Made by a program: the position numbers and the translations under genes | Notes under the pieces: model-generated | Database searches by the model: none | Told to the model about the DNA's origin: nothing | The model's input: the letters and a program-made list of their open reading frames with translations, nothing else | Source of the DNA: Spongiibacter thalassae | Lineage (GTDB): Bacteria; Pseudomonadota; Gammaproteobacteria; Pseudomonadales; Spongiibacteraceae | Length of the DNA stretch: 64,000 nt | Assembly: GCF_012272835.1 (NCBI RefSeq) | Contig: NZ_JAAWWK010000005.1 | Location: 22,125-86,124 of the forward strand | Direction: 5' to 3' | Part shown: positions 1 through 64,000 of the stretch, piece by piece | Numbering within the stretch: the stretch's first letter is position 1 | How the letters are laid out: the number at the start of each line of letters is the position of its first letter

Positions 1-138
1 GACCCCCGGGACAGACCCCCGGGACAGACCCCCGGGACAGACCCCCGGGACAGACCCCCGGGACAGACCCCCGGGACAGACCCCCGGGACAGACCCCCGG
101 GACAGACCCCCGGGACAGACCCCCGGGACAGACCCCGG
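1..138. repeat. 13-bp tandem repeat array
   Basis: Ten perfect head-to-tail copies of the 13-mer GACCCCCGGGACA fill positions 1-130. A partial copy with one C fewer ends at 138, directly against the stop codon of comM. The array runs off the left edge, so its full length is unknown. Each unit holds a C-run and the inverted word GGG-ACAGA-CCC. The same 13 bases, read as GGGACAGACCCCC, recur once inside rsmD near 25532-25544. I see no transposase nearby. It could be a slipped-strand expansion of a dispersed REP-like word, but that origin is inference. Confidence 0.95.
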
Positions 139-1620
139 TTAAAGGTCGCCGCGGTAGAGAATGGCTTCGTGGAGGTGGGGCAGTTCAATATGGTCAGCGG
201 CGGCGAGGTCGGCGATGGTGCGGGCGACTTTCAGAATGCGGTGGTGGGCGCGGGCGCTGAGGTTGAGTCGCGCTTCGGCCTGCATCATAAATTGCGTGCC
301 GTCGCGGTTCAGGCTGCAATCTTCGGCCACCTCTGGAGCGTCGAGCAGGGCGTTGACTTTGTTCCGGCGCTGCATTTGCCGCTGACGGGCTTCGCATACC
401 CGCTTGCGCAAGGTGGCGCTGTCTTCTCCGGCGGGGCTTTGTTGCAGTTCGCCCACCGCCATGCGCTGTACCCGCAGGCGCAGGTCGATGCGGTCGAGCA
501 AGGGGCCGGAAATACGATTGCGATAGCGTTGTATCTGGTCCGGTGTGCAGCGGCAGGGTTGGCGGTCGTCGCCATCGTAGCCACAGGGGCAGGGGTTCAT
601 GGCGGCGATAAGTTGAAAACGAGCCGGAAATGTCAGTTGCTGGCGTGCGCGGGAGATCACCACTTCGCCGGATTCCATCGGTTCCCGCAGTACCTCCAGC
701 ACTTTGCGGGGAAACTCCGGTAGTTCGTCCAGGAACAGCACACCCCGGTGGGCCAATGAGATTTCTCCAGGGCGGGGGCTGCTGCCTCCGCCAACGAGGG
801 CGGCGGCGGAGGCGGTGTGGTGGGGTGTGCGGAAGGGGCGTTGCAGCTTTAACGGCTGGCCGGCCACCGATTGCATAATGGCGATATCGCACTGCTCCTC
901 ATCGGTGAGCGGCGGCAATATTCCGGGCAGACGGCTGGCGAGGAGGGTTTTCCCAGTGCCAGGAGGGCCGCTGAAAAGGAGGCTGTGGCAACCGGCGGCG
1001 GCAATTTCCAGCGCACGTTTGGCCATCGCCTGCCCCCGCACATCGGCAATGTCCGGGTAGCGCCCGCCGTCGTCGATAATATCGGCGCAGCTGCCCTCGG
1101 GCAGTGGCTGGCGCTGGCAGAGGTGGGCGGCCACGCTGAGCAGGTCGGTCGCTTCCCGCAGTGCGCTGGCGTTCACCAGTGAGGCCAGACCGCTATTGTC
1201 TTTGGGGAGAACCAGGGTTCTTTGGGCCTGTTCGCACTGGATGGCGGCGGGCAGGGCGGCGGCAACGGCGCGCAGTTCTCCGCCAAGACCGAGTTCGCCG
1301 AGAAATTCATAGTCGGCGGTTTGCTGCTGGGTAAGTTGGCCGGTAGCGAGCAAAATACCGATGGCAATGGGCAGATCGAAGCGGCCCCCTTCCTTGGGAA
1401 GGTCTGCCGGTGCCAGGTTGACGGTGATGCGGCTGACGGGGAAGTTGAACTGGGAGTTTATTAATGCCGATCGCACACGGTCCTTTGCCTCGCGCACGGT
1501 GGCCTCGGGCAGACCGACTATATTGAAGGCGGGCAGTCCCCCTGAGAGGTGGACTTCGACGGTGATTAGTGGGGCATCGACACCCAGGCGGGCGCGGCTG
1601 TATACCGTGGCAAGGGCCAT
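139..1620 (-). CDS. comM: YifB/ComM-family AAA ATPase (Mg-chelatase-like)
   Basis: This 493-residue protein has the full YifB/ComM architecture: an N-terminal ChlI-type domain (about 20-140), the AAA core with Walker A GPPGTGKT at about 218-225 and Walker B VLFLDE at about 294-299, then a cysteine cluster (NPCPCGYDGDDRQPCRC, about 342-358) probably binding zinc. The C-terminal helical domain is intact. In Vibrio cholerae ComM is a hexameric helicase that promotes branch migration during natural transformation; that role is carried over from the family. The gene follows ubiK on the same strand, a common gammaproteobacterial order. Its stop codon touches the 13-bp tandem repeat, so any terminator lies outside the window or in the repeat. 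Confidence 0.95.
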   Translation of the reverse strand: MALATVYSRARLGVDAPLITVEVHLSGGLPAFNIVGLPEATVREAKDRVRSALINSQFNFPVSRITVNLAPADLPKEGGRFDLPIAIGILLATGQLTQQQTADYEFLGELGLGGELRAVAAALPAAIQCEQAQRTLVLPKDNSGLASLVNASALREATDLLSVAAHLCQRQPLPEGSCADIIDDGGRYPDIADVRGQAMAKRALEIAAAGCHSLLFSGPPGTGKTLLASRLPGILPPLTDEEQCDIAIMQSVAGQPLKLQRPFRTPHHTASAAALVGGGSSPRPGEISLAHRGVLFLDELPEFPRKVLEVLREPMESGEVVISRARQQLTFPARFQLIAAMNPCPCGYDGDDRQPCRCTPDQIQRYRNRISGPLLDRIDLRLRVQRMAVGELQQSPAGEDSATLRKRVCEARQRQMQRRNKVNALLDAPEVAEDCSLNRDGTQFMMQAEARLNLSARAHHRILKVARTIADLAAADHIELPHLHEAILYRGDL

Positions 1621-1674
1621 AGACTCATCCTTGAGTAGACGGCACCGAATCTGCGCGAGGGCGCGCGGAGTCGG

Positions 1675-1932
1675 CTAGGTCGGAGTGTTGTCGTCAAGTT
1701 GACGGGTGATGTCGGCGAGCTGTGCCTCGAGGGCCTCGACCCGCGCCCGAGTGCGGTTGAGCACGGCCAGCTGCGCGTCAAACTCGTCCCTGGACACCAC
1801 ATTCATTTTGCTGAAGGCGTTCTGCACCAGTACCTGGAGTTTGGCCTCGATATCCTGCTGAATCTCGGGCCCCTGACTGATAAGCCGGCCCGCCTGTTCG
1901 GCGAGTTGAGAAATAAAGTCCGGTCGTGCCAT
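1675..1932 (-). CDS. ubiK: UbiK (YqiC/BMFP) ubiquinone biosynthesis accessory factor
   Basis: The protein has 85 residues starting MARPDFISQLAEQ. This ATG at 1932 was chosen over a longer reading because AAGGTAG precedes it at good spacing and family members start here. The N-terminal half is amphipathic helix. The C-terminal half (about 45-78) is a heptad-rich coiled coil (RVEALEAQLADITRQL), as in the trimeric BMFP/UbiK family. UbiK binds UbiJ and helps the soluble Ubi complex under aerobic conditions. It lies 54 bp upstream of comM and may be co-transcribed with it. The gene diverges from the urease operon. Confidence 0.88.
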   Translation of the reverse strand: MARPDFISQLAEQAGRLISQGPEIQQDIEAKLQVLVQNAFSKMNVVSRDEFDAQLAVLNRTRARVEALEAQLADITRQLDDNTPT

Positions 1933-2020
1933 GGATCTGCTACCTTTTTTAACAATGGGGCATCGCCGCTTAGTGTACTGTATTTTACCCGCAGGCGCGT
2001 CGTGGCCGGAGTTGGCGGCA

Positions 2021-2076
2021 CGCACAAATGAGGTGCGATTAGCGGCTGTAAATTAATGTTGCGCGAGGGTGGTGCA
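2021..2076 (+). promoter_or_regulatory. NtrC-like dyads upstream of ureD
   Basis: Two sites resemble the enteric NtrC box TGCACCA-N3-TGGTGCA. At 2021-2037 the sequence is CGCACAA-ATG-AGGTGCG, whose arms CGCAC and GTGCG are perfectly inverted. At 2060-2076 it is TGCGCGA-GGG-TGGTGCA with a perfect right half. They lie about 10-60 bp upstream of the sigma-54 element, closer than usual for an enhancer, so binding is inference. Confidence 0.5.
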
Positions 2077-2082
2077 CAATTC

Positions 2083-2098
2083 TGGTACAAAGTTTGCT
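2083..2098 (+). promoter_or_regulatory. Sigma-54 (-24/-12) promoter for the ure operon
   Basis: The sequence TGGTACAAAGTTTGCT matches the RpoN consensus TGGCAC-N5-TTGC. The invariant GG (2084-2085) and GC (2096-2097) are separated by exactly 10 bp. Transcription would start near 2109, about 60 bp before ureD. Two other promoters in this window share the layout (urtA and the porin gene). Confidence 0.75.
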
Positions 2099-2171
2099 GT
2101 CGGTAGTTTGAATCAGGCGACTCACGCGCCACCAAAGTGCAGCACACTCGCTGTCAAAGTAAGGGTATTTT

Positions 2172-3068
2172 TTGAAGGTTTTACCACGTATAGCGCCGAT
2201 TTCGGCACCTGCCGGGACACCGGGCGTCGCCGCGACGGCGGCAAAGCACTGGGCGGCGGCCATTGAATTGGACTTTGAACATCGACGGGATCGCACTGCT
2301 TTGGTGCGATCAAGCCATGTTGGTCCCCTGAGAGTGCAACGACCCTTTTACCCGGAGGGAGGGTGTTGCCACTTATATTTACTGCACCCACCGGGCGGCA
2401 TGGTGCCCGGTGATGAGCTGAGTGTTGCCCTGTCGCTGGCCAGCGGCAGCCATTTGTTAATGACCACGCCCTCTGCCGGCAAGGTGTATCGCAGCGATGC
2501 ACATGCCACCCGTCAGCGCCAGGGCGTTATGGCCAAGGTGGCTGCGGGGGCGATGCTGGAATGGCTGCCCCAGGAAACGATCGTCTTCGAGGGTGCTCAA
2601 GGCATTTTGCACAACCGCTTTGAATTGAGTGGCGACGCCCGCCTGTGCGCCTGGGATATTGTGGTGCTGGGCCGCCGCGCCAGTGGTGAGGCCTTTCGCC
2701 ATGGCCGCTGTGAGCAGCTCTTTGAGGTCTATCGGGAGGGGCGCCCCCTGTTGCACGAGCGCACGAACTATATTGGTGGCTCGGCAATGTTAACGGCACC
2801 CTGGGGCATGGCCTCGGCTTCGGTCAGCGGCAGTATGGTGGTTACGCTGAGCACTAACCGCGACCAGTTGGACAGCCTGCGCGAGTCACTGGCGGCGTTG
2901 GCGCTGGCCGGTGAGTGGGGGCTGAGCCAGAAGGGAGAGTTGCTATTGGTGCGATACTTGGGCGATTCAGCGGAAAAGGCGCGCTGGGGGTTTGAGCATA
3001 TCTGGGCGCGTGTGCGGCCGATGATGGGGCAGGCGGTGGTGAGCCGTCCGCGTATCTGGAATACCTGA
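2172..3068 (+). CDS. ureD: Urease accessory protein UreD
   Basis: This 298-residue UreD-family protein is the scaffold that binds apo-urease together with UreF and UreG for nickel insertion. Family features are visible: the W-x-A-x-I-x-L-x-F opening near residue 27, GPLRVQRPFYPEG near 51-63, HPPGGMVPGDEL near 72-83, TTPSAGKVYRS near 98-108 and the EWLPQETIVFEGA block. The start is TTG at 2172, seven bases after a TAAGGG ribosome site. No ATG lies between there and the conserved domain, so the TTG start is probably real. It is the first gene of ureDABCEFG and sits behind a sigma-54 promoter. Confidence 0.93.
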   Translation: MKVLPRIAPISAPAGTPGVAATAAKHWAAAIELDFEHRRDRTALVRSSHVGPLRVQRPFYPEGGCCHLYLLHPPGGMVPGDELSVALSLASGSHLLMTTPSAGKVYRSDAHATRQRQGVMAKVAAGAMLEWLPQETIVFEGAQGILHNRFELSGDARLCAWDIVVLGRRASGEAFRHGRCEQLFEVYREGRPLLHERTNYIGGSAMLTAPWGMASASVSGSMVVTLSTNRDQLDSLRESLAALALAGEWGLSQKGELLLVRYLGDSAEKARWGFEHIWARVRPMMGQAVVSRPRIWNT

Positions 3069-3108
3069 TTTTGATAATTCGACAAGCTGATAAGGCAGGA
3101 AATTAACG

Positions 3109-3411
3109 ATGGAATTGAGTCCACGGGATAAAGACAAACTGCTGATTTTTACCGCGGCCCTGCTGGCCGAGCGGCGCAAGGCCAAGGGATTGAAACTGAA
3201 CTACCCCGAGGCCATTGCGCTGATTAGCGCAGAGGTGATGGAGGGGGCCCGTGAGGGGCGCAGTGTGGCGGAAATGATGAGTGCCGGTCGTCAGGTGCTG
3301 GGCCGGGATGATGTGATGGATGGTGTGGCTGAAATGATCCACGAGGTTCAGGTAGAGGCCACCTTTCCCGACGGCACCAAGCTGGTGACCGTGCACAACC
3401 CCATTGTTTGA
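3109..3411 (+). CDS. ureA: Urease gamma subunit
   Basis: The protein has 100 residues, the standard UreA length, and starts [20 protein letters not shown], the family hallmark. The conserved [26 protein letters not shown] stretch (about residues 28-54) and the C-terminal [14 protein letters not shown] are intact. UreA packs with UreB and UreC into the (alpha-beta-gamma)3 enzyme of the cytoplasm. An AGGA ribosome site precedes the ATG. The gene lies 40 bp after ureD and 30 bp before ureB. Confidence 0.97.
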
Positions 3412-3441
3412 TTGCCTCAGTGGCAGCATAAGGAGACAGCC

Positions 3442-3792
3442 ATGATTCCCGGAGAAGTGCAGGTTGCCGAGGGCGAAATCGAATTGAATGCAGGGCGACA
3501 AACCCTGCGCATAGACGTGGCCAATAGCGGCGACCGCCCGATACAGGTGGGCTCTCACTACCATTTTTACGAAACCAACCTCGCACTGGTGTTTGATCGG
3601 GAGGCGGCGCGGGGATTTCGCCTGAATATAGCCGCGGGCACGGCGGTGCGTTTCGAGCCCGGACAAAGCCGCGAAGTGGAGCTGGTCGCATTGGTCGGCA
3701 AACGAGAAGTATATGGATTTCGCGGCGATGTGATGGGACCGCTGGATGGTCCTTCGGCATCGTCAACCGCAAATAAGGGAGCAGACGCATGA
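3442..3792 (+). CDS. ureB: Urease beta subunit
   Basis: The start is ATG 3442 ([19 protein letters not shown]), which follows AAGGAGA at ideal spacing and matches the family start. An in-frame TTG at 3412 exists but lacks a ribosome site. The 116-residue product carries the conserved [19 protein letters not shown] and [15 protein letters not shown] segments of UreB. It shares a 4-bp ATGA overlap with ureC, which indicates translational coupling. The C-terminal tail (about 12 residues, [12 protein letters not shown]) is low complexity and not conserved. Confidence 0.96.
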
Positions 3793-5492
3793 CTCGCATT
3801 GACCGCCGCGCCTACGCGGATATGTATGGCCCCACGGTGGGCGATCGCCTGCGTCTGGGTGACACCGAGCTGTGGATTTCGGTCGAAAAGGACTACACCC
3901 ATTACGGTGAGGAGGTGAAGTTCGGGGGAGGCAAGGTCATTCGCGACGGTATGGGCCAGAGCCAGCTGGGCAGCGCCGACACCCCTGACACGGTGATTAC
4001 CAATGCCATTATTCTCGACCACTGGGGCGTGATCAAAGCCGATGTGGCCATCAAGAGCGGGCGTATTGCGGCAATCGGCAAGGCCGGTAACCCGGACATC
4101 CAGCCCGATGTCGATATTATTGTTGGCCCCGGCACCGAAGTGATCGCCGGTGAGGGTCAGGTACTCACCGCAGGGGGCATCGACGCTCACATTCACTTTA
4201 TTTGCCCCCAGCAAATTGAAGAGGCCCTGATGAGTGGGGTGACCACCATGATTGGTGGCGGCACCGGCCCGGCCACCGGCACCAATGCCACTACCTGTAC
4301 GCCGGGGCCTTGGCATCTCGGCAAAATGCTGCAGGCGGCGGAAAGTTTTCCGATGAACCTCGGCTTCCTTGGTAAGGGTAATGCCAGCCTGCCCCTATCG
4401 CTGGAAGAACAACTGGAAGCGGGGGCGATGGGCCTCAAACTGCACGAGGACTGGGGAACCACTCCTGCGTCGATAGACTGTTGCCTGAGTGTGGCGGAAA
4501 AATACGATGTGCAGGTGGCAATTCACACCGACACCCTCAATGAGTCCGGTTTTGTTGAAGATACCCTCGCAGCCTTCAAGGGGCGTACCATTCACACCTA
4601 CCACACCGAGGGTGCCGGGGGTGGTCACGCGCCGGATATTATCAAGGCCTGCGGCTCCGACAATGTGTTGCCCTCGTCAACCAACCCCACTCGGCCGTAC
4701 ACGGTGAATACCGTGGACGAGCATCTGGATATGTTGATGGTGTGCCATCACCTCGATCCCAATATTCCTGAAGACGTCGCCTTTGCCGACTCGCGTATTC
4801 GCAAGGAAACCATCGCCGCCGAAGATATTCTTCACGACCTGGGGGCGTTTTCGATGATCTCGTCGGATTCCCAGGCCATGGGCCGCGTGGGTGAAGTGGT
4901 GTGCCGCACCTGGCAGACTGCCCACAAAATGAAGGTGCAGCGCGGTCCTCTGCCCGAGGACAGCGAGCACAACGACAACTTCCGCGCCCGTCGTTATATT
5001 GCCAAGTACACGATTAACCCAGCCATCGCTCACGGTATTTCCCATGAAGTGGGATCGGTGGAGGTGGGCAAACTGGCAGATCTGGTGCTGTGGAAGCCGA
5101 TGTTTTTCGGTATCAAACCGTCGATGATTATCAAGGGCGGGGCGATTGCCGCGGCGCCGATGGGCGATCCCAATGCCTCGATTCCCACCCCGCAGCCGGT
5201 GCATTACCGAATGATGTTTGGTGCCTATGGCAAGGCCTGTACCGCAACCGCGGTGACCTTTGTCAGCAAGGCGGCGTTGGAGACTGATCTGGCAGAGCGG
5301 TTGGGGCTGGAGCGCCCGCTGGTGGCGGTGAAAAACTGCCGCTCGGTGACCAAGGCCGATATGGTGCACAATAATTATCAGCCGGTGATGGAAGTGGACC
5401 CCGATACCTACGAGGTGCGCGCCGATGGTCAGCTGCTGATCTGCGAGCCTGCCACGGAATTGCCCCTGGCCCAGCGCTACTGTCTGTTTTAA
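3789..5492 (+). CDS. ureC: Urease alpha subunit (catalytic, Ni-dependent)
   Basis: This 567-residue UreC hydrolyses urea to ammonia and carbamate. Every nickel ligand falls on the Klebsiella numbering: H134 and H136 (DAHIHF), carbamylated K217 (GLKLHEDWG), H246, H272 and D360. The catalytic-flap residue H320 (MVCHHLD) and the substrate-binding H219 are also present. The protein is therefore predicted to be fully active. It overlaps ureB by 4 bp and is followed by ureE after 18 bp. No insertion or truncation is seen. Confidence 0.98.
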
Positions 5493-5510
5493 GAGAAGCG
5501 AATACCCACT

Positions 5511-6047
5511 ATGCTCGAATGTTATGAATACTTTACCGGTGCCGACGCCCAGGCGTTGTCGGTGGCAGCTGACGCCGAATTACGGCTGGTGTTTCAGGAC
5601 CGGCAGCGCAGCCGCTGTCGCGCCCGTGCTGTAGATGGCCGGGAAGTCGCCTGGTTTGTGGAGCGCGGCGTGGTGCTGTGTGATGGCGATGTATTGACCG
5701 CAAGCAGCGGTGAAACCGTGCTGGTGTTGGCGGCGGAGGAAACCCTGTCGGTGGTGACGAGTAACGATGCCCTGCTGTTATGCCGAGCGGCCTACCACCT
5801 GGGCAATCGGCATATGCCCTTGCAGGTTCTAGAGGGGGAGCTGCGCTACCAGCACGACCATGTGCTGGACGATATGGTGCGGGGTTTGGGGCTCTCGGTG
5901 GAAGTTGCACAGCGTCCTTTTCAGCCGGAAAACGGTGCATATCATGGCTCGGGTCACGGCCATGCCCACGGTCACTCCCACTCTAACTCCCATGGGAATG
6001 GCCATTCCCATGGGCACAGTCACAGAGATGAGCACGCCCATGGCTAA
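5511..6047 (+). CDS. ureE: Urease nickel metallochaperone UreE
   Basis: The protein has 178 residues. The N-terminal peptide-binding domain spans about 1-75 and the metal-binding ferredoxin-like domain about 75-145; the conserved CRAAYHLGNRHMPLQV segment contains the dimer-interface metal histidine. The last about 36 residues form a histidine-rich tail of HGH, HSH and HAH repeats, which in Klebsiella UreE binds extra nickel. The tail suggests nickel storage as well as delivery. The reading frame of ureF begins inside this tail. Confidence 0.95.
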   Translation: MLECYEYFTGADAQALSVAADAELRLVFQDRQRSRCRARAVDGREVAWFVERGVVLCDGDVLTASSGETVLVLAAEETLSVVTSNDALLLCRAAYHLGNRHMPLQVLEGELRYQHDHVLDDMVRGLGLSVEVAQRPFQPENGAYHGSGHGHAHGHSHSNSHGNGHSHGHSHRDEHAHG

Positions 6048-6708
6048 GCCACTGCTGCACCTGATGCAACTGGTCAGCCCGGCGCTGCCGGTGGGGGCCT
6101 ATGCCTACTCCCAGTGTCTGGAGTTTGCGGTGGAGAGCCGCTGGGTGAGCTCACTGGCAGAGGCCGAGGACTGGATCGGCGAAGTTATGGGGCACAGCCT
6201 TGGCGGGCTGGACCTGCCGGTACTGCGCAGGCTTCATCAGCTGGCCACTGCTGACGATGACGAGGGGCTGATTTACTGGAACGACTTTTTACAGGCCAGC
6301 CGGGAATCCCGGGAGCTGCTGCTGGAAGATGTGCAGATGGGCGAGGCCCTGCTGCGGCTGATGCGGGATATCGACCTTCCTGCCGCCCAGCGCTGGCCCG
6401 AGGAGCGCCCGCCCAGCTTTGCCACCATGTTTGCCCTGGCCGCTGTGCATTGGCAGGTGGAGCTTGACGACTGCCTGGATGGCTTTGCCTGGAGCTGGCT
6501 GGAAAATCAGGTGGCGGCGGCGATAAAGCTGGTGCCGCTGGGACAGACCGATGGCCAGCGACTGCTGCTGCGCCTGATGCCGAAACTGAGCGAGGCGGTG
6601 GCCAAGTCGGCCCACCTCGGCGACGACGAATTGGGGGTGGGGCTGCCGCGTCTGGCGATGGCCTCGGCCCAACACGAAACACAGTATTCACGTTTATTCC
6701 GCTCCTGA
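6040..6708 (+). CDS. ureF: Urease accessory protein UreF
   Basis: UreF (222 residues from ATG 6040, MAKPLLHLMQLVSPALPVGAYAYSQ) acts with UreD and UreG as a gate in nickel delivery. The LPVGAYAYSQCLE motif near residues 16-28 is diagnostic. The start overlaps the end of ureE by 8 bp; an upstream in-frame ATG at 6028 (adding MSTP) is the alternative. A longer frame reaching to 5860 lies inside ureE and is not credible. The C-terminal region (LPRLAMASAQHETQYSRLFRS) matches the family end. Confidence 0.94.
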   Translation: MAKPLLHLMQLVSPALPVGAYAYSQCLEFAVESRWVSSLAEAEDWIGEVMGHSLGGLDLPVLRRLHQLATADDDEGLIYWNDFLQASRESRELLLEDVQMGEALLRLMRDIDLPAAQRWPEERPPSFATMFALAAVHWQVELDDCLDGFAWSWLENQVAAAIKLVPLGQTDGQRLLLRLMPKLSEAVAKSAHLGDDELGVGLPRLAMASAQHETQYSRLFRS

Positions 6709-6751
6709 GTCAGGGTGACTCGCTGCGGAACTATCTGGTTTGGAGAGATAC

Positions 6752-7369
6752 ATGAAAAAACCCGCCTTGCGTTTGGGAATCGGTGGCCCGGTGGGCTCTG
6801 GTAAAACAGCACTGGTAAAAACCCTCTGCGCAGAGTTGAAGGACCGCTTTAATATCGCGGTCATTACCAATGATATTTACACTCGGGAAGACGCCGACTT
6901 TCTGCTGCGCCACGAGGTGCTCGACGAAGACCGCATCCTCGGTGTGGAAACCGGCGGCTGCCCCCACACCGCGATTCGCGAAGATGCGTCGATGAATTTG
7001 TCGGCGGTGGGTGAGCTGAATCGCCGCTTCCCTGGCCTGGAACTGGTGATGATTGAAAGCGGCGGTGACAACCTCGCGGCCACCTTCAGCCCGGAATTAT
7101 CCGATTTGACCATCTACGTGATTGACGTCTCTGCCGGAGACAAAATTCCCCGCAAGGGCGGCCCGGGGATTACCCGCAGCGATTTGCTGGTGATAAATAA
7201 AATAGACCTGGCACCGCTGGTCGGCGCGAGTCTTGAGGTGATGGATCGCGATGCGAAAAAAATGCGCGGCGATAAGCCCTTTGTCTTCAGCAACCTGAAA
7301 GACGGCACCGGTGTTTCCACCATCATCGACTTTATCGTGCACCAGGGAATGCTGGAAACGGCGCAATAG
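6752..7369 (+). CDS. ureG: Urease accessory GTPase UreG
   Basis: The protein has 205 residues from ATG 6752, preceded by GGAGAG. It is a SIMIBI-class GTPase that powers nickel delivery. The P-loop GPVGSGKT is at 12-19, the nickel-binding CPH motif at 70-72 ([13 protein letters not shown]), the [15 protein letters not shown] stretch lies near 96-110 and the guanine-specific NKID is present. It closes the ure cluster; no nickel permease gene follows. The next gene, an SDR, converges from the opposite strand 35 bp away. Confidence 0.97.
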
Positions 7370-7404
7370 GCTCGACGGGCTGAGCTGGATGTTTCGGGGG
7401 GCTG

Positions 7405-8235
7405 TTACTCCTCCATTGCCCCCATTATTGCCTCTGCCATTGCCGCCAGCACGGCACCGCGTGTGTCGGCGTTCAGTGCGTCGGGGTGGGGGGCGGCATA
7501 CTTGCCCTGATCGTTATCAAAATATTGGTGAGAGCGGATCGCTCCGGGGCCGGTGGCCAGTTGGTGCAAAATCCGCACACCGATGCCGATATCCTTTCCC
7601 GCCGAGGCAAAGCCTTCCTTGACCATTTTACTGGCGAGCATTGAGGCGGGGTTGACCGCAACGATACTCTGATTGGCCGAGAGGGGCAGCGCGGCGGTAT
7701 CCATTGACCACATCGTCAGCGCCAGCTTGCTTTGGGCGTAGGCATTGAAGTCGTCGGCGATGGTTTCCTCTCCCCGTAACGCCCGCAGATTAACCGGCGC
7801 CTGCGCCGCTGAGGAAAGATTGATAATGCGGGCGTCGTCGCTCAGTGCCGGGTGGAGCTGGCGGCTTAACACCCACGGCGCAATGGCATTGACCATGAAC
7901 CGCATATCAACGCCGTTAGCGGCAATCCGATGGGGTGTTTTGAAAATGCCGGCATTATTGATAAGAACGTCGATGGTACCGACCCGTTGGCGAACATTCG
8001 CCGCCAGTTGATAAACCTCGGGGAGCTTGGCCAGATCGGCGACGAAGGTCTCTATCGGGTCGCCGGTGCCGAGCCCGGCGAGTTGCTCTGCGCTGGCTTT
8101 AACCTTGTCGGGGTTGCGCCCATGCAGCAGTACGCGGTGTCCCGCTGTTAACAGCGATTTTGCGGTTTCCAGGCCAATGCCGTCGGTTGAGCCGGTAATG
8201 AGCAGTGTTTTTTGCATCGGAGTATCCTGTTGCAT
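7405..8235 (-). CDS. Short-chain dehydrogenase/reductase (SDR)
   Basis: This 276-residue Rossmann protein has the classical SDR marks: TGSTDGIG cofactor loop near residues 14-21, NNAG near 91-94, a catalytic serine (INLSSAAQ) and a Y-x-x-x-K pair (YAQSKLAL). HGRNPDKV at the end of beta-2 suggests NADP(H) preference. The substrate cannot be told. Two starts are possible: ATG 8235 and ATG 8217 (MQKTLLITG), both with fair ribosome sites. It lies downstream of the quinone-oxidoreductase-like gene on the same strand and may be co-transcribed with it. Confidence 0.85.
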   Translation of the reverse strand: MQQDTPMQKTLLITGSTDGIGLETAKSLLTAGHRVLLHGRNPDKVKASAEQLAGLGTGDPIETFVADLAKLPEVYQLAANVRQRVGTIDVLINNAGIFKTPHRIAANGVDMRFMVNAIAPWVLSRQLHPALSDDARIINLSSAAQAPVNLRALRGEETIADDFNAYAQSKLALTMWSMDTAALPLSANQSIVAVNPASMLASKMVKEGFASAGKDIGIGVRILHQLATGPGAIRSHQYFDNDQGKYAAPHPDALNADTRGAVLAAMAEAIMGAMEE

Positions 8236-8327
8236 AGAAGGTTCCTTTGTCTTGCCGGCCAGCAGAGTAGCGCTCTGAGCCCCTTATGTGCAGAAGTGAA
8301 TCACTGCTCTGCCGGTTGAGCCCGTCT

Positions 8328-9317
8328 TTAAAAACCCTCAAGCACGATCTTGCCCATCGCCTTGCCGCTGACCAGATGCTGATGGGCCTGTGCGACCTCT
8401 CTTACCGAAAAGGTGCTGCTATCCAGTAAGGGCTTGTAGTGGCCCTCGTCGGTGAGTCGGGCAATGTCACGGAGAATACGCTGATGTACCTCCCGCTGGT
8501 GGTTGTGCAGCATCGGGATCAGCATAAATACCACATGAAGCGACAGGCCGCGCAGGTGGGCGGTGCTCAGATCCAGGTTCAGTAGCGTGGTTGTCGTGAC
8601 CACCTGGCCGTTGAGGGCGGTGGCTTCAAAGGATTTCAGCAGATTGGTATTGCCCACCGTGTCGTATACCACGTCGAAGCCGGCACCGTCGGTGTACTGC
8701 TCAACGTATTCTGCGACTCCCTGGGTCTGATAGTTAATGGGGGTGGCGCCCATGGCCTTGATCGCGGCCAATGCCTCGTCGTTGCCGCCGGTGGCGTACA
8801 CCTCAGCGCCGCGCTGTACCGCCAGCTGTACGGCAACATGGCCGACGCCGCCGCTGCCACCGTGGATCAGCACCCGCTGACCGGCGTGAACATTGGCCCG
8901 CTCTAGCCCTTCCAGGGCGGTAATGCCGACCAGTGGGATAGCCGCGGCTTGCCGCAGCGACAGGCTGGCGGGCTTATGGGCAACGAGACGGGCATCAGCG
9001 GCAATATATTCGGCCTGACTTCCCGCCAGGTCTGCCAGCCCACCGGCGCATCCGTAAACCTCGTCGCCGGGTTTAAAACCGTCCACGGCGTCTCCTACGG
9101 CTTCAATGGTGCCGGCGAAATCCATACCGAGGATGGCGGGCAGGTCAGGCGACAGTGGCAGGTCCTTGCCCATCGCGCCGATCATGGTGTCTACGGTATT
9201 CACACTGGTGGCCGCGACGCGAACCAGCACCTGGCCTGCAGCGGGTTGGGGGGTGGCGACATCGCGGAGTTCAAACTGGGCTTGTGGGCCGTATTGGGTC
9301 AGTACCATGGCTTTCAT
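8328..9317 (-). CDS. Zinc-independent MDR-family NAD(P)H:quinone oxidoreductase-like protein
   Basis: The 329-residue protein belongs to the medium-chain dehydrogenase/reductase family. The GroES-like domain covers about 1-120. The Rossmann domain shows HGGSGGVGHVAVQLA near 152-166 and YDTVGN further on. The zinc-ligand cysteines of alcohol dehydrogenases are absent, so it resembles quinone oxidoreductase (QOR/YhdH-like) enzymes that reduce quinones or enals. The gene diverges from a LysR regulator across about 146 bp, the classic arrangement for a LysR target. The substrate is unknown. Confidence 0.85.
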   Translation of the reverse strand: MKAMVLTQYGPQAQFELRDVATPQPAAGQVLVRVAATSVNTVDTMIGAMGKDLPLSPDLPAILGMDFAGTIEAVGDAVDGFKPGDEVYGCAGGLADLAGSQAEYIAADARLVAHKPASLSLRQAAAIPLVGITALEGLERANVHAGQRVLIHGGSGGVGHVAVQLAVQRGAEVYATGGNDEALAAIKAMGATPINYQTQGVAEYVEQYTDGAGFDVVYDTVGNTNLLKSFEATALNGQVVTTTTLLNLDLSTAHLRGLSLHVVFMLIPMLHNHQREVHQRILRDIARLTDEGHYKPLLDSSTFSVREVAQAHQHLVSGKAMGKIVLEGF

Positions 9318-9428
9318 CGGGTGATCTCCTGATAACTAAGGGTAGCGTGGTTATTTATGGGGTGGCTGTGTATCGGGCCTCTGGGTATGGAGTGACTGTA
9401 CATATTTCTGATAAGCGATAGAATTGGG

Positions 9429-9444
9429 GTGAAATGTAATTCAC
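9429..9444. promoter_or_regulatory. Inverted repeat GTGAA-N6-TTCAC in divergent promoter
   Basis: A perfect 5-bp dyad with a 6-bp spacer lies 20 bp upstream of the LysR gene start and about 110 bp from the divergent oxidoreductase gene. Its position suits an autoregulatory operator of the LysR protein. Binding is inference, and the site could also be chance. Confidence 0.35.
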
Positions 9445-9463
9445 TATTCGGTTATTTTTGAAA

Positions 9464-10378
9464 ATGGACACGCTTTCCCTGCGCCTGTTTATTCGTATTG
9501 AGGAGCTGCGCTCGATTACCGCTGCGGCACGTGACCTCGCCCTGTCGCCGGCCAGTGCCAGCGCTCGACTGGGTAAGCTGGAAGCCAGCCTGGGAACCCG
9601 CCTGTTCCACCGCACGACCCGGGAGGTCACGTTGACCACCGATGGCAGTGCCTTCCTGCCCTTTGCCCAGGACGCGCTGGAACTGCTGGAGGCGGGGGCG
9701 GCGACACTTTCAGGCGAGGCGCAACAGGCCCACGGCCTGTTGCGTATGTCGATGCCAGGCTCCTTCGGGCGGATGTACATCATGCCGGTGATCGGTGAGT
9801 TTCAGGCCCGCTACCCCGATATCACGCTGGATTTGCGCCTGTCTGACGAGGTGCAGGACGTGGTCAAGGGGGCCTTTGATCTGGTGATTCGCAATGCGCC
9901 GCTGGAGGACAGCGGTCTGATCGCCCGCCAGCTGGCCAGCGATCAACGGTTATTGGTGGCCTCGCCGGAGTATCTGGCCGGGGCGGGAGTACCACAAAGC
10001 CCTGAAGATCTTTCTCAGCATCATATTGTGGCCTTTCCGGGAGACACGCAGTGGGCGTTTGAGGATCACCGTTCCGTGGGTATTACGCCGACGACAACCG
10101 TTAACGACGGCGAAGCGATGCGGCTGCTGTTGGAGCGCGGGGCAGGGATTGGTGTGAAATCGCTGTGGAATGCCAGTCAGAGTCTGAGAGAGGGGCGCCT
10201 GGTGCCGGTGTTGCCCGGCTACCCGCTGCTCACCCGCTCCGCGATTTGGGCGGTGCATCCGAGTGGGCGTGTCGTTGCTCCAAAGGTGAGGGCGATGATT
10301 GATTTTCTCCTGGGGGTATTTTCGCCGGTGGCACCCTGGGAGGTCGGTACGGCCCAAGGCATTGTCCTCACCGATTAA
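9464..10378 (+). CDS. LysR-family transcriptional regulator
   Basis: This 304-residue protein starts MDTLSLRLFIRIEELRSITAAARDL. The N-terminal winged helix-turn-helix (about 1-60) includes SPASASARLGKLEASLGTRLFHRTTREVTLT, typical of the family. The C-terminal periplasmic-binding-like effector domain runs from about residue 88 to 290. An in-frame TTG six bases upstream is less likely. It probably controls the divergent oxidoreductase and SDR genes. The effector is unknown. Confidence 0.9.
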   Translation: MDTLSLRLFIRIEELRSITAAARDLALSPASASARLGKLEASLGTRLFHRTTREVTLTTDGSAFLPFAQDALELLEAGAATLSGEAQQAHGLLRMSMPGSFGRMYIMPVIGEFQARYPDITLDLRLSDEVQDVVKGAFDLVIRNAPLEDSGLIARQLASDQRLLVASPEYLAGAGVPQSPEDLSQHHIVAFPGDTQWAFEDHRSVGITPTTTVNDGEAMRLLLERGAGIGVKSLWNASQSLREGRLVPVLPGYPLLTRSAIWAVHPSGRVVAPKVRAMIDFLLGVFSPVAPWEVGTAQGIVLTD

Positions 10379-10794
10379 GCCCTCGACGTTGTCAGCGGAG
10401 TGTTGTGTCGGCGGTGCTGGTTCCCGGTCTGTTTCGTCGAAGTTTGTGTTGGAAGTGCCAAGTCAGCAATGATCTTGCCCCAAATTAGTTCGATTTTTAT
10501 TTAACAGCTTTTTCTTGTCGTGGCTTCATTTGGTGCAATATTGCAGTGCAGGTGGAGTTATAGCGCTGTGCTTCATAGACCAGTTCCTGTCGATTTTACT
10601 CTGGACTAAAACCCGGTGAAATCGAAAACTCATCAGCCTGGCTGAGGTAGTTGGGCGCTGAAGTAGCGTATTTATCCGGGGGATTTCTGCGCTCCCTCCC
10701 GGTTTTCGCGTGGGGCTTATCTTTATTTTTTCTCCTCAAAACCTTTTCAGCGATCATCTGGACGATAGCGAAAAGCGGTGCTTTATACCTGTTG
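10379..10794. other. Gene-free stretch before the urt regulatory region
   Basis: No credible coding region is seen in this part of the 642-bp gap between the LysR gene and urtA. It contains one NtrC half-site word (TGGTGCA, 10531-10537) overlapping a small palindrome TGCAATATTGCA (10534-10545). Base composition is more AT-rich than in the flanking genes. Short open frames here lack ribosome sites and resemble no family I know. Confidence 0.6.
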
Positions 10795-10822
10795 CGCACC
10801 AAGTTGGTGTCAGTGCACCAAC
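10795..10822 (+). promoter_or_regulatory. NtrC-type enhancer upstream of urtA
   Basis: At 10795-10811 the sequence CGCACCA-AGT-TGGTGTC matches the NtrC box TGCACCA-N3-TGGTGCA at 11 of 14 defined positions. A further half-site TGCACCA follows at 10814-10820, and the arms GTTGGTG (10803-10809) and CACCAAC (10816-10822) form a second perfect dyad. The site lies about 118 bp upstream of the -24 element, a normal enhancer distance. Confidence 0.65.
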
Positions 10823-10926
10823 ATAAAACCACTATCTGCACGGATTTTTCAATTAAGCATGGCTCTCTGCCACTTATTTGTGCGCAATTCGCGCTAAGAC
10901 CTAGCACTCACGTCGCTTTCCATCTG

Positions 10927-10945
10927 TTGGCACCAAATCTGCTTT
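10927..10945 (+). promoter_or_regulatory. Sigma-54 (-24/-12) promoter for urtABCDE
   Basis: TTGGCACCAAATCTGCTTT carries the -24 TGGCAC block and the -12 TGC block, with GG (10929-10930) and GC (10941-10942) exactly 10 bp apart. The start site would be near 10953, leaving a leader of about 70 bases before urtA. Confidence 0.8.
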
Positions 10946-11020
10946 AAGCACGCGGTAGTTTCGCGAGCACAGTGTTGTCGCTGTCGCTGCGTTCTTAACA
11001 AAAGAGTATGGAGCTCAAAT

Positions 11021-12337
11021 ATGGAAAGTCGAAAATCGATAAAGACATTCGCCAAGCGCGGTGGCATTGCTCTTGCGGCAGCGACGCTTAGCCTGAGTGC
11101 GTCCATTGCCCAGGCGGCGGATACCATCAAGGTTGGTGTACTGCACTCTCTGTCAGGCACGATGGCAATCAGTGAAACCACGCTGAAAGACACGGTGCTG
11201 ATGTTGGTGGAAGAGCAAAACAAAAAAGGCGGTGTGCTGGGTAAGAAACTGGAGCCGGTTGTTGTAGACCCTGCCTCCAACTGGCCGCTGTTTGCCGAGA
11301 AGACCAAAGAGCTGCTGGAAAAAGAAAAGGTCGATGTTATTTTTGGTTGCTGGACATCGGTATCGCGTAAATCAGTACTTCCGGTTATCGAGGAGCTGAA
11401 CGGCCTGCTGTTCTATCCGGTTCAGTACGAAGGTGAAGAATCGTCGAAGAATGTGTTCTACACCGGTGCGGCGCCCAACCAGCAGGCGATTCCTGCGGTG
11501 GACTACCTGATGAGTAAAGACGGTGGTTCAGTGAAGCGCTGGGTACTGGCGGGTACCGACTATGTTTATCCCCGTACGACCAACAAAATCCTTGAAGCCT
11601 ATCTGAAAAGCAAAGGCGTCAAATCATCAGATATCATGATTAACTACACGCCTTTCGGTCACTCTGATTGGCAGACCATTGTGTCTGATATTAAAAAGTT
11701 TGGCTCGCAGGGTAAGAAAACCGCAGTGGTTTCCACCATTAACGGCGACGCCAACGTGCCCTTCTACAAAGAGCTTGCGAACCAGGGTATTTCAGCGGGT
11801 GACATTCCTGTTGTTGCCTTCTCGGTGGGTGAAGAAGAGCTTTCCGGCTTTGACACCGCGCCATTGGTTGGTCACCTGGCCGCATGGAACTACTTTATGA
11901 GCGCCCCTTCAGATGCCAACGATGCCTTTATCGACAAATGGCTGGAATTTATCGGCGACAAAAAGCGCGTGACCAACGACCCCATGGAAGCGACCTACAT
12001 CGGCTTCAAAATGTGGGTGAAAGCGGTTGAGAAAGCCGGTACGACCGATGTTGATAAAGTGCACGATGCCATTATCGGTATCAGCGTACCTAACCTGACC
12101 GGTGGCATCGCGACCATGCTGCCAAACCACCACCTGACCAAGCCGGTGCTGATCGGTGAAATTCAGGACAACGGCCAGTTCGATATCGTATGGCAAACCG
12201 ACGGCGCTGTGCCCGGTGATGCCTGGACTGACTTCCTGCCGGAAAGTGCCAAGCTGGAAGCGGATTGGAAAGATCCAAAGATCATGTGTGGTAACTACAA
12301 CACTGAAACCAAGAAGTGCTCAGGTCAGAACTACTGA
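11021..12337 (+). CDS. urtA: Urea ABC transporter substrate-binding protein UrtA
   Basis: The 438-residue preprotein has a signal peptide (about 1-32, cleavage after SIAQA) with twin arginine-like charge at the start. The mature part is a type I periplasmic binding fold: TIKVGVLHSLSGTMAISE near 35-52, then GCWTSVSRKSVLPVIEELNGLLFYPVQYEG near 107-136, typical of UrtA rather than branched-chain amino acid proteins. It captures urea in the periplasm for UrtBC. It is the first gene of the operon and is followed by a strong hairpin, which probably raises its expression over the permease genes. Confidence 0.95.
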   Translation: MESRKSIKTFAKRGGIALAAATLSLSASIAQAADTIKVGVLHSLSGTMAISETTLKDTVLMLVEEQNKKGGVLGKKLEPVVVDPASNWPLFAEKTKELLEKEKVDVIFGCWTSVSRKSVLPVIEELNGLLFYPVQYEGEESSKNVFYTGAAPNQQAIPAVDYLMSKDGGSVKRWVLAGTDYVYPRTTNKILEAYLKSKGVKSSDIMINYTPFGHSDWQTIVSDIKKFGSQGKKTAVVSTINGDANVPFYKELANQGISAGDIPVVAFSVGEEELSGFDTAPLVGHLAAWNYFMSAPSDANDAFIDKWLEFIGDKKRVTNDPMEATYIGFKMWVKAVEKAGTTDVDKVHDAIIGISVPNLTGGIATMLPNHHLTKPVLIGEIQDNGQFDIVWQTDGAVPGDAWTDFLPESAKLEADWKDPKIMCGNYNTETKKCSGQNY

Positions 12338-12344
12338 TCCAGCC

Positions 12345-12366
12345 AGCGGGCTCTTTCGAGCCCGCT
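12345..12366 (+). promoter_or_regulatory. Intercistronic hairpin between urtA and urtB
   Basis: AGCGGGCTC (12345-12353) and GAGCCCGCT (12358-12366) form a perfect 9-bp GC-rich stem with a 4-base loop. No T-run follows, so it is more likely an mRNA-stabilising or partial-attenuation hairpin than a full terminator. Such hairpins are common after binding-protein genes in ABC operons. Confidence 0.75.
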
Positions 12367-12400
12367 ACTCCCTGCCGCTCCGCACTGATGGAGCTTGTTT

Positions 12401-14116
12401 ATGGATAACGCAATGACTTTGCCCCGTTATATTTTTCGCAGTGCATTGATAGTACTGCTGGCAATGGCAGCCCTGGCCCAGGCAGATATGGCCACAGATT
12501 CTGTTGTTCAGGGTGCTCAGATTGAGTCCGCTGACAGCGCTATTGAGGCTTCTGCCGAAATGTCGGTAGAAGAAGTGTTTGCCGAGCTGATTGCTGCGCG
12601 CAGTACCTCGGCCAAGACTGACACCATTCAAAAAATCGCTAACTCTGACTTCCCCCAGGCCCAGACCGTGTTGCAGGCGCTTCAGGAAGGGGAGTTGTAT
12701 TACACCAAGGCCAAGCCTCCGGTACTGGTATTTGCCGTTAATCATCCCGACGGTTATAGCATCAGTTCGGCACTCAATGGCGAAGACCTTGGTGTCGTCG
12801 GCCTGCGCGATGTGCGCAAGGTCAGTATTAATAATGCCCTGCGCAATTTGTTGCGTGGCTTGTTGGCGGAAATGGCCCTGCGCAGCGAGTCGGTTGATGT
12901 CCGCTTGCAGGCAGCGAAAAATTTGATTCGCAGCCCCGCCGAGGAATACCTGCCCGCGATTGAAAAGGCTATCGCCAATGAGACCAGTGACAAGGTGCTG
13001 GTGTCGCTAAGGTTGGCCGAGGGCATGATTAACATCAACAGCGACGAACAGACCAAACGCCTGGCGGCGATCGAGGCATTCAGCGACACTTTGGACAGCG
13101 ATGTGATGTCGCTGCTGGCGGGAATGCAAATACAGGACGCCGACGGCAATTATCAGGAAAGCGATGAGGTCGTGCGTCTTGCTGCGGCGGAAGTGCTGCG
13201 CGATATGAAGGCGCAGGCGCAGTTATATAAAATTGTTGAAAACACCTTTTTCGGTTTGAGCCTCGGCTCGGTGTTATTACTGACGGCGGTCGGCCTGGCG
13301 ATCACCTTCGGGGTAATGGGCGTGATCAATATGGCCCACGGTGAAATGATGATGCTGGGTGCCTACACCACCTATGTTATCCAGCTGATCATGCCGAACT
13401 ATATCGACTACTCGATTATCGTGGCGATACCGGCGGCGTTTCTTGTTTCGGGTCTGGTGGGCATCATTATCGAGCGGGGCATAATTCGTCATCTCTATGG
13501 CCGCCCGCTGGAGACCCTGCTGGCGACCTTTGGTGTGAGTCTGATTTTGCAGCAGGCCGTGCGCAGTATTTTCTCGCCCTTGAATAAGTCGGTCACTGCT
13601 CCCTCGTGGCTGAGTGGTTCCTGGGAAATCAATGGCGCCTTGTCGCTGACCTACAACCGGTTGTACATCATTGTGTTCAGTCTTGTGGTGTTGGCCTTGC
13701 TGTTGTTTGTGCTGAAGAAGACCTTTGTAGGTTTGCAAATGCGGGCGGTAACCCAAAACCGGGCCATGGCGAATTCAATGGGGATTCGCACCGGCTGGGT
13801 GGATGCGCTGACCTTTGGTCTGGGCTCGGGCATCGCCGGTATTGCAGGGGTGGCCCTCAGCCAGTTGACCAATGTCGGCCCCAACCTGGGCCAGAGCTAT
13901 ATCATCGACTCGTTCATGGTGGTGGTCTTCGGCGGTGTCGGCAATCTGTTCGGTACCTTCTTTGCGGCGATGAGCCTGGGTGTGGCGAATAAATTCCTCG
14001 AACCCTTTGCCGGCGCCGTGCTGGCCAAGATCTTTGTGCTTGTCTTTATCATCCTGTTTATCCAATGGCGGCCGCGCGGATTGTTCGCGCTGAAAGGCCG
14101 TTTTGTGGAGGATTGA
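12401..14116 (+). CDS. urtB: Urea ABC transporter permease UrtB
   Basis: The 571-residue protein has a signal-like hydrophobic segment (about 10-28), a long periplasmic region to about residue 275 rich in acidic helices resembling HEAT repeats, then the LivH-type permease part. The permease carries the family stretch FGVMGVINMAHGEMMMLGAYTTYV near 302-325 and ends in RPRGLFALKGRFVED. The N-terminal extension is normal for proteobacterial UrtB. The start ATG 12401 follows GATGGAG; an in-frame TTG at 12395 is less likely. It pairs with UrtC. Confidence 0.94.
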   Translation: MDNAMTLPRYIFRSALIVLLAMAALAQADMATDSVVQGAQIESADSAIEASAEMSVEEVFAELIAARSTSAKTDTIQKIANSDFPQAQTVLQALQEGELYYTKAKPPVLVFAVNHPDGYSISSALNGEDLGVVGLRDVRKVSINNALRNLLRGLLAEMALRSESVDVRLQAAKNLIRSPAEEYLPAIEKAIANETSDKVLVSLRLAEGMININSDEQTKRLAAIEAFSDTLDSDVMSLLAGMQIQDADGNYQESDEVVRLAAAEVLRDMKAQAQLYKIVENTFFGLSLGSVLLLTAVGLAITFGVMGVINMAHGEMMMLGAYTTYVIQLIMPNYIDYSIIVAIPAAFLVSGLVGIIIERGIIRHLYGRPLETLLATFGVSLILQQAVRSIFSPLNKSVTAPSWLSGSWEINGALSLTYNRLYIIVFSLVVLALLLFVLKKTFVGLQMRAVTQNRAMANSMGIRTGWVDALTFGLGSGIAGIAGVALSQLTNVGPNLGQSYIIDSFMVVVFGGVGNLFGTFFAAMSLGVANKFLEPFAGAVLAKIFVLVFIILFIQWRPRGLFALKGRFVED

Positions 14117-14122
14117 TCGACC

Positions 14123-15283
14123 GTGTCTAAATTTGATGACGTTTTTAAACAAAGCCTGATTGGCCGACTGTTGCAGTCGGACCGGGCGGGAACCTGGCTA
14201 TTGGGCGCGTTGCTGGCCCTGGCCGTGCTGGTGCCATTTTTTAATCTGGTGATTCCCGCCGACAGCTTCCTGCATCTGCCCACCTATCTGGTGGTGCTGA
14301 TGGGGAAATATCTGTGCTACGCATTGCTGGCGCTGGCACTGGATTTGATCTGGGGCTATTGCGGTATTCTCAGTCTGGGTCACGGCGCTTTCTTCGCGCT
14401 GGGTGGCTACGCGATGGGGATGCACCTGATGCGCCAGATTGGCGACCGGGGTGTTTACGGTAACGCAGAGCTGCCGGACTTTATGGTCTTCCTGAACTGG
14501 ACGGAACTGCCCTGGTACTGGTACGGCTTTGATAACTTCTTCTTTGCCATGTTTATGGTGGCTCTGGTGCCGGCGGCCCTGGCCTTTGTGTTTGGTTGGT
14601 TGGCCTTCCGCTCCCGAGTGACCGGAGTGTATCTGTCGATTATTACCCAGGCCATGACCTATGCCCTGTTGCTGGCCTTCTTCCGCAACGATATGGGCTT
14701 TGGCGGGAATAACGGCCTGACTGATTTCAAGGACATTCTCGGTTTCAGTCTGCAATCCGATGGCACGCGCAATGTGCTGTTTGTGCTTTCAGCCTTGAGT
14801 GTGGCCGGAGCCTATGTGCTGTGCCGGGCGATTGTCAGCAGCAAATACGGTCGAGTGCTGGTGGCGATTCGCGATGCGGAAAGCCGCACTCGTTTTATGG
14901 GCTATCGGGTTGAGCACTTCAAGCTGTTTGTATTTGTCGTGTCGGCGATGCTGGCGGGTATTGCCGGAGCGTTGTACGTGCCTCAAGTGGGCATTATCAA
15001 TCCCGGTGAGTTCTCTCCGGTGAACTCCATCGAAATCGTTATCTGGGTGGCGGTTGGTGGTCGCGGAACGCTGTTTGGCGCGGTGATTGGCGCCATCGTG
15101 GTGAACTACGCCAAGACCTATTTTACCGGTGCCTTTCCCGAGGTCTGGCTGTTTATGCTGGGGGCCTTGTTTGTTATCAGCACCCTGTACTTGCCCAAGG
15201 GCATTGTCGGTGTCGTCAATCAATACCGCGAGCGCCTGGCGGTAAAGAACAGTGCTAATAAACCTCAGGAGCTTTCATCATGA
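14123..15283 (+). CDS. urtC: Urea ABC transporter permease UrtC
   Basis: The 386-residue LivM-type permease starts at GTG 14123, after GGAGGA. About 8-10 membrane segments are visible, with the conserved LALDLIWGYCGILSLGHGAFFALGGYAMG (about 72-100) and VGGRGTLFGAVIGAIVVNYAKTYF (about 311-334). The region around TELPWYWYGFDNFFFAM is typical of UrtC. It forms the channel with UrtB. The stop overlaps the urtD start by 4 bp. Confidence 0.94.
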   Translation: MSKFDDVFKQSLIGRLLQSDRAGTWLLGALLALAVLVPFFNLVIPADSFLHLPTYLVVLMGKYLCYALLALALDLIWGYCGILSLGHGAFFALGGYAMGMHLMRQIGDRGVYGNAELPDFMVFLNWTELPWYWYGFDNFFFAMFMVALVPAALAFVFGWLAFRSRVTGVYLSIITQAMTYALLLAFFRNDMGFGGNNGLTDFKDILGFSLQSDGTRNVLFVLSALSVAGAYVLCRAIVSSKYGRVLVAIRDAESRTRFMGYRVEHFKLFVFVVSAMLAGIAGALYVPQVGIINPGEFSPVNSIEIVIWVAVGGRGTLFGAVIGAIVVNYAKTYFTGAFPEVWLFMLGALFVISTLYLPKGIVGVVNQYRERLAVKNSANKPQELSS

Positions 15284-16056
15284 GTGCGGTCCCCAAGCCC
15301 GGTTATCACTTTGAAGAAATGCAGAGCATGCTGTATCTCAACGGGGTGACCAAGAGTTTCGACGGTTTCAAGGCGATTAATAATCTGTCGCTGGATATCG
15401 CCCCCGGCGAATTGCGGGCGATTATCGGCCCCAATGGTGCGGGCAAAAGTACGATGATGGATATCATCACCGGCAAGACCCGGCCCGATGTCGGCGAGGT
15501 GCGTTTTCGCGACAGCATCGACCTGACCCGCTACGACGAGGCGGAAATTGCCAACCTTGGCATAGGCCGAAAATTCCAGAAGCCGACGGTCATCGAAAGC
15601 CTGAGTCTGTGGGACAACCTTGAACTGGCCCTGGCGGGTAATCGCAGTGTGGTGAAAGCCCTGTTCCACAAATTGTCCGGCGAGCAGCGGGACCGTATCG
15701 CTGAGGTTATTGAGCTGGTGGGCTTGGCCAAGCGCGCACAGGAATTGGCGGGCAATCTTTCCCACGGGCAAAAGCAGTGGCTGGAAATCGGCATGTTGAT
15801 TATGCAGGAACCTGAACTGTTGCTGGTGGACGAACCTGCCGCGGGGATGACCGACCAGGAAACCATGGAGACCGCCGCGCTGCTCAAAGAGATCAACCGC
15901 GATCACACGATTGTGGTGGTAGAGCACGATATGGATTTCATCAAGGCGCTGGACAGCAAAGTGACCGTGCTGCACGAGGGCAGTGTGCTGGCGGAGGGTC
16001 GCCTCGAGGTGGTCTCGGCTAATCCCCGTGTTATCGAAGTTTATCTGGGGCGTTGA
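15280..16056 (+). CDS. urtD: Urea ABC transporter ATP-binding protein UrtD
   Basis: This 258-residue LivG-type ATPase has Walker A GPNGAGKS at 50-57, the signature LSHGQKQWLEIG, Walker B LLLVDEP and the switch histidine in VVVEHDMDF. LSHGQKQWLEIGM is the UrtD-specific form of the signature. It energises urea import on the cytoplasmic face with UrtE. Coupled start ATGA with urtC. One base separates its stop from urtE. Confidence 0.94.
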   Translation: MSAVPKPGYHFEEMQSMLYLNGVTKSFDGFKAINNLSLDIAPGELRAIIGPNGAGKSTMMDIITGKTRPDVGEVRFRDSIDLTRYDEAEIANLGIGRKFQKPTVIESLSLWDNLELALAGNRSVVKALFHKLSGEQRDRIAEVIELVGLAKRAQELAGNLSHGQKQWLEIGMLIMQEPELLLVDEPAAGMTDQETMETAALLKEINRDHTIVVVEHDMDFIKALDSKVTVLHEGSVLAEGRLEVVSANPRVIEVYLGR

Positions 16057-16057
16057 T

Positions 16058-16753
16058 ATGTTAGTGGTAGAAAATATCGATCTTTACTACGGCGCCAGCC
16101 AGGCGCTGAAACAGGTGAGTTTGACCGCCGAAAAAGGCGAGGTGACCTGTATTCTTGGCCGCAATGGTGTCGGCAAATCCAGTCTGGCCAGGGCGATTAC
16201 CGGTCGCCATCCGGTGCGCAGTGGCAATATCGTCTGGGAGGGCAAGCAAATAGGGGGCATGGGGCCAGCGGATCGTGCCCGCAACGGCATTGCCTACGTT
16301 CCCCAGGGGCGGGAAATTTTTTCCCAGCTAACGGTGCTGGAAAATCTCTACACCGGCTATGCGCCGCTAAAACGTCGCGAGCGCAAAATCAGTTCTGAAA
16401 TCTACGACCTGTTTCCGGTGTTGAAGGACATGCTGCGCCGCCGAGGTGGCGATCTGTCCGGTGGCCAGCAACAGCAACTCGCGATTGCCCGTGCCCTGGT
16501 TACGCGACCGCGCCTGCTGGTATTGGATGAACCCACCGAGGGTATTCAGCCGTCGATTATCAAGGACATTCACAATGTCATCAGCATCCTGCGCCAGCAG
16601 GGCGAGATGGCGATTGTGCTGGTTGAGCAGTACTTCGATTTTGCCCGGGAGTTGGCCGACAGCTATGCGGTGATGGACCGGGGCGAAGTGTTGTTGTCCG
16701 GTCGCGGTAAAGACATGGTGGAAGAAGAAGTCCGTCGTCATATGACGGTATAA
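16058..16753 (+). CDS. urtE: Urea ABC transporter ATP-binding protein UrtE
   Basis: The 231-residue LivF-type ATPase starts MLVVENIDLYYGASQALKQVSL. Walker A GRNGVGKS is at 34-41, the signature LSGGQQQQLAIARAL and Walker B LLVLDEPTEGIQPSI follow. The arginine in GRNGVGKS is usual for UrtE. The start ATG 16058 was chosen over a longer frame that runs back into urtD. It is the last urt gene; no terminator with a T-run is seen after it. Confidence 0.94.
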   Translation: MLVVENIDLYYGASQALKQVSLTAEKGEVTCILGRNGVGKSSLARAITGRHPVRSGNIVWEGKQIGGMGPADRARNGIAYVPQGREIFSQLTVLENLYTGYAPLKRRERKISSEIYDLFPVLKDMLRRRGGDLSGGQQQQLAIARALVTRPRLLVLDEPTEGIQPSIIKDIHNVISILRQQGEMAIVLVEQYFDFARELADSYAVMDRGEVLLSGRGKDMVEEEVRRHMTV

Positions 16754-16885
16754 ACTCACCCGCTGGGCAGAGCACTCCGTCACTGCGGAAAAGTGCTCGC
16801 GCCTGGGCTACACTGTCGTTTTCAACCCCGACGTCAACTTGGCTCGCGCTTCCGCGGGCCCGGTGACCCCGCGATGGAACGAGTT

Positions 16886-17761
16886 ATGAAACGCTTTTTT
16901 GGGCTGTTGGCCCTGACCCTTCCCCTTTCTGTATTTTCCGCTGAATTGATTATTCCCGCTGGCGAAGAATTTGTGATCGATGCCGACCGGAGCGACATGA
17001 AAGTCAGTCTGCTCAAGATTGGCGACGGTGCCCGTATTCGAGTCGCCGAGGGTGTGGGGCATTGGCATTTACAGGTGGCGCGGGCAGAGATTGGTCGCAA
17101 TGTGGTAATTGATGCCAGTGGTGCCGCAGGGCGCGCCGGCCGGGATGGCGGCGCACCGCTGAACTGCACTGCGGTCGCCGGCGAAGAGGGCGGCTCTGGT
17201 CACGACGGTGCCAACCTGGTTTGGCAGCTGGGGCTCGCGAAGTTGGGTAGTCTGAGAATTGTCAGTTCCGGTGGTGACGGCGGTGCAGGGGGGCGCGGCG
17301 GGGCCGGAGCCAATAAAAGTGACAACTGCCCTGAGCCTTCGTCGGGCGGCGACGGAGGCAGCGGCGGACATGGTGGCAATGGCGGTGATATAAGCATTGC
17401 CTATCGTCTGCTGGATGACGGTTTGACCGCCGCCAAAGTGCTGGATGGCATCAACCTGGCCAATGCCGGCGGTCGTGGCGGGGCCATGGGGCAGGGCGGC
17501 CCCGGTGGTGAAGGCGAGGGCGGCCGTTTTATCACCCGTCGTTCCCTTACAGGCAACCGGCAGTGGGTGGCCGGAGAGGGGCGGGCCGACGATGGTAGAA
17601 AGGGCAGCAAAGGTCGCCCCGGTGAGGCGGGGCAAAGCCATCTGCAACTCCTGTCGAGCAGTGTGGCGCCCTCAGAAAAAGGGTCTGATATCGATGCCCT
17701 CAGGCTCGAGCTTGAAGCACTGCAGCGCAGAGTGGAGCGGCTGGAGCAGAACCGAAATTAA
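16886..17761 (+). CDS. Secreted glycine-rich protein of unknown function
   Basis: The 291-residue product starts MKRFFGLLALTLPLSVFSA, a clear signal peptide. The region about 70-230 is interrupted glycine-rich sequence with GRAGRDGG, GGDGGAGGRGGAGAN, GGDGGSGGHGGNGGD and GGRGGAMGQGGPGGEGEGG, collagen-like in look but without strict G-x-y register. Four cysteines or fewer are present. The last 30 residues (DALRLELEALQRRVERLEQ) form a short coiled coil that could trimerise it. An upstream ATG at 16874 is the alternative start. It follows urtE by 132 bp. I do not recognise its family; a structural or cell-surface role is a guess. Confidence 0.8.
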   Translation: MKRFFGLLALTLPLSVFSAELIIPAGEEFVIDADRSDMKVSLLKIGDGARIRVAEGVGHWHLQVARAEIGRNVVIDASGAAGRAGRDGGAPLNCTAVAGEEGGSGHDGANLVWQLGLAKLGSLRIVSSGGDGGAGGRGGAGANKSDNCPEPSSGGDGGSGGHGGNGGDISIAYRLLDDGLTAAKVLDGINLANAGGRGGAMGQGGPGGEGEGGRFITRRSLTGNRQWVAGEGRADDGRKGSKGRPGEAGQSHLQLLSSSVAPSEKGSDIDALRLELEALQRRVERLEQNRN

Positions 17762-18027
17762 AGCAGTGCAGCCGGTCTGCGCAGTCCTAGTGCAGTATGG
17801 TGCAGCTCGGTGGTGTTGAGGCCTCTCTTGCGAGCGTTCTGTTTCAACATGGTGCGCTAAGCCGCCGGCTGCCGAGGGTCATCGCCACGGCGGCCCGGGG
17901 GCGGTGAATAAAAAATATAACTATTTGATAATTATAAAGTTCCACCATTATTTTCAAAAATCACTGCGATTCCTTTCGGTGCGTAGTGCCTCATATCAAT
18001 GCATGTTTCCCTTCTCTTTTTGGTTGG
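17762..18027. other. Gene-free stretch, AT-rich in its right part
   Basis: This is the left part of a 466-bp gap between the glycine-rich gene and the porin gene. No coding region is credible. The right half (from about 17905) is AT-rich and leads into the NtrC-like and sigma-54 sites that precede the porin gene. Several TGGTGC words occur (near 17797 and 17849) but without partners. Confidence 0.6.
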
Positions 18028-18057
18028 CGCATCATTATGGTGCGCAATTTGGGTGCT
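18028..18057 (+). promoter_or_regulatory. NtrC-type enhancer upstream of the porin-glnK-amtB cluster
   Basis: CGCATCA-TTA-TGGTGCG at 18028-18044 matches the NtrC box at 11 of 14 defined positions. A weaker overlapping copy TGCGCAA-TTT-GGGTGCT follows at 18041-18057. The first is about 108 bp upstream of the -24 element, nearly the same spacing as at urtA. Confidence 0.6.
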
Positions 18058-18149
18058 ACCATTGGGATTGCCCTTGAATGGCACTGGTTACGGTGCTGTT
18101 GCTGAGCGCTTATGTTTTAACTTATTGATAATAAACAACTTTGTTAATG

Positions 18150-18169
18150 TTGGCATTGAAAATGCTAAT
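18150..18169 (+). promoter_or_regulatory. Sigma-54 (-24/-12) promoter before the porin gene
   Basis: TTGGCATTGAAAATGCTAAT contains GG at 18152-18153 and GC at 18164-18165, exactly 10 bp apart, within TGGCAT and TGCT blocks. Transcription would start near 18176, about 50 bp before the porin start. Confidence 0.7.
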
Positions 18170-18227
18170 TCCGCTGCAAGATTGTGATCAATCACTTTCT
18201 TGCAAACCTTAAGTGGAGACTAATGCA

Positions 18228-18872
18228 ATGAAAAACGTAAAAACATTACTCGCAGCCAGCGTTGCTGCAGCATCAATGGCTATCGTAGCTGCGCCGGCTT
18301 CTGCTGAAGTATCTGCAAGCGCTTCGGTTGCCAGCATGTACCTGTGGCGTGGGCAGGATTTGTCCAACGGTTCACCCGCCGTGTCCGGTGACCTTGTTCT
18401 CAGCGCTGGTGGTTTGTACGGTGGCGTGTGGGGCTCAAGTGGTGACGATTCTGCAGGCCAGGAAGTCGATTACTTTGTGGGCTTTGCCACAGAAATTGGC
18501 GGCTTGAGCGTTGATCTGAGTGTCTGGAACTACGTCTATCCCGGCATGGCTGCTTCTGACAACGGCGATACCTTTGGCGACCTGAGTGAAGTTATTCTGG
18601 GCCTGGGTGCTGGCCCGGTTAGCCTGACCGTGTATGACAACGTCGCCGGTGATAACGGCTACATGTACTACACCCTGGGTTACGACGTTGGGGCTTTCTC
18701 CTTCACCGCTGGCGGCACTGACAACAAGGATGAAGACGGTAACTACGCTCACTTCGACGTGTCTTATGCCTATAACGACAACCTGAGCTTTACCTTCAGC
18801 CAGGTTGCTGACGAAGATGTAGATGACGACCTGAAATTCGTCGTTTCCTACAGCCTGCCTATTTCCATGTAA
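18228..18872 (+). CDS. TorF-family putative porin
   Basis: The 214-residue preprotein has a signal peptide (MKNVKTLLAASVAAASMAIVAAPASA, about 1-26). It then reads as alternating beta strands of an outer-membrane barrel, with the family opening SASVASMYLWRGQDLSNGSPAVSG at about 30-53. These proteins (TIGR02001, Gcw_chp) are often found next to glnK-amtB. The start ATG 18228 follows AAGTGGAG. It is probably the outer-membrane route for small nitrogen compounds, but its substrate is unproven. It is driven by a sigma-54 promoter and followed by a terminator. Confidence 0.85.
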   Translation: MKNVKTLLAASVAAASMAIVAAPASAEVSASASVASMYLWRGQDLSNGSPAVSGDLVLSAGGLYGGVWGSSGDDSAGQEVDYFVGFATEIGGLSVDLSVWNYVYPGMAASDNGDTFGDLSEVILGLGAGPVSLTVYDNVAGDNGYMYYTLGYDVGAFSFTAGGTDNKDEDGNYAHFDVSYAYNDNLSFTFSQVADEDVDDDLKFVVSYSLPISM

Positions 18873-18878
18873 AACGTT

Positions 18879-19301
<423 letters not shown>

Positions 19302-19369
19302 AACAGCGCCCCGAGCACTGTTCCAACAAACTAAAAACAGTTTTTACTTTTCCCTTTGGAGGGCACGTG

Positions 19370-20614
19370 ATGGAAGACATCATACAGGTCAAGTACGCCC
19401 TGGACACATTCTACTTTCTGGTCTGTGGCGCGTTAGTAATGTGGATGGCAGCAGGTTTTGCCATGCTGGAAGCCGGCTTGGTCCGTGCTAAAAATACCAC
19501 TGAAATTCTTACCAAAAATATTTCCCTGTTCGCGGTCGCATGTACCATGTACCTGCTCTGCGGCTACACAATTATGTACGGCGGATCAGAGGGCGGTTTT
19601 TTACCCGACAGCTGGTTCGGCAACTCCATTTCTGACGCATCTGTAGAAGAAGTGCTGGCCTCTAACGGCGACACTTACTACTCAGGCTCTGCGGACTTTT
19701 TCTTCCAGGTGGTCTTCGTTGCCACGGCAATGTCCATCGTTTCCGGTGCAGTTGCCGAGCGTATGAAGCTGTGGGCCTTCCTGGCATTCGCAGTAGTGAT
19801 GACTGGTCTTATCTACCCTCTGCAAGGCTCCTGGAGCTGGGGCGGCGGCTTCCTGTCTGAAGCCGGTTTCTCTGACTTCGCTGGCTCCGGTATCGTCCAC
19901 ATGTGTGGTGCTGCTGCAGCTCTGGCGGGTGTGTTGCTGCTGGGCTCGCGCAAAGGCAAGTACGGCGCTAACGGCCAGGTCAATGCGATTCCCGGTGCTA
20001 ACCTGCCGCTGGCAACCCTGGGTACCTTCATCCTGTGGATGGGCTGGTTCGGTTTCAACGGCGGCTCTGAACTGATGGTGTCCAACATCGAAGAAGCCAA
20101 CGCGACAGCGCAGGTCTTTGTTAACACCAATGCTGCAGCGAGTGGTGGTTTGATCGCAGCTCTGCTGGTGGCGCGCATCCTGTTCGGCAAAGCGGATTTG
20201 ACCATGGCACTGAACGGTGCACTGGCTGGTCTGGTCGCTATTACTGCTGAACCCCTTGCTCCCGGCGCGGTTGAAGCAACCCTGATCGGTGCAGTGGGTG
20301 GCGTGCTGGTAGTGTTCTCTATCCTCGGCCTGGATAAGATCAAAATCGACGACCCCGTTGGTGCGATCTCTGTTCACGGTGTAGTGGGTCTGTGGGGTCT
20401 GCTGGCTGTGCCGCTGACTAACAGCGATGCAACCTTCGGCAACCAGATCTACGGTGCACTGGTTATCTTCGGCTGGACCTTCATCATCAGTGGTATCGTC
20501 TGGGCGATTCTGAAAGCGGTCATCGGCCTGCGTGTCTCTGAAGAAGAAGAGTACGAAGGTGTGGATCTGTCCGAGTGCGGTATGGAAGCTTACCCGGAGT
20601 TTACCGGCAAGTAA
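19370..20614 (+). CDS. amtB: Ammonium transporter
   Basis: The 414-residue protein starts MEDIIQVKYALDTFYFLVCGALVMWMAAGFAMLEAG and has about 11 membrane segments. Conserved Amt features include the FAMLEAGLVRAKN, GSWSWGGGFL, FAGSGIVHMCG and ISVHGVVGLWG stretches, with the twin pore histidines in the latter two. There is no cleavable signal peptide. ATG 19370 follows GGAGGG; a GTG three bases earlier is possible. It conducts ammonium and is gated by GlnK. Confidence 0.95.
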   Translation: MEDIIQVKYALDTFYFLVCGALVMWMAAGFAMLEAGLVRAKNTTEILTKNISLFAVACTMYLLCGYTIMYGGSEGGFLPDSWFGNSISDASVEEVLASNGDTYYSGSADFFFQVVFVATAMSIVSGAVAERMKLWAFLAFAVVMTGLIYPLQGSWSWGGGFLSEAGFSDFAGSGIVHMCGAAAALAGVLLLGSRKGKYGANGQVNAIPGANLPLATLGTFILWMGWFGFNGGSELMVSNIEEANATAQVFVNTNAAASGGLIAALLVARILFGKADLTMALNGALAGLVAITAEPLAPGAVEATLIGAVGGVLVVFSILGLDKIKIDDPVGAISVHGVVGLWGLLAVPLTNSDATFGNQIYGALVIFGWTFIISGIVWAILKAVIGLRVSEEEEYEGVDLSECGMEAYPEFTGK

Positions 20615-20636
20615 TTCCACCTGATCGGCAATATGA

Positions 20637-20666
20637 AAAGGGCGTCCATAGGACGCCCTTTTTTTG
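20637..20666 (+). terminator. Rho-independent terminator after amtB
   Basis: AGGGCGTCC and GGACGCCCT form a 9-bp stem around a 3-base loop, followed by a run of seven T. It begins about 25 bp after the amtB stop and closes the nitrogen cluster. Confidence 0.92.
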
Positions 20667-20756
20667 TTGTGAGTATTATGGGAAAAATTGCAGTGTGAAT
20701 AGTCGAGGTGGGTTGTAAGCCAGGGGAATTACCGCAGCGTGTTCCGGGCTTTTGTA

Positions 20757-21983
20757 TTAAAAATAATAATCGATGCCCAGCTCCACAAAGCTGTCCTGCC
20801 GCAGAGGGAACAGTGCGTCTTCAGGTGAATTGCTGTGGAAGTAATTCAGCTCGAGACTGATCCGTGTCGCGGTGCCCACACGGGTGCTGCCTTCGACAAC
20901 GGCCAGATGGGCATCATTGACGGTCAGATCCTGACTAACGCCCATAAGCAGTTCGGAGCCGGCAATGTCATTCAGGCTCAGTCGTGCGCCCAGAAACAGG
21001 TCGTCGTCGAAGGGGGCGACGGAGGCTGGGCGACTGTCATAGGAGTATTCTGCTATCCAGCCGAGATCCCAGCCACTGCCGGCGATATCTACCGTGGTCT
21101 TTTCAAAGCCAAAGGTTGTTGCGGCAAAGTCGGTGGCCAGGGTGCGGCTGAGCAGCTTGTTGCCAAGATAATCCCGGTAAATCGCCTCCAGCTTCCACAG
21201 CCAATCGCCATTTACATATTGGACGTCCAATCCGCTTTGTTGCATTTGGGGATAATACGGCCGCAGTACCGCTTCGCCGCGCTCGCTGTCGAGAAACAGC
21301 AGTGGCTCGCGGGAGGTGCCGCGGAATACCGACAACCCGACACTGACGTCGTTGACGTAGTGGCTCCAGCGCAGGGCCGTGTCGATATGCTCATCGCCGT
21401 CGCTGCTGGCATAAACGCCCTCCTCGACAGTAACCGGTATGGAACGCAGGCGACCGGCTTCTCCGGCGAAGGTGCGCTCACGAAAGCCGGGCAAGACCAG
21501 CAGGTCGAGAACGCCCCAGTCCTTTAACAGGGCCAGGTGAATCATGGCCTGGCCGAGCTTTTCCTCGCCATCGGGGGCTTCGACTTGATCGGTCTGATTA
21601 ACAATGTCGACCAGGTGCCGGGATTCGGTGACCCCCCAAAACAGGGTGTTCACACCAACGGTCAGCTCGTAGCCGCCGCCAACATGTCGCCAGTAAGCCT
21701 CGCGAACATCGCCGTGGCGGCGTTCGGGATCATTGTGGTCGTGGCGGTAAAACAGTTTGATATTGATGCTGTCGTCGCCGTTGTTGAACTGCTGGTACCA
21801 TTCCGGCACCACAACCAGCGACTGGCTGGCACTGCGCTGGCGTTGATCCAGCGGGGTGTCGGGAAACCAGCGGGACTGTATACCGACATAGCCCTGAACC
21901 TCGGCGTGCCCACCTGGCGGTGCGGCCAGGAACGCCGCCAGGGCCCACAGCGGAGCGGTTCTTGCCTGCCCGGTGCGCGCCAC
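20757..21983 (-). CDS. Predicted outer-membrane beta-barrel protein linked to an RND transporter
   Basis: The 408-residue product begins at GTG 21983 with a signal-like segment (PLWALAAFLAAPPGGHA), then aromatic-rich alternating strands, and ends in the terminal-F motif of outer-membrane proteins (VELGIDYYF). No internal ATG gives a signal sequence. It resembles the DUF1302-like proteins that occur beside LolA-like and MMPL/RND genes, but I cannot prove that family. It lies 2 bp after the LolA-like gene on the same strand, so the two are co-transcribed. Lipid or hydrophobic compound movement at the outer membrane is plausible inference. Confidence 0.75.
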   Translation of the reverse strand: MARTGQARTAPLWALAAFLAAPPGGHAEVQGYVGIQSRWFPDTPLDQRQRSASQSLVVVPEWYQQFNNGDDSINIKLFYRHDHNDPERRHGDVREAYWRHVGGGYELTVGVNTLFWGVTESRHLVDIVNQTDQVEAPDGEEKLGQAMIHLALLKDWGVLDLLVLPGFRERTFAGEAGRLRSIPVTVEEGVYASSDGDEHIDTALRWSHYVNDVSVGLSVFRGTSREPLLFLDSERGEAVLRPYYPQMQQSGLDVQYVNGDWLWKLEAIYRDYLGNKLLSRTLATDFAATTFGFEKTTVDIAGSGWDLGWIAEYSYDSRPASVAPFDDDLFLGARLSLNDIAGSELLMGVSQDLTVNDAHLAVVEGSTRVGTATRISLELNYFHSNSPEDALFPLRQDSFVELGIDYYF

Positions 21984-21985
21984 GG

Positions 21986-22792
21986 TTAGCGTGCCCGCAT
22001 CAGGCTGTTGCGGGTGAAGTCCTCGCCGGTGAGGCCGGTATTGAACTGGTAGTCCTTCATCAGAATAACAGTGCGGTTGCCACTTTGATGGTTGACCATC
22101 ACCTGCTTGCCGGGCCGCCAGAAGCGATCGAGGTATTTGAGGTAATCGCTGAGGGTCAGGGTTTTCAGCAGGCTTTGGCGCTTGTCGTAGTATTTGACCT
22201 TTAATGGTCGATATTCATCTTTATCAATCCAGATGGTTTCCTTGGAGTAGCCGGTGTAGGGGTCTTTGGAGCGGGCAAGGATCACAAAGCAGGTGGTGTC
22301 GCCGCAGGGCTCGTCGCGCAACCAGGTGTAGCTGTAGCGGGGCACCTCAAAGGAGTTGAGGTCTTCATAGGAAAATTCGCTGCCCATAAAGGGACTGGTT
22401 TTGTTTTTCGAGGAAATCTGTTTGACCCGCTTTAGCGCCGGTAAATAAAGCCACTGCTCATCGTCCTCAAGAACGTGGGTAAAGGTGAGAAACGCGGTAC
22501 CCTGAACGTCGCGGGGGGTGTCGAAAATGGTTAAAGATTTGTCGCCGTCATCCACAACCTCCAGAGCCTGTATGCGCATTTCCCGTGTGGCGAGCAGCTT
22601 GTCGCGCCGGTACAGCTGCATTTCCATGGCAGCTCGACTGTCGTTCCAGCCCCGGTCACGGGCCTTGACCTGTTCGGCGATGGCCAGCCCCTTTTGGTCG
22701 GCGCTCATATCGCCGAAATCGGCTTCTGCATTGGCCTGTGCGGCAAGGAGGGTCGTTATTAAGACCATGAACAGTTGTCTGGCCGCGATCAT
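21986..22792 (-). CDS. Outer-membrane lipoprotein-sorting (LolA-like) protein
   Basis: The 268-residue protein has a signal peptide (about 1-22, ending ANA) and the LolA-like half-barrel fold suggested by LTFTHVLEDDEQWLYLPALKRVKQISSKNKTSPFMGSEFSYEDL near 100-145. KETIWIDKDEYRPLKVKYYDK is typical of the subgroup annotated as outer-membrane lipoprotein-sorting proteins. Such proteins travel with MMPL/RND permeases, here the divergent gene 160 bp away. It probably shuttles a lipid or lipoprotein through the periplasm. It is not the canonical LolA. Confidence 0.82.
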   Translation of the reverse strand: MIAARQLFMVLITTLLAAQANAEADFGDMSADQKGLAIAEQVKARDRGWNDSRAAMEMQLYRRDKLLATREMRIQALEVVDDGDKSLTIFDTPRDVQGTAFLTFTHVLEDDEQWLYLPALKRVKQISSKNKTSPFMGSEFSYEDLNSFEVPRYSYTWLRDEPCGDTTCFVILARSKDPYTGYSKETIWIDKDEYRPLKVKYYDKRQSLLKTLTLSDYLKYLDRFWRPGKQVMVNHQSGNRTVILMKDYQFNTGLTGEDFTRNSLMRAR

Positions 22793-22951
22793 AGAAACTC
22801 CGTTATTTGTTATGTAGTGGTGCAGTGCGCGCCGTTGTCGAGGTGGCGAACATACCGATCGTTATATATTATCTGCCCATTCAGGGAATCGCAAAACGCT
22901 GCCAAAGGCAAGGTAGGCAGCTTCTAACAATAACATCGGGACACCGTGCAG

Positions 22952-25390
22952 ATGCCTACTGAGCAAAATAAGTTTGTCGATATTATCGACCGAGTATTCT
23001 ATCGCTTTGCCGGATGGGCAGTCGCCCACCGAGCGGTGGTCGTGGTGTTGAGCCTGGCGCTGCTGGCGGGAGGGCTCTACTTTGCCGGAAAGGTTCAGAG
23101 CGACAATAGTCTGGATGCGTATTTTGATAAATCCGATCCGGCCTATATCGCCTACAGTGAGTACCTCAGTGCCTACCATTCCGACGAGGTGAGCTACATC
23201 CTCTACCGCATACCCGACAGCGAGCACGGGGTATTTGATTATCAGGCGATGCAAAAAATCGCCCGGCTCACCGAGGCGCTGGAGAATGAGGTGCCCTTCG
23301 TTCGCGAGGTTACCAGCCTGACCAATGTGGAATTTATCCGCGCGGATGGCGATGACATCACCATCGACGAGCTGATGCTCGACTTTCCCAGGGACCAGCA
23401 ATCGCTGCTGACATTGCGTGAGGCGGTGTTGGATAAGCCGCTGTATGTCGATTATCTGGTCAACAGCGACGCCAGTTACGCTGCCATTATTATCGAGATG
23501 GAGCGCAGTAGCGTGGATACGCTAGAGGAGATTATTCACGACCCCGAGCTGGGGCCGGCGATGGATAACCTCTATCCCCAGGTCAGTGATCTGGCTATTC
23601 GCGACATACTCAACCGCCCTGAATTCGCCGGTATCGAGTTCTACCTTACTGGTGATGTGGCGATGAACGCCGCCTATAACAATGTGTTTATGAATGATAC
23701 GGCGATTGGCACCCTGCTGACTCTGGGCCTGCTTGCGCTGATGTCCTTTCTGCTGTTTAGGGTCAGCCTGCTGGGTTTGCTGGGGCCGCTGGCGGTGGTG
23801 ATTCTGAGCACGGTGCTGGTGCTGGGGGTGATGGGAATCTTCGGCTGGGTGCTGGGGCTGTTCTTCGGCATTGTGCCTACCCTGCTGTGTGCGGTGGGGG
23901 TCGCCCAGTCGGTGCATATTATTCTGGAATACCAGCGAGCCAACAGTGAAACCGGCGATCGCCGCCAGGCGGTGCAAATGGCAATTGGCAAGGTGGGCGG
24001 CGCCTGTTTAATGGCCGCTGTCACCACCGCCTTTGGCTTTCTGGTAATGACTGTGTCTCATCTCAAGGTACTCAGCGAGATGGCTATGTATGCCGCGGCG
24101 GGGGTGATGTTTACACTGGTTTTCTCGGTGTCGCTGCTGGTGGTATTTCTCGCGGGGGGCAAGCAAACGTCGCCGGGGGCGAAGTCCGCCGCGACGGGCA
24201 ATCGCTATGTCGGCGCCGGTGTGCAGTGGTGTATTAATGCCAATCTGCAATACCCCAGAGTCCTGTTGGGGGCCGGAGCCGGGGTGTTTGTGGCCAGCGT
24301 CATCGGGCTGTCGATGCTGAAAACCGATTTCAATTTTCTCACCGAATTCAAGCCCCATGTAGAGTGGCGTGAGCATACCGAAAAGGCGGAATCGGTCATG
24401 GGGGGAATGCTGAATTTCGCCTACCTGATCGATACTCAGCGCGTCGATGGTCTCAAGGAGCCGGAGCTGCTCAACGCCATTGATGCGCTTCAGCAATATG
24501 CGGAGTCGCTACCCCACGTTAAAAAGACCTATTCCGTGGTCGATATCCAGAAAGACTTGAACCGCAGTTTCCACGGCGATGACAAGGCCAGGCACACCGT
24601 ACCCGATGACCGCAATCTGGTCGCACAGTATTTTCTGCTCTATGAAATGTCCGGCGGCGAGGAGCTGGAGGACTTTATTACCCGGGACTATTCCCAGGCA
24701 GTGTTGGAGTTGCGCATAGAAATTATTGAGTCCTCGAAGGTGCGCCGGGTAATGGATGCGATAGACAGTTATCTGGAGGCCAACCCCTTGCCCGGAGCCG
24801 AGGTGCGCAAGACGGGCATCGGGCTGATGTGGGTGAAAATCGCCGACTATATTGCCGACACCCAGCTCTACGGCTACAGCCTGGTGTTTGTCGGCATTGC
24901 GGTGATTTTGTGCATCGCCTTCGGCTCGATCAAGGTGGGATTGCTGACGATGATCCCCAATGTCATGCCGGTGCTGGTGGTGATGGGGCTGATGGGCTGG
25001 CTGGATATGCATCTGGATTATATGAAGCTGTTGTTGGCCACCATTGCCATCGGTATTGCCGTGGATGACAGCATCCATCTGGTCACCCGTTTTCGCCGCC
25101 GCTTTTATGAAACCGGGAACTACGCCTCGGCGCTGGAACTGTCCATGCGTGATGTTGGCCCCGCGCTGGTGATAACTACGCTGATTCTGCTGGGGGCCTT
25201 TTCCTGCTATCAGATTTCCAATATGGCGGTAATCGCCGATTTTGGCATGTTGCTGTCGGTATCGATTGCCGCGGCTCTTGTTGCCGATATGCTGTTTATG
25301 CCGGCCCTGTTGATGACAGTGAAGCCCTTTGGCCCGGAGCGAGAGGGCATGGCAGATGCGGGCAAGGGGGCGGAAAACCGACCTCGCTAG
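22952..25390 (+). CDS. MMPL/RND-superfamily exporter
   Basis: The 812-residue permease has the duplicated RND layout: TM1 at about 27-47, a periplasmic loop, six helices around 230-420 with VLGLFFGIVPTLLCAVGVAQSVHIILEY, then a second loop and six more helices with ATIAIGIAVDDSIHLVTRFRRRF. It lacks a membrane fusion partner and is half the size of a multidrug AcrB. It resembles the HpnN/MMPL group that moves lipids. ATG 22952 is preferred; GTG 22946 is in frame. It diverges from the LolA-like and outer-membrane genes, which likely complete one envelope pathway. Confidence 0.88.
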   Translation: MPTEQNKFVDIIDRVFYRFAGWAVAHRAVVVVLSLALLAGGLYFAGKVQSDNSLDAYFDKSDPAYIAYSEYLSAYHSDEVSYILYRIPDSEHGVFDYQAMQKIARLTEALENEVPFVREVTSLTNVEFIRADGDDITIDELMLDFPRDQQSLLTLREAVLDKPLYVDYLVNSDASYAAIIIEMERSSVDTLEEIIHDPELGPAMDNLYPQVSDLAIRDILNRPEFAGIEFYLTGDVAMNAAYNNVFMNDTAIGTLLTLGLLALMSFLLFRVSLLGLLGPLAVVILSTVLVLGVMGIFGWVLGLFFGIVPTLLCAVGVAQSVHIILEYQRANSETGDRRQAVQMAIGKVGGACLMAAVTTAFGFLVMTVSHLKVLSEMAMYAAAGVMFTLVFSVSLLVVFLAGGKQTSPGAKSAATGNRYVGAGVQWCINANLQYPRVLLGAGAGVFVASVIGLSMLKTDFNFLTEFKPHVEWREHTEKAESVMGGMLNFAYLIDTQRVDGLKEPELLNAIDALQQYAESLPHVKKTYSVVDIQKDLNRSFHGDDKARHTVPDDRNLVAQYFLLYEMSGGEELEDFITRDYSQAVLELRIEIIESSKVRRVMDAIDSYLEANPLPGAEVRKTGIGLMWVKIADYIADTQLYGYSLVFVGIAVILCIAFGSIKVGLLTMIPNVMPVLVVMGLMGWLDMHLDYMKLLLATIAIGIAVDDSIHLVTRFRRRFYETGNYASALELSMRDVGPALVITTLILLGAFSCYQISNMAVIADFGMLLSVSIAAALVADMLFMPALLMTVKPFGPEREGMADAGKGAENRPR

Positions 25391-25394
25391 TGGT

Positions 25395-26024
25395 TTATTC
25401 GCCGACGATATACAGCCGGTATTCAACTTGCCCGGCGGTTTTGTGTTTCTCCTCCCGCCAGTGGCCGGGCACGGTGACGGACTCACCCTTGGCGGTTTCG
25501 ATGTAGATCAGGCTGTCTGCCCGAAGAAGGGGGGACAGACCCCCAATGGCCGGTGGCAGCAGTTCCTTGCCGAAGGGAGGGTCGAGAAACACGATATCCC
25601 AGGGGATATTGTTGCGACTCAGGTAGTGATCCGCCGTCATGGTGTGCACCTGTCCCTCGCGGCAAAGCAGGGTGTCCAGGTGGCGGCGAATCTGATTGGC
25701 GGTGGCGCTGTCGCTCTCGACAAAATCGCAACTCGCGGCGCCCCGGGACAGTGCCTCCAGTCCCAGTGCCCCTGATCCGGCAAACAGATCGAGGCAGCGC
25801 GCCCCGGCGATGGTGGGCGCCAGCCAGTTGAACAGGGTTTCGCGAATGCGGTCGCTGCTGGGGCGCAGACCCTCTGCGCTGTGAAAGTGCAGCTTGCGGC
25901 TGCGCCACTGGCCGCCGATGATGCGCACCACCCCGTCGCCGTGATGACTGGGGGCTTTGGTGGAGCGGGCGGGGCTGGGTGGTGATTTCGGTCGGCGGGG
26001 CATGCGGGTTCCGGTGCCAGTCAT
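25395..26024 (-). CDS. rsmD: 16S rRNA (guanine966-N2)-methyltransferase RsmD
   Basis: The product has about 209 residues from ATG 26024, or 202 from ATG 26003; neither has a strong ribosome site. The core VRIIGGQWRSRKLHF, PSSDRIRETLFNWL, DLFAGSGALGLEALSRGA (SAM site) and the catalytic DPPF motif (IVFLDPPFGKELLP) are intact. It methylates G966 of 16S rRNA in the assembled small subunit. The gene diverges from ftsY, the standard gammaproteobacterial order. The 13-bp word of the left-edge repeat sits inside the gene at 25532-25544 and codes for GLSPL in a variable loop. Confidence 0.93.
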   Translation of the reverse strand: MTGTGTRMPRRPKSPPSPARSTKAPSHHGDGVVRIIGGQWRSRKLHFHSAEGLRPSSDRIRETLFNWLAPTIAGARCLDLFAGSGALGLEALSRGAASCDFVESDSATANQIRRHLDTLLCREGQVHTMTADHYLSRNNIPWDIVFLDPPFGKELLPPAIGGLSPLLRADSLIYIETAKGESVTVPGHWREEKHKTAGQVEYRLYIVGE

Positions 26025-26075
26025 TTGCGAGAAGTGGTAGGATACGTCTTTTATTCCAGCTGTAAACCTAAGCCC

Positions 26076-27206
26076 ATGACTGATCAAGAGAAGTCGGCCC
26101 TGTCCGGCGCTGAAGACGCGCAGGAAAACGGGGAAAAACCGGCGAAAAAGAGCTTTTTTACCCGCTTTAAAGAGAGCTTTGTCGGCTCGGAAGAGGATCT
26201 CGCGGCGGCCGAAGGCTTCATTGCCGATGAAGAAATCGCACCCTGGCAGCATCTCGAACTGTCGCCGGAGGAGCAAGCCTCTCTGCTGGTGAAATTCAAG
26301 GAAGGCCTGAGCAAAACCGGCGCCCAGTTGGGCGAAGGGATGGCCAACCTGTTTCTCGGTCGCAAGGAAATCGACGACGAGCTGCTCGACGAGATCGAGA
26401 CCCATCTGCTGATGGCCGATGTCGGCGTAGATGCCACCACCGAGATTATCGGCAATCTAACCCGGCGAATGTCGCGCAACGAGCTGGATAACCCGGAAGC
26501 CCTCTATGTCGCCCTGCAGGAAGAGCTACGAGTGCTGTTGGAGCCTGCCGAACAGGAGCTGGTCATTCCCGACAAGGAAGGCCCCTACGTTATTCTGATG
26601 GTCGGGGTGAACGGCGTCGGCAAAACCACCACCATTGGCAAGCTGGCCAAACAGTTCCAGGCCGGGGGCCGTTCGGTAATGCTGGCGGCGGGGGACACCT
26701 TCCGTGCCGCTGCTGTGGAGCAGTTGCAGGTGTGGGGCGAGCGCAACAATGTGCCGGTGATTGCCCAGCACACCGGCGCCGACAGCGCCTCGGTATTGTT
26801 TGACGCCCTGCAGGCCGCCAAGTCGCGGGATGTAGACGTGTTGATCGCCGATACGGCCGGGCGCCTGCACAACAAAGACAACCTGATGGAAGAGCTCAAA
26901 AAGGTCGTGCGGGTGATGAAAAAAATCGACCCCGAAGCGCCCCATGAGGTCATGCTGGTGCTCGATGCCGGCACTGGCCAGAATGCACTTTCCCAAGCCA
27001 AGCACTTCCAGCAGGCCGTCGGTGTGACCGGCTTGACCCTGACCAAGCTCGACGGCACCGCCAAGGGCGGTATCGTGTTTGCGATTTCCAAACAGCTCAG
27101 CCTGCCCATTCGCTTTATCGGCGTTGGCGAAGGTATTCTCGATCTGCGCCCCTTCCGCGCCGATGAATTTGTCGGTGCCCTGTTTGGCTGGCGACGCAGT
27201 CAATGA
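26076..27206 (+). CDS. ftsY: Signal recognition particle receptor FtsY
   Basis: The 376-residue protein has an acidic N-terminal A domain (about 1-80, MTDQEKSALSGAEDAQENGEK), then the NG domain. The G1 motif GVNGVGKTTTIGKLA, DTFRAAAVEQL, DTAGRLHNKDNLM and the TKLDGTAKGG guanine motif are all present. It docks ribosome-SRP complexes at the membrane by pairing GTPases with Ffh. The start ATG 26076 avoids the overlap with rsmD given by a longer frame. It forms a coupled operon with ftsE and ftsX. Confidence 0.96.
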   Translation: MTDQEKSALSGAEDAQENGEKPAKKSFFTRFKESFVGSEEDLAAAEGFIADEEIAPWQHLELSPEEQASLLVKFKEGLSKTGAQLGEGMANLFLGRKEIDDELLDEIETHLLMADVGVDATTEIIGNLTRRMSRNELDNPEALYVALQEELRVLLEPAEQELVIPDKEGPYVILMVGVNGVGKTTTIGKLAKQFQAGGRSVMLAAGDTFRAAAVEQLQVWGERNNVPVIAQHTGADSASVLFDALQAAKSRDVDVLIADTAGRLHNKDNLMEELKKVVRVMKKIDPEAPHEVMLVLDAGTGQNALSQAKHFQQAVGVTGLTLTKLDGTAKGGIVFAISKQLSLPIRFIGVGEGILDLRPFRADEFVGALFGWRRSQ

Positions 27207-27880
27207 TCCAGTTCGATCAGGTCAGCAAGCGCTATCCCGGTGGCCACGAGGCGCTGAATAAGCTCAGCTTTCATATGCCGCCCGGGGATATGCGTTTTCT
27301 AACCGGTCACAGCGGTGCGGGTAAAAGTACCCTGCTCAAACTCATCATGGTGATGGAGCGGGCCACCAGTGGACAGGTGTTGATTGGTGGCCGCAATGTG
27401 TCCAAGTTGCCCGCCCGCAAGATTCCCGAGCTGCGCCGCGATATCGGTGTGGTGTTTCAGAATCACCAACTGCTGTTTGACCGCTCGGTGTTCGACAATG
27501 TCGCTCTGCCGCTGATTATTGCCGGTTACGGCCATCGCGATGTTGGTCGGCGAGTGCGCGCAGCGCTGGACAAGGTCGGCCTGCTCGACAAGGAAAAGCT
27601 CAACCCCATTACCCTGTCGGGGGGTGAGCAGCAACGGGTGGGTATCGCCCGGGCGGTGGTGAACAAGCCGGCGCTGCTGCTGGCCGATGAGCCTACCGGT
27701 AACCTCGACCCGCAACTCTCCGCCGAGATCATGCGCCTGTTTGAACAGTTCAACCAGGTGGGTGTAACGGTGCTGATTGCCACCCACGATCTGTCGCTGA
27801 TCGCGCGTATGCCCTACAAACTGCTCAGTTTACGAAATGGCCAGTTGGTCAATGCCGGGGGTGGCGATGAGCGGGAATAA
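27203..27880 (+). CDS. ftsE: Cell division ATP-binding protein FtsE
   Basis: The 225-residue ABC ATPase has Walker A GHSGAGKS at 35-42, the signature LSGGEQQRVGIARAV, Walker B LLLADEPTGNLDP and a switch histidine in IATHDLSLI. FtsE with FtsX activates septal peptidoglycan hydrolases through EnvC-type partners. The start overlaps the end of ftsY by 4 bp (ATGA) and the gene overlaps ftsX by 14 bp. Confidence 0.96.
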   Translation: MIQFDQVSKRYPGGHEALNKLSFHMPPGDMRFLTGHSGAGKSTLLKLIMVMERATSGQVLIGGRNVSKLPARKIPELRRDIGVVFQNHQLLFDRSVFDNVALPLIIAGYGHRDVGRRVRAALDKVGLLDKEKLNPITLSGGEQQRVGIARAVVNKPALLLADEPTGNLDPQLSAEIMRLFEQFNQVGVTVLIATHDLSLIARMPYKLLSLRNGQLVNAGGGDERE

Positions 27881-28907
27881 GGGCGGGGCGAGTCCCAAGC
27901 CAAGACGGTTAAGCAAGCTTCAGTCGCCGGGCAAGCCCCCCCGCCGAGAGGTCGTTGGTGCGAAAAAACACCGCACCGGATTCCGCGACCGGCTGGACAG
28001 CTATCGCAGCCATCACCGTCAGGTCGCGGGGGAGAGCCTGCGGCGTTTGCTCAAGCGTCCCCTCGCCACGCTGATGACGACCCTGGTGATTGCCATTGCG
28101 ATGGTGTTACCGGCAGGTTTGTATATCGCGCTGAATAATGTGGATGAGCTGAGTCAGGGCTGGGACGGCGCGGCGCGGGTGTCGATGTTTCTCAAGTTCA
28201 GCGTTGACGACAGCGCGGCCGAGTCCCTGCGCAGTGAGTTGCTCAAGCGCGAGGATATCGCGGTGGCGGAATATATTTCGCCCTCGGCGGCACTGGCGGA
28301 GTTTCGCGAGCGCTCCGGTTTTGGCGAGGTGTTGGACCAGCTGAACAGCAACCCCTTGCCGGGGCTGATTATTCTGACTCCCCATGCCGAGCACAGTGGC
28401 ACCAAACAGCTGGATGCCCTGCGCGGTGAGTTGGCGGCAATGCCCCAGGCGGATATTGTCAAACTCGATATGGAGTGGTTGCAGCGGCTCAACACCATCA
28501 CTGAGATCAGCCGACGCTTGACCCTCGCGCTGGCGGTGATGCTGGCGGCAGGGGTGCTGCTCATCGTGGGCAATACCATCAAGCTGGCGATTGAAAACCG
28601 CCGGGCGGAAATTCTGGTGGTGAAGCTGGTTGGCGGCACCAATGCCTTTGTGCGTCGGCCCTTTCTGTATATGGGGTTTTGGTACGGGCTGATGGGGGGC
28701 GTGCTGGCGTGGTTGCTGCTTCAGGCCTGCCTGTTGTGGCTGCGTGGGCCAGTGTCGGAATTATCCGGTTTGTATCACAGCGATTTTCTGCTGATTGGTC
28801 TGGGTTTGGGCGAAAGCCTGTTGCTGTGGCTGGCCGCCGCCGGGCTGGGACTGCTGGGTGCGGTGCTGGTGGTCGGGCGGGAATTGCGCGCGATTGAACC
28901 CCGATAG
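27867..28907 (+). CDS. ftsX: Cell division membrane protein FtsX
   Basis: The 346-residue FtsX starts at ATG 27867, inside ftsE. A basic, proline-rich cytoplasmic tail (about 1-65) precedes TM1 (PLATLMTTLVIAIAMVLPAGLYIAL, about 69-93). A periplasmic loop of about 110 residues and three more helices follow (about 212-232, 262-290 and 307-340). The long basic tail is somewhat longer than in E. coli but usual in Pseudomonas relatives. It anchors FtsE at the septum. The gene usually following in gammaproteobacteria, rpoH, is missing here. Confidence 0.94.
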   Translation: MSGNKGGASPKPRRLSKLQSPGKPPRREVVGAKKHRTGFRDRLDSYRSHHRQVAGESLRRLLKRPLATLMTTLVIAIAMVLPAGLYIALNNVDELSQGWDGAARVSMFLKFSVDDSAAESLRSELLKREDIAVAEYISPSAALAEFRERSGFGEVLDQLNSNPLPGLIILTPHAEHSGTKQLDALRGELAAMPQADIVKLDMEWLQRLNTITEISRRLTLALAVMLAAGVLLIVGNTIKLAIENRRAEILVVKLVGGTNAFVRRPFLYMGFWYGLMGGVLAWLLLQACLLWLRGPVSELSGLYHSDFLLIGLGLGESLLLWLAAAGLGLLGAVLVVGRELRAIEPR

Positions 28908-28958
28908 GCGGTGTTGCGCCCGCTGTCAGAAGGGTGTATTTCCGCAATATGTTCAGGC

Positions 28959-28986
28959 AAAAAAAAGCGGAGCCGCGAGGGCTCCG
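28959..28986 (-). terminator. Rho-independent terminator for yceI/cytochrome b561
   Basis: Read on the minus strand, CGGAGCC and GGCTCCG form a 7-bp stem around CTCGC, followed by C and a run of eight T. It lies about 60 bp after the yceI stop. The plus strand lacks a T-run, so it serves the leftward genes rather than ftsX. Confidence 0.82.
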
Positions 28987-29046
28987 AATGAGGGTATTGA
29001 GATAGGTCGGTAATTAAGACCGGGGTGGGTAATGAAAAGTTCCCGC

Positions 29047-29628
29047 TTACATCATGTTTTGTGCAATGCCCTCAACGTCGAGGATCAACTGCACGGTGCG
29101 CGATGCCGGGCCAAGGTTGTAGTCGATGCCAAAATCTTTCAGGGCGAATTCCGTTGTGCCGTGGAAGCCCTGGCGGTAGCCTCCCCAGGGGTCCTTGCCG
29201 CCACCGATTTCAGTCACATCAATGGTGATTTCACGGCTTACTCCATGCAGTGTCAGCGTACCTTTTAACTCTGCCTTGCCATCGCCTTTGGGGGTAAAAC
29301 TGGTGCTTTTGAAGGTGGCCTTGGGGTATTTGTCCACTTCCAGAAAGTCCTTGCCGCGCAGGTGCTTGTCCCGCTCTGCGTGGGCGCTGTTGATACTGGC
29401 GGTGTTGATGGTGACCTCGACGCTGGAGGCTTCCGGTTTTTTCGGGTCGTAATTGAAACGGCCCTCGAACTCATCAAAGCGTCCATAGAGCCAGCTGTAA
29501 CCCAGATGTTTGATCTTGAACTGGATAAAGGCGTGGGCACCGGCGGTGTCAATTTTGTATTCAGTGGCGTGGGCGGTGGCGCCAAAGCCAAGCAGCAGGG
29601 CAAATCCAAGGGCAATCAAGCGATTCAT
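29047..29628 (-). CDS. YceI-family periplasmic protein
   Basis: The 193-residue preprotein has a signal peptide (about 1-21, ending AHA) and the YceI lipocalin-like barrel: YKIDTAGAHAFIQFKIKHLGYSWLYGRFDEFEG, SINSAHAERDKHLRGKDFLEVDKYPKATFKS and LTLHGVSREITIDV. Family members bind isoprenoid lipids such as polyprenyl-quinones. It overlaps the upstream cytochrome b561 gene by ATGA, an association repeated in many proteobacteria. The pair may serve periplasmic redox or stress defence, which is inference. Confidence 0.92.
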   Translation of the reverse strand: MNRLIALGFALLLGFGATAHATEYKIDTAGAHAFIQFKIKHLGYSWLYGRFDEFEGRFNYDPKKPEASSVEVTINTASINSAHAERDKHLRGKDFLEVDKYPKATFKSTSFTPKGDGKAELKGTLTLHGVSREITIDVTEIGGGKDPWGGYRQGFHGTTEFALKDFGIDYNLGPASRTVQLILDVEGIAQNMM

Positions 29629-30218
29629 CAGCGGTCTTCCTTTTGGGCAGAGGTTGGGGTTGCAGGGTTTGCGGCAATGCCGAGCATTTTTTTCAGGGTA
29701 TTGTCGCGGTCAAAAAAGTGGTGTTTCAGGGCGGCGAGGCTGTGTACGGCGACGATTGCCATCAGCAGCCAGGCGAGAATTTCGTGAACTTCCCCGGCGA
29801 TATCCTCCTGATTGCTCAGGCCGTGCAGGGTGGCGGGCACTGAGAACCAGTCAAAGACCTCAATCGACCGACCATCGGCGGTGGAAATCAGGTAGCCGGC
29901 GAGCATGATCGCAAACAGTAGGGCGTACAGCGCCAGGTGGGTGAGGTGGGCGGTGATCCGCTCCCAGGTCTTCAGGCTCGGAGCGTCGTCGGGACGGATA
30001 TTGCTGGCCCGCCACAGTACCCTCAGGACAAGCATCATCAGCAAAATAATGCCGACGCTTTTGTGGATAAAGGGCCCGTCGCGATACCAGGGGTCGTAGT
30101 AGGACAGGTCGCGCATCCACAAGCCCAGAGCAAACATGCCAATAACGGCAATGGCCATCGACCAATGCAGGGCGATGCTCAACCAGCCGTAGCGCTGAGG
30201 CGTATTTTTGAGCGGCAT
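29628..30218 (-). CDS. Cytochrome b561 family protein
   Basis: The 196-residue protein has four membrane segments (about 15-33, 48-68, 90-112 and 145-165). Histidines in LHWSMA, HKSVG, HGLSN and HEILAW/HSLAALKHH positions suit two b-type hemes. It resembles CybB, a superoxide:ubiquinone oxidoreductase in E. coli. Translation is coupled to yceI downstream by a 4-bp overlap. The electron partner is not visible from sequence. Confidence 0.9.
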   Translation of the reverse strand: MPLKNTPQRYGWLSIALHWSMAIAVIGMFALGLWMRDLSYYDPWYRDGPFIHKSVGIILLMMLVLRVLWRASNIRPDDAPSLKTWERITAHLTHLALYALLFAIMLAGYLISTADGRSIEVFDWFSVPATLHGLSNQEDIAGEVHEILAWLLMAIVAVHSLAALKHHFFDRDNTLKKMLGIAANPATPTSAQKEDR

Positions 30219-30320
30219 GGCTGGACTCCCTGTCGGTGTTGAATAAGCACCCAGTATAGATAATCCCAGCCGATTAAAAAGCGCATTAAGCTGTGCGATT
30301 CAATCGAATATTTCGATGGA

Positions 30321-31199
30321 TTAGCGGCGAGAGAGGAGATCAGCCAGACCTTCGACCTCCGCAATACTGCCCGTGGCGGGCACCAGCTGAAGTTCGTCGC
30401 AGCCCAGTTCCTCAATGGCAGCGATGCCGGCGAGAATGGCGTCGGGGTCGTGCATGGTCATGCCCCGGGCGACTTTCCGAGCCTCGTCTTCGCCGAAAAT
30501 TTTCAGGTAGTCGAACACATAATCCTGCAGGGCGGCGGCGCTGTTCTCGGCCAGCGAGTACCAGAATCCGCCCATGCGATAGGGTTTGCTGTCCCGCCCC
30601 GCATCAGCCCAGGCGCGGTCGGCGCTGGTGAAAAAATGATTAATCAGTGCCGGGTCACCGTCCATGGCAAAACCGTAGAGTCCGTCGGCCCATTTGGCAA
30701 CCCGGGAGATGCTTTTCGGTCCCATCGCGCCCACCATAATCGGCGGGCCGCCGACCTGCACCGGATTCGGGCCAATCTCGTCGAAGTCTTCAATCTGTTC
30801 GCCGCGCCACACCCGTTTCATCAGTGCGACCTGCTCGTCCATACGCTGAAAGCGCCCCCGCATGTCGGCTCCGAGGGCCTGATAGTCCTTTTCGCGCCCA
30901 CCGACACCCACGGTGAGGGTTACCCGCCCCTCGGAGAGAATATCCAGAGTGGCGATCTCCTTGGCGGCCTGTACTGCGCTGTGCATGGGCAGTACATAGA
31001 GCGCAGGAACAATACGCACCCGCTCGGTACGGGCGGCGGCAAAGGCGAGAATATTGCGCATTTCCAGACTGTAACCGGTAATGCGTTCGCCACAGGACAG
31101 GCTGTGGAAGGGCCCCTGATCGATGACCCGGCACCAGTCGGTGAAGGTACTGCGATTCAGGTCGCGCTTCATATAAGGCAGGCAAATACCGATTTTCAT
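30321..31199 (-). CDS. LLM-class flavin-dependent oxidoreductase
   Basis: The 292-residue protein has the luciferase-like TIM barrel: MKIGICLPYMKRD at the start, RILPALYVLP-like strand near 63-70, the cofactor loop ILSEGRVTLTVGVGGREKDYQALG near 87-111 and PPIMVGAMGPKSISRVAKWADG near 150-171. It likely uses FMN or F420; sequence alone does not decide. The substrate is unknown. It stands alone between cytochrome b561 and the RlpA-like gene. Confidence 0.85.
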   Translation of the reverse strand: MKIGICLPYMKRDLNRSTFTDWCRVIDQGPFHSLSCGERITGYSLEMRNILAFAAARTERVRIVPALYVLPMHSAVQAAKEIATLDILSEGRVTLTVGVGGREKDYQALGADMRGRFQRMDEQVALMKRVWRGEQIEDFDEIGPNPVQVGGPPIMVGAMGPKSISRVAKWADGLYGFAMDGDPALINHFFTSADRAWADAGRDSKPYRMGGFWYSLAENSAAALQDYVFDYLKIFGEDEARKVARGMTMHDPDAILAGIAAIEELGCDELQLVPATGSIAEVEGLADLLSRR

Positions 31200-31305
31200 T
31201 ATTGTTCCGTTTTTTCGGCGATAAGAAGGAGAGATTCTATGGCCTTACGCGGAATTTGGCCTCATCCGGACAAGGGAGGCCCACCAGTGCCGAGCTTGGT
31301 AACGG

Positions 31306-31695
31306 TCAGCGAAGCACCTCAATGTCGACATCTACGATACCCGCAGATAGATTGCCGATCTGGCTGAACGCTGACTTCGACAGGTCGATGATACGTCCTT
31401 TTACAAAGGGGCCGCGGTCGTTGATTTTGACCACGACACTTTTGCCATTGTCGGTGTTGGTCACCCGTACCCGCGAGCCAAAAGGCAGTCTTCGGTGGGC
31501 GCCAGTAGGGTGTTCGTGCTTGTAGGCCTCGCCGCTGGCGGTCTTTCTATTCTGGTATTTGTCGGCGTAATACGACGCCTTCCCCGTTTCGGTGAACCCC
31601 GCCCAGTTGCCGTTCTCAATCGTGGTTGTGCTGCTACAGGCGGCCAGCGCAAGCAGGGAGAGGGTGATGGCTAGCTGTCGAGCTCTGGTATTCAT
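31306..31695 (-). CDS. RlpA-like septal lipoprotein
   Basis: From ATG 31695 the protein has 129 residues. The lipobox LALAACSS places the lipidated cysteine near residue 19. The double-psi beta-barrel follows: GKASYYADKYQNRKTASGEAYKHEHPTGAHRRLPFGSRVRVTN and the KINDRGPFVKGRIIDLSKSAF block with the catalytic aspartate and histidine. RlpA cleaves naked glycan strands at the septum in Pseudomonas. This copy is short and has no SPOR domain, so it may be a minor paralogue. Confidence 0.87.
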   Translation of the reverse strand: MNTRARQLAITLSLLALAACSSTTTIENGNWAGFTETGKASYYADKYQNRKTASGEAYKHEHPTGAHRRLPFGSRVRVTNTDNGKSVVVKINDRGPFVKGRIIDLSKSAFSQIGNLSAGIVDVDIEVLR

Positions 31696-32000
31696 CTGCT
31701 TTTCTTCTGTCGGTTTAATTCGCGAAACATTATGCATTGCGCCGGGCCAGCTTATGACACCGAGCGCGCTGAAATATTCAACGACGTCGCCTCCTTCCTC
31801 TCACTTTGCCTGGCGTGTGTACGGAGCGGAAGGTGAGCAGGTGTCTTGTTGTCTATTATTTCTGATCGGCTATTGCCAAATAAATGCACTATAGTGTAAT
31901 AATACTCGTAAGTTTAATAATAATTGGCCGCCGTGAGTGGTGTGAGGGTGGAGATTTGTCTGAAAACAGTGATGTCGTACTTCCTGCGGTGCAGAGGGTG
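31696..32000. other. Divergent promoter region, rlpA-like / TonB receptor
   Basis: About 305 bp without a credible gene. A short palindrome CACTATAGTG (31887-31896) lies in an AT-rich stretch about 110 bp before the receptor start and could be a promoter or operator for it. An open frame extends from 31884 into the receptor but lacks a ribosome site or signal sequence. Confidence 0.5.
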
Positions 32001-34601
32001 ATGTACAAGCGTTGGCCCCCTCGGCGCCGAATGAGTCTAGGTTTGGGTGGTGGGTTTTGTTTGCTGGCAATGATTGCGGCAGAACCGGCGGCGGCTGCTT
32101 CAGCGCAAATAGAAGAAGTGCTGGTCACGGCGCGAAAGCGCAGTGAAAGCATGCAGACTATCCCCATCGCGGTGACCGCGATAAGTGCCGATGATCTGCG
32201 CGACCGGGGTATCGCCAACACCAGTGAGTTGACCAAGTCGGTCCCCAGTCTGGAAATCCGCAAAGGGCAGGCCAACCAGATTTACATTCGTGGTATTGGT
32301 GAACGCACCGGGTTTACCCGTGTAGATCCCACGGTGGGTGTGTATATCGATGACCTGTTTTTACCCCGCTCTGACGGACAGCTGTTGGATACCGTGGACA
32401 TCAGCAGTATTCAGGTTTTACGAGGACCTCAGGGTACGCTGTTTGGCAAAAACACCACCGGCGGTGCGATGGTGGTGAGCCTGTTGAAGCCCGATGACAG
32501 CGACGATGCCTACATTGAAGTCGGCGTGGGTAATTACTCGCAGCGTCGTTTGAAGGCAGGGGCAAATGTGCCGATCAACGACCACTTCTTCAGCCGTGTG
32601 GCGATCAATATCACCAAGGACGATGGCTATATCGAAAACATCGGGCAGGGTGGCGCTGGCAGCCCCAGCAATGACCGCCAGTCCCTGTTGGTTCAGACCC
32701 GTTGGGAGCCCAGCGCCGAGTTCAGCCTGGACACCCAGGGCTTTCTCGGCAAAGTGCGGGAAAATATCAGCGGCATTAACTGTACGGTGCCCAACAAGGA
32801 TGCGCTCTACTACCAGGGCCTGTGGTTAGCTCACCCCGGAGATACTGACCCGTCCAATCCTCGTGCCTTTCAGGAGAATTGCGATGCCAACTCGCGGGCG
32901 CGCCTTGGCGATTTAAAATCCAACCAGGGATCGAACCCCCGTTTGGGCAGGGATCTGGATACCCTGCTATTGGCCGCCACCGCTGAATGGCAAATGAGCG
33001 AGACACTCAGTGTTAAGGCGGTTATTGGATTGAGGGGGGAGAAAGAGGGGCCGATACAAGCCAGTGATCCCGACGGTGGACCGGCACTGTGGAGCAGCTA
33101 CATCAATACCGACGATAGCGACCGTCGCTCCTATAGTCTGGAGTTTCAGGTAAACGGCTCCGCGATGGAGGAGCGCCTGCGCTATACCGCGGGTGTTTTT
33201 TTGATGCGTGAAACCAATACTGAAAACTTCTCGGTGTCGAATACCTTCCGCGGCCTCGATAGTCCGACCCTCGCTGAGATAGCTGCGGGGGAGGAGCCAA
33301 GCCAGCCCGCCCCCGGCGGATCGATTCCCCTTGTCGGTTTTATCGGCGCGCCCTTGGTGTCATCGGATTTTGAACTGGCGAATACGACGGGGGCAATGTT
33401 CGCCCAGGCATCCTTCGATATCAGCGACAATATCGAGCTCACCCTGGGCTACCGGGTTACCGCTGAAACCCGCCGTGCCGAACTGGGAACGATCGAAGCC
33501 GATATGGCCGCGATTGGCCAGCGTGTGACTGGCAGTGGCTTGTTCACCGCGCCGAACAATGTCGGCGTGTTTGGCCCCGGAGCCGCCGATTTTTACGCCT
33601 ATCTTGGGCCGTTGCGCTGGCTTGACGATCCGGTGGGTTTGGCGGCGTCCTTATTCCCCGACGCCAATGGCGACGCGCTATTGGACTATCCTCTTGACCC
33701 CGCTTCCCAGCGCAGTGAAATGCGCGAAGAAACCTTCAGCCAAAGCACGCCGATGATGTCCCTGTCCTATAGTTTGCCCGAGGCGTGGCTGAACAGCACT
33801 GTGCTGGGTAATGCGATGTTGTATGCCACCTGGAGCCGGGGGTTTAAATCCGGGTTTTTCGAGCCTCGCGGTATCGATGGCTTGCAGCGGATCGAGCCGG
33901 AGGTGGTGACCAACCACGAAGTGGGTTTCAAAATTGATGCCTTTGAACGCAGCCTGCGCTTGAACGGTGCGGTGTACGCCATGGACTTTGAGCAGCAACA
34001 GTTGATTGCTGTGGGTGCCGATTCCGGCCAAAACGTTGTTGTGGTGTTTGGTAATGCCGGCCAGTCGGAAATTCACGGCGGCGAGCTGGAATTACTGTGG
34101 CTACCCAGTATAGCGCTGCAAATCAATGCCAGTTTGAGCCTGAATAATTACCGTTATACCGAATTCAATGAGCTGGATTTAATGGCGGCAGTGCTGGGGC
34201 GGCAGGAGACCGTCGATCGCACCAATGAAACCTTTCCCGTATCGCCGGATAAATCTGCGGCATTGGGGCTGCAATATATCTGGTCCGGTGACTATGGCCT
34301 GATCAGTGCTCGGGCTGACCTCAGCTATAAAAGCAAGGTGTTCTACGGCTTTGACCCCGGCTCATATGCGGCCTTTCAACGTGATCCCGCATCAGCGGGG
34401 CAGCCCGCCTATCAGCTGTTGGATGGCCGGGTGAGCTGGCAGCATCCGGAGGGAGACAGAACCGTGTCGTTGTGGATGAAAAACGTAACGGATGAGCGCT
34501 ACCGCATTGGTGTTGTCGCGGTGGCGGATTCCTCCGGGGTGTTCAATGAAACCTGGGGCGAGCCCAGAATGTTAGGTATCGACTTTCACCAGCAGTTTTA
34601 A
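32001..34601 (+). CDS. TonB-dependent outer-membrane receptor
   Basis: The chosen start ATG 32001 gives 866 residues with MYKRWPPRRRMSLGLGGGFC and a signal peptide ending near AAAASA; ATG 32031 is an alternative. A TonB box (IEEVLVTARKR) is followed by the plug domain (SMQTIPIAVTAISADDLRDRG ... VLRGPQGTLFGKNTTGGAM). The barrel occupies about 250-866 and ends in the terminal F (GIDFHQQF). This subtype is common in marine and sterol- or terpene-degrading gammaproteobacteria. The following SDR, 22 bp downstream, may act on the imported compound. The ligand is unknown. Confidence 0.92.
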   Translation: MYKRWPPRRRMSLGLGGGFCLLAMIAAEPAAAASAQIEEVLVTARKRSESMQTIPIAVTAISADDLRDRGIANTSELTKSVPSLEIRKGQANQIYIRGIGERTGFTRVDPTVGVYIDDLFLPRSDGQLLDTVDISSIQVLRGPQGTLFGKNTTGGAMVVSLLKPDDSDDAYIEVGVGNYSQRRLKAGANVPINDHFFSRVAINITKDDGYIENIGQGGAGSPSNDRQSLLVQTRWEPSAEFSLDTQGFLGKVRENISGINCTVPNKDALYYQGLWLAHPGDTDPSNPRAFQENCDANSRARLGDLKSNQGSNPRLGRDLDTLLLAATAEWQMSETLSVKAVIGLRGEKEGPIQASDPDGGPALWSSYINTDDSDRRSYSLEFQVNGSAMEERLRYTAGVFLMRETNTENFSVSNTFRGLDSPTLAEIAAGEEPSQPAPGGSIPLVGFIGAPLVSSDFELANTTGAMFAQASFDISDNIELTLGYRVTAETRRAELGTIEADMAAIGQRVTGSGLFTAPNNVGVFGPGAADFYAYLGPLRWLDDPVGLAASLFPDANGDALLDYPLDPASQRSEMREETFSQSTPMMSLSYSLPEAWLNSTVLGNAMLYATWSRGFKSGFFEPRGIDGLQRIEPEVVTNHEVGFKIDAFERSLRLNGAVYAMDFEQQQLIAVGADSGQNVVVVFGNAGQSEIHGGELELLWLPSIALQINASLSLNNYRYTEFNELDLMAAVLGRQETVDRTNETFPVSPDKSAALGLQYIWSGDYGLISARADLSYKSKVFYGFDPGSYAAFQRDPASAGQPAYQLLDGRVSWQHPEGDRTVSLWMKNVTDERYRIGVVAVADSSGVFNETWGEPRMLGIDFHQQF

Positions 34602-34623
34602 ACAACATAATAAGGATCAGGCG

Positions 34624-35502
34624 ATGCAAAATTTCAGCAATAAAGTTGTAGTGGTTACCGGTGCTGCCAGCGGTATTGGCAAGGCGTTGGCCAGGGCGTT
34701 TTTAGCCGAGGGTGCCAAGGTCGTCATGTCAGATGTGGAACAGGGGGCGCTGGATGCCACCGCATCGGAGTTAGCCGCAGGGGGCGGCGAAGTGCTGGCG
34801 GTGGTCTGCGACGTGTCCAAGGCAGAGTCTGTCGAGGCTTTGGCCAGCAAGGTTTACGAACACTTTGGCGCCTGTCATGTGCTGTGCAATAACGCGGGGG
34901 TGAGTGTGCCCAATGCCAATGTGTGGGACACCACGCCTAACGACTGGCAATGGGTGTTGGGGGTGAATCTCCGCGGCATTGCCCACGGTGTGCAGGCCTT
35001 TGTGCCGCGTATGCTGGCCGGGGGTGAGGAGGGTGTGATTATGAATACCTCCTCCGGCGATGGTGGTATTTCACCGCTTGCGGATCAGTCGGTCTATGCC
35101 TCAAGCAAAGCGGGTGTGTCGATTATGACCGAGTGCCTGAACGCCCAGCTCGTTGGTCAGAACAGCGCTTTGCGCGCGTGTATTTTTTATCCCTCCGGTG
35201 GCATTTTACCAACCGGAATCTGGACGACGCGGCGTAACCGCCCTGCAGAACTGGCCCGTGAAAAACCGCCGGCGGAGGGGGCGGAAATGACCTTCGACGA
35301 ATTTATGAGTGGCATGAAGGAGATCGGTGTGGACTTGCCAGTGCAGGATCTGGATGAACTGGCACAGTTCGCTCTGGCGGGTCTGAAACAACGCGACTTC
35401 GTGATTATGATTGGCCGTGAAAGTATGGAAGAAACTCTGGTCGCGAGGGCGCGGAAGCTGGCGCGGGGTGAGTGCCCGATTGAGCATGGCTTGCACGGCT
35501 AA
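34624..35502 (+). CDS. Short-chain dehydrogenase/reductase (SDR)
   Basis: The 292-residue SDR has VVVTGAASGIGKALARAFLAEGAKVVMSD at about 8-36, where the aspartate after beta-2 suggests NAD preference. CNNAGVSVPN follows near 89-98, then NTSSGDGG and the catalytic YASSKAGV. A C-terminal extension of about 60 residues (EMTFDEFMSGMKEIGVDLPVQDLDELAQF) is more than the core needs. It lies 22 bp after the TonB receptor, with AAGGA before its ATG, and is probably co-transcribed. The substrate is not evident. Confidence 0.88.
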   Translation: MQNFSNKVVVVTGAASGIGKALARAFLAEGAKVVMSDVEQGALDATASELAAGGGEVLAVVCDVSKAESVEALASKVYEHFGACHVLCNNAGVSVPNANVWDTTPNDWQWVLGVNLRGIAHGVQAFVPRMLAGGEEGVIMNTSSGDGGISPLADQSVYASSKAGVSIMTECLNAQLVGQNSALRACIFYPSGGILPTGIWTTRRNRPAELAREKPPAEGAEMTFDEFMSGMKEIGVDLPVQDLDELAQFALAGLKQRDFVIMIGRESMEETLVARARKLARGECPIEHGLHG

Positions 35503-35561
35503 ACTCAAAAGCGTTTTCAGGGAAAGTTGGTGAGTAGTGTTTGGCTGTGTGCGGGAACTGC

Positions 35562-35590
35562 AAAAAGTGAGAGCGATGTTTCGCTCTCAC
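35562..35590 (-). terminator. Rho-independent terminator after metF
   Basis: GTGAGAGCG and CGCTCTCAC form a perfect 9-bp stem around a 6-base loop. On the minus strand five T follow. It lies 29 bp after the metF stop and closes the SAM-cycle cluster. It may also slow rightward transcripts from the SDR gene. Confidence 0.9.
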
Positions 35591-35619
35591 TTACAACACC
35601 GGGATTTATGGCGGGAAGG

Positions 35620-36450
35620 TTAGTCCTCGGCCTTTAATTCCTGCAGCATGGTTTTCACCGGCTCCACCTGATTCATTGTGTAGAAATGAATTCCGGGGGC
35701 GCCGCCTTCCATTAGAATCTGGCACATCTCGGTGACAAATTCGTTGCCGAACTTGCTGACGCTCTCCTGATCGTCGCCGTAACCTTCGAGTTTTCGGGTC
35801 AGCCAGCGGGGGATTTCCGCGCCACAGTTCCGTGAAAAACGGGCCAGATTCGTGAAGTTCAGTATTGGCATAATGCCGGGGTAGATCGGCTTATCTATGC
35901 CCGCCTTCTCGCAGTCTTCCAGAAAGTAGAAGTAGGCATCGGCGTTAAAGAAATACTGGGTGATGGCGCTGTTGGCACCGGCATCCAGCTTGGCTTTCAG
36001 GTAGCTGATGTCCTTGTCGTAGCTTTTGGCGTCGGGGTGAATTTCCGGGTAGGCCGCCACCTCAATCTCGAAGTGATCGCCGGTATGCTTGCGGATAAAC
36101 TCCACCAGCTCACGGGCATATACCAGCCGCGTCGCACCCATGCCCGAGGGAATATCCCCGCGCAGGGCGACAAGGCGTTTTACCCCGGCGTCCTTGTACT
36201 GCTGGATCAACTCCAGCACATCGGCTTCCTCGTCACCGCCAAAGGACAGGTGAGGGGCCACGTCGATTCCCGCCGCGCGGGTTTCCAGTACGATTCCGCG
36301 AGTGTTGTCCCGAGTTGAACCGCCAGCACCGTAGGTAACGGAAAAAAAGCTGGGGTCGAGGGTGTTCAACTCCGCCCGGGTTTGTTTCAGTTTTTCCCGC
36401 CCGGCTTCGGTCTTGGGGGGGAAAAATTCAAAACTGTAGCGTTTGTTCAT
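35620..36450 (-). CDS. metF: 5,10-methylenetetrahydrofolate reductase
   Basis: From ATG 36450 (MNKRYSFEFFPPKTEAGREKL) the protein has 276 residues, after AGGAAGA. A longer frame back to 36546 runs through repeat sequence and is rejected. The FAD-binding TIM barrel shows the catalytic glutamate in SFEFFPPKT, SVTYGAGGST and LRGDIP. It makes 5-methyl-THF for methionine synthase. It is the last gene of the SAM-cycle cluster and its leader carries one of the two heptamer repeat pairs. Confidence 0.95.
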   Translation of the reverse strand: MNKRYSFEFFPPKTEAGREKLKQTRAELNTLDPSFFSVTYGAGGSTRDNTRGIVLETRAAGIDVAPHLSFGGDEEADVLELIQQYKDAGVKRLVALRGDIPSGMGATRLVYARELVEFIRKHTGDHFEIEVAAYPEIHPDAKSYDKDISYLKAKLDAGANSAITQYFFNADAYFYFLEDCEKAGIDKPIYPGIMPILNFTNLARFSRNCGAEIPRWLTRKLEGYGDDQESVSKFGNEFVTEMCQILMEGGAPGIHFYTMNQVEPVKTMLQELKAED

Positions 36451-36468
36451 TGGATCTTCCTGTTTAGG

Positions 36469-36503
36469 GCAAGACGCTAAATGCGAGACGCAAGACGTAA
36501 AAT
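36469..36503. repeat. Five degenerate heptamers (GCRAGAC type), left pair
   Basis: The run reads GCAAGAC, GCTAAAT, GCGAGAC, GCAAGAC, GTAAAAT in exact 7-bp register. It is the opposite orientation to the GTCTAGC array that begins 44 bp away at 36548. It sits 19 bp upstream of the metF start. In the metF leader RNA it could pair with the array with about one mismatch per heptamer. Confidence 0.8.
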
Positions 36504-36547
36504 CATCCCGGTGCTGCTTGACACAATCCAAGCCCCACCAAAACACT

Positions 36548-36645
36548 GTCTAGCGTCTAGCGTCTAGCGTCTAGCGTCTAGCGTCTAGCGTCTAGCGTCT
36601 AGCGTCTAGCGTCTAGCGTCTAGCGTCTAGCGTCTAGCGTCTAGC
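36548..36645. repeat. Heptamer tandem array (GTCTAGC)14
   Basis: Fourteen perfect copies of GTCTAGC occupy 98 bp between ahcY and metF. A fifteenth degenerate copy GTCCCGC ends near the ahcY stop codon. The reading GCTAGAC on the other strand is the transcript sense. Perfect copy identity suggests recent expansion or active homogenisation. A second array of the same unit lies at 38511. Confidence 0.98.
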
Positions 36646-36656
36646 GTCCCGCCGCC

Positions 36657-38051
36657 TTAGTACTTATAACTCTCAGGCTTGAACGGCCCGTCCACGCTCA
36701 CACCAATATACTCTGCCTGCTCGGGCTTGAGTTTGGTGATCACGCCACCAAAACCAGCAACCATGTGGGCCGCCACTTCTTCGTCGAGTTTCTTGGGCAG
36801 TACCTGCACGGTCAGTGCGGCGGCTTTTTTGTCGGCGTCGAGGTCGGCGAAGCGGCGCTCATAGAGGTGAATCTGCGCCAGTACCTGGTTGGCGAAGGAG
36901 CCGTCCATGATGCGGCTGGGATGACCGGTCGCATTGCCCAGATTAACCAAGCGGCCTTCCGACAGCAGGATCAGGTGATCGTTGCTAGCGCGGTCGCGGT
37001 ATACCACATGGACCTGGGGTTTGATCTCGTCCCACTCCCAGTTGGCGCGCATATAGGCGGTGTCGATTTCGTTGTCGAAGTGACCAATGTTGCAGACCAC
37101 ACAGCCGTTTTTCAGGGCGCTGAGCATATTGGCGTCGCAGACGTTGACGTTGCCGGTGGTGGTCACCAGCAGGTCGGTGTTGCCGAGCAGGTCGGTGTTG
37201 ATGGAGTCGGCGGTGCCGGTGTTGATGCCGTCGATGTAGGGCGATACCACTTCAAAGCCATCCATGCACGCCTGCATGGCGCAGATGGGATCAACTTCGG
37301 TGATTTTTACTATCATGCCTTCCTGACGCAGTGATTGCGCAGAGCCCTTGCCCACGTCACCGTAGCCAATGACCAGCGCTTTTTTGCCGGATAACAGGTG
37401 GTCAGTGCCGCGCTTGATAGCATCGTTCAGGCTGTGGCGGCAGCCGTATTTGTTGTCGTTTTTCGACTTGGTGACCGAGTCGTTCACATTGATGGCGGGC
37501 ACTTTCAGCGTGCCTTTTTTCAGCATTTCCTGCAGGCGGTGAACCCCTGTGGTGGTCTCTTCAGTGATGCCGTGAATCTTGTCGAGCATCTGCGGGTATT
37601 TCTTGTGCAGAATTTCAGTCAGATCGCCGCCATCGTCCAGCACCATGTTCGCGTCCCAGGGCTGGCCGTCTTTCAGAATGGTTTGCTCGATACACCACTC
37701 GTATTCTTCCTCGGTTTCGCCCTTCCAGGCAAATACCGGAATACCGGCAGCGGCAATCGCCGCAGCGGCGTGGTCCTGGGTTGAGAAAATATTGCACGAC
37801 GACCAGCGCACTTCGGCACCGAGGGCGATCAGGGTTTCGATCAGCACGCCGGTTTGAATGGTCATGTGAATACAGCCGAGAATTTTGGCACCGGCCAATG
37901 GTTTTTCATCACCGTATTTTTCACGCAGTGCCATCAGAGCGGGCATCTCGCCCTCGGCGATAGCCAGTTCCTTGCGACCCCAGGCGGCCAGTGAAATATC
38001 CGCGACTTTGTAGTCGGTGAAGGTGGTGTTGCTTGCTGTTGCGGTGGTCAT
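36657..38051 (-). CDS. ahcY: S-adenosylhomocysteine hydrolase
   Basis: The 464-residue enzyme splits SAH into adenosine and homocysteine, relieving inhibition of methyltransferases. Conserved stretches include [56 protein letters not shown], the NAD loop [15 protein letters not shown] and the C-terminal PFKPESYKY. The start ATG 38051 follows GAGGTAG; a longer frame to 38192 crosses repeats and part of the next gene and is rejected. No SAH riboswitch structure is seen in its short leader. It lies between the two heptamer arrays. Confidence 0.96.
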
Positions 38052-38077
38052 AATGTCTACCTCATGTTTGATTTCTG

Positions 38078-38112
38078 GCGAGACGCAAAACGCGAGATGC
38101 GAGACGCTTTTT
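38078..38112. repeat. Five degenerate heptamers (GCRAGAC type), right pair
   Basis: GCGAGAC, GCAAAAC, GCGAGAT, GCGAGAC, GCTTTTT run in 7-bp register, 27 bp upstream of the ahcY start and 10 bp past the stop of the four-helix-bundle gene. The orientation is opposite to the GTCTAGC array at 38511. Copy number and consensus match the block at 36469-36503. Confidence 0.8.
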
Positions 38113-38122
38113 GCCAAAGCCC

Positions 38123-38476
38123 TTAGCTCTGTTTCAGTTTTCGAATAAGCCCGGATAACTGAGCAAATATGGCGTCGGTTTTTTCCCGCCAACTTGCTGT
38201 GTCATTCAAATACCCCAGGCTCGATGCGATTAATAATTGTGTTTCCAGCTCGGCTAAAGAGCCTCGCGCGATGTAAAGAAAGCGTAAATACTCCCTGTCA
38301 CTCTCCCGGGCAGCGCCCTCGGCAATATTCGACGGAATACTGACTGCAGCGCGACGCATCTGGCTGAACAATCCAAACTGCTCATGAGCAGGGAATGCAT
38401 TGGTCAGCTGATAAATCTCCGGCACAAGTGCCATGGATCGCTGCCATACCTGCAATTTTGTGTGCTTGCGTTCCAT
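38123..38476 (-). CDS. Four-helix-bundle protein (S23 / Avd-like, TIGR02436 type)
   Basis: This 117-residue protein starts [29 protein letters not shown] and carries the family core [51 protein letters not shown]. Four amphipathic helices are evident. Relatives are encoded in intervening sequences of 23S rRNA genes and, as Avd, in diversity-generating retroelements; a nucleic-acid-binding role is known for Avd. Here it interrupts metK and ahcY and is framed by inverted heptamer blocks (38078-38112 and 38511-38603). That suggests it belongs to a small element rather than the SAM cycle. Its own function is unknown. Confidence 0.9.
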
Positions 38477-38510
38477 CGCTTTGCACCCTCATTAAAACTC
38501 CAATAATTTC

Positions 38511-38603
38511 TCTAGCGTCTAGCGTCTAGCGTCTAGCGTCTAGCGTCTAGCGTCTAGCGTCTAGCGCCGTTGGCCTCTCCCGTCTCCCGTCCAGCCTCTC
38601 CCT
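38511..38603. repeat. Heptamer tandem array (TCTAGCG)8 plus degenerate tail
   Basis: Eight perfect copies of TCTAGCG fill 38511-38566, the same unit and orientation as the array at 36548. Degenerate heptamers (GTCTCCC, GTCCAGC, CTCTCCC) continue to 38603 and stop exactly at the metK stop codon. The array lies 34 bp upstream of the four-helix-bundle start on that gene's strand. Confidence 0.95.
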
Positions 38604-39812
38604 TCAAAGCGCCGCTTTCAGTGCCTCGGCGCGGTCGGTTTTCTCCCAGCTGAAGGCGGTGGCGGTTTCGCTGCGCACTTCACCGTTTTCCTTGTAGGTG
38701 TAGGTGTGCTCGTAGGGGTCGCGGCCGAAGTGGCCGTAGGCGGCGGTCGGCTGGTACATCGGGTGAGCCAGGTCGAGCATTTTGGTAATGCCGTAGGGGC
38801 GCAGGTCGAAAACTTCCCGTACCGCGGCGACCAGTTTGTCGTCGCTGACTTTGCCGGTGCCAAAGGTGTTGATGGAGATTGATGTGGGCTCGGCAACGCC
38901 GATGGCGTAGCTCACCTGAATTTCGCAGCGGTCGGCGAGGCCGGCGGCGACGATGTTTTTGGCGACGTAACGGCCAGCATACGCTGCGCTGCGGTCAACC
39001 TTGGAGGGGTCCTTGCCGGAGAATGCCCCGCCACCGTGGCGAGCCATGCCGCCGTAGGTGTCAACGATGATTTTACGGCCGGTCAGGCCGCAGTCGCCCA
39101 CGGGGCCACCGATGACAAAGTTGCCGGTGGGGTTGATATGAAACTTGGTGCCAGCGTGCAGCAGTTCGGCGGGCAGGACGTTTTTGATAATTTCTTCACG
39201 CACCGCTTCCTGCAGGTCGTTTTGGCTGATTTCGGGGTTGTGCTGGGTAGACAGTACCACCGCGTCAACGGCTACCGGCACGCCGTTTTCGTAGCGCAGG
39301 GTAACCTGGCTTTTGGCATCAGGGCGCAGCCAGGGCAGCACGCCGTTTTTGCGCAGGTAGGCCTGACGCTCTACCAGACGGTGAGAGAAAAACAGCGGGG
39401 CGGGCATCAGCGACGGGGTTTCGTTGGTGGCGTAGCCAAACATCAGGCCCTGATCGCCCGCGCCCTGATCTTCCGGCCTGGCGCGATCTACGCCCTGGTT
39501 GATATCGACAGACTGTTTGCCGATAGCGTTCAGTACCGCACAGCTGGCGCCGTCGAAGCCGACGTCGGAGCTGTTGTAGCCGATGCCGGTAATGACATCG
39601 CGAATGATATCTTCCAGATCGACGTAGCAGGAGGTAGTGACCTCGCCGGCAACGACCGCCATACCGGTTTTTACCAGGGTTTCCACGGCGACACGGGCGT
39701 GCTTGTCGCGGGCGATAATCGCGTCGAGTACGGCGTCAGAAATCTGATCGGCCATTTTATCCGGATGTCCCTCGGAGACGGACTCGGAGGTGAAAATACT
39801 GTATTCAGACAT
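38604..39812 (-). CDS. metK: S-adenosylmethionine synthase
   Basis: The 402-residue enzyme joins methionine and ATP into SAM. Hallmarks are [21 protein letters not shown] at the N terminus, [14 protein letters not shown] near 118-131, and the P-loop-like [19 protein letters not shown] near 258-276. GAGGAAG precedes the start. It is downstream of the ArsR/methyltransferase gene, with a hairpin between them. Heptamer repeats begin right after its stop. Confidence 0.97.
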
Positions 39813-39827
39813 GCTGTCTTCCTCTGT

Positions 39828-39854
39828 AAAAGACCCTGCCGTGGCAGTGGGGTC
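39828..39854 (-). terminator. Possible attenuator between regulator gene and metK
   Basis: On the minus strand GACCCC, with a 2-base bulge, and TGCC pair with GGCA and GGGTC, followed by TTTT. The stem is imperfect and the T-run is short, so full termination is doubtful. It could set metK expression relative to the regulator. Confidence 0.4.
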
Positions 39855-39860
39855 GCGGTA

Positions 39861-40880
39861 TTAAAGGTGGTTCGGCTTGATAAATTGCCGAACCTGTACT
39901 CGAAATCCGTTGAGCTGAGCCAAATAGGCTGCGGGGCCTTCCTGCAGCCCGCAGGCACTGGCCCACTCGCTTAAGTCATCTGGCTCAATGCCCAGCCACA
40001 AATCGCCGCAGGCGTCTCTGGCCCAGTTTTGGTCGTGGGGGCACAGCTCTGTTACCGAAAACAGGCCGCCGGGTTTTAGCAGCCGCTCGGCGTCGTGAAA
40101 AATATCCGACGGTGAGGGCACATGGTGCAGCACCATATTGCACACCACGCAGTCCGCTGCCGCCGTTGGCAGTTCGTCACTGCTGCTGTTGCCGAGAATA
40201 AAACGGGCATTGTTCAGGCCCTTTGCTTCGGCAAACTGCTGGGCCTGGGCCAGCATGGCGTCACTGTTATCCAGCGCGATCACTTCGTGGTAATGGCCTG
40301 ACAGTTCGGCGAGAAAGGCGCCTTCGCCGGGGCCGATTTCAATGGCCAACTCACCGCCCTCGGGCTGGCTGGCGCGCAACAGTTCGGCGCTGCTCTGGCC
40401 GTATACCGCATAGGCGACCATCTGCTCCTGTTGCTCGTGAAACTCCCCGGCGTGCTCGGCAAAAAATGCTCTGCTGCGTTCGGCCCGCTCGGCGACCACT
40501 TCTTCCAGTCGCTGTTGTTGGTCTGCGCTCAGTGCCAATTGGTCGGCGCTATTCAACAGGGCTTCATGCAGTGCGGCTAGCGCTGAGTGTTCACTGCGCC
40601 AGCAGCGGCGATAGAACAGACTGTTGCCCTCGCGCCGTTTGGTGACCAGCCCTGCTGCGGCAAGTATTTTCAGGTGGTGGCTGAGCCCGGACTGCCGCGC
40701 ATCCAGAATGTGGCACAGCTCCTGTACCGAATAGGCGTTGCGGCTCAATACTCGCAAAACCTGCAGGCGCAACTCATCCCCCCCGGCCTTGCAGAGTTGT
40801 TGCAGGGCAGTGGCGTAAGCGGCTTGTGCTTCCGGTGGCGATGTCGCGTCGGTGGCCACGGAGCGGATACGGGCTTCCAT
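39861..40880 (-). CDS. ArsR-family regulator fused to SAM-dependent methyltransferase
   Basis: The 339-residue protein has an ArsR winged helix (about 25-110, with LRLQVLRVLSRNAYSVQELCHILDARQSGLSHHLKILAAAGLVTKRREGNSLFYRR). A Rossmann methyltransferase domain follows (about 140-310), with LAIEIGPGEGAFLAELSGHYHEVIALDNSDAML as the SAM site and CNMVLHHVPSP. It lacks the arsenic-binding cysteine pair. It leads a metK-ahcY-metF cluster behind a perfect palindrome, so it is probably a sensor of SAM or SAH like the SahR group of ArsR regulators. Whether the methyltransferase domain is catalytic or a ligand sensor is open. Confidence 0.88.
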   Translation of the reverse strand: MEARIRSVATDATSPPEAQAAYATALQQLCKAGGDELRLQVLRVLSRNAYSVQELCHILDARQSGLSHHLKILAAAGLVTKRREGNSLFYRRCWRSEHSALAALHEALLNSADQLALSADQQQRLEEVVAERAERSRAFFAEHAGEFHEQQEQMVAYAVYGQSSAELLRASQPEGGELAIEIGPGEGAFLAELSGHYHEVIALDNSDAMLAQAQQFAEAKGLNNARFILGNSSSDELPTAAADCVVCNMVLHHVPSPSDIFHDAERLLKPGGLFSVTELCPHDQNWARDACGDLWLGIEPDDLSEWASACGLQEGPAAYLAQLNGFRVQVRQFIKPNHL

Positions 40881-40906
40881 GCCGCGCAGTGTAACAGTGA
40901 TTTAAT

Positions 40907-40930
40907 CTATATCAAAATATTTTGATATAG
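40907..40930. promoter_or_regulatory. Perfect 24-bp palindromic operator
   Basis: CTATATCAAAAT is followed at once by its exact reverse complement ATTTTGATATAG. The centre is about 38 bp upstream of the ArsR/methyltransferase start. The AT-rich ATATCAA...TTGATAT form resembles ArsR-family operators, including those reported for SahR. It overlaps likely promoter elements (GATATAGAT), so it should repress the cluster and its own gene. No second copy was seen in the window. Confidence 0.85.
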
Positions 40931-41020
40931 GTTTTGCTGTGATGGGGTGTCATGGAAAGGGCGCGTGCAGGGAAGCCCCACCGCGGGCGGCGGTGGCTGA
41001 AAAGAGGAAGGGGTCGTTGT

Positions 41021-41042
41021 CTGCGGGGCGGAAAGCCCCGCG
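41021..41042. other. GC-rich hairpin after argH
   Basis: GCGGGGC and GCCCCGC form a perfect 7-bp stem with loop GGAAA, three bases beyond the argH stop. No T-run follows on the minus strand, so it may act as a transcript end-stabiliser or a Rho-assisted end rather than an intrinsic terminator. A second imperfect hairpin lies near 40973-40998. Confidence 0.5.
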
Positions 41043-41045
41043 CAG

Positions 41046-42443
41046 CTAGCGTTGGTTCAGGCGTTGTGCCGCACGGTCGGCGGCGGCCAGCACCTGTTTC
41101 GGGGCGGTGCCGCCAATATGGTCGCGGGCGTTGATAGAACCTTCGAGGGTCAGTACTTCAAACACGTCTTCGTCGATGTCGCCGCTGAACTGACGCAGCT
41201 CTTCGAGGCTCATCTCAGACAGGTCTTTCTTCCGGGCGATACCGTAGGCCACGGATTTGCCGACCACTTCGTGGGCGTCGCGGAAGGGCAGGCCCTTGCG
41301 AACCAGATAGTCGGCCAAATCGGTTGCGGTAGAGAAACCGCGCATGGCGGCTTCGCGGGTCACGTCGGCGTTGACGGTAATCGCCGGCACCATGTCGGCG
41401 TAGGCCTTGATGCTGTCCTTGAGAGTGTCGATCACATCGAAGATCGGTTCCTTGTCTTCCTGATTGTCCTTGTTATAGGCCAGCGGTTGAGACTTCATCA
41501 GCGTTAACAGGCTGATCAGGTGACCATTTACCCGCCCCACCTTGCCGCGAATCAGCTCGGGCACGTCGGGGTTTTTCTTTTGCGGCATGATCGACGAGCC
41601 CGTACAGAAGCGGTCGGGCAGGTCGATAAAGTTGAACTGGGCTGAGGTCCACAGTACCAGTTCTTCGCTGAAGCGGGACAGGTGGGTCATCAGCAGGCTG
41701 CCGGCGGCGGCAAATTCAATGGCAAAATCGCGATCGCTCACCGAGTCCAGTGAGTTTTCTGTAGGGCGATCAAAGCCCAGCAGTTCGGCGCTGTAGTGGC
41801 GGTCTATGGGGTAGGTTGTTCCCGCCAGTGCCGCCGCGCCCAGGGGGCTTTGGTTCATGCGCGCGCTGCAGTCTTTCAGTCGGCTGTAGTCCCGCTCCAG
41901 CATTTCATTCCACGCCAGCATATGGTGGCCAAAACTCACTGGTTGCGCGGTTTGCAGGTGGGTGAAGCCGGGCATAATGGTATGAGCTTCGCGGCGGGCC
42001 AGCTCGACCAGCCCGGTTTGCAGGCGGGTTAATTCGCCGCAGATAGCGTTGATTTCGTCGCGCAGGTACAGGCGGATATCGGTGGCGACCTGGTCGTTGC
42101 GCGAGCGACCGGTGTGCAGCTTCTTGCCGGTGATGCCGATTTTCTGCGTCAGTCGCGCCTCGATGTTCATGTGTACGTCTTCAAGGCCCACAGACCACTC
42201 AAAGGTGCCCGCTTCTATTTCACTGCGAATTTCTTCCAGTCCGGTCTGGATCTGGATCAATTCATCGCCGGTGAGAACCCCGACCTTGGCCAGCATGGCG
42301 GCGTGGGCGAGAGAGCCGTTGATGTCGTGGTGGTAAAGGCGCTGGTCAAAGCTGACTGACGCGGTAAAGCGCTCGACAAATTTATCGGTGGCCTCGGCGA
42401 AGCGACCGCCCCAGGGCTTGATACTTGGCTCTTTGTTACTCAT
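41046..42443 (-). CDS. argH: Argininosuccinate lyase
   Basis: The 465-residue enzyme completes arginine synthesis by splitting argininosuccinate into arginine and fumarate. Signature [20 protein letters not shown] with the catalytic serine lies near 281-300. [23 protein letters not shown] near 107-129 and [16 protein letters not shown] near 152-167 are also family marks. Start ATG 42443 ([15 protein letters not shown]) is preferred over a longer frame to 42614. In Pseudomonas argH diverges from the hem cluster, as here. Confidence 0.96.
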
Positions 42444-42649
42444 TGTCTGGTGGTCCTGTTCTGCGGTTGGGCCCGTGCATCTAGCTTCTGGGCCGCTTCT
42501 AGTCAAGGCGCGCAGTATATCAGACTTCCTTGTTTGTGACGGAGTCTGAGCTAATGCCGAAGAGTGTGGCATCGTCATATAACTGTCATAAACCCCTCGC
42601 ATACTTCGCTTCATTTCCCCCTGTGTAACCTTGTCGCGAAGGAGTGATC

Positions 42650-44257
42650 ATGAATAAGGTCAGCGCCCCCCGCGCGAAACTCGTCGAACTGCTCTGGCAG
42701 TTAAAGCAGAACTATGACCAACTCGATGGTGAGCGCAATATTCACTTCAATACCTTGCTGCGGGACTCGGATTTTCGCCGCGAACTGATTAACGAAGCCG
42801 CAGTAAGCAGCAACCGGGAACTGCGGGAAATTGGCCAGAGCTTGAGGGTGTTGAATACCGACGGCGAGTTAACCCAAAGTCGCATTCGTAGCGCACCGCT
42901 GAACCCCGATATTGCCGAAACCGTGGCGGCGGTCACTGGAAAGAAAAAACAGAACAGCGGGCGACTGGCGCTTGCTGCGCTGGTGCTGCTGGCGGTGGCG
43001 ATAGGAGGCTTTGTTGCCCTGAACCCCATGTCCGGTAACGAGCAAAGTGTGCGCGGTTCCCTGAACGGCGAACATTTCTGGACGGCAGATAAATCGTGGC
43101 TACTCGATGGCATTGTGTATCTTGAGGCGGGCGCTCGCCTGACCATAGAAGCGGGTACTGTGGTCAAGGGCTTGCAGGGTAGCGCCTTGGTGGTCACCCG
43201 CGACGCCACAATTATGGCCCGGGGCGCGGCGCAGGCGCCGATCGTATTTACCAGTGCCAAGGACGCGGGTGCGCGCCAGGCGGGAGATTGGGGTGGCCTG
43301 GTGCTGTTGGGCAATGCGCCGGTGAACACCCGCGATGCCCAGATTGAAGGTGTACCATTGACCGACACCCGTGGGATGTTCGGGGGGGTGGATAGTCGCC
43401 ACAACTGCGGTGTTCTGGAGTACGTGCGTATTGAGTTTGCCGGTTACGAGGTCTACGCCAACAACGAGCTGAACGGTCTGACCCTGGGGGGCTGTGGCAG
43501 CAATACCATTGTGCGTCATGTGCAGGTGCACCGAGCCTCTGATGACGGCATTGAAGTATTTGGCGGCACGGTTGATCTGAAGCACGTGCTGATCAGCGGG
43601 GCAGCGGATGACTCGCTGGACTGGGATATGGGCTGGACTGGCCGCGTGCAGTTTTTGCAGGTGCTGCAGTACCCGGGCATTGGCGACAACGGCTTTGAGG
43701 CGGACAACCGCGATGGTCGCCACGATGTCGAGCCAGTGTCTCAGCCGACCTTTTACAATGTGACCTTGCAAAGCATGTCCGGTGCCGAGAAATATCAGCG
43801 CGGAATGACTTTGCGCCGCGGCACCGGCGGCCATTTCAATAATATGATTATTGATGGCTTTTCCGGCGAGGCGATTGATATCAAGGACCTCAGCACAGTG
43901 AGCCGGCTCGGCAGCGGTATGATGAGTTTCTCCGGTTTGCTGATCCACAATATTGGCGCCGACGGTCGCAGCTTTTTTGCGGCGGAGCTGGGCGCGCAGG
44001 ACGACGATGGCGGCTTTGATGAGCTGACCTTCTTCAGGGACGCAGCGCGCCTTGGTGTTTCGCCACAGCATCGCCCCGGCTCAGCGCTGCTGGAACAGCC
44101 GGAATTCCGCCTGGCGGCGCAATCGCCCGCCCGTGAGGGTGCGGTGGCCGTGCCCGAGGGTGAATTCTGGGATGAAGCCGCAAACTACCTGGGCGCAGTG
44201 CGCCCCGGCAGCAACACCACCTGGATGGATGGCTGGAGCGCGTTTCCGGTCCATTGA
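42650..44257 (+). CDS. Membrane-anchored right-handed beta-helix protein, function unknown
   Basis: The 535-residue product has a cytoplasmic helical N domain (about 1-100, MNKVSAPRAKLVELLWQLKQNYDQLDGERNIHF), one membrane segment (LALAALVLLAVAIGGFVAL, about 106-124) and a large outer domain. That domain has repeated strands such as YLEAGARLTIEAGTVVKGLQGSALVVTRDATIMARG, GDWGGLVLLGNAPVN and LEYVRIEFAGYEV, typical of parallel beta-helices. DDSLDWDMGWTGRVQFLQVLQ matches a family widespread in marine bacteria. The start ATG 42650 follows AAGGAG. It sits where algZ-algR lie in Pseudomonas. The N domain resembles no regulator I can name. Confidence 0.82.
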   Translation: MNKVSAPRAKLVELLWQLKQNYDQLDGERNIHFNTLLRDSDFRRELINEAAVSSNRELREIGQSLRVLNTDGELTQSRIRSAPLNPDIAETVAAVTGKKKQNSGRLALAALVLLAVAIGGFVALNPMSGNEQSVRGSLNGEHFWTADKSWLLDGIVYLEAGARLTIEAGTVVKGLQGSALVVTRDATIMARGAAQAPIVFTSAKDAGARQAGDWGGLVLLGNAPVNTRDAQIEGVPLTDTRGMFGGVDSRHNCGVLEYVRIEFAGYEVYANNELNGLTLGGCGSNTIVRHVQVHRASDDGIEVFGGTVDLKHVLISGAADDSLDWDMGWTGRVQFLQVLQYPGIGDNGFEADNRDGRHDVEPVSQPTFYNVTLQSMSGAEKYQRGMTLRRGTGGHFNNMIIDGFSGEAIDIKDLSTVSRLGSGMMSFSGLLIHNIGADGRSFFAAELGAQDDDGGFDELTFFRDAARLGVSPQHRPGSALLEQPEFRLAAQSPAREGAVAVPEGEFWDEAANYLGAVRPGSNTTWMDGWSAFPVH

Positions 44258-44301
44258 CGCGACTACTGCCGCCGCGCCGGGGTAATGTGCTGACATGCCT
44301 C

Positions 44302-44323
44302 GGGGGCGGCTACTGCCCCTTTT
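44302..44323 (+). terminator. Probable rho-independent terminator after the beta-helix gene
   Basis: GGGGGC and GCCCC form a short GC stem around GGCTACT, followed by TTTT. It lies 45 bp after the stop and separates this gene from hemC. The T-run is short, so strength is uncertain. Confidence 0.55.
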
Positions 44324-44406
44324 CCTCAGATCCACTCAGTTCAGTGGTTCAGTCTGGCAGATGGCTGGCGTATGATAAGACGCTTTAGCTATTCTGGACC
44401 CCCTCT

Positions 44407-45351
44407 ATGCCCGATCGAATTCTCCGTATCGCCACCCGCGAAAGCCTCCTTGCTTTATGGCAGGCGGAATATATCAAGGCGCGTCTCGAAGCCGCACATT
44501 CGGGCCTGCAGGTTGAATTGCTGGGTATGACGACCCGCGGCGACCAGCTGTTGGATTCGCCGCTGTCCAAAATTGGCGGCAAGGCGCTGTTCGTGAAGGA
44601 GCTGGAGCAGGCCTTGATCGATGGCCGTGCGGACATTGCCGTGCACTCGATGAAAGACGTGCCGATGGAATTTCCCGAGGGGCTGGGCCTGAGCATTATC
44701 TGCGAGCGGGAGGATCCCCGCGATGCCTTTGTCAGCAATCATTTCAGTAGTGTCGATGATCTGCCCGAGGGCGCTCATATCGGCACCAGTAGTTTGCGCC
44801 GCGAGTGCCAGTTGCGGGCCCTGCGCCCGGATTTGAAAGTATCCAGCCTGCGCGGCAATGTGCAGACCCGTCTGCGCAAGCTCGATGAAGGTCAGTTTGA
44901 CGCGATTATTCTGGCGGCGGCGGGCCTGATTCGCCTCAAGCTGGAAGACCGAATTGCCGACTTTATGGCGGTGGAGCAGAGTCTGCCCGCCTGCGGCCAG
45001 GGGGCGGTGGGTGTCGAAACCCGCAGTGATGACCAGTGGGCGATAGACCTGCTGGCGCCGCTGCACGACCCGGCAACCGCTGAACAGGTGCTTGCCGAGC
45101 GGGCGATGAATCGGCGTTTGCAAGGCGGCTGTCAGGTGCCCATCGCGGGTTATGCGATTCCCGCCGAGACCGATGAGGGCGGATTGTGGTTGCGGGCGCT
45201 GGTTGGCGAACCCGACGGCAGCCGGGTGCTGCGAGCGGAGCTCACCGCTGCCAGCGACCCGGAGGCATTGGGGATCGCGGTCGCCGACCAACTGTTGGCG
45301 CAGGGCGCGGGCGAGATATTGAAAGCGGTATACGGTGACGCGAACTCCTGA
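44407..45351 (+). CDS. hemC: Porphobilinogen deaminase
   Basis: The 314-residue enzyme polymerises four porphobilinogens to hydroxymethylbilane. The dipyrromethane-cofactor cysteine is C242 ([10 protein letters not shown]), the same number as in E. coli. [37 protein letters not shown] and [11 protein letters not shown] are intact. It is the first gene of hemCDXY, with hemD overlapping or adjoining its end. Confidence 0.96.
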
Positions 45352-45352
45352 T

Positions 45353-46141
45353 ATGCCCGGCCTGGGAGTGTTGATAACCCGCCCCGAAGGTCGTAACGGC
45401 GACCTGCAGGCCGCTCTGGAAGGGGCGGGTGCCCGAGTGTGTGTGCAGCCCCTGCTGGACATTCAGCCGTTGGCAGATAGCGAGCCGGAGTGGCAGGCCA
45501 GCCGACGGCGGCTGATGGACCTCGACCTGTACCGGCACCTGATTTTTATCAGCGTCAACGCGGTTGAGCAGGGTTTGCTGCGCATTGAAAGCCTCTGGCC
45601 CCAGTGGCCCCAGGGCATCCAGTGTTATGGTGTGGGTGAGGCGACCCGCGCAGCCCTGGCTAATTGCGGGTTGCCATTGCAACTGGTGGATAGCATTGGG
45701 GCCAACGACAGTGAAAGCCTGCTGGCCTGTCCCTCACTGCAAAAGGTTGCCGGCGATGGGGTGCTGATCGTGCGCGGGGTGGGGGGCCGGGAAACACTGG
45801 CGACTAAATTGCGTGAGCGCGGCGCCCGGGTAGACTATGCTGAATGCTATCGACGGCGTCCCGTGGCACATGCGGCGGAGCGCCTGGCGGAGATATTCCG
45901 CGCAGGTGAGGTCGAGGTTGTCTGTCTGAACAGCGGCGACACCCTGAAATATTTTTGTGAGTGCACCGACACGGCGTTGCGAGGTCAACTTGCTGTCGTG
46001 GTGCCGGGCGCTCGTGTGGCAAGGCTTGCGCAAGACGCTGGTTTTCAGCAGGTTCTATGCGCAGAAAATGCAGGCACAGCAGCAACGCTGGCCGCAATAA
46101 CCCAATGGCTGAGAGAGAAGCATGTCGGCACAAGACGGTGA
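45353..46141 (+). CDS. hemD: Uroporphyrinogen-III synthase
   Basis: The 262-residue protein closes and inverts ring D of hydroxymethylbilane to uroporphyrinogen III. HemD is poorly conserved, but the GLGVLITRPEGRNGDLQAALEGAGA opening, IFISVNAVEQGL and LIVRGVGGRETLATKLRERGARVDYAECYRR are characteristic. ATG 45353 is used; GTG 45335 (MTRTPDMPG) would overlap hemC and is the alternative. The end overlaps hemX by 20 bp. Confidence 0.92.
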   Translation: MPGLGVLITRPEGRNGDLQAALEGAGARVCVQPLLDIQPLADSEPEWQASRRRLMDLDLYRHLIFISVNAVEQGLLRIESLWPQWPQGIQCYGVGEATRAALANCGLPLQLVDSIGANDSESLLACPSLQKVAGDGVLIVRGVGGRETLATKLRERGARVDYAECYRRRPVAHAAERLAEIFRAGEVEVVCLNSGDTLKYFCECTDTALRGQLAVVVPGARVARLAQDAGFQQVLCAENAGTAATLAAITQWLREKHVGTRR

Positions 46142-47267
46142 TAACAAAGAAAACGCTGAGACCGGTGTGATCGTTGCGGAAACAGGGGCCCCTGTTTCAG
46201 CGGACGACAAGGGTGAAAAAACGTCGAAAGCGAAACCTTCGAAAACCAAGTCCGGCAGGGGGCTGGCGGCGCTGGCGCTGCTGATCGGGCTCGCTGGATT
46301 AGCGCTGGCGGGCTGGGTTTACTACCAGCTTATTTATCTAAATGCCCAAAAAGCCCAGGCGGCGTCTGCCGAGGCGGCGCAAATCACTGAGCTGGTGGGC
46401 GAGCTCGAAAGTGCACAAAGTGAGACCAGTGCGGCGCTGGCCATGCAGCGCGCACGGGTCGCCGAATTGGAGGCGGCTCTGTCACAGCAGCAGGCGGTGG
46501 GGCAGCGGCAATATCAACAGATTACCGATCGGCTGCAAACCCTTAGCACCGTCGATCGCGATGATTGGCTGCTGGCAGAGGCTGAGTACCTGCTGCGGCT
46601 GGCGAATCAGCGCTTGCAATTGAGTGGTGATAACCGTGCTGCGGCGAAGCTGTTGGTCAGTGCCGACGATATTCTGCGCAGCATGGACGAGCCTGCGCTG
46701 CACCCGGTGCGAGCGGCGCTCGCTAAGGAACAGGCCGCGCTGCGCAGTAGCGCTGACTACGATCTGGAAGGCGCCTACCTGAAACTGCAGGGTATTGCTG
46801 ACAGTGCAGCCAGTCTGGAGGTTTACGAGGCGCCAAGCTATGAGCCTGAGCCGGTGCCCGTGAGTGAAGAAGGGGATTGGCAGGAGAATCTGAAAAATGG
46901 ATTTGAGCGGGCCTGGGGCAAGTTGCGCAGCTACATCCGCGTGCGCCAGCACGACGCCAACTTCCAGGCGAATCTGGCTCCTGAACAGGCCGAGGCCGTG
47001 CGCGCGAGCCTGCGGATGATGATCGAGCAGGCCCAACTGGCTCTGCTGGCCGAGCGCCCGGCACTGTATCGCCGCTCACTGGAAAAGGCCGCGAAGTTTT
47101 TGCGCGAATACTATCCCTTGAACGATCGTCGAGGGGCGGTACTGGCGCAGCTCGAACCGCTTATCGATGCACCGGTAAAGGCTGAGCGACCTGATTTGTC
47201 CGGGTCTTTGGCCGAATTGAAAGAGTTTATCAAGGCCCGCCGCTGGCAGCGTGAGGTTGGCCAATGA
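46122..47267 (+). CDS. hemX: HemX membrane protein
   Basis: The 381-residue protein starts in the hemD tail. A charged N-terminal tail (about 1-48) precedes a single membrane segment (LAALALLIGLAGLALAGWVYYQLIYL, about 48-73). A coiled coil follows (about 75-140, QAASAEAAQITELVGELESAQSETSAALAMQRARVAELEAALSQQQ), then a helical periplasmic domain with WLLAEAEYLLRLANQRLQL. It is often labelled uroporphyrinogen-III methyltransferase, but no methylase motif is present. Its role is thought to be in heme pathway organisation. Confidence 0.9.
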   Translation: MSAQDGDNKENAETGVIVAETGAPVSADDKGEKTSKAKPSKTKSGRGLAALALLIGLAGLALAGWVYYQLIYLNAQKAQAASAEAAQITELVGELESAQSETSAALAMQRARVAELEAALSQQQAVGQRQYQQITDRLQTLSTVDRDDWLLAEAEYLLRLANQRLQLSGDNRAAAKLLVSADDILRSMDEPALHPVRAALAKEQAALRSSADYDLEGAYLKLQGIADSAASLEVYEAPSYEPEPVPVSEEGDWQENLKNGFERAWGKLRSYIRVRQHDANFQANLAPEQAEAVRASLRMMIEQAQLALLAERPALYRRSLEKAAKFLREYYPLNDRRGAVLAQLEPLIDAPVKAERPDLSGSLAELKEFIKARRWQREVGQ

Positions 47268-48472
47268 TTCTCTTTTTCTATGCGTTGATTGCCCTGGTGG
47301 TCGCTGCGGGTGTAGCGGTTGCGATTCAATACGACAGTGGTTACCTGCTGTTGGCCTATGGTCAGACCACAGTGGAAATGACCCTGTGGGTGGCGGTGGC
47401 CGTGCTCGCGGTATTTTGCTTTGCCGTGTGGCTGCTGTTTTCATTTCTGCGGCGGGGGGCGAAGCTGACCGACCGCCTGGGATCGCTGCGCAGTGAGCGC
47501 CGCGCCCAGCGCGCCCGTCTGCAGCAGCACCGAGGGGTTGTCGCCTATGTCGAGGGCAATTGGCAAAAGGCCCGCCGGCTATTGCAGGACGCTGCCCACG
47601 ACGGTGAGGGCCCGCTTATCGGTTATCTCCTCGCGGCGCGGGCTAGCCAGAGGCTGGGCGATGACAAGGGTGTGGTGCAGGCGCTGAGTCGGGCAGAACA
47701 CTGCGGCGTCCGTGCCGATGTTGCTGTTGCCCTCACCCAGGCGGAGATCCAGATTGAGCGGGGGCAATTGGAGCCCGCGCTGGCGACCCTGAGCAGGTTG
47801 CGCAGTCGGGCTGATCGCCACCCCGCTGTTCTTGGGCTGCTGGCGCGGGTCTACCGCGGCCTTAATGACTGGACGGGCCTGCGCGAGCTGATACCGGAAC
47901 TGCGCAAGCGCAGCCTGCTCGCCGACAATGATCTGGCCAGTCTCGAGGAGTTGGCCCTGCGCGGCGAAATGCGTAATTTGCAACAGGCCGGCGATGCCGC
48001 GGCATTGAAACAATGGTGGCGTCAGCTGTCCAAGGGCGACTGCCAGGCTGCGCTGCTACGGGACTATATTCCCGCGCTGCTGGCCGTGGCGGAGGCCGAC
48101 GAAGCCAGCAATCTGTTGCGTCAGGCGATAAAAATGGAATGGCAGGATGACCTTGTTCTGCTGTACGCAAGCATCGATGACAGCAATCCCCAAAAGCAGT
48201 TGTCTACGGCGGAAGGCTGGCTCAAGGAGCACGGCGACAGCACCACCCTGCTGCTCGCGCTCGGGCGCATCAGCCTGCGCAACGAGCTATGGGGCAAGGC
48301 CCGGGAATACCTGGAGCAAGCCCATCGCGTGGCACCCTCGGCGGCGGTGTGCTTTGAGTTGTCGCGGTTGTTGGGCAACCTTGGGGAAACCGACGCGGCG
48401 GCGGCCTATCTGAGCGAGGGTATGCAATTGCAGGGGCAGCAGCTGCCAAGTTTGCCCCAGCCCAGAGGGTGA
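47264..48472 (+). CDS. hemY: HemY TPR membrane protein
   Basis: The 402-residue protein has two N-terminal membrane segments (about 2-22 and 40-66) and a TPR-rich domain beyond, with AYVEGNWQKARRLLQDAAHDGEGPLIGYLLAARASQRLGDD near 88-128. This is the proteobacterial HemY that partners HemX, not the Bacillus protoporphyrinogen oxidase of the same name. It overlaps hemX by 4 bp. Confidence 0.92.
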   Translation: MILFFYALIALVVAAGVAVAIQYDSGYLLLAYGQTTVEMTLWVAVAVLAVFCFAVWLLFSFLRRGAKLTDRLGSLRSERRAQRARLQQHRGVVAYVEGNWQKARRLLQDAAHDGEGPLIGYLLAARASQRLGDDKGVVQALSRAEHCGVRADVAVALTQAEIQIERGQLEPALATLSRLRSRADRHPAVLGLLARVYRGLNDWTGLRELIPELRKRSLLADNDLASLEELALRGEMRNLQQAGDAAALKQWWRQLSKGDCQAALLRDYIPALLAVAEADEASNLLRQAIKMEWQDDLVLLYASIDDSNPQKQLSTAEGWLKEHGDSTTLLLALGRISLRNELWGKAREYLEQAHRVAPSAAVCFELSRLLGNLGETDAAAAYLSEGMQLQGQQLPSLPQPRG

Positions 48473-48529
48473 CCGGCTTTCAATCAACCGTTGGCGACGT
48501 GCAGAGCGCGTTGCCCAAGTGAATAAAAA

Positions 48530-48853
48530 ATGAATCTGGATGCACTGCGAAAAATGTTGGCCCGTGGCGCCGATAGCTCAATGTTGCGCTTTGGCTTGGG
48601 CTCTGCCCTCCTTGAGGAGGGCAGCTACGACGAAGCCTGTGAGCACCTGATACGTTGTGTTGAACAGGATGAGGACTATTCCGCCGCATGGAAGTTGCTG
48701 GGCAGGGCTTACGAACGCAGCGGCAACATTGGCGAGGCGCGGCGAGTGTGGCAGGAGGGCCTCGCCGCCGCCCAGCGCAGCGGCGACAAGCAGGTGGAGA
48801 GGGAAATCGAGGTTTTTTTGCGCAAACTCGCTAAACGTGATGCGTCCAACTAA
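48530..48853 (+). CDS. Small TPR protein
   Basis: The 107-residue protein consists of about two and a half tetratricopeptide repeats: SMLRFGLGSALLEEGSYDEACEHLIRCVEQDEDY and SAAWKLLGRAYERSGNIGEARRVWQEGLAAAQRSGD. It has no signal peptide. The ribosome site is weak (A-rich AATAAAAA before ATG). Homologues of this type often follow hemY or stand next to heme genes in Pseudomonas relatives. Its partner is unknown. Confidence 0.78.
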   Translation: MNLDALRKMLARGADSSMLRFGLGSALLEEGSYDEACEHLIRCVEQDEDYSAAWKLLGRAYERSGNIGEARRVWQEGLAAAQRSGDKQVEREIEVFLRKLAKRDASN

Positions 48854-48884
48854 ATCCCCTGTGCCCGCGAGCTACTATCGTATC

Positions 48885-48908
48885 CAGTACAACTCTGGCG
48901 TTGTACTG
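48885..48908. other. Perfect hairpin between convergent genes
   Basis: CAGTACAAC and GTTGTACTG form a 9-bp stem around TCTGGC. It lies between the TPR gene and the converging HopJ-type gene. No T-run follows on either strand. It may act as a bidirectional Rho-linked end or be an operator-like dyad. Confidence 0.5.
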
Positions 48909-48953
48909 ACACGAGAACACGACGGCGAAGGGAGTGCGTGTCGCCGCTGAGTT

Positions 48954-49298
48954 TCAACTGGTCTTGGGGGTCAGTGCCTCGCCGTCAAAGTGAACGCCCG
49001 CCCAGCCGCTGCGGATAAAATTGCGGATATTCCCGTGATTGTCGGCCTCTGGCTGCTGCAGGACTTCCACCGTGTAAAAATCGCCGAAGGCATTCAGGGT
49101 AGCCTGTGGGCTGAGCTGGTGTAGCTGGGCGAAAGCGAAAATCTTGCAGGAGCCGTTATTGCTGCCGGCCTCATTGACCTGCTCACCATTGCGGAAACGG
49201 GTGGGGCTAAAGTCGTAATATTGATCGATGTGGCCGATAACCTCGGCGAAATCGACGGGGCCGTTGTTCAGTTTTGCAATCAGGGTGTCGTGACTCAT
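48954..49298 (-). CDS. HopJ-type protein
   Basis: The 114-residue protein from ATG 49298 (MSHDTLIAKLNNGPVDFAEVIGHIDQYYDFSPTRFRNG) matches the small HopJ family named after a Pseudomonas syringae type III effector. NNGSCKIFAFAQLHQLSPQATLNAFGDFYT is the conserved core. The family is widespread in non-pathogens, so an effector role is unlikely here; there is no type III system in the window. Its function is unknown. Confidence 0.85.
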   Translation of the reverse strand: MSHDTLIAKLNNGPVDFAEVIGHIDQYYDFSPTRFRNGEQVNEAGSNNGSCKIFAFAQLHQLSPQATLNAFGDFYTVEVLQQPEADNHGNIRNFIRSGWAGVHFDGEALTPKTS

Positions 49299-49474
49299 GT
49301 GTACTCCTTGTTCAAGGAGGCAGAGTATACGGGATTGGTCAGGGCGGCGCAGCGGCAAGGCGGAATGCCACCTTGAAATGTCGCCGGACCGCAGCGGGCC
49401 GCCCCAGTCCGGCGAGTTGCTCCAACATCCGTGGCAGGCTGTGCTCAGCTAAAGTGAACTCAGCCGAGCAGGGC

Positions 49475-51121
49475 TCAGGATTTCAGCAACTCCTTCATCA
49501 GAGCCTGCAAGGCCGCTTCGCGGTCGCCGAGCAGCGACTGATAGCTACCCAGCAGTTCTTTCTTCTCCTGAAGGCCGCTGAGCTTGTCGCCATACTTGGC
49601 CTGTAGCTCGGTTTTCATTTCACCCTCCCATTCCTTGACCCGGGCCTTGAGCTCTGCCCCTAGAACATCGCCAAGAATACGGTCGAGATTGGATTTCAAC
49701 TTGATAATGGGGTCGTCTACGCTGCCGTTAACATTCATGTCCATCACCAGCTTGCTGACACCCTCAAGGGCAGAGGCCAGGCTTTTCGCTGTGGCATTTT
49801 CTTCAGCGGCATTTTTGACCAGCAGTGAAGCCTGGTTGACCAGTCCCTCAACGGAGCCGGACAGTGAGTCGCCGTTGATACCAAAATTGGCGCTGATGTC
49901 GGCGATGCCTCGCTCCAGTTGCAGGGGGAGGTTGGGGCTTTGCGACAGGGAAATGCCCGCCAGTGCCAGCTGTTTCAGCGCCATGTTGAAGGTGCTCTTC
50001 AGGTCGCCGTTACGTTGGTCGAACAAGCCGTCGATGAATAATTGTGCCTGCTCTTCAACGCCGCCGGTCACCTTCAGCGTAGTGGGTTTGTCCCAGAAAT
50101 CCTGCTGATCGGTAATGTTGAGAATTTCCCCGGTGTAGGCCAGCTTCTGTTCGCCGATCACCTGATAGCCGTCGATCAATACCTCCCGAATCAGTAATTT
50201 GACGGGCAGTTCACCTCCCTCGCTGGCGGCGGGTTGCTCTTCCCTGACGGCCATGTCGCCCATGGTTTGCTTGTACAGGGTCAGTCCTCGCTGAACGAGG
50301 TTGGTGGCGTCGTCACCAAGGAGAAAGCGCAACATGCCCTCGCTGCCCTGATCCAGGCCGTATTTTGCGGCAATACGGCGGGATTGAGCGCTGGGCAGAT
50401 TCGCTGCGCGACTGGCCAGCGCCTTGGCTGTGGCGATGTCTGCCTGGAGTTCGCTGTTGAAGCCTTCGTATTGCTTCAGCTCGCCCTTGATATCGTCGCG
50501 CAGCTCCTTGGCACCCACCAAGCGTTCAAATTTATTGCGTCGTTTGAGGGCCTCCCAGCGGGCTTTATAGCCGTCAATATTGCTCTCCTCAGGGAGTGAC
50601 TTTGAGTTTGTAGACCACTTCTCCTGCAGTGCGGCAAAGCCCTGTTCAATCTCTGCGACTTCCGCTTCGATAATGGCTTGCTCCTCGGCGATGACCGCTG
50701 AGGCATCTGGCAGGGCAATGCCGGGCATGGCGGAATCCGATTCCGGTGGTGGTGGCGGCATACTGCCATCCAGGGTGCCGGGGGTGCTGCGGGCGGTGTT
50801 CAGCTGCATGCCTGAGAGCAACACCTGATCCGCAATAAGCTGTTGTTTAATCAGAGCCCTGGCGTCGACATCGGCGGAAATTGTCGCGCTTTCCAACAGG
50901 TTGCGCATGGGCTCCTTGGGGTTGGCGACGGTCACGCCGTGGAGGGCGACATGTGTGGGGTAAAAGGCGATGTCCACACTGTCGACGTTAACCCTGGCGC
51001 CAACGGCTTTGCTACCTTCGCTTTCAATGGCCCATTTGGCGATGGGTTCAAGGGCAAACACCACGGTGGCGATCACGATGAGCAGCAGGATGCCGACTCC
51101 CTTCATAATCCGCTTTAGCAT
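49475..51121 (-). CDS. AsmA-like envelope protein (TIGR03545 type)
   Basis: The 548-residue protein has one N-terminal membrane anchor (about 6-25, VGILLLIVIATVVFALEPIA). An AsmA-like first strand set follows (VGARVNVDSVDIAFYPTHVALHGVTVANPKEPMRNLLESATISADVDARALI). The middle, about 140-260, is helical and charged, and the C-terminal part returns to strands with LSGSVEGLVNQASLL and a coiled-coil end. The architecture fits the TIGR03545 family. AsmA-like proteins are linked to lipid transport between membranes; here that is inference only. Confidence 0.78.
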   Translation of the reverse strand: MLKRIMKGVGILLLIVIATVVFALEPIAKWAIESEGSKAVGARVNVDSVDIAFYPTHVALHGVTVANPKEPMRNLLESATISADVDARALIKQQLIADQVLLSGMQLNTARSTPGTLDGSMPPPPPESDSAMPGIALPDASAVIAEEQAIIEAEVAEIEQGFAALQEKWSTNSKSLPEESNIDGYKARWEALKRRNKFERLVGAKELRDDIKGELKQYEGFNSELQADIATAKALASRAANLPSAQSRRIAAKYGLDQGSEGMLRFLLGDDATNLVQRGLTLYKQTMGDMAVREEQPAASEGGELPVKLLIREVLIDGYQVIGEQKLAYTGEILNITDQQDFWDKPTTLKVTGGVEEQAQLFIDGLFDQRNGDLKSTFNMALKQLALAGISLSQSPNLPLQLERGIADISANFGINGDSLSGSVEGLVNQASLLVKNAAEENATAKSLASALEGVSKLVMDMNVNGSVDDPIIKLKSNLDRILGDVLGAELKARVKEWEGEMKTELQAKYGDKLSGLQEKKELLGSYQSLLGDREAALQALMKELLKS

Positions 51122-51261
51122 TCTAGTGTGTCTCCTTATCTTCTACGTTGTGGTACAGCATAGCATTCGCGGTCGGCGGGAAGGTGGAATTCCTCCCCGG
51201 TTCCAGTGCTACCGCGTTGAGGCAGATTCAGATCACCGGCGGCGCAGATAGTTTCCCGGTG

Positions 51262-51876
51262 TCAGCCGGTGGTAACAAACCATTGCCCGCGACCTTTGCG
51301 GGCGACGGCCAGTGCCTGCCGGGCGGTGTCTTCGTCCAGACCCTGCCATTGCAAGGACGGTGAGCAGGCGCGGTTGTGCAGTTGCCAGTCGCCGCAGCGG
51401 TGGGCGTCGATAAGCACCAGCCCGAGGCTGGGGACGGTGCTGGCGAGGGGTGCGTCGAGGGTGAGGCGGCGGCCTTCGCGGCGGCGCAACGTTGTGTTGG
51501 TGATGCTGTTGTCGTGAATAAGCAGAATATGGCAGGCGGGCTCAAGGCCGGAGCTGCGACCTGCGGGCAGCAACAGGGAAGTGTCGTTGATGATTTCGCA
51601 GCGCCAGGCCCGCTGGTGCGGCTGCAAGGGCAGCGAACCGAGAACGATGTTTGCGGTGGGCCGTGCGAGGCAAAGGGCGATGGTACTGCCCGCGCGGTAG
51701 CGACGGTGGTCGGGGTAGATCACCTCGCCGCTGAGCAGCTGGCAGAAGCAACGCTCACAGTTGCCGTTACGGCAGCTTCGGGCCAGTGGCCAGCCGGCAG
51801 CGAGGCCCTGCTGCAAAAGCGTGTCCTCGCGGTTCAGCGAGCAGTGCCGGGGTGTGCCGTCGACGGTGAGTCGCAT
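51262..51876 (-). CDS. 2Fe-2S ferredoxin-domain protein with short C-terminal reductase-like part
   Basis: The 204-residue protein starts with a plant-type ferredoxin fold. The cluster cysteines are SCRNGNCERCFCQ near 34-45 and a fourth in IALCLARP near 67-73. The rest (about 80-204) resembles the start of an FAD-binding reductase domain but is too short for an NAD site. In relatives such domains belong to CDP-6-deoxyglucoseen-reductase-like proteins. This one may depend on another reductase or be a shortened form. It lies 5 bp after rdgB. Confidence 0.75.
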   Translation of the reverse strand: MRLTVDGTPRHCSLNREDTLLQQGLAAGWPLARSCRNGNCERCFCQLLSGEVIYPDHRRYRAGSTIALCLARPTANIVLGSLPLQPHQRAWRCEIINDTSLLLPAGRSSGLEPACHILLIHDNSITNTTLRRREGRRLTLDAPLASTVPSLGLVLIDAHRCGDWQLHNRACSPSLQWQGLDEDTARQALAVARKGRGQWFVTTG

Positions 51877-51881
51877 GTCGT

Positions 51882-52481
51882 TCAGCTCGCCGGGAACTCC
51901 GATTGCAAACGCTGGATCAATTGGGCCACAGCCCGCCCGCGATGGCTGAGTCGATTCTTCTGCTGGCTGGGCAGTTCTGCCGAGCAGCAGCCCAGTTCGG
52001 GAATGTAGAAATGGGGGTCGTAGCCAAAGCCGTTCTCGCCTCTGGCGTCGTCAACGATTTCGCCGGGCCAGCGTCCTTCGCAAATAATGGGTGCGGGATC
52101 TTCGGCGTGACGGACGAATACCAGCGCGCAGTGGAAGTGAGCCCGGCGATCGTTGATGCCCTTCAGTTCGCGAATCAGCTTAGCGTTGTTGGCGCTGTCG
52201 TCGGCGTCGCTGCCGGCAAAGCGGGCGGAATATATACCCGGAGCGCCGCCCAGGGCGTTGACGCACAACCCGGAGTCGTCGGCGAGGGCGGGCAGCTGGG
52301 TGTGCAGTGAGGCATTGCGGGCTTTGATCAGCGCATTTTCAATAAAGCTCAGCCCGGTTTCCTCGGCCTCTTCCACGCCCAGGTCACTCTGCGCACTAAA
52401 GCGGAAGCGCTCACCCAACAGGCTGGAGAATTCGGCGAGTTTGCCGCGATTGCCGCTGGCCAGAACAATATGCAGTGACAT
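51882..52481 (-). CDS. rdgB: dITP/XTP pyrophosphatase RdgB
   Basis: The 199-residue Ham1-family enzyme removes ITP, dITP and XTP from nucleotide pools. HIVLASGNRGKLAEFSSLL near 4-22, the SFIENALIKARNA helix, PALADDSGLCVNALGGAPGIYSARFAG near 64-90 and the GFGYDPHF motif near 150-157 are intact. ATG 52481 with GGAGGAG is preferred over GTG 52487. It is 2 bp from the upstream DUF4426-type gene. Confidence 0.96.
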   Translation of the reverse strand: MSLHIVLASGNRGKLAEFSSLLGERFRFSAQSDLGVEEAEETGLSFIENALIKARNASLHTQLPALADDSGLCVNALGGAPGIYSARFAGSDADDSANNAKLIRELKGINDRRAHFHCALVFVRHAEDPAPIICEGRWPGEIVDDARGENGFGYDPHFYIPELGCCSAELPSQQKNRLSHRGRAVAQLIQRLQSEFPAS

Positions 52482-52483
52482 AA

Positions 52484-52951
52484 TCACTCCTCCCGGTAGA
52501 GCTTCTTATTGAACTGAATGTCATAGGGCAGGGCGCGGGTGGCGGTGTTGACCTTCAGGCGAAAGTCGCGGCGCTCTTCCTTGGTGTCGAGGCGGAACTC
52601 GGCAATGTAGTAGATCGCGTTCTGCTCGATTACCTCGCGAAACTCCAGCGGTGTGCGGTGAATCAGGTCAGAGGTGGTGCCGCTGACCTCGGCGCGTATC
52701 GCCTGTTGCTGGTTGCCGTCGCGGTGTTGCACGGCAACGTTGATCAGGAATTTGTCCTTGCCGCGAGTGATGCCGTAGCTGCGGGCGACCTCCGGGGACA
52801 GAAAGCTGGTGTTGAACACACTGAAATGCACCGTGTCAGCGCCAAAGGTTTTGGTGGTGGGGGTGGGGTCCGGGGGCGTGTACTGATCCTGAGCCTGTAC
52901 GGGAAGGCTCAGACTGAACAGCAATACCAATGGTGCCAGCCATGTTGTCAT
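52484..52951 (-). CDS. DUF4426-type secreted protein
   Basis: The 155-residue preprotein starts MTTWLAPLVLLFSLSLPVQAQ, a signal peptide. The mature part includes HFSVFNTSFLSPEVARSYGITRGKDKFLINVAVQ, the signature stretch of DUF4426 proteins found between metW and rdgB in Pseudomonas relatives. It is probably periplasmic. Its function is unknown. A longer frame back to 52984 has no signal-sequence logic. Confidence 0.82.
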   Translation of the reverse strand: MTTWLAPLVLLFSLSLPVQAQDQYTPPDPTPTTKTFGADTVHFSVFNTSFLSPEVARSYGITRGKDKFLINVAVQHRDGNQQQAIRAEVSGTTSDLIHRTPLEFREVIEQNAIYYIAEFRLDTKEERRDFRLKVNTATRALPYDIQFNKKLYREE

Positions 52952-52980
52952 GGTGCGAATTCCTTGAAGCATGTAAAGAC

Positions 52981-53571
52981 TCATTTACTAATATGATAGA
53001 CCGCAGTCACGCCGAGCAGGTTCGGAAAACGCCGAGCGAGGCCACCATGGCGGTTTTCGCCATTGATGACACTGCTGTGAAGAATGCGAATATTCATGTC
53101 CTGACACAGGACTTCGAAGTCTTTGACTGTGCAGAAGTGGATATTGGGGGTGTCGTACCAGGTGTAGGGCAGAAATTTGCTCACCGGCATACGACCGTGG
53201 CGGCTGAGATGCCAGCGACTGCGCCAGTGGCCAAAATTGGGGAAGGTGACAATGCACTCGCGGCCGACGCGGAGCATTTCTTCTATTACCAGATGGGGGT
53301 AGCGCAGGGTTTGCAGGGCCAGGGTCATCACCACAACGTCAAAACTGTCGTCGCGGAAGTCGCCAAGGCCGGTATTGAGGTCGTGTTCGATCACGTTGAC
53401 GCCCTTGTGCAGGGCAGTGGTGATATTGTCGGGGTCGATCTCCAGACCGAGCCCGGACACCTGCTTTTCATCGGCCAGCATTTTCAGCAGGGTGCCGTCG
53501 CCGCAGCCGAGGTCGAGTACCCGTGCACCGGGTTTGATCCAGGGTTTGATCAGTGTCAGGTCCAAGCGCAT
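52981..53571 (-). CDS. metW: Methionine biosynthesis protein MetW
   Basis: The 196-residue methyltransferase-fold protein has ARVLDLGCGDGTLLKMLADEKQVSGLGLEID at about 16-46 and the MetW marks TFPNFGHWRSRWHLSRHGRMP and LPYTWYDTPNIHFCT. In Pseudomonas and relatives MetW is needed with MetX for homoserine acylation. The start overlaps the metX stop by one base, so the two are coupled. Confidence 0.95.
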   Translation of the reverse strand: MRLDLTLIKPWIKPGARVLDLGCGDGTLLKMLADEKQVSGLGLEIDPDNITTALHKGVNVIEHDLNTGLGDFRDDSFDVVVMTLALQTLRYPHLVIEEMLRVGRECIVTFPNFGHWRSRWHLSRHGRMPVSKFLPYTWYDTPNIHFCTVKDFEVLCQDMNIRILHSSVINGENRHGGLARRFPNLLGVTAVYHISK

Positions 53572-54740
53572 TACAGGCCCTCCCCAACGCGGCTCATATA
53601 GGCGCCAAACACCGCGATATAGCGGGGAATGGGTATCAAAAAGGCATCGTGGCCGTGGTTTGCCTCAATTTCCGCATAGCTGACGGGTTTGTCGGCGGCG
53701 ACCAGCGCGTTGACAATTTCCCGGGAGCGGTCGGGGGCGAAGCGCCAGTCCGAGGTAAAGGAGATCACCATAAACGAGCACTTGGCATGACTGAAAGCCG
53801 CCACCGGGTCGTCGTCGTATTCCCGGGCGAGGTCGTAGTAGTCCAGCGCCTTGGTCATCAGCAGGTAAGTGTTGGCGTCAAAGCTACCGGCAAAGCGCTC
53901 GCCCTGATGGCGCAGATAGCTTTCTACCTGAAACTCTACCGGCCCACTGGCACCGAGTTTTAAATCCCCGGCCTTGAGATCGCGGCCGAATTTTTCCTTC
54001 ATGCCGTCCTCAGACAGATAGGTGATATGGCCGATCATTCGCGCCTGGGCCAGCCCCTGTTTGGGTGACGTGCCGTGTTCGAGGTAACGGCCTCCGTGGA
54101 AGGCAGGGTCGGAACAGATCGCGTTGCGGGCGATCTCGTTGAAGGCGATGTTTTGCGCCGACAGCTTCATGGCCGAGGCAATCACCACGCAGTGGCGCAG
54201 GGCGTCGGGATATTCCAGTGACCAGCGCATGGCCTGCATTCCGCCGAGGCTGCCACCAATGACGGCGGCCCACTGCTCGATGCCGAAGTGGGCCATCATC
54301 AGTCGCTGACTTTCGACCCAGTCGCGGCAGCGCAGGGGGGGGAAATCCGGTCCCCAGGGCTTTCCCGTGGCAGGGTTGAGGGTCGCGGGGCCGGTGGAGC
54401 CGTGGCAGCCGCCGATATTGTTGATGCTCAGCACAAAAAACTTGCGGGTGTCGATGGGCTTGCCCGGGCCAATGCAGCTGTCCCACCAGCCGGGCTTACG
54501 GTCGTCGGCACTGTGATAGCCCGCCGCGTGATGGTGGCCGCTGAGGGCATGGCAAATCAGAATGGCATTGCTGCGCGCGGCATTCAGTTCGCCGTAGGTT
54601 TCATAAACGATATCGTGCTCAGGTAGTTCCCGGCCACAGGCCAGCATCAGGGGCTGGTCGAAGTGCAGGGTTTGCGGGCTGACAATGCCTACGCTGTCAC
54701 TGCCAAAGGGCGTGTCGGTGGCGTGCTGCTGCTCGGTCAT
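53571..54740 (-). CDS. metX: Homoserine O-acyltransferase (MetX, probably succinyl-CoA specific)
   Basis: The 389-residue alpha/beta hydrolase has the nucleophile elbow GGSLGGMQA with S164. [22 protein letters not shown] and the C-terminal catalytic histidine in ANHGHDAFL are also present. Pairing with metW marks the succinyl-transferring MetXS type of gammaproteobacteria rather than MetA. It starts methionine synthesis from homoserine. It precedes metW, DUF4426 and rdgB on one strand. Confidence 0.95.
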
Positions 54741-54902
54741 TACTGTGATTGCGCCTTCTGTTTGCTGTGCGTACCCGCGATGTCGATGTTGCTCCGGTCG
54801 GTGTCGGATGGTGCTTGGCGACCGGCCTTTTGAATATGGCAGAACAGCGCTGAATCGCCAGCCTGCCGGTAGTAAAAGCCATTGCTTGCCGCGGGGGCGT
54901 GA

Positions 54903-55490
54903 TTATAGCCCCAGCACCAGTCCCCGGGGCATTCCCGCCGAGGCGGCGGCGTGGCGCAGCAGCACTTCAAGTACATTGATCGACAGAAACACCAGAATGG
55001 GGGACAGGTCGAGTCCGCCCAGCGGTGGAATCAGCTTGCGAAAGGGCGCCATGACCGGCTCGGTCAGCTGTTGCAACAGCTGCGCACCGGGGTTGTGGCT
55101 GCCCTGGGCGACCCAGCTCAGGATGATGCTGCCGATAATCGCAAAAAAGTACAGGCTGAGCAGGGCGGACGCAATGCCGATAGCCGACCACAGCAGGATT
55201 TGCGCGGGATTGGGCAGGGCATTGAACAGCAGCTTGCACAGCAAGACAATGCCGATGGCCTGTATTGCATAGGCGACCAACAGCGACGATGAATCGATGC
55301 GTCCCATCGGCGGAATGAATCGGCGCAGCGGCAGCACCGCAGGATTACTGACTTTAACAATGGTCTGGCAGATCGGGTTGTAAAAATCCGCGCGGGCCAG
55401 TTGCAGCAGCATACGCAGCAAAAACAGCATCAGTGCGAGGCTGACGACGCTGTTGATCAGCAAAACGGTAATGTCGTTGATTGCACCCAT
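54903..55490 (-). CDS. yggT: YggT-family membrane protein
   Basis: The 195-residue protein has two similar halves, each with two membrane segments. Each half has a NPICQTIVKVSNPAVLPLRRFIPPMGRIDSS or GAQLLQQLTEPVMAPFRKLIPPLGGLDLSP block, the YGGT signature. E. coli YggT affects osmotic tolerance and related proteins sit in division and photosystem assembly; the role here is unknown. It lies 5 bp after proC. Confidence 0.93.
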   Translation of the reverse strand: MGAINDITVLLINSVVSLALMLFLLRMLLQLARADFYNPICQTIVKVSNPAVLPLRRFIPPMGRIDSSSLLVAYAIQAIGIVLLCKLLFNALPNPAQILLWSAIGIASALLSLYFFAIIGSIILSWVAQGSHNPGAQLLQQLTEPVMAPFRKLIPPLGGLDLSPILVFLSINVLEVLLRHAAASAGMPRGLVLGL

Positions 55491-55495
55491 GGTCT

Positions 55496-56323
55496 CTATT
55501 CTCCTTCCAGTTCGCGACCGAGTTCTTCCGAACGGTCGGCGGCGCCGCGCAGTGCCGTGCTCATCAGAGTGCGAAAGCCGCCCTCTTCCATGATTTCAAT
55601 GGCGCGTTGAGTGGTGCCGTTTGGTGAGGTGACCCGGCGGCGCAGTTCGGCGGCGTCAACGTCGCTGTCCAGCGCCATTCGCGAAGCGCCAAAGGCGGTT
55701 TGCAGGGCCAGCCGGTTCGCGGTGTCGGCATTCAGGCCCAGTTCCGTTCCAGCCTGCTGAATGGCCTCGATCATCAGGAAAAAATACGCGGGGCCGCTGC
55801 CGGATACTGCAGTGACGGCGTCGAGGTCGCTTTCGGTATCGACCCACAGGGCCAGACCGGTGGCGCTGAGAATGTTCTCGGCGAGGGCTTTTTCGGCCTC
55901 GCTGACCGCGCTGTTGGCGAACAGACCGGTGGCGCCGCAACGTATCAGGGCGGGGGTATTGGGCATGCAGCGCACAATAGCGAGGCCGCTGCCCAGCCAG
56001 CGCTCTATGCTGGCGGCGGTAATGCCCGCGGCAATGCTGATAATAAGTGGCTTGCCGGTTTGTACGTCGGCGGCAATCTGCTCGCAGACGACTTTCATCA
56101 ATTGGGGTTTGACCGCCAGTACCAGCACGTCGCAGCCGGGAATAATGTCGCCGTTATTTTCACTGGTGGTGATGTCGCCAAGCTCGCGCAGGCGTTGCAG
56201 GCTGTCACTGTTGGGGTCGCCGGCGCGAAGATTTGCCGCGCTGACGCCACTGGCGAGGAGCCCGCCAATAATGCTGGCGGCCATATTGCCGCCGCCGATA
56301 AATCCGATTGTCGCTGTACTCAC
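55496..56323 (-). CDS. proC: Pyrroline-5-carboxylate reductase
   Basis: The 275-residue enzyme makes proline from pyrroline-5-carboxylate with NAD(P)H. GFIGGGNMAASIIGGLL near 7-23 binds the cofactor. VKPQLMKVV, RCMPNTPALIRCGATGLF and the C-terminal ALRRRVTSPNGTTQRAIEIMEEGGFR helix are family marks. It lies between yggS and yggT, the usual order. Confidence 0.96.
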   Translation of the reverse strand: MSTATIGFIGGGNMAASIIGGLLASGVSAANLRAGDPNSDSLQRLRELGDITTSENNGDIIPGCDVLVLAVKPQLMKVVCEQIAADVQTGKPLIISIAAGITAASIERWLGSGLAIVRCMPNTPALIRCGATGLFANSAVSEAEKALAENILSATGLALWVDTESDLDAVTAVSGSGPAYFFLMIEAIQQAGTELGLNADTANRLALQTAFGASRMALDSDVDAAELRRRVTSPNGTTQRAIEIMEEGGFRTLMSTALRGAADRSEELGRELEGE

Positions 56324-56418
56324 CCTGACCTCCCGGTGATGCCCGGCTGCTGCCGTGCTGGCTGAAGTGCGGTGGAGTATATCAGGCTGGCCATGGCTGT
56401 CGAAGGGCGCAGGGGATA

Positions 56419-57132
56419 TCAGCGCCGCCGTGGGCCAAATATCGCAGTGCCGATACGCAGACAGGTGCTGCCTTCGGCAATGGCTGCCGCCATATCGCCG
56501 GACATGCCCATCGACAGCGTGTCCAGCGTCAGTGCCGGACAGGTCTTCTGCAAGGTGTCGCGCAGGGCTCGCAACTTGGCAAAACTGCGGCGTTGCCGCG
56601 CCGGATCATCCTCGGCAGCGGGAATTGCCATCAGGCCGCGCAGGCGCAGTTGCGGCAGGGCGCTGATGTCGGCGGCGGCGTCGACCACCTCCTCGGGGCG
56701 AAAACCGCTTTTTCTGGTCTCGCCACTGATGTTGACCTGCAGGCAAATATTCAGTGGTGGTAGCTTGTCGGGGCGTTGCTCGCTCAGGCGCCGGGCGATT
56801 TTCATTCGGTCTACACTGTGCACCCAGGCGAAGTTCTCGGCAATGTCGCGGGTCTTGTTGGACTGGATCGGGCCGATAAAGTGCCAGTGAATTTCCGGGG
56901 TTTCGGTCCAGGTACGTAGCTCGGCCTGTTTGGCCAAGGCTTCCTGCAAATAGTTTTCGCCGATATGGTGGCAGCCCGCCGCGACAGCTTCGGCAACTTC
57001 CCCTGCGCTGCGGGTTTTACTGACCGCGAGCAGGCAAATGCTGTCGGCATCGCGTGAGTGTTGTCTGGCAATTATGGCGATTTGCCCTCGCAGCGATGCT
57101 ATATTCAGTGCGATGGGGGAGGCGTTGGTCAT
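56419..57132 (-). CDS. yggS: Pyridoxal-phosphate homeostasis protein (YggS)
   Basis: The 237-residue TIM-barrel protein binds PLP through the lysine of LLAVSKTRSAGEVAEA near 34-49. GENYLQEALAKQAEL, WHFIGPIQSNKTRDIAENFAWVHSVDR and GLMAIPA are family features. The C-terminal LSMGMSGDMAAAIAEGSTCLRIGTAIFG phosphate loop is intact. It diverges from pilT across about 180 bp, as in Pseudomonas. Confidence 0.95.
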   Translation of the reverse strand: MTNASPIALNIASLRGQIAIIARQHSRDADSICLLAVSKTRSAGEVAEAVAAGCHHIGENYLQEALAKQAELRTWTETPEIHWHFIGPIQSNKTRDIAENFAWVHSVDRMKIARRLSEQRPDKLPPLNICLQVNISGETRKSGFRPEEVVDAAADISALPQLRLRGLMAIPAAEDDPARQRRSFAKLRALRDTLQKTCPALTLDTLSMGMSGDMAAAIAEGSTCLRIGTAIFGPRRR

Positions 57133-57314
57133 CGTAAAACTGGCTCCGCACAGTGGTGTGAGTGGGGCTTTATGGCGCAGTTCACGACCTTCATGTCGTT
57201 AACTTGCGATAATGCAATTGCGCGCCCCTGCCCTGCAGCGCATCATAATCAGCTGAATACCCGCGCGCCACCGGGCAGCACAATAACTTGGTTGCCAGGC
57301 CTTTAAGGAGAGTC

Positions 57315-58349
57315 ATGGATATCACAGAATTGCTGGCCTTCAGTGCCAAGCAGAAAGCCTCGGATTTACACCTTTCTGCCGGACTACCGCCAATGATAAG
57401 GGTTGATGGCGATGTTCGCCGTATCAACCTGCCACCGCTGGAGCACCGCGAGGTGCACGGTTTGATCTATGAAATTATGAACGACCGCCAGCGGCGTGAC
57501 TACGAGGAGTTTCTGGAAACCGACTTTTCCTTTGAGGTTCCCGGCGTGGCCCGTTTCCGGGTCAATGCCTTTAACCACAACCGCGGCGCGGGGGCGGTAT
57601 TTCGTACCATTCCGTCAAAGGTATTAAGCCTTGAAGAGCTGGGCATGGGCAAGGTGTTTATCGACATCTCCCTGCTCCCCCGGGGGCTGGTGCTGGTCAC
57701 CGGGCCGACGGGGTCGGGTAAGTCGACCACGCTGGCGGCGATGATCGACTACATCAACGACAATAAATTCGACCACATTCTCACCGTGGAAGACCCCATT
57801 GAATTTGTCCATGAATCGAAAAAATACCTGGTTAACCAGCGCGAGGTACATCGGGATACCCACGGCTTCAACGAGGCCCTGCGCTCGGCACTGCGGGAAG
57901 ACCCGGATATTATTCTGGTGGGCGAGCTGCGTGACCTTGAGACGATTCGGCTGGCATTGACCGCGGCGGAGACCGGGCACCTGGTGTTCGGCACCCTGCA
58001 CACCACTTCGGCGGCGAAAACCATCGACCGGGTTGTTGACGTATTCCCGGGTGAGGAGAAGGCGATGGTGCGGTCGATGTTGTCGGAGTCGTTACAGGCG
58101 GTGATTTCCCAGACCCTGTTGAAACGCCCCGAGGGTGGTCGTGTCGCGGCCCATGAAATTATGATCGGTACTCCCGCGATCCGTAACCTGATCCGTGAAG
58201 ACAAGGTTGCGCAGATGTACTCCGCCATTCAATCCGGCGCCAATGTCGGTATGCAGACAATGGACCAGTGCCTGAAAGAGCTGCTGCAGAAGCGTCTGAT
58301 TACCCGCGATGCGGCCAAGCTGAAAGCGCGCTTCCCGGAAAATTTTTAA
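57315..58349 (+). CDS. pilT: Type IV pilus retraction ATPase PilT
   Basis: The 344-residue hexameric motor starts MDITELLAFSAKQKASDLHLSAGLPP after AAGGAG. Walker A GPTGSGKST is at 130-138, the ASP box EDPIEFVHESKKYLVNQREV and the HIS box TAAETGHLVFGTLHTTSAAKTIDRVVDVFP follow. AIRNLIREDK near the end is the retraction motif typical of PilT. It drives pilus retraction for twitching and DNA uptake. It is followed by pilU after 37 bp. Confidence 0.97.
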   Translation: MDITELLAFSAKQKASDLHLSAGLPPMIRVDGDVRRINLPPLEHREVHGLIYEIMNDRQRRDYEEFLETDFSFEVPGVARFRVNAFNHNRGAGAVFRTIPSKVLSLEELGMGKVFIDISLLPRGLVLVTGPTGSGKSTTLAAMIDYINDNKFDHILTVEDPIEFVHESKKYLVNQREVHRDTHGFNEALRSALREDPDIILVGELRDLETIRLALTAAETGHLVFGTLHTTSAAKTIDRVVDVFPGEEKAMVRSMLSESLQAVISQTLLKRPEGGRVAAHEIMIGTPAIRNLIREDKVAQMYSAIQSGANVGMQTMDQCLKELLQKRLITRDAAKLKARFPENF

Positions 58350-58386
58350 GCTCGCCGCAGGTTGTGGTGTGGTGCAGGAGAGTTAA

Positions 58387-59544
58387 GTGGAATTTGAAAA
58401 ACTATTGCGGATTATGCATGACAAGGGCGCGTCTGACCTGTTCATTTCCGCCGGTGTACCGCCGTCGATCAAGCTCAACGGCCAGATGATTCCGCTGAGT
58501 AGCAATGCCCTCAGCCCCGAGCAGGCTCGGGAGGTGGTGCTGGGGGTGATGAACGAGCAGCAGCGCCGGGAGTTTGTTCGCGATAAGGAGTGTAATTTTG
58601 CCATCAGTTCCCGGGGAATCGGGCGCTTTCGGGTGAGTGCGTTTTATCAGCGCAACCTGGTAGGGATGGTGCTGCGGCGCATCGAGTCGAAAATACCGAC
58701 CACCGACGACCTCGGGCTGCCGGAGATCGTCAAGGAACTGGCGATGACCAAGCGCGGCCTGATTATCTTTGTCGGCGCCACCGGCACGGGTAAATCCACC
58801 TCGCTGGCGTCGATGATCGGCCACCGCAACGAAAACTCGAAGGGGCATATTATTACCGTCGAGGACCCCATCGAATTCGTCCACCAGCACCGGGGGTGTA
58901 TTGTCACTCAGCGGGAAGTGGGCATTGATACCGAGTCCTTTGAGGTGGCGTTGAAGAATATGCTGCGTCAGGCACCCGATGTCATTATGATCGGCGAGGT
59001 GCGCTCTCGGGAAACCATGGAGCACGCCATTACCTTTGCCGAAACCGGCCACCTTTGTTTGTGCACCCTGCACGCCAACAACGCCAACCAGGCGCTGGAT
59101 CGCATCCTTCACTTTTTCCCGGCGGAGCGCCACGGGCAGCTGTGGATGGACCTGTCGCTGAATCTGCGGGCCATGGTCGCCCAGCAGCTGATTCCCACGC
59201 GGGATGGCGATGGTCGTCGTGCCTGTGTGGAAATTCTGCTGAACACGCCGCTGGCCTCTGACTTGATTCGCAAGGGCGATGTCGCCGGTTTGAAGGATTT
59301 GATGCGCCAGTCTACCGAGCAGGGCATGCAGACCTTTGATCAGGCGCTGTATGAGCTGTACACCGCGGGTGAGATCACCTATCAGGACGCCATTGCCCAT
59401 GCGGATTCGGCAAATGATTTGCGCCTGCTGATAAAGTTGGGCAGCGACAACGACGTGGGTCGCATGACCTCGGCGGCGGGGCGGCTCAGTATTGAGGACA
59501 ACGGCAAGGACTCCGGCAACAAGGGCGGAGTAGGGCGTTTCTGA
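58387..59544 (+). CDS. pilU: PilT-dependent retraction ATPase PilU
   Basis: The 385-residue paralogue of PilT starts at GTG 58387, after AGGAG. Walker A GATGTGKST is at 130-138. TVEDPIEFVHQHRGCIVTQREVGIDTESF and EVRSRETMEHAITFAETGHLCLCTLHANNANQALDRILHFFP are present. The C-terminal tail (about 40 residues, RMTSAAGRLSIEDNGKDSGNKGG) is longer and less conserved than in PilT. PilU works with PilT to raise retraction force. Confidence 0.95.
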   Translation: MEFEKLLRIMHDKGASDLFISAGVPPSIKLNGQMIPLSSNALSPEQAREVVLGVMNEQQRREFVRDKECNFAISSRGIGRFRVSAFYQRNLVGMVLRRIESKIPTTDDLGLPEIVKELAMTKRGLIIFVGATGTGKSTSLASMIGHRNENSKGHIITVEDPIEFVHQHRGCIVTQREVGIDTESFEVALKNMLRQAPDVIMIGEVRSRETMEHAITFAETGHLCLCTLHANNANQALDRILHFFPAERHGQLWMDLSLNLRAMVAQQLIPTRDGDGRRACVEILLNTPLASDLIRKGDVAGLKDLMRQSTEQGMQTFDQALYELYTAGEITYQDAIAHADSANDLRLLIKLGSDNDVGRMTSAAGRLSIEDNGKDSGNKGGVGRF

Positions 59545-59552
59545 GCAGCCCG

Positions 59553-59972
59553 TCAGGCCTGCTCGCGAAACCAGCTTTCCAGAATCAGCACCGCGCTCAG
59601 GCTATCGACACCGCGATCCTTGAATTCCCGGTTGCCGCCCTGCTCGAGCAGAGCGCCTTTGGCTTCGAAACTGCTCAGGCGCTCGTCGGCGAAATACACG
59701 GCGATGCCAAAACGGCCGTGGATGCGATTGCCGAACTTGCGTGCCCGCTGGGACATGTCCGACAAGCTGCCATCCATATTCAGGGGCAGGCCAACCACTA
59801 CCGCATCGGGTTTCCATTCCCTGAGCAGGGCGTCGATATCCTCCCAGCGGGGAATGCCGTCCTTGGCCCGCAGTGCGGTCAAGGGCGAGGCCGTGCCGGT
59901 CAGGCTCTGGCCGACGGCGCAGCCGATCCAGCGCAGTCCGTAGTCGAAGGCGAGCAGGTGTTTTGCAGTCAT
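59553..59972 (-). CDS. yqgF: RNase H-fold nuclease YqgF (RuvX)
   Basis: The 139-residue protein begins MTAKHLLAFDYGLRWIGCAVGQ, with the first acidic catalytic residue in FDYG. VVGLPLNMDGSLSDMSQRARKFGNRI and FADERLSSFEAKGALLEQGG with the second acidic residue follow. D-S near RGVDSLSAVLILE completes the set. YqgF processes the 5' end of pre-16S rRNA. It is downstream of yqgE and converges with pilU. Confidence 0.94.
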   Translation of the reverse strand: MTAKHLLAFDYGLRWIGCAVGQSLTGTASPLTALRAKDGIPRWEDIDALLREWKPDAVVVGLPLNMDGSLSDMSQRARKFGNRIHGRFGIAVYFADERLSSFEAKGALLEQGGNREFKDRGVDSLSAVLILESWFREQA

Positions 59973-60025
59973 TGCCGAGGTCTATGTCGTAGGGGCGCCC
60001 AGTGTAACGGAATATTGCTTGCGGA

Positions 60026-60595
60026 TCAGGCGTGGCCGGTGTCCGAGCCGAGCTGGGCGAAGGAAATACCCAGTGTTGCCAGGGCGGCGTCGACCCGCTG
60101 CTCCGGTGGCACTGAAAAAATAACATTGTAGTCGGCGGGTACGGTCAGCCAGGTGTTTTCCTGCAGCTCTTCCTCCAGTTGGCCGGCGTCCCAGCCGGCG
60201 TAACCCAGTGCCACCAGAGCGTGTTCCGGGCCGCCCCGCCGGGCAATGGCGTCGAGAATATCCAGTGAGGTGGTCAAGGCAATGCTGTCGCTCACCGGGA
60301 TGGAGGCGTCCCAGTCCTGGTGGCCGCGCAGGTGCAAAACGAAGCCGCGGTCGGTGTGCACCGGGCCACCGGCGTATACCGGTGCAGTATTGCGGTAGAT
60401 GGGCTCATCGAAATCCAGCTGTTCGAGAATTTCATCAATCTGCATATCGAGTGGGCGATTGATAATAATGCCCATGGCACCGTGCTCATCGTGCTCGCAG
60501 AGAAAGGTAATGCTGTGCGCAAAGATCCCGTCGCTAAGGCTGGGCAGGGCGATAAGAAAGTGATTTTTCAGTGATTGAAAGCTGTTGTCGCCCAT
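60026..60595 (-). CDS. yqgE: YqgE/AlgH-family protein
   Basis: The 189-residue protein from ATG 60595 (MGDNSFQSLKNHFLIALPSLSDGIFAHSITFLCEHDEHGAMGIIINRP) has the diagnostic N-terminal block. VYAGGPVHTDRGFVLH and GYAGWDAGQLEEELQENTWL are the other conserved stretches. A longer start at 60661 is not supported. In Pseudomonas it is named AlgH for an alginate link; its molecular function is unknown. Confidence 0.93.
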   Translation of the reverse strand: MGDNSFQSLKNHFLIALPSLSDGIFAHSITFLCEHDEHGAMGIIINRPLDMQIDEILEQLDFDEPIYRNTAPVYAGGPVHTDRGFVLHLRGHQDWDASIPVSDSIALTTSLDILDAIARRGGPEHALVALGYAGWDAGQLEEELQENTWLTVPADYNVIFSVPPEQRVDAALATLGISFAQLGSDTGHA

Positions 60596-60700
60596 GTGTA
60601 CAGCGCTCCGGTTGACAGCATCGGTGTGGTGGCAACCCCGGCGGGCGCCTTTAATGAGCATTCCTTAACAGTATGGGTCAAATCCCGACAAACTCAAGAA

Positions 60701-61624
60701 TCAGCTTCCGCTGGCGCGCAGGGCGTCGCGCTCGAAGCGCCAGGTGCGGACGATGCCAAGGCGATTTTTGCCGTCAAGTACCTCGGCGGGAATGGCCTCG
60801 AAGGGGGCAGCGAGGCGAACAATGCGGTGGGCGGCCTGATCCAGCAGGGGATTGCCGGAGCTGCTCATAATGCGGACTTCGTCGATGCGCCCGTCGGGGA
60901 ACAGCATCAACAGCAGGCGCAGTTCGCCCTCGATGCCGGTGCGGCGGGCTTCGTCGGGGTAGTAGCGGTTGCCGATTTCCTCGATGTGGGACTCCCAGCG
61001 GTCGAGGTACAGCGCATCCGGCGAGCCGCGGGTTGCCACCGAGGTAATAAATTTGGGTCTCGGCATGTTGGCATAGCTTTGATTCAAACGATCCAGTTGA
61101 GCCTCCAGCGCGGCAATATTGTCGCTGAGCTCACTGGTGTCGTCATCGCCCTGATGGCGCTCCACCTGGCGCTTGTCCCGGGCAGTGGAGACATTGAGTG
61201 CGCGGGAGGCGTCAGCATTGCTGTGTAGCAGGGTTTTGCTGTCGCGCAGCTCTTGTCGGCGGGCCTGTTTCAGCACCTCCTCGGTCGGCGCGGTATTGTG
61301 GTGATAGGCGCTTTCACGACGGCTGCTGAGCTCCGCTTTGTCGTCGAGGGTGCCACTGCCGGCTTGGTCGTACTGGGCAATATAGTCGGCCTTGTCCGGT
61401 GGGCTTTTGCTTTGGTATTGGGCGAGGGTGACTTCGAGGCTGGGCAGTCGTGGGCGGATGTCGTCCATGTCAAAGCTGACGCCGAGAATCATCGCCAGAT
61501 GGAGGGCCGTCGCGAAGCAGATAATAAAGCCCAGCCGCTCAGGTGACGGTTGCAGCCCGCTGTGCAGCGCGGCGATGTCGCCGTTGGCATACTGCGGAAC
61601 AACAGCCCCCTGCCTGCCGGTCAT
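60701..61624 (-). CDS. TonB-family C-terminal domain protein
   Basis: The 307-residue protein has an N-terminal membrane segment (about 30-48, LGFIICFATALHLAMILGV), a charged periplasmic linker with a coiled-coil stretch (about 150-185) and a TonB C-terminal domain (about 210-300). The domain includes YLDRWESHIEEIGNRYYPDEARRTGIEGELRLLLMLFPDGRIDEVRIMSSSGNPLLDQAAHRIVRLAAPFEAIP. Linker proline repeats of classical TonB are lacking. No exbB-exbD is near. This position matches the TonB3 gene beside gshB and pilG of Pseudomonas, linked there to twitching. Confidence 0.88.
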   Translation of the reverse strand: MTGRQGAVVPQYANGDIAALHSGLQPSPERLGFIICFATALHLAMILGVSFDMDDIRPRLPSLEVTLAQYQSKSPPDKADYIAQYDQAGSGTLDDKAELSSRRESAYHHNTAPTEEVLKQARRQELRDSKTLLHSNADASRALNVSTARDKRQVERHQGDDDTSELSDNIAALEAQLDRLNQSYANMPRPKFITSVATRGSPDALYLDRWESHIEEIGNRYYPDEARRTGIEGELRLLLMLFPDGRIDEVRIMSSSGNPLLDQAAHRIVRLAAPFEAIPAEVLDGKNRLGIVRTWRFERDALRASGS

Positions 61625-62583
61625 AGCGGCTTGCGATCCTTGAGTTTGCCAGCGATGCAGTCGAGCAGTCGTGCGGCGATGTCGGTGCCGTATTGGGCGT
61701 CTATTTCCCGCAGGCAGGTGGGGCTGGTCACATTGATTTCAGTGAGGGCGTCGCCGATAACGTCGAGACCAACAAGCAACAAGCCCTTCTCCCGAGCGAC
61801 CGGGCCGACCTGTTCGGCAATCCAGCGGTCGCGATCGTTCAGCGGTTGTGCTCGACCGGTGCCGCCGGCCGCGAGATTGCCTCGGGTTTCACCCGCGGCG
61901 GGGATGCGCGCCAGGCAGTATTCCACTGGCTCGCCGTCGATGAGCAGAATGCGCTTGTCGCCGTCGGTAATGGCCGGCAAATAGACCTGGGCCATAATCA
62001 TTTCCTGGCCGTGATTGGTCAGGGTTTCCAGTATCACCGACACGTTGGGGTCGCCCTCGCGCAGGCGGAAGATGGAACTGCCACCCATGCCGTCCAGCGG
62101 CTTCATAATCACGTCACCGTGCTGCCGGTAGAATTCCCGCAGGCGCCGGGGGTCGCGGCTGACCAGCTGGCGCGGCGCGCACTGGGGGAATTGCAGGGCA
62201 AACAGCTTTTCGTTGCAGTCGCGCAGGCTTTGCGGCCGATTGACCACCAGTGCGCCCTGTCGTTCGGCCAGCTCCAGAATATGGGTGGCGTAGAGAAATT
62301 CGTTGTCAAAGGGCGGGTCCTTGCGCATCAGGATCACGTCGAGGTCGCCGAGGTCGATATCCTGGCACTCGCCCAGCTCGTAGAACGCGTCGGGATTGCG
62401 AAAAGCGCGCAGACTCTGGCTGCGGGCGCGGGCACGGCCATTTTCAATGTACAGATCTGGCAGGCACATGTAGTGAATGTCCCAGCTGCGACCCATGGCT
62501 GCCCAGAGCATGGCGAGGGTGGAGTCTTTCTTGTAGTTGACCTGGGTTATGGGATCCATAACCACGCCTAGCCGGATTGTCAT
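61621..62583 (-). CDS. gshB: Glutathione synthetase
   Basis: The 320-residue ATP-grasp enzyme adds glycine to gamma-glutamylcysteine. RLGVVMDPITQVNYKKDSTLAMLWAA near 4-29, MRKDPPFDNEFLYATHILE, VMKPLDGMGGSSIFRL (ATP binding) and NVTSPTCLREID near the end are family marks. It overlaps the TonB-type gene by 4 bp. It diverges from pilG across about 370 bp. Confidence 0.96.
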   Translation of the reverse strand: MTIRLGVVMDPITQVNYKKDSTLAMLWAAMGRSWDIHYMCLPDLYIENGRARARSQSLRAFRNPDAFYELGECQDIDLGDLDVILMRKDPPFDNEFLYATHILELAERQGALVVNRPQSLRDCNEKLFALQFPQCAPRQLVSRDPRRLREFYRQHGDVIMKPLDGMGGSSIFRLREGDPNVSVILETLTNHGQEMIMAQVYLPAITDGDKRILLIDGEPVEYCLARIPAAGETRGNLAAGGTGRAQPLNDRDRWIAEQVGPVAREKGLLLVGLDVIGDALTEINVTSPTCLREIDAQYGTDIAARLLDCIAGKLKDRKPL

Positions 62584-62956
62584 ATATAAGCCTGTGGCAG
62601 ATGTTGGATGGTGCGCGCCGGTGGTCGGTCCAAAAGGCGGACAGTAAACCGCGTTACCGGATAAATGTGATAACTGTTAAAGCCGTCGCGCTATGTTAAC
62701 GAAAAAAGCGTATCCTCGGGACGGTTTGGTTGAGACTTCGCCGTTTCCACTGACATAAAATAACGTATACGAGACCTGGCGCGCAATTTGAACATCGCGC
62801 CTGCGATGGTGGTAAAGGGGCTGTGGGTCGGCGGCAGAGCTTGGTCACATTACCGCGCCTGTCCGCTTGTGTTTTGCCACATTTCACGGTTTTATAAGGC
62901 GCGTCCGCAAGTAGATCGTGAGCGCGGCTCGTCTTTATTTTGGGGTTTAGGTGTAT
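62584..62956. other. Divergent promoter region gshB / pilG
   Basis: This 373-bp gap holds no credible gene. It should contain promoters for gshB leftward and pilG rightward. I see no strong dyad, riboswitch or sigma-54 element. An open frame on the minus strand here is a shadow that continues into pilG and is rejected. Confidence 0.5.
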
Positions 62957-63352
62957 ATGGACGCTAATTTTTCCGACCTTAAGGTCATGATTATCGACGA
63001 TAGCAAGACCATTCGTCGGACGACTGAGACCCTGCTGGCCAAGGCCGGGTGTACCGTCATAACTGCCATCGACGGATTTGACGCATTGGCGAAAATAGCC
63101 GATACCAAGCCGGACATTATTTTTGTCGATATTATGATGCCCCGTCTCGATGGTTATCAGACCTGTGCCTTGATCAAAAATAACAGTGAATTCAAGGACA
63201 CGCCGGTCATCATGCTGTCCAGCAAGGACGGCTTGTTCGACAAGGCCAAAGGCCGTATCGTGGGCTCGGATCAATATCTGACCAAGCCCTTCAGTAAAAA
63301 TGAGTTGCTGGACGCGATCCAGACCCACGTCGCTAACGAAGCGGTCGACTAA
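62957..63352 (+). CDS. pilG: Twitching motility response regulator PilG
   Basis: The 131-residue single-domain receiver starts MDANFSDLKVMIIDDSKTIRRTTETLL. The acidic pair D14-D15, the phosphoacceptor D58 (IIFVDIMMPRLDGYQ) and the conserved lysine in YLTKPF are present. It is the CheY-like output of the Pil-Chp pathway that controls pilus extension. ATG 62957 is preferred over GTG 62951. Confidence 0.94.
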   Translation: MDANFSDLKVMIIDDSKTIRRTTETLLAKAGCTVITAIDGFDALAKIADTKPDIIFVDIMMPRLDGYQTCALIKNNSEFKDTPVIMLSSKDGLFDKAKGRIVGSDQYLTKPFSKNELLDAIQTHVANEAVD

Positions 63353-63427
63353 CCGTAGCAGCTCGATAAGCAGAGTCCGACGGCCCGGAACTGTAAGCAG
63401 GCAGATTGTTTTAGCGAGAGGGATGCA

Positions 63428-63790
63428 ATGCCACGCGTATTAATCGTAGATGATTCACCCACTGAGATTCTGAAAATCACCCAGATTCTCCATAAACGTG
63501 GCTACGAGGTCATTACCGCTGCCAGCGGTGAAGAGGGTGTAGAAATGGTCAAGACCGAGATGCCGGATGTGGTATTGATGGATATCGTGATGCCCGGTCT
63601 CAACGGTTTTCAAGCAACACGTCAGCTCAGTCGCGACCCGCAGACCAGCGGCGTGCCGGTTATCATAGTGACCACCAAGAGTCAGGACACCGACCGCCTC
63701 TGGGGACAGCGCCAGGGAGCAAAGGGGTATATCACCAAACCGGTCGATGGTCGGGTACTCATCAAAACTATCGAAGCCGTGTTGAACTGA
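63428..63790 (+). CDS. pilH: Twitching motility response regulator PilH
   Basis: The 120-residue receiver starts MPRVLIVDDSPTEILKITQIL. The phosphoacceptor is D52 (VVLMDIVMPGLNGFQ) and the lysine is in YITKPVDG. It acts as the second CheY-like protein of the Pil-Chp system, thought to favour retraction or drain phosphate. It follows pilG by 75 bp. Confidence 0.95.
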   Translation: MPRVLIVDDSPTEILKITQILHKRGYEVITAASGEEGVEMVKTEMPDVVLMDIVMPGLNGFQATRQLSRDPQTSGVPVIIVTTKSQDTDRLWGQRQGAKGYITKPVDGRVLIKTIEAVLN

Positions 63791-63804
63791 GCGGGCCGAC
63801 GTCG

Positions 63805-64000
63805 ATGTCTGAGCCGCTTAATATCTTTCGATATCTCACCGAGCTTGCCCGCCGCAGTCGCGGCGGCAGCGGTAATCTCACCACGATTCAGGACGCCTCC
63901 GACTCGCTGTGGAGTGGCGTCGGTTTTTCCGTAGATGGTCATCGCTGTGTCGCCCCGATGGGGGAAATTGTCGAGGTGCTCACCGAGCCGGTGGCGACCC
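63805..64000 (+). CDS. pilI: PilI, CheW-like adaptor (partial)
   Basis: The first 65 codons are in the window, starting MSEPLNIFRYLTELARRSRGGSG and running off the right edge. SLWSGVGFSVDGHRCVAPMGEIVEVLTEP is the start of a CheW-like domain. Its place right after pilG-pilH fits PilI, which couples PilJ to the ChpA kinase. Confidence 0.85.
   Translation, partial: MSEPLNIFRYLTELARRSRGGSGNLTTIQDASDSLWSGVGFSVDGHRCVAPMGEIVEVLTEPVAT

Follow-up and report, generated by a model that had tools for sequence, protein, structure and literature searches.

A gene of the IVP/S23 four-helix-bundle family lies between metK and ahcY in Spongiibacter thalassae and is framed by heptamer arrays in opposite orientation. 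We consider it probable that the gene and its inverted arrays constitute one small (~0.45 kb) mobile or selfish element, and that the arrays found elsewhere without a gene are its derivatives. This reading as an element is well supported, while the mechanism of binding and spread outlined below is a proposal. A heptamer-array element of this kind could account in part for the 7-letter repeats dispersed in many bacterial genomes.

The window, i.e. the whole 64,000-nucleotide stretch analysed, contains the IVP gene (117 codons' worth of protein, 117 aa) at 38123..38476 on the minus strand, as identified by PF05635 and TIGR02436 profile scores. The host genes are encoded on the same strand, with metK upstream of the element (38604..39812; TIGR01034, 605 bits), ahcY downstream (36657..38051; TIGR00936, 522 bits) and metF at 35620..36450 (TIGR00676, 321 bits), the start codons of ahcY and metF being set by homology. 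A 5' array of eight units, GCTAGAC on the gene's strand, occupies 38511..38566 (minus strand), where TRF reports 8.0 perfect TCTAGCG copies with 100% match. On the metK side are four degenerate heptamers (CTCTCCC, GTCTCCC, GTCCAGC, CTCTCCC; 38575..38602, minus strand) of the GGGAGAC/GCTGGAC kind, a motif referred to as type A that flanks the IVP gene in five congeners. The 3' heptamers (38078..38107, minus strand) are inverted with respect to the 5' array and read GCGAGAC, GCAAAAC, GCGAGAT, GCGAGAC and a final GC on the plus strand. The order on the gene's strand is metK, the degenerate GGGAGAC-like heptamers, eight GCTAGAC units, the gene, four GTCTCGC-like heptamers and ahcY. Inverted heptamer arrays around an S23 gene had been described at this position in an earlier, sequence-only reading, and are borne out by the sequence, TRF and shuffling. 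Its count of eight perfect plus degenerate units was correct, whereas the five units given for the other side are four plus two bases; the last heptamer stops one base short of the metK stop codon (38604-38606).

A second and larger inverted heptamer pair, overlooked in that reading, is present without a gene in the ahcY-metF gap. It consists of an array of 14.4 units (36548..36648, minus strand; TRF) and an inverted partner (36469..36497, minus strand), reading on the plus strand GTCTAGC x14.4 and GCAAGAC, GCTAAAT, GCGAGAC, GCAAGAC plus a G, respectively. On the gene strand, GCTAGAC x14.4 follows the ahcY stop, and GTCTTGC/GTCTCGC units precede metF. Allowing ≤2 mismatches, GTCTAGCGTCTAGC has 22 matches in the window (both gaps pooled) versus 0.23 expected, a count reached by 0/100 shuffles. 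The host genome has 161 matches of a three-unit pattern (≤2 mismatches) on several contigs, and the window's IVP gene is its sole TIGR02436 match. The arrays as a local accident of the metK-ahcY gap are ruled out by arrays genome-wide, in congeners and in other phyla. Separately, positions 1-136 of the window hold a 13-bp tandem repeat, GACCCCCGGGACA, in 10.5 perfect copies.

The protein belongs to the S23/IVP family, scoring 129.2 bits with PF05635 (cut-off 33.8) and 130.6 bits with TIGR02436 (cut-off 24). The gene had previously been called S23/Avd-like; Avd/DGR membership was rejected on a score of 21.1 bits with the Avd model NF033474, well below its cut-off of 80. The likeness to Avd is one of four-helix fold (4dwl and 8ub7, TM ~0.6, with Foldseek E-values of only 0.3), and no reverse transcriptase was found among five ORFs scanned around the IVP gene. 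A structure model of the window's protein (pLDDT 92) has 2gsc (XCC0516) as its best Foldseek match, with TM values of 0.81-0.87 to 2gsc and 0.62-0.68 to 2rld. S23/IVP structures have been solved since 2006, their entries describing the proteins as conserved hypothetical or without assigned function. Ten aligned IVP proteins share 13 invariant columns, including N50, E53, R65 and E76, and of nine gene pairs compared, the six that gave a usable estimate have a dN/dS of 0.01-0.21, which indicates purifying selection. A profile search detected no nuclease or transposase domain in the protein. Phage cargo was considered and dropped, the window's IVP having no match in 50,697 phage records.

The association between IVP genes and heptamer arrays is general. 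We analysed the flanks of a best-80 set, comprising the best 80 of 590 loci, from many phyla, ranked by similarity to the query in a scan with the ten aligned proteins, and of a gamma set of 27 further gammaproteobacterial loci (28 new loci minus L174, which was not placed). The 120-bp flanks of the best-80 set show a mean self-match at lag 7 of 0.387 upstream and 0.367 downstream, with further peaks at 14, 21 and 28 and values of 0.25-0.31 at the other lags (lags 2-30); 280 ORFs taken from these loci as controls lack peaks of the lag-7 series. In the gamma set the lag-7 values are 0.455 and 0.418, with peaks at 14 and 21 (lags 4-22). Individual loci were then scored for a lag-7 array at p ≤ 0.05, leaving out L091 and L140 (broken frames) and masked or short flanks (one L138 flank consists of masked letters). 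Arrays were found upstream in 49/76, downstream in 51/78, in either flank in 61/76 and in both in 38/76 of the best-80 loci; the corresponding gamma set counts are 26/27, 21/27, 27/27 and 20/27. The remaining 15/76 best-80 loci have no significant lag-7 array in either flank. Scored for either flank, lag 6 gave 10/76 (best-80) and 3/27 (gamma), and lag 8 gave 15/76 and 1/27. Intergenic control gaps of these loci gave 28/152 at lag 7, 7/152 at lag 6 and 6/152 at lag 8, the excess at lag 7 being what scattered copies would themselves give.

The flanking arrays have inverted symmetry. For 75 of the best-80 loci, alignment of the upstream flank with the reverse-complemented downstream flank yields a mean local score of 16.7, compared with 10.5 on the same strand and means of 7.8 and 7.1 against flanks of other loci. 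The inverted score tops all other-locus scores in 30/75 of these loci, and the same-strand score does so in 6/75; in the gamma set, where other-locus scores reach up to 25, the counts are 7/27 and 1. At the level of words, the upstream and downstream heptamers are reverse complements of each other with ≤1 mismatch in 31 of the 45 loci with both arrays clear, versus 4/45 on the same strand and 1/45 for another locus. The flanks are strongly direct in 6/75 best-80 loci, and L235 is direct too. Direct repeats instead of, or besides, inverted ones were noted at L110, L120, L144, L157, L162, L096 and L235. Arrays above threshold have a median length of 5.0 units upstream and 4.6 downstream, short arrays being cut off by the threshold. 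At three loci (L092, L107, L119) two IVP matches lie no more than ~5 kb apart. IVP elements occur between unrelated genes, including conjugation and ribonucleotide reductase genes, and also in 23S rRNA. In two cyanobacterial genera (L228, L235) the IVP gene lies between genes annotated cas6 and cas4, and at L234 between the Cmr2 and Cmr3 genes.

At the site itself, presence of the gene varies within the genus. We located ahcY in 55 of 57 genomes (the window's own included), retrieved 30 loci and examined the gaps of 22. An IVP gene adjoins ahcY in 10/18 genus genomes, the window's own counted in (G000, G001, G002, G004, G008, G010, G014-G017), while the remaining 8/18 (G003, G005, G006, G007, G009, G011, G012, G013) have a gap of 31-43 bp. 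G012 has a weak IVP-family match elsewhere in its genome. The eight other intact carriers again have inverted heptamers as flanks, but the words differ from the window's: type A (GGGAGAC, GCTGGAC) in G001, G004, G008, G014 and G015, and type B (GTCGGAT, GTCTGAC) in G010, G016 and G017. GTCTAGC arrays are ruled out as the element's conserved ends, since an exact three-unit GTCTNGC array occurs in only 2/18 genomes, the window's and G014, and G014 has type A at the gene. In the G002 assembly (84% complete, 7% contamination) the region is present twice; the gene is intact in one copy (C45) but broken and mixed in the other (C49). By eye, the broken gene (L039) starts like type B, ends like type A and has other repeats inside; apparently, elements of the two types have recombined there.

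Mapped on a host phylogeny built from three proteins, with 23 rows that take in other genera and with G002 scored as carrier, IVP presence requires five changes, at least four of which are forced by well supported branches; carriers still group together to some degree, as few changes being reached in 15-17 of 500 shuffles. The pattern of carriers and short gaps at the window's site may reflect gain or loss. Type A and type B IVP genes form two clades with support of 100/100 each. However, G010 (type B) and G001 (type A) are sisters in the host phylogeny, with an ahcY pN of 0.006 and only 51% identity between their IVP proteins. The gene and its matching flanks were therefore replaced together. 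As these form one contiguous stretch, such joint replacement is in itself compatible with recombination as well as with transposition. In the sister species G016 and G017 (L040, L041) the metK-ahcY element is nearly identical, and the ahcY-metF gap contains gene-less elements of different types (A and B). Insertion differences between these two genomes were dropped, and yield no exact element ends, because chaining recovered no more than ~20 kb of collinear sequence, at 88% identity.

The sequence-only reading took gene and repeats for a single unit that had entered the SAM-cycle operon. This is supported, as relatives vary in gene presence and other TIGR02436/IVP genes also show a strong enrichment of heptamers at their sides; neither of the contrary patterns it had named, uniform retention at this locus or lack of enrichment elsewhere, was found. 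It needs amending in that heptamer elements also occur without the gene and that other carriers use other words at the site. Outside the genus, an IVP gene in the SAM-cycle operon was seen at 5 of 113 loci, a set that includes the best 80 of 590 chosen by likeness to the window's protein: L079 and L178 (metK-ahcY) and L190, L094 and L095 (ahcY-metF). A preferred insertion site, common ancestry or a functional connection could each account for this recurrence.

Filled and empty versions of the same site were also found on plasmids. IVP is present in 29 PLSDB records, 23 of them cyanobacterial. Site T is filled in Trichormus variabilis ATCC 29413 (L232) and Scytonema NIES-4073 (L239) and empty in Nostoc linckia NIES-25 (L237) and Tolypothrix PCC 7601 (L238), with flanks ~98% identical; four more plasmid records appear empty on coverage alone. 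Gene and both arrays are present or absent as one; L239 has two left heptamers fewer than L232. The empty AAAAAGTAATTAACAA becomes AAAAAGTAAT, the insert and GTAATTAACAA in the filled state, with an exact 5-bp duplication, GTAAT, on either side of the insert that is single in the empty site. By eye, Nostoc C052 pC052_E (L240) holds a decayed remnant at site T. Site 1 is filled in L233, L246 and L248 and empty in L236, L245 and L247, with an approximate duplication (TTCTA left, TTCTA or TTCTG right, one base lost). Site 2, at or near a stop-start overlap, is filled in L236 and empty in L233, L245 and L246, again with an approximate duplication (TAATG left, TTATG right). A fourth site, in Aulosira, has no clean duplication, and at the Calothrix and Nostoc C052 TraM sites the divergence is too great for ends to be placed. 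Two insertions in Calothrix NIES-22 plasmids were dropped as a case, because both plasmids share one homologous 3.6-kb segment and are not independent.

These sites bear on a regulatory explanation, in which IVP would be a host RNA- or DNA-binding regulator and the arrays its binding sites, serving auto-regulation and a regulon, with their position in gaps reflecting control of mRNA. The arrays sit a median of 18 bp ahead of the start codon and 7.5 bp past the stop, the purifying selection on the gene would suit a host function, and translational control has been suggested for the TAACTGA heptamers of Beggiatoaceae (MacGregor 2015; PMC4679880, in the portion of the text available). Yet the gene and both arrays are jointly absent from empty sites, one of which reveals the 5-bp duplication; the presence of IVP is patchy; and its elements lie between genes as unrelated as cas6 and cas4, Cmr2 and Cmr3, conjugation and ribonucleotide reductase genes, as well as in 23S rRNA. 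We regard regulation as an unlikely account of the arrays.

Copies of the arrays without a gene are dispersed through carrier genomes. Two diagnostic patterns, types A and B, give 13-76 matches in the 10 IVP-positive congeners versus 0-1 in the 8 IVP-negative ones, a comparison that would overlook any non-carrier arrays built on other words, because the patterns derive from carriers' gaps, and in which the element at the IVP gene itself contributes a few matches to carrier counts. Type A+B matches in carriers are 13+0 (G000), 36+28 (G001), 35+9 (G002), 8+10 (G004), 28+17 (G008), 57+19 (G010), 30+21 (G014), 26+27 (G015), 14+30 (G016) and 16+31 (G017). The non-carriers have 1+0 (G003, G005, G007, G009, G012), 0+1 (G011) or 0+0 (G006, G013). 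In other genera of the family, G018 has 1+0, G019 0+8 and G020 31+34; the IVP gene was not detected in these three assemblies, of which G019 is 89% and G020 70% complete. The 57 type A matches of G010 include 16 adjacent opposite-strand pairs within 500 bp, all in the order plus then minus and none reversed. All 16 sampled pairs are located between ORFs of at least 100 aa (one touching an ORF), and one spans 1.3 kb. In 8/16 of these elements the core motif starts ≤17 bp past the stop of a plus-strand ORF.

Across the class, the number of heptamer copies correlates with the presence of the gene. IVP is present in 72 of 369 Gammaproteobacteria, which we searched with a generic pattern, GKGANNN x4, picked because by our reading it covers ~1/3 of gamma-set flank words; several of the genomes tested also supplied such words. 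At least one match occurs in 41/72 IVP-positive versus 33/297 IVP-negative genomes, and at least eight in 23/72 versus 2/297 (Fisher p 4e-16), the IVP flanks themselves supplying some of the matches (all 3 in G455, 5/9 in G175). No match to this pattern was found in 31/72 IVP-positive genomes. Of 31 families of mixed state, 16 have a higher mean among their IVP-positive members, 2 have a lower one and 13 are tied. The two IVP-negative genomes with at least eight matches are G150 (10, on one strand) and G265 (95), the latter being 100% complete with no IVP match. Five stretches of G265 (L254-L258) contain GTGANNN-type heptamer arrays, with overlapping ORFs; these arrays may be relics or the sign of another partner. 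Spread is thus not strictly dependent on a gene present now, because G019, G020 and G265 have elements without a detectable IVP. IVP carriage and repeat richness may also share a third cause. The pattern read backwards was dropped as a chance control, as AGKG-type arrays match it; it scores in G359 and G409, neither among the IVP-positive genomes.

Elements without IVP are also what one would expect of REP- or REPIN-like repeats whose movement depends on a transposase, be it a RAYT or some other, with IVP as a passenger between two of them. REPINs are inverted doublets with a spacer in intergenic DNA, tied to a RAYT partner gene (PMC3116915, as far as its accessible text describes them), and the heptamer doublets resemble them; moreover, IVP has no nuclease domain. 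Against this, the word varies by lineage while IVP is the constant partner (in loci found via that gene), and the elements correlate with IVP presence, making a passenger role quite improbable. That ordinary slippage-prone repeats expanded by chance in gaps where IVP merely happens to be located is already contradicted and can be set aside almost entirely: unit number does vary (L239 versus L232) and the window has one long perfect array, but period 7 exceeds 6 and 8, the flanking arrays are inverted, and arrays occur at 61/76 (best 80 of 590) and 27/27 loci against 28/152 controls.

For the mobile element, we propose the following mechanism, in which heptamer binding by IVP, its role in spread and hairpin formation are inferred. 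The inverted arrays would fold as a hairpin in RNA or single-stranded DNA, and the IVP protein would recognise the arrays on this hairpin, with about one heptamer per subunit. IVP would then assist in copying or moving the hairpin to new gaps, with a short target duplication. Gene-less inverted array pairs around a spacer would be non-autonomous derivatives that gather in intergenic gaps, often settling just past stop codons. The heptamer word may drift and expand by slippage in each lineage alongside its protein; word and protein would remain matched while diverging between species, because both change together. The 2gsc and 2rld entries hold five chains each, and such solved relatives we take to be pentamers; about five units per array fits one unit per pentamer subunit but proves nothing. 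If IVP is indeed the repeats' partner, then binding, word-protein specificity and movement become directly testable.

More tentatively, these elements could represent a separate, Bacteria-wide class, a possibility we take seriously but to which we would not commit. Its sole gene would encode a four-helix-bundle protein without a known nuclease, and its ends would be arrays of 7-bp units whose word can change so long as it fits that protein, with roughly one unit to a subunit; rRNA intervening sequences would be those members that had inserted into 23S genes, and the heptamers of Xanthomonas, Nostoc and others gene-less derivatives. Two loose ends, the S23/IVP proteins and bacterial heptameric repeats, may be one; were the protein the partner of the repeats, rRNA intervening sequences would gain an origin, and many automatic 'four helix bundle protein' annotations would denote a selfish element.

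Among known systems, the nearest in protein content are the 23S rRNA intervening sequences (IVSs) of Coxiella and Leptospira, which have an S23p ORF, terminal inverted repeats and a length of 428 nt. In Coxiella, tandem GACAGAT heptamers precede the ORF in a number that varies by strain, and the IVS has been termed selfish; the accessible portion of this source (PMC4990558) contains neither a general inverted-heptamer mark of the family nor an element with target duplication. The window's element has the same protein family and terminal inverted repeats around an S23 ORF. In contrast to what that portion describes, it lies between metK and ahcY, outside an rRNA gene, and gene-less derivatives of its type are scattered through carrier genomes. 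One of the loci studied here, L081, is a 23S rRNA IVS bearing inverted CAGAGGA-type heptamers. In a search of open-literature titles and the opening parts of abstracts, S23 and heptamers are joined only in PMC4990558; some other papers hold both 'four helix bundle protein' and 'repeats' in their text, and novelty is not proved.

Intergenic heptamer arrays, some of them inverted, are also a point of likeness to published repeats, as far as the accessible texts go. Heptameric repeats are over-represented in many bacterial genomes and little studied in detail, examples being GGGAATC in Xanthomonas and GGGGA(T/C)T in Nostoc (PMC4692102), and for the TAACTGA repeats of Beggiatoaceae MacGregor raised the idea that the mobile element could be a protein that binds them (PMC4679880). 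The term 'S23' is absent from the main texts of these two papers, which name no S23 partner there. In Xanthomonas arboricola (L105) and Luteimonas (L089) the IVP gene is followed downstream by a word resembling GGGAATC, and it is through such flank words, at these loci and on cyanobacterial plasmids, that a link between published repeats and IVP is suggested.

For the dispersed copies, the closest analogy is REPIN-RAYT. Like REPINs, as outlined in the available part of PMC3116915, the heptamer elements are many-copy inverted doublets in gaps with a specific partner gene. They differ in the partner identified, a four-helix-bundle protein as against the RAYT tyrosine transposase of REPINs, and in that the element ends are arrays of 7-bp units in variable number.
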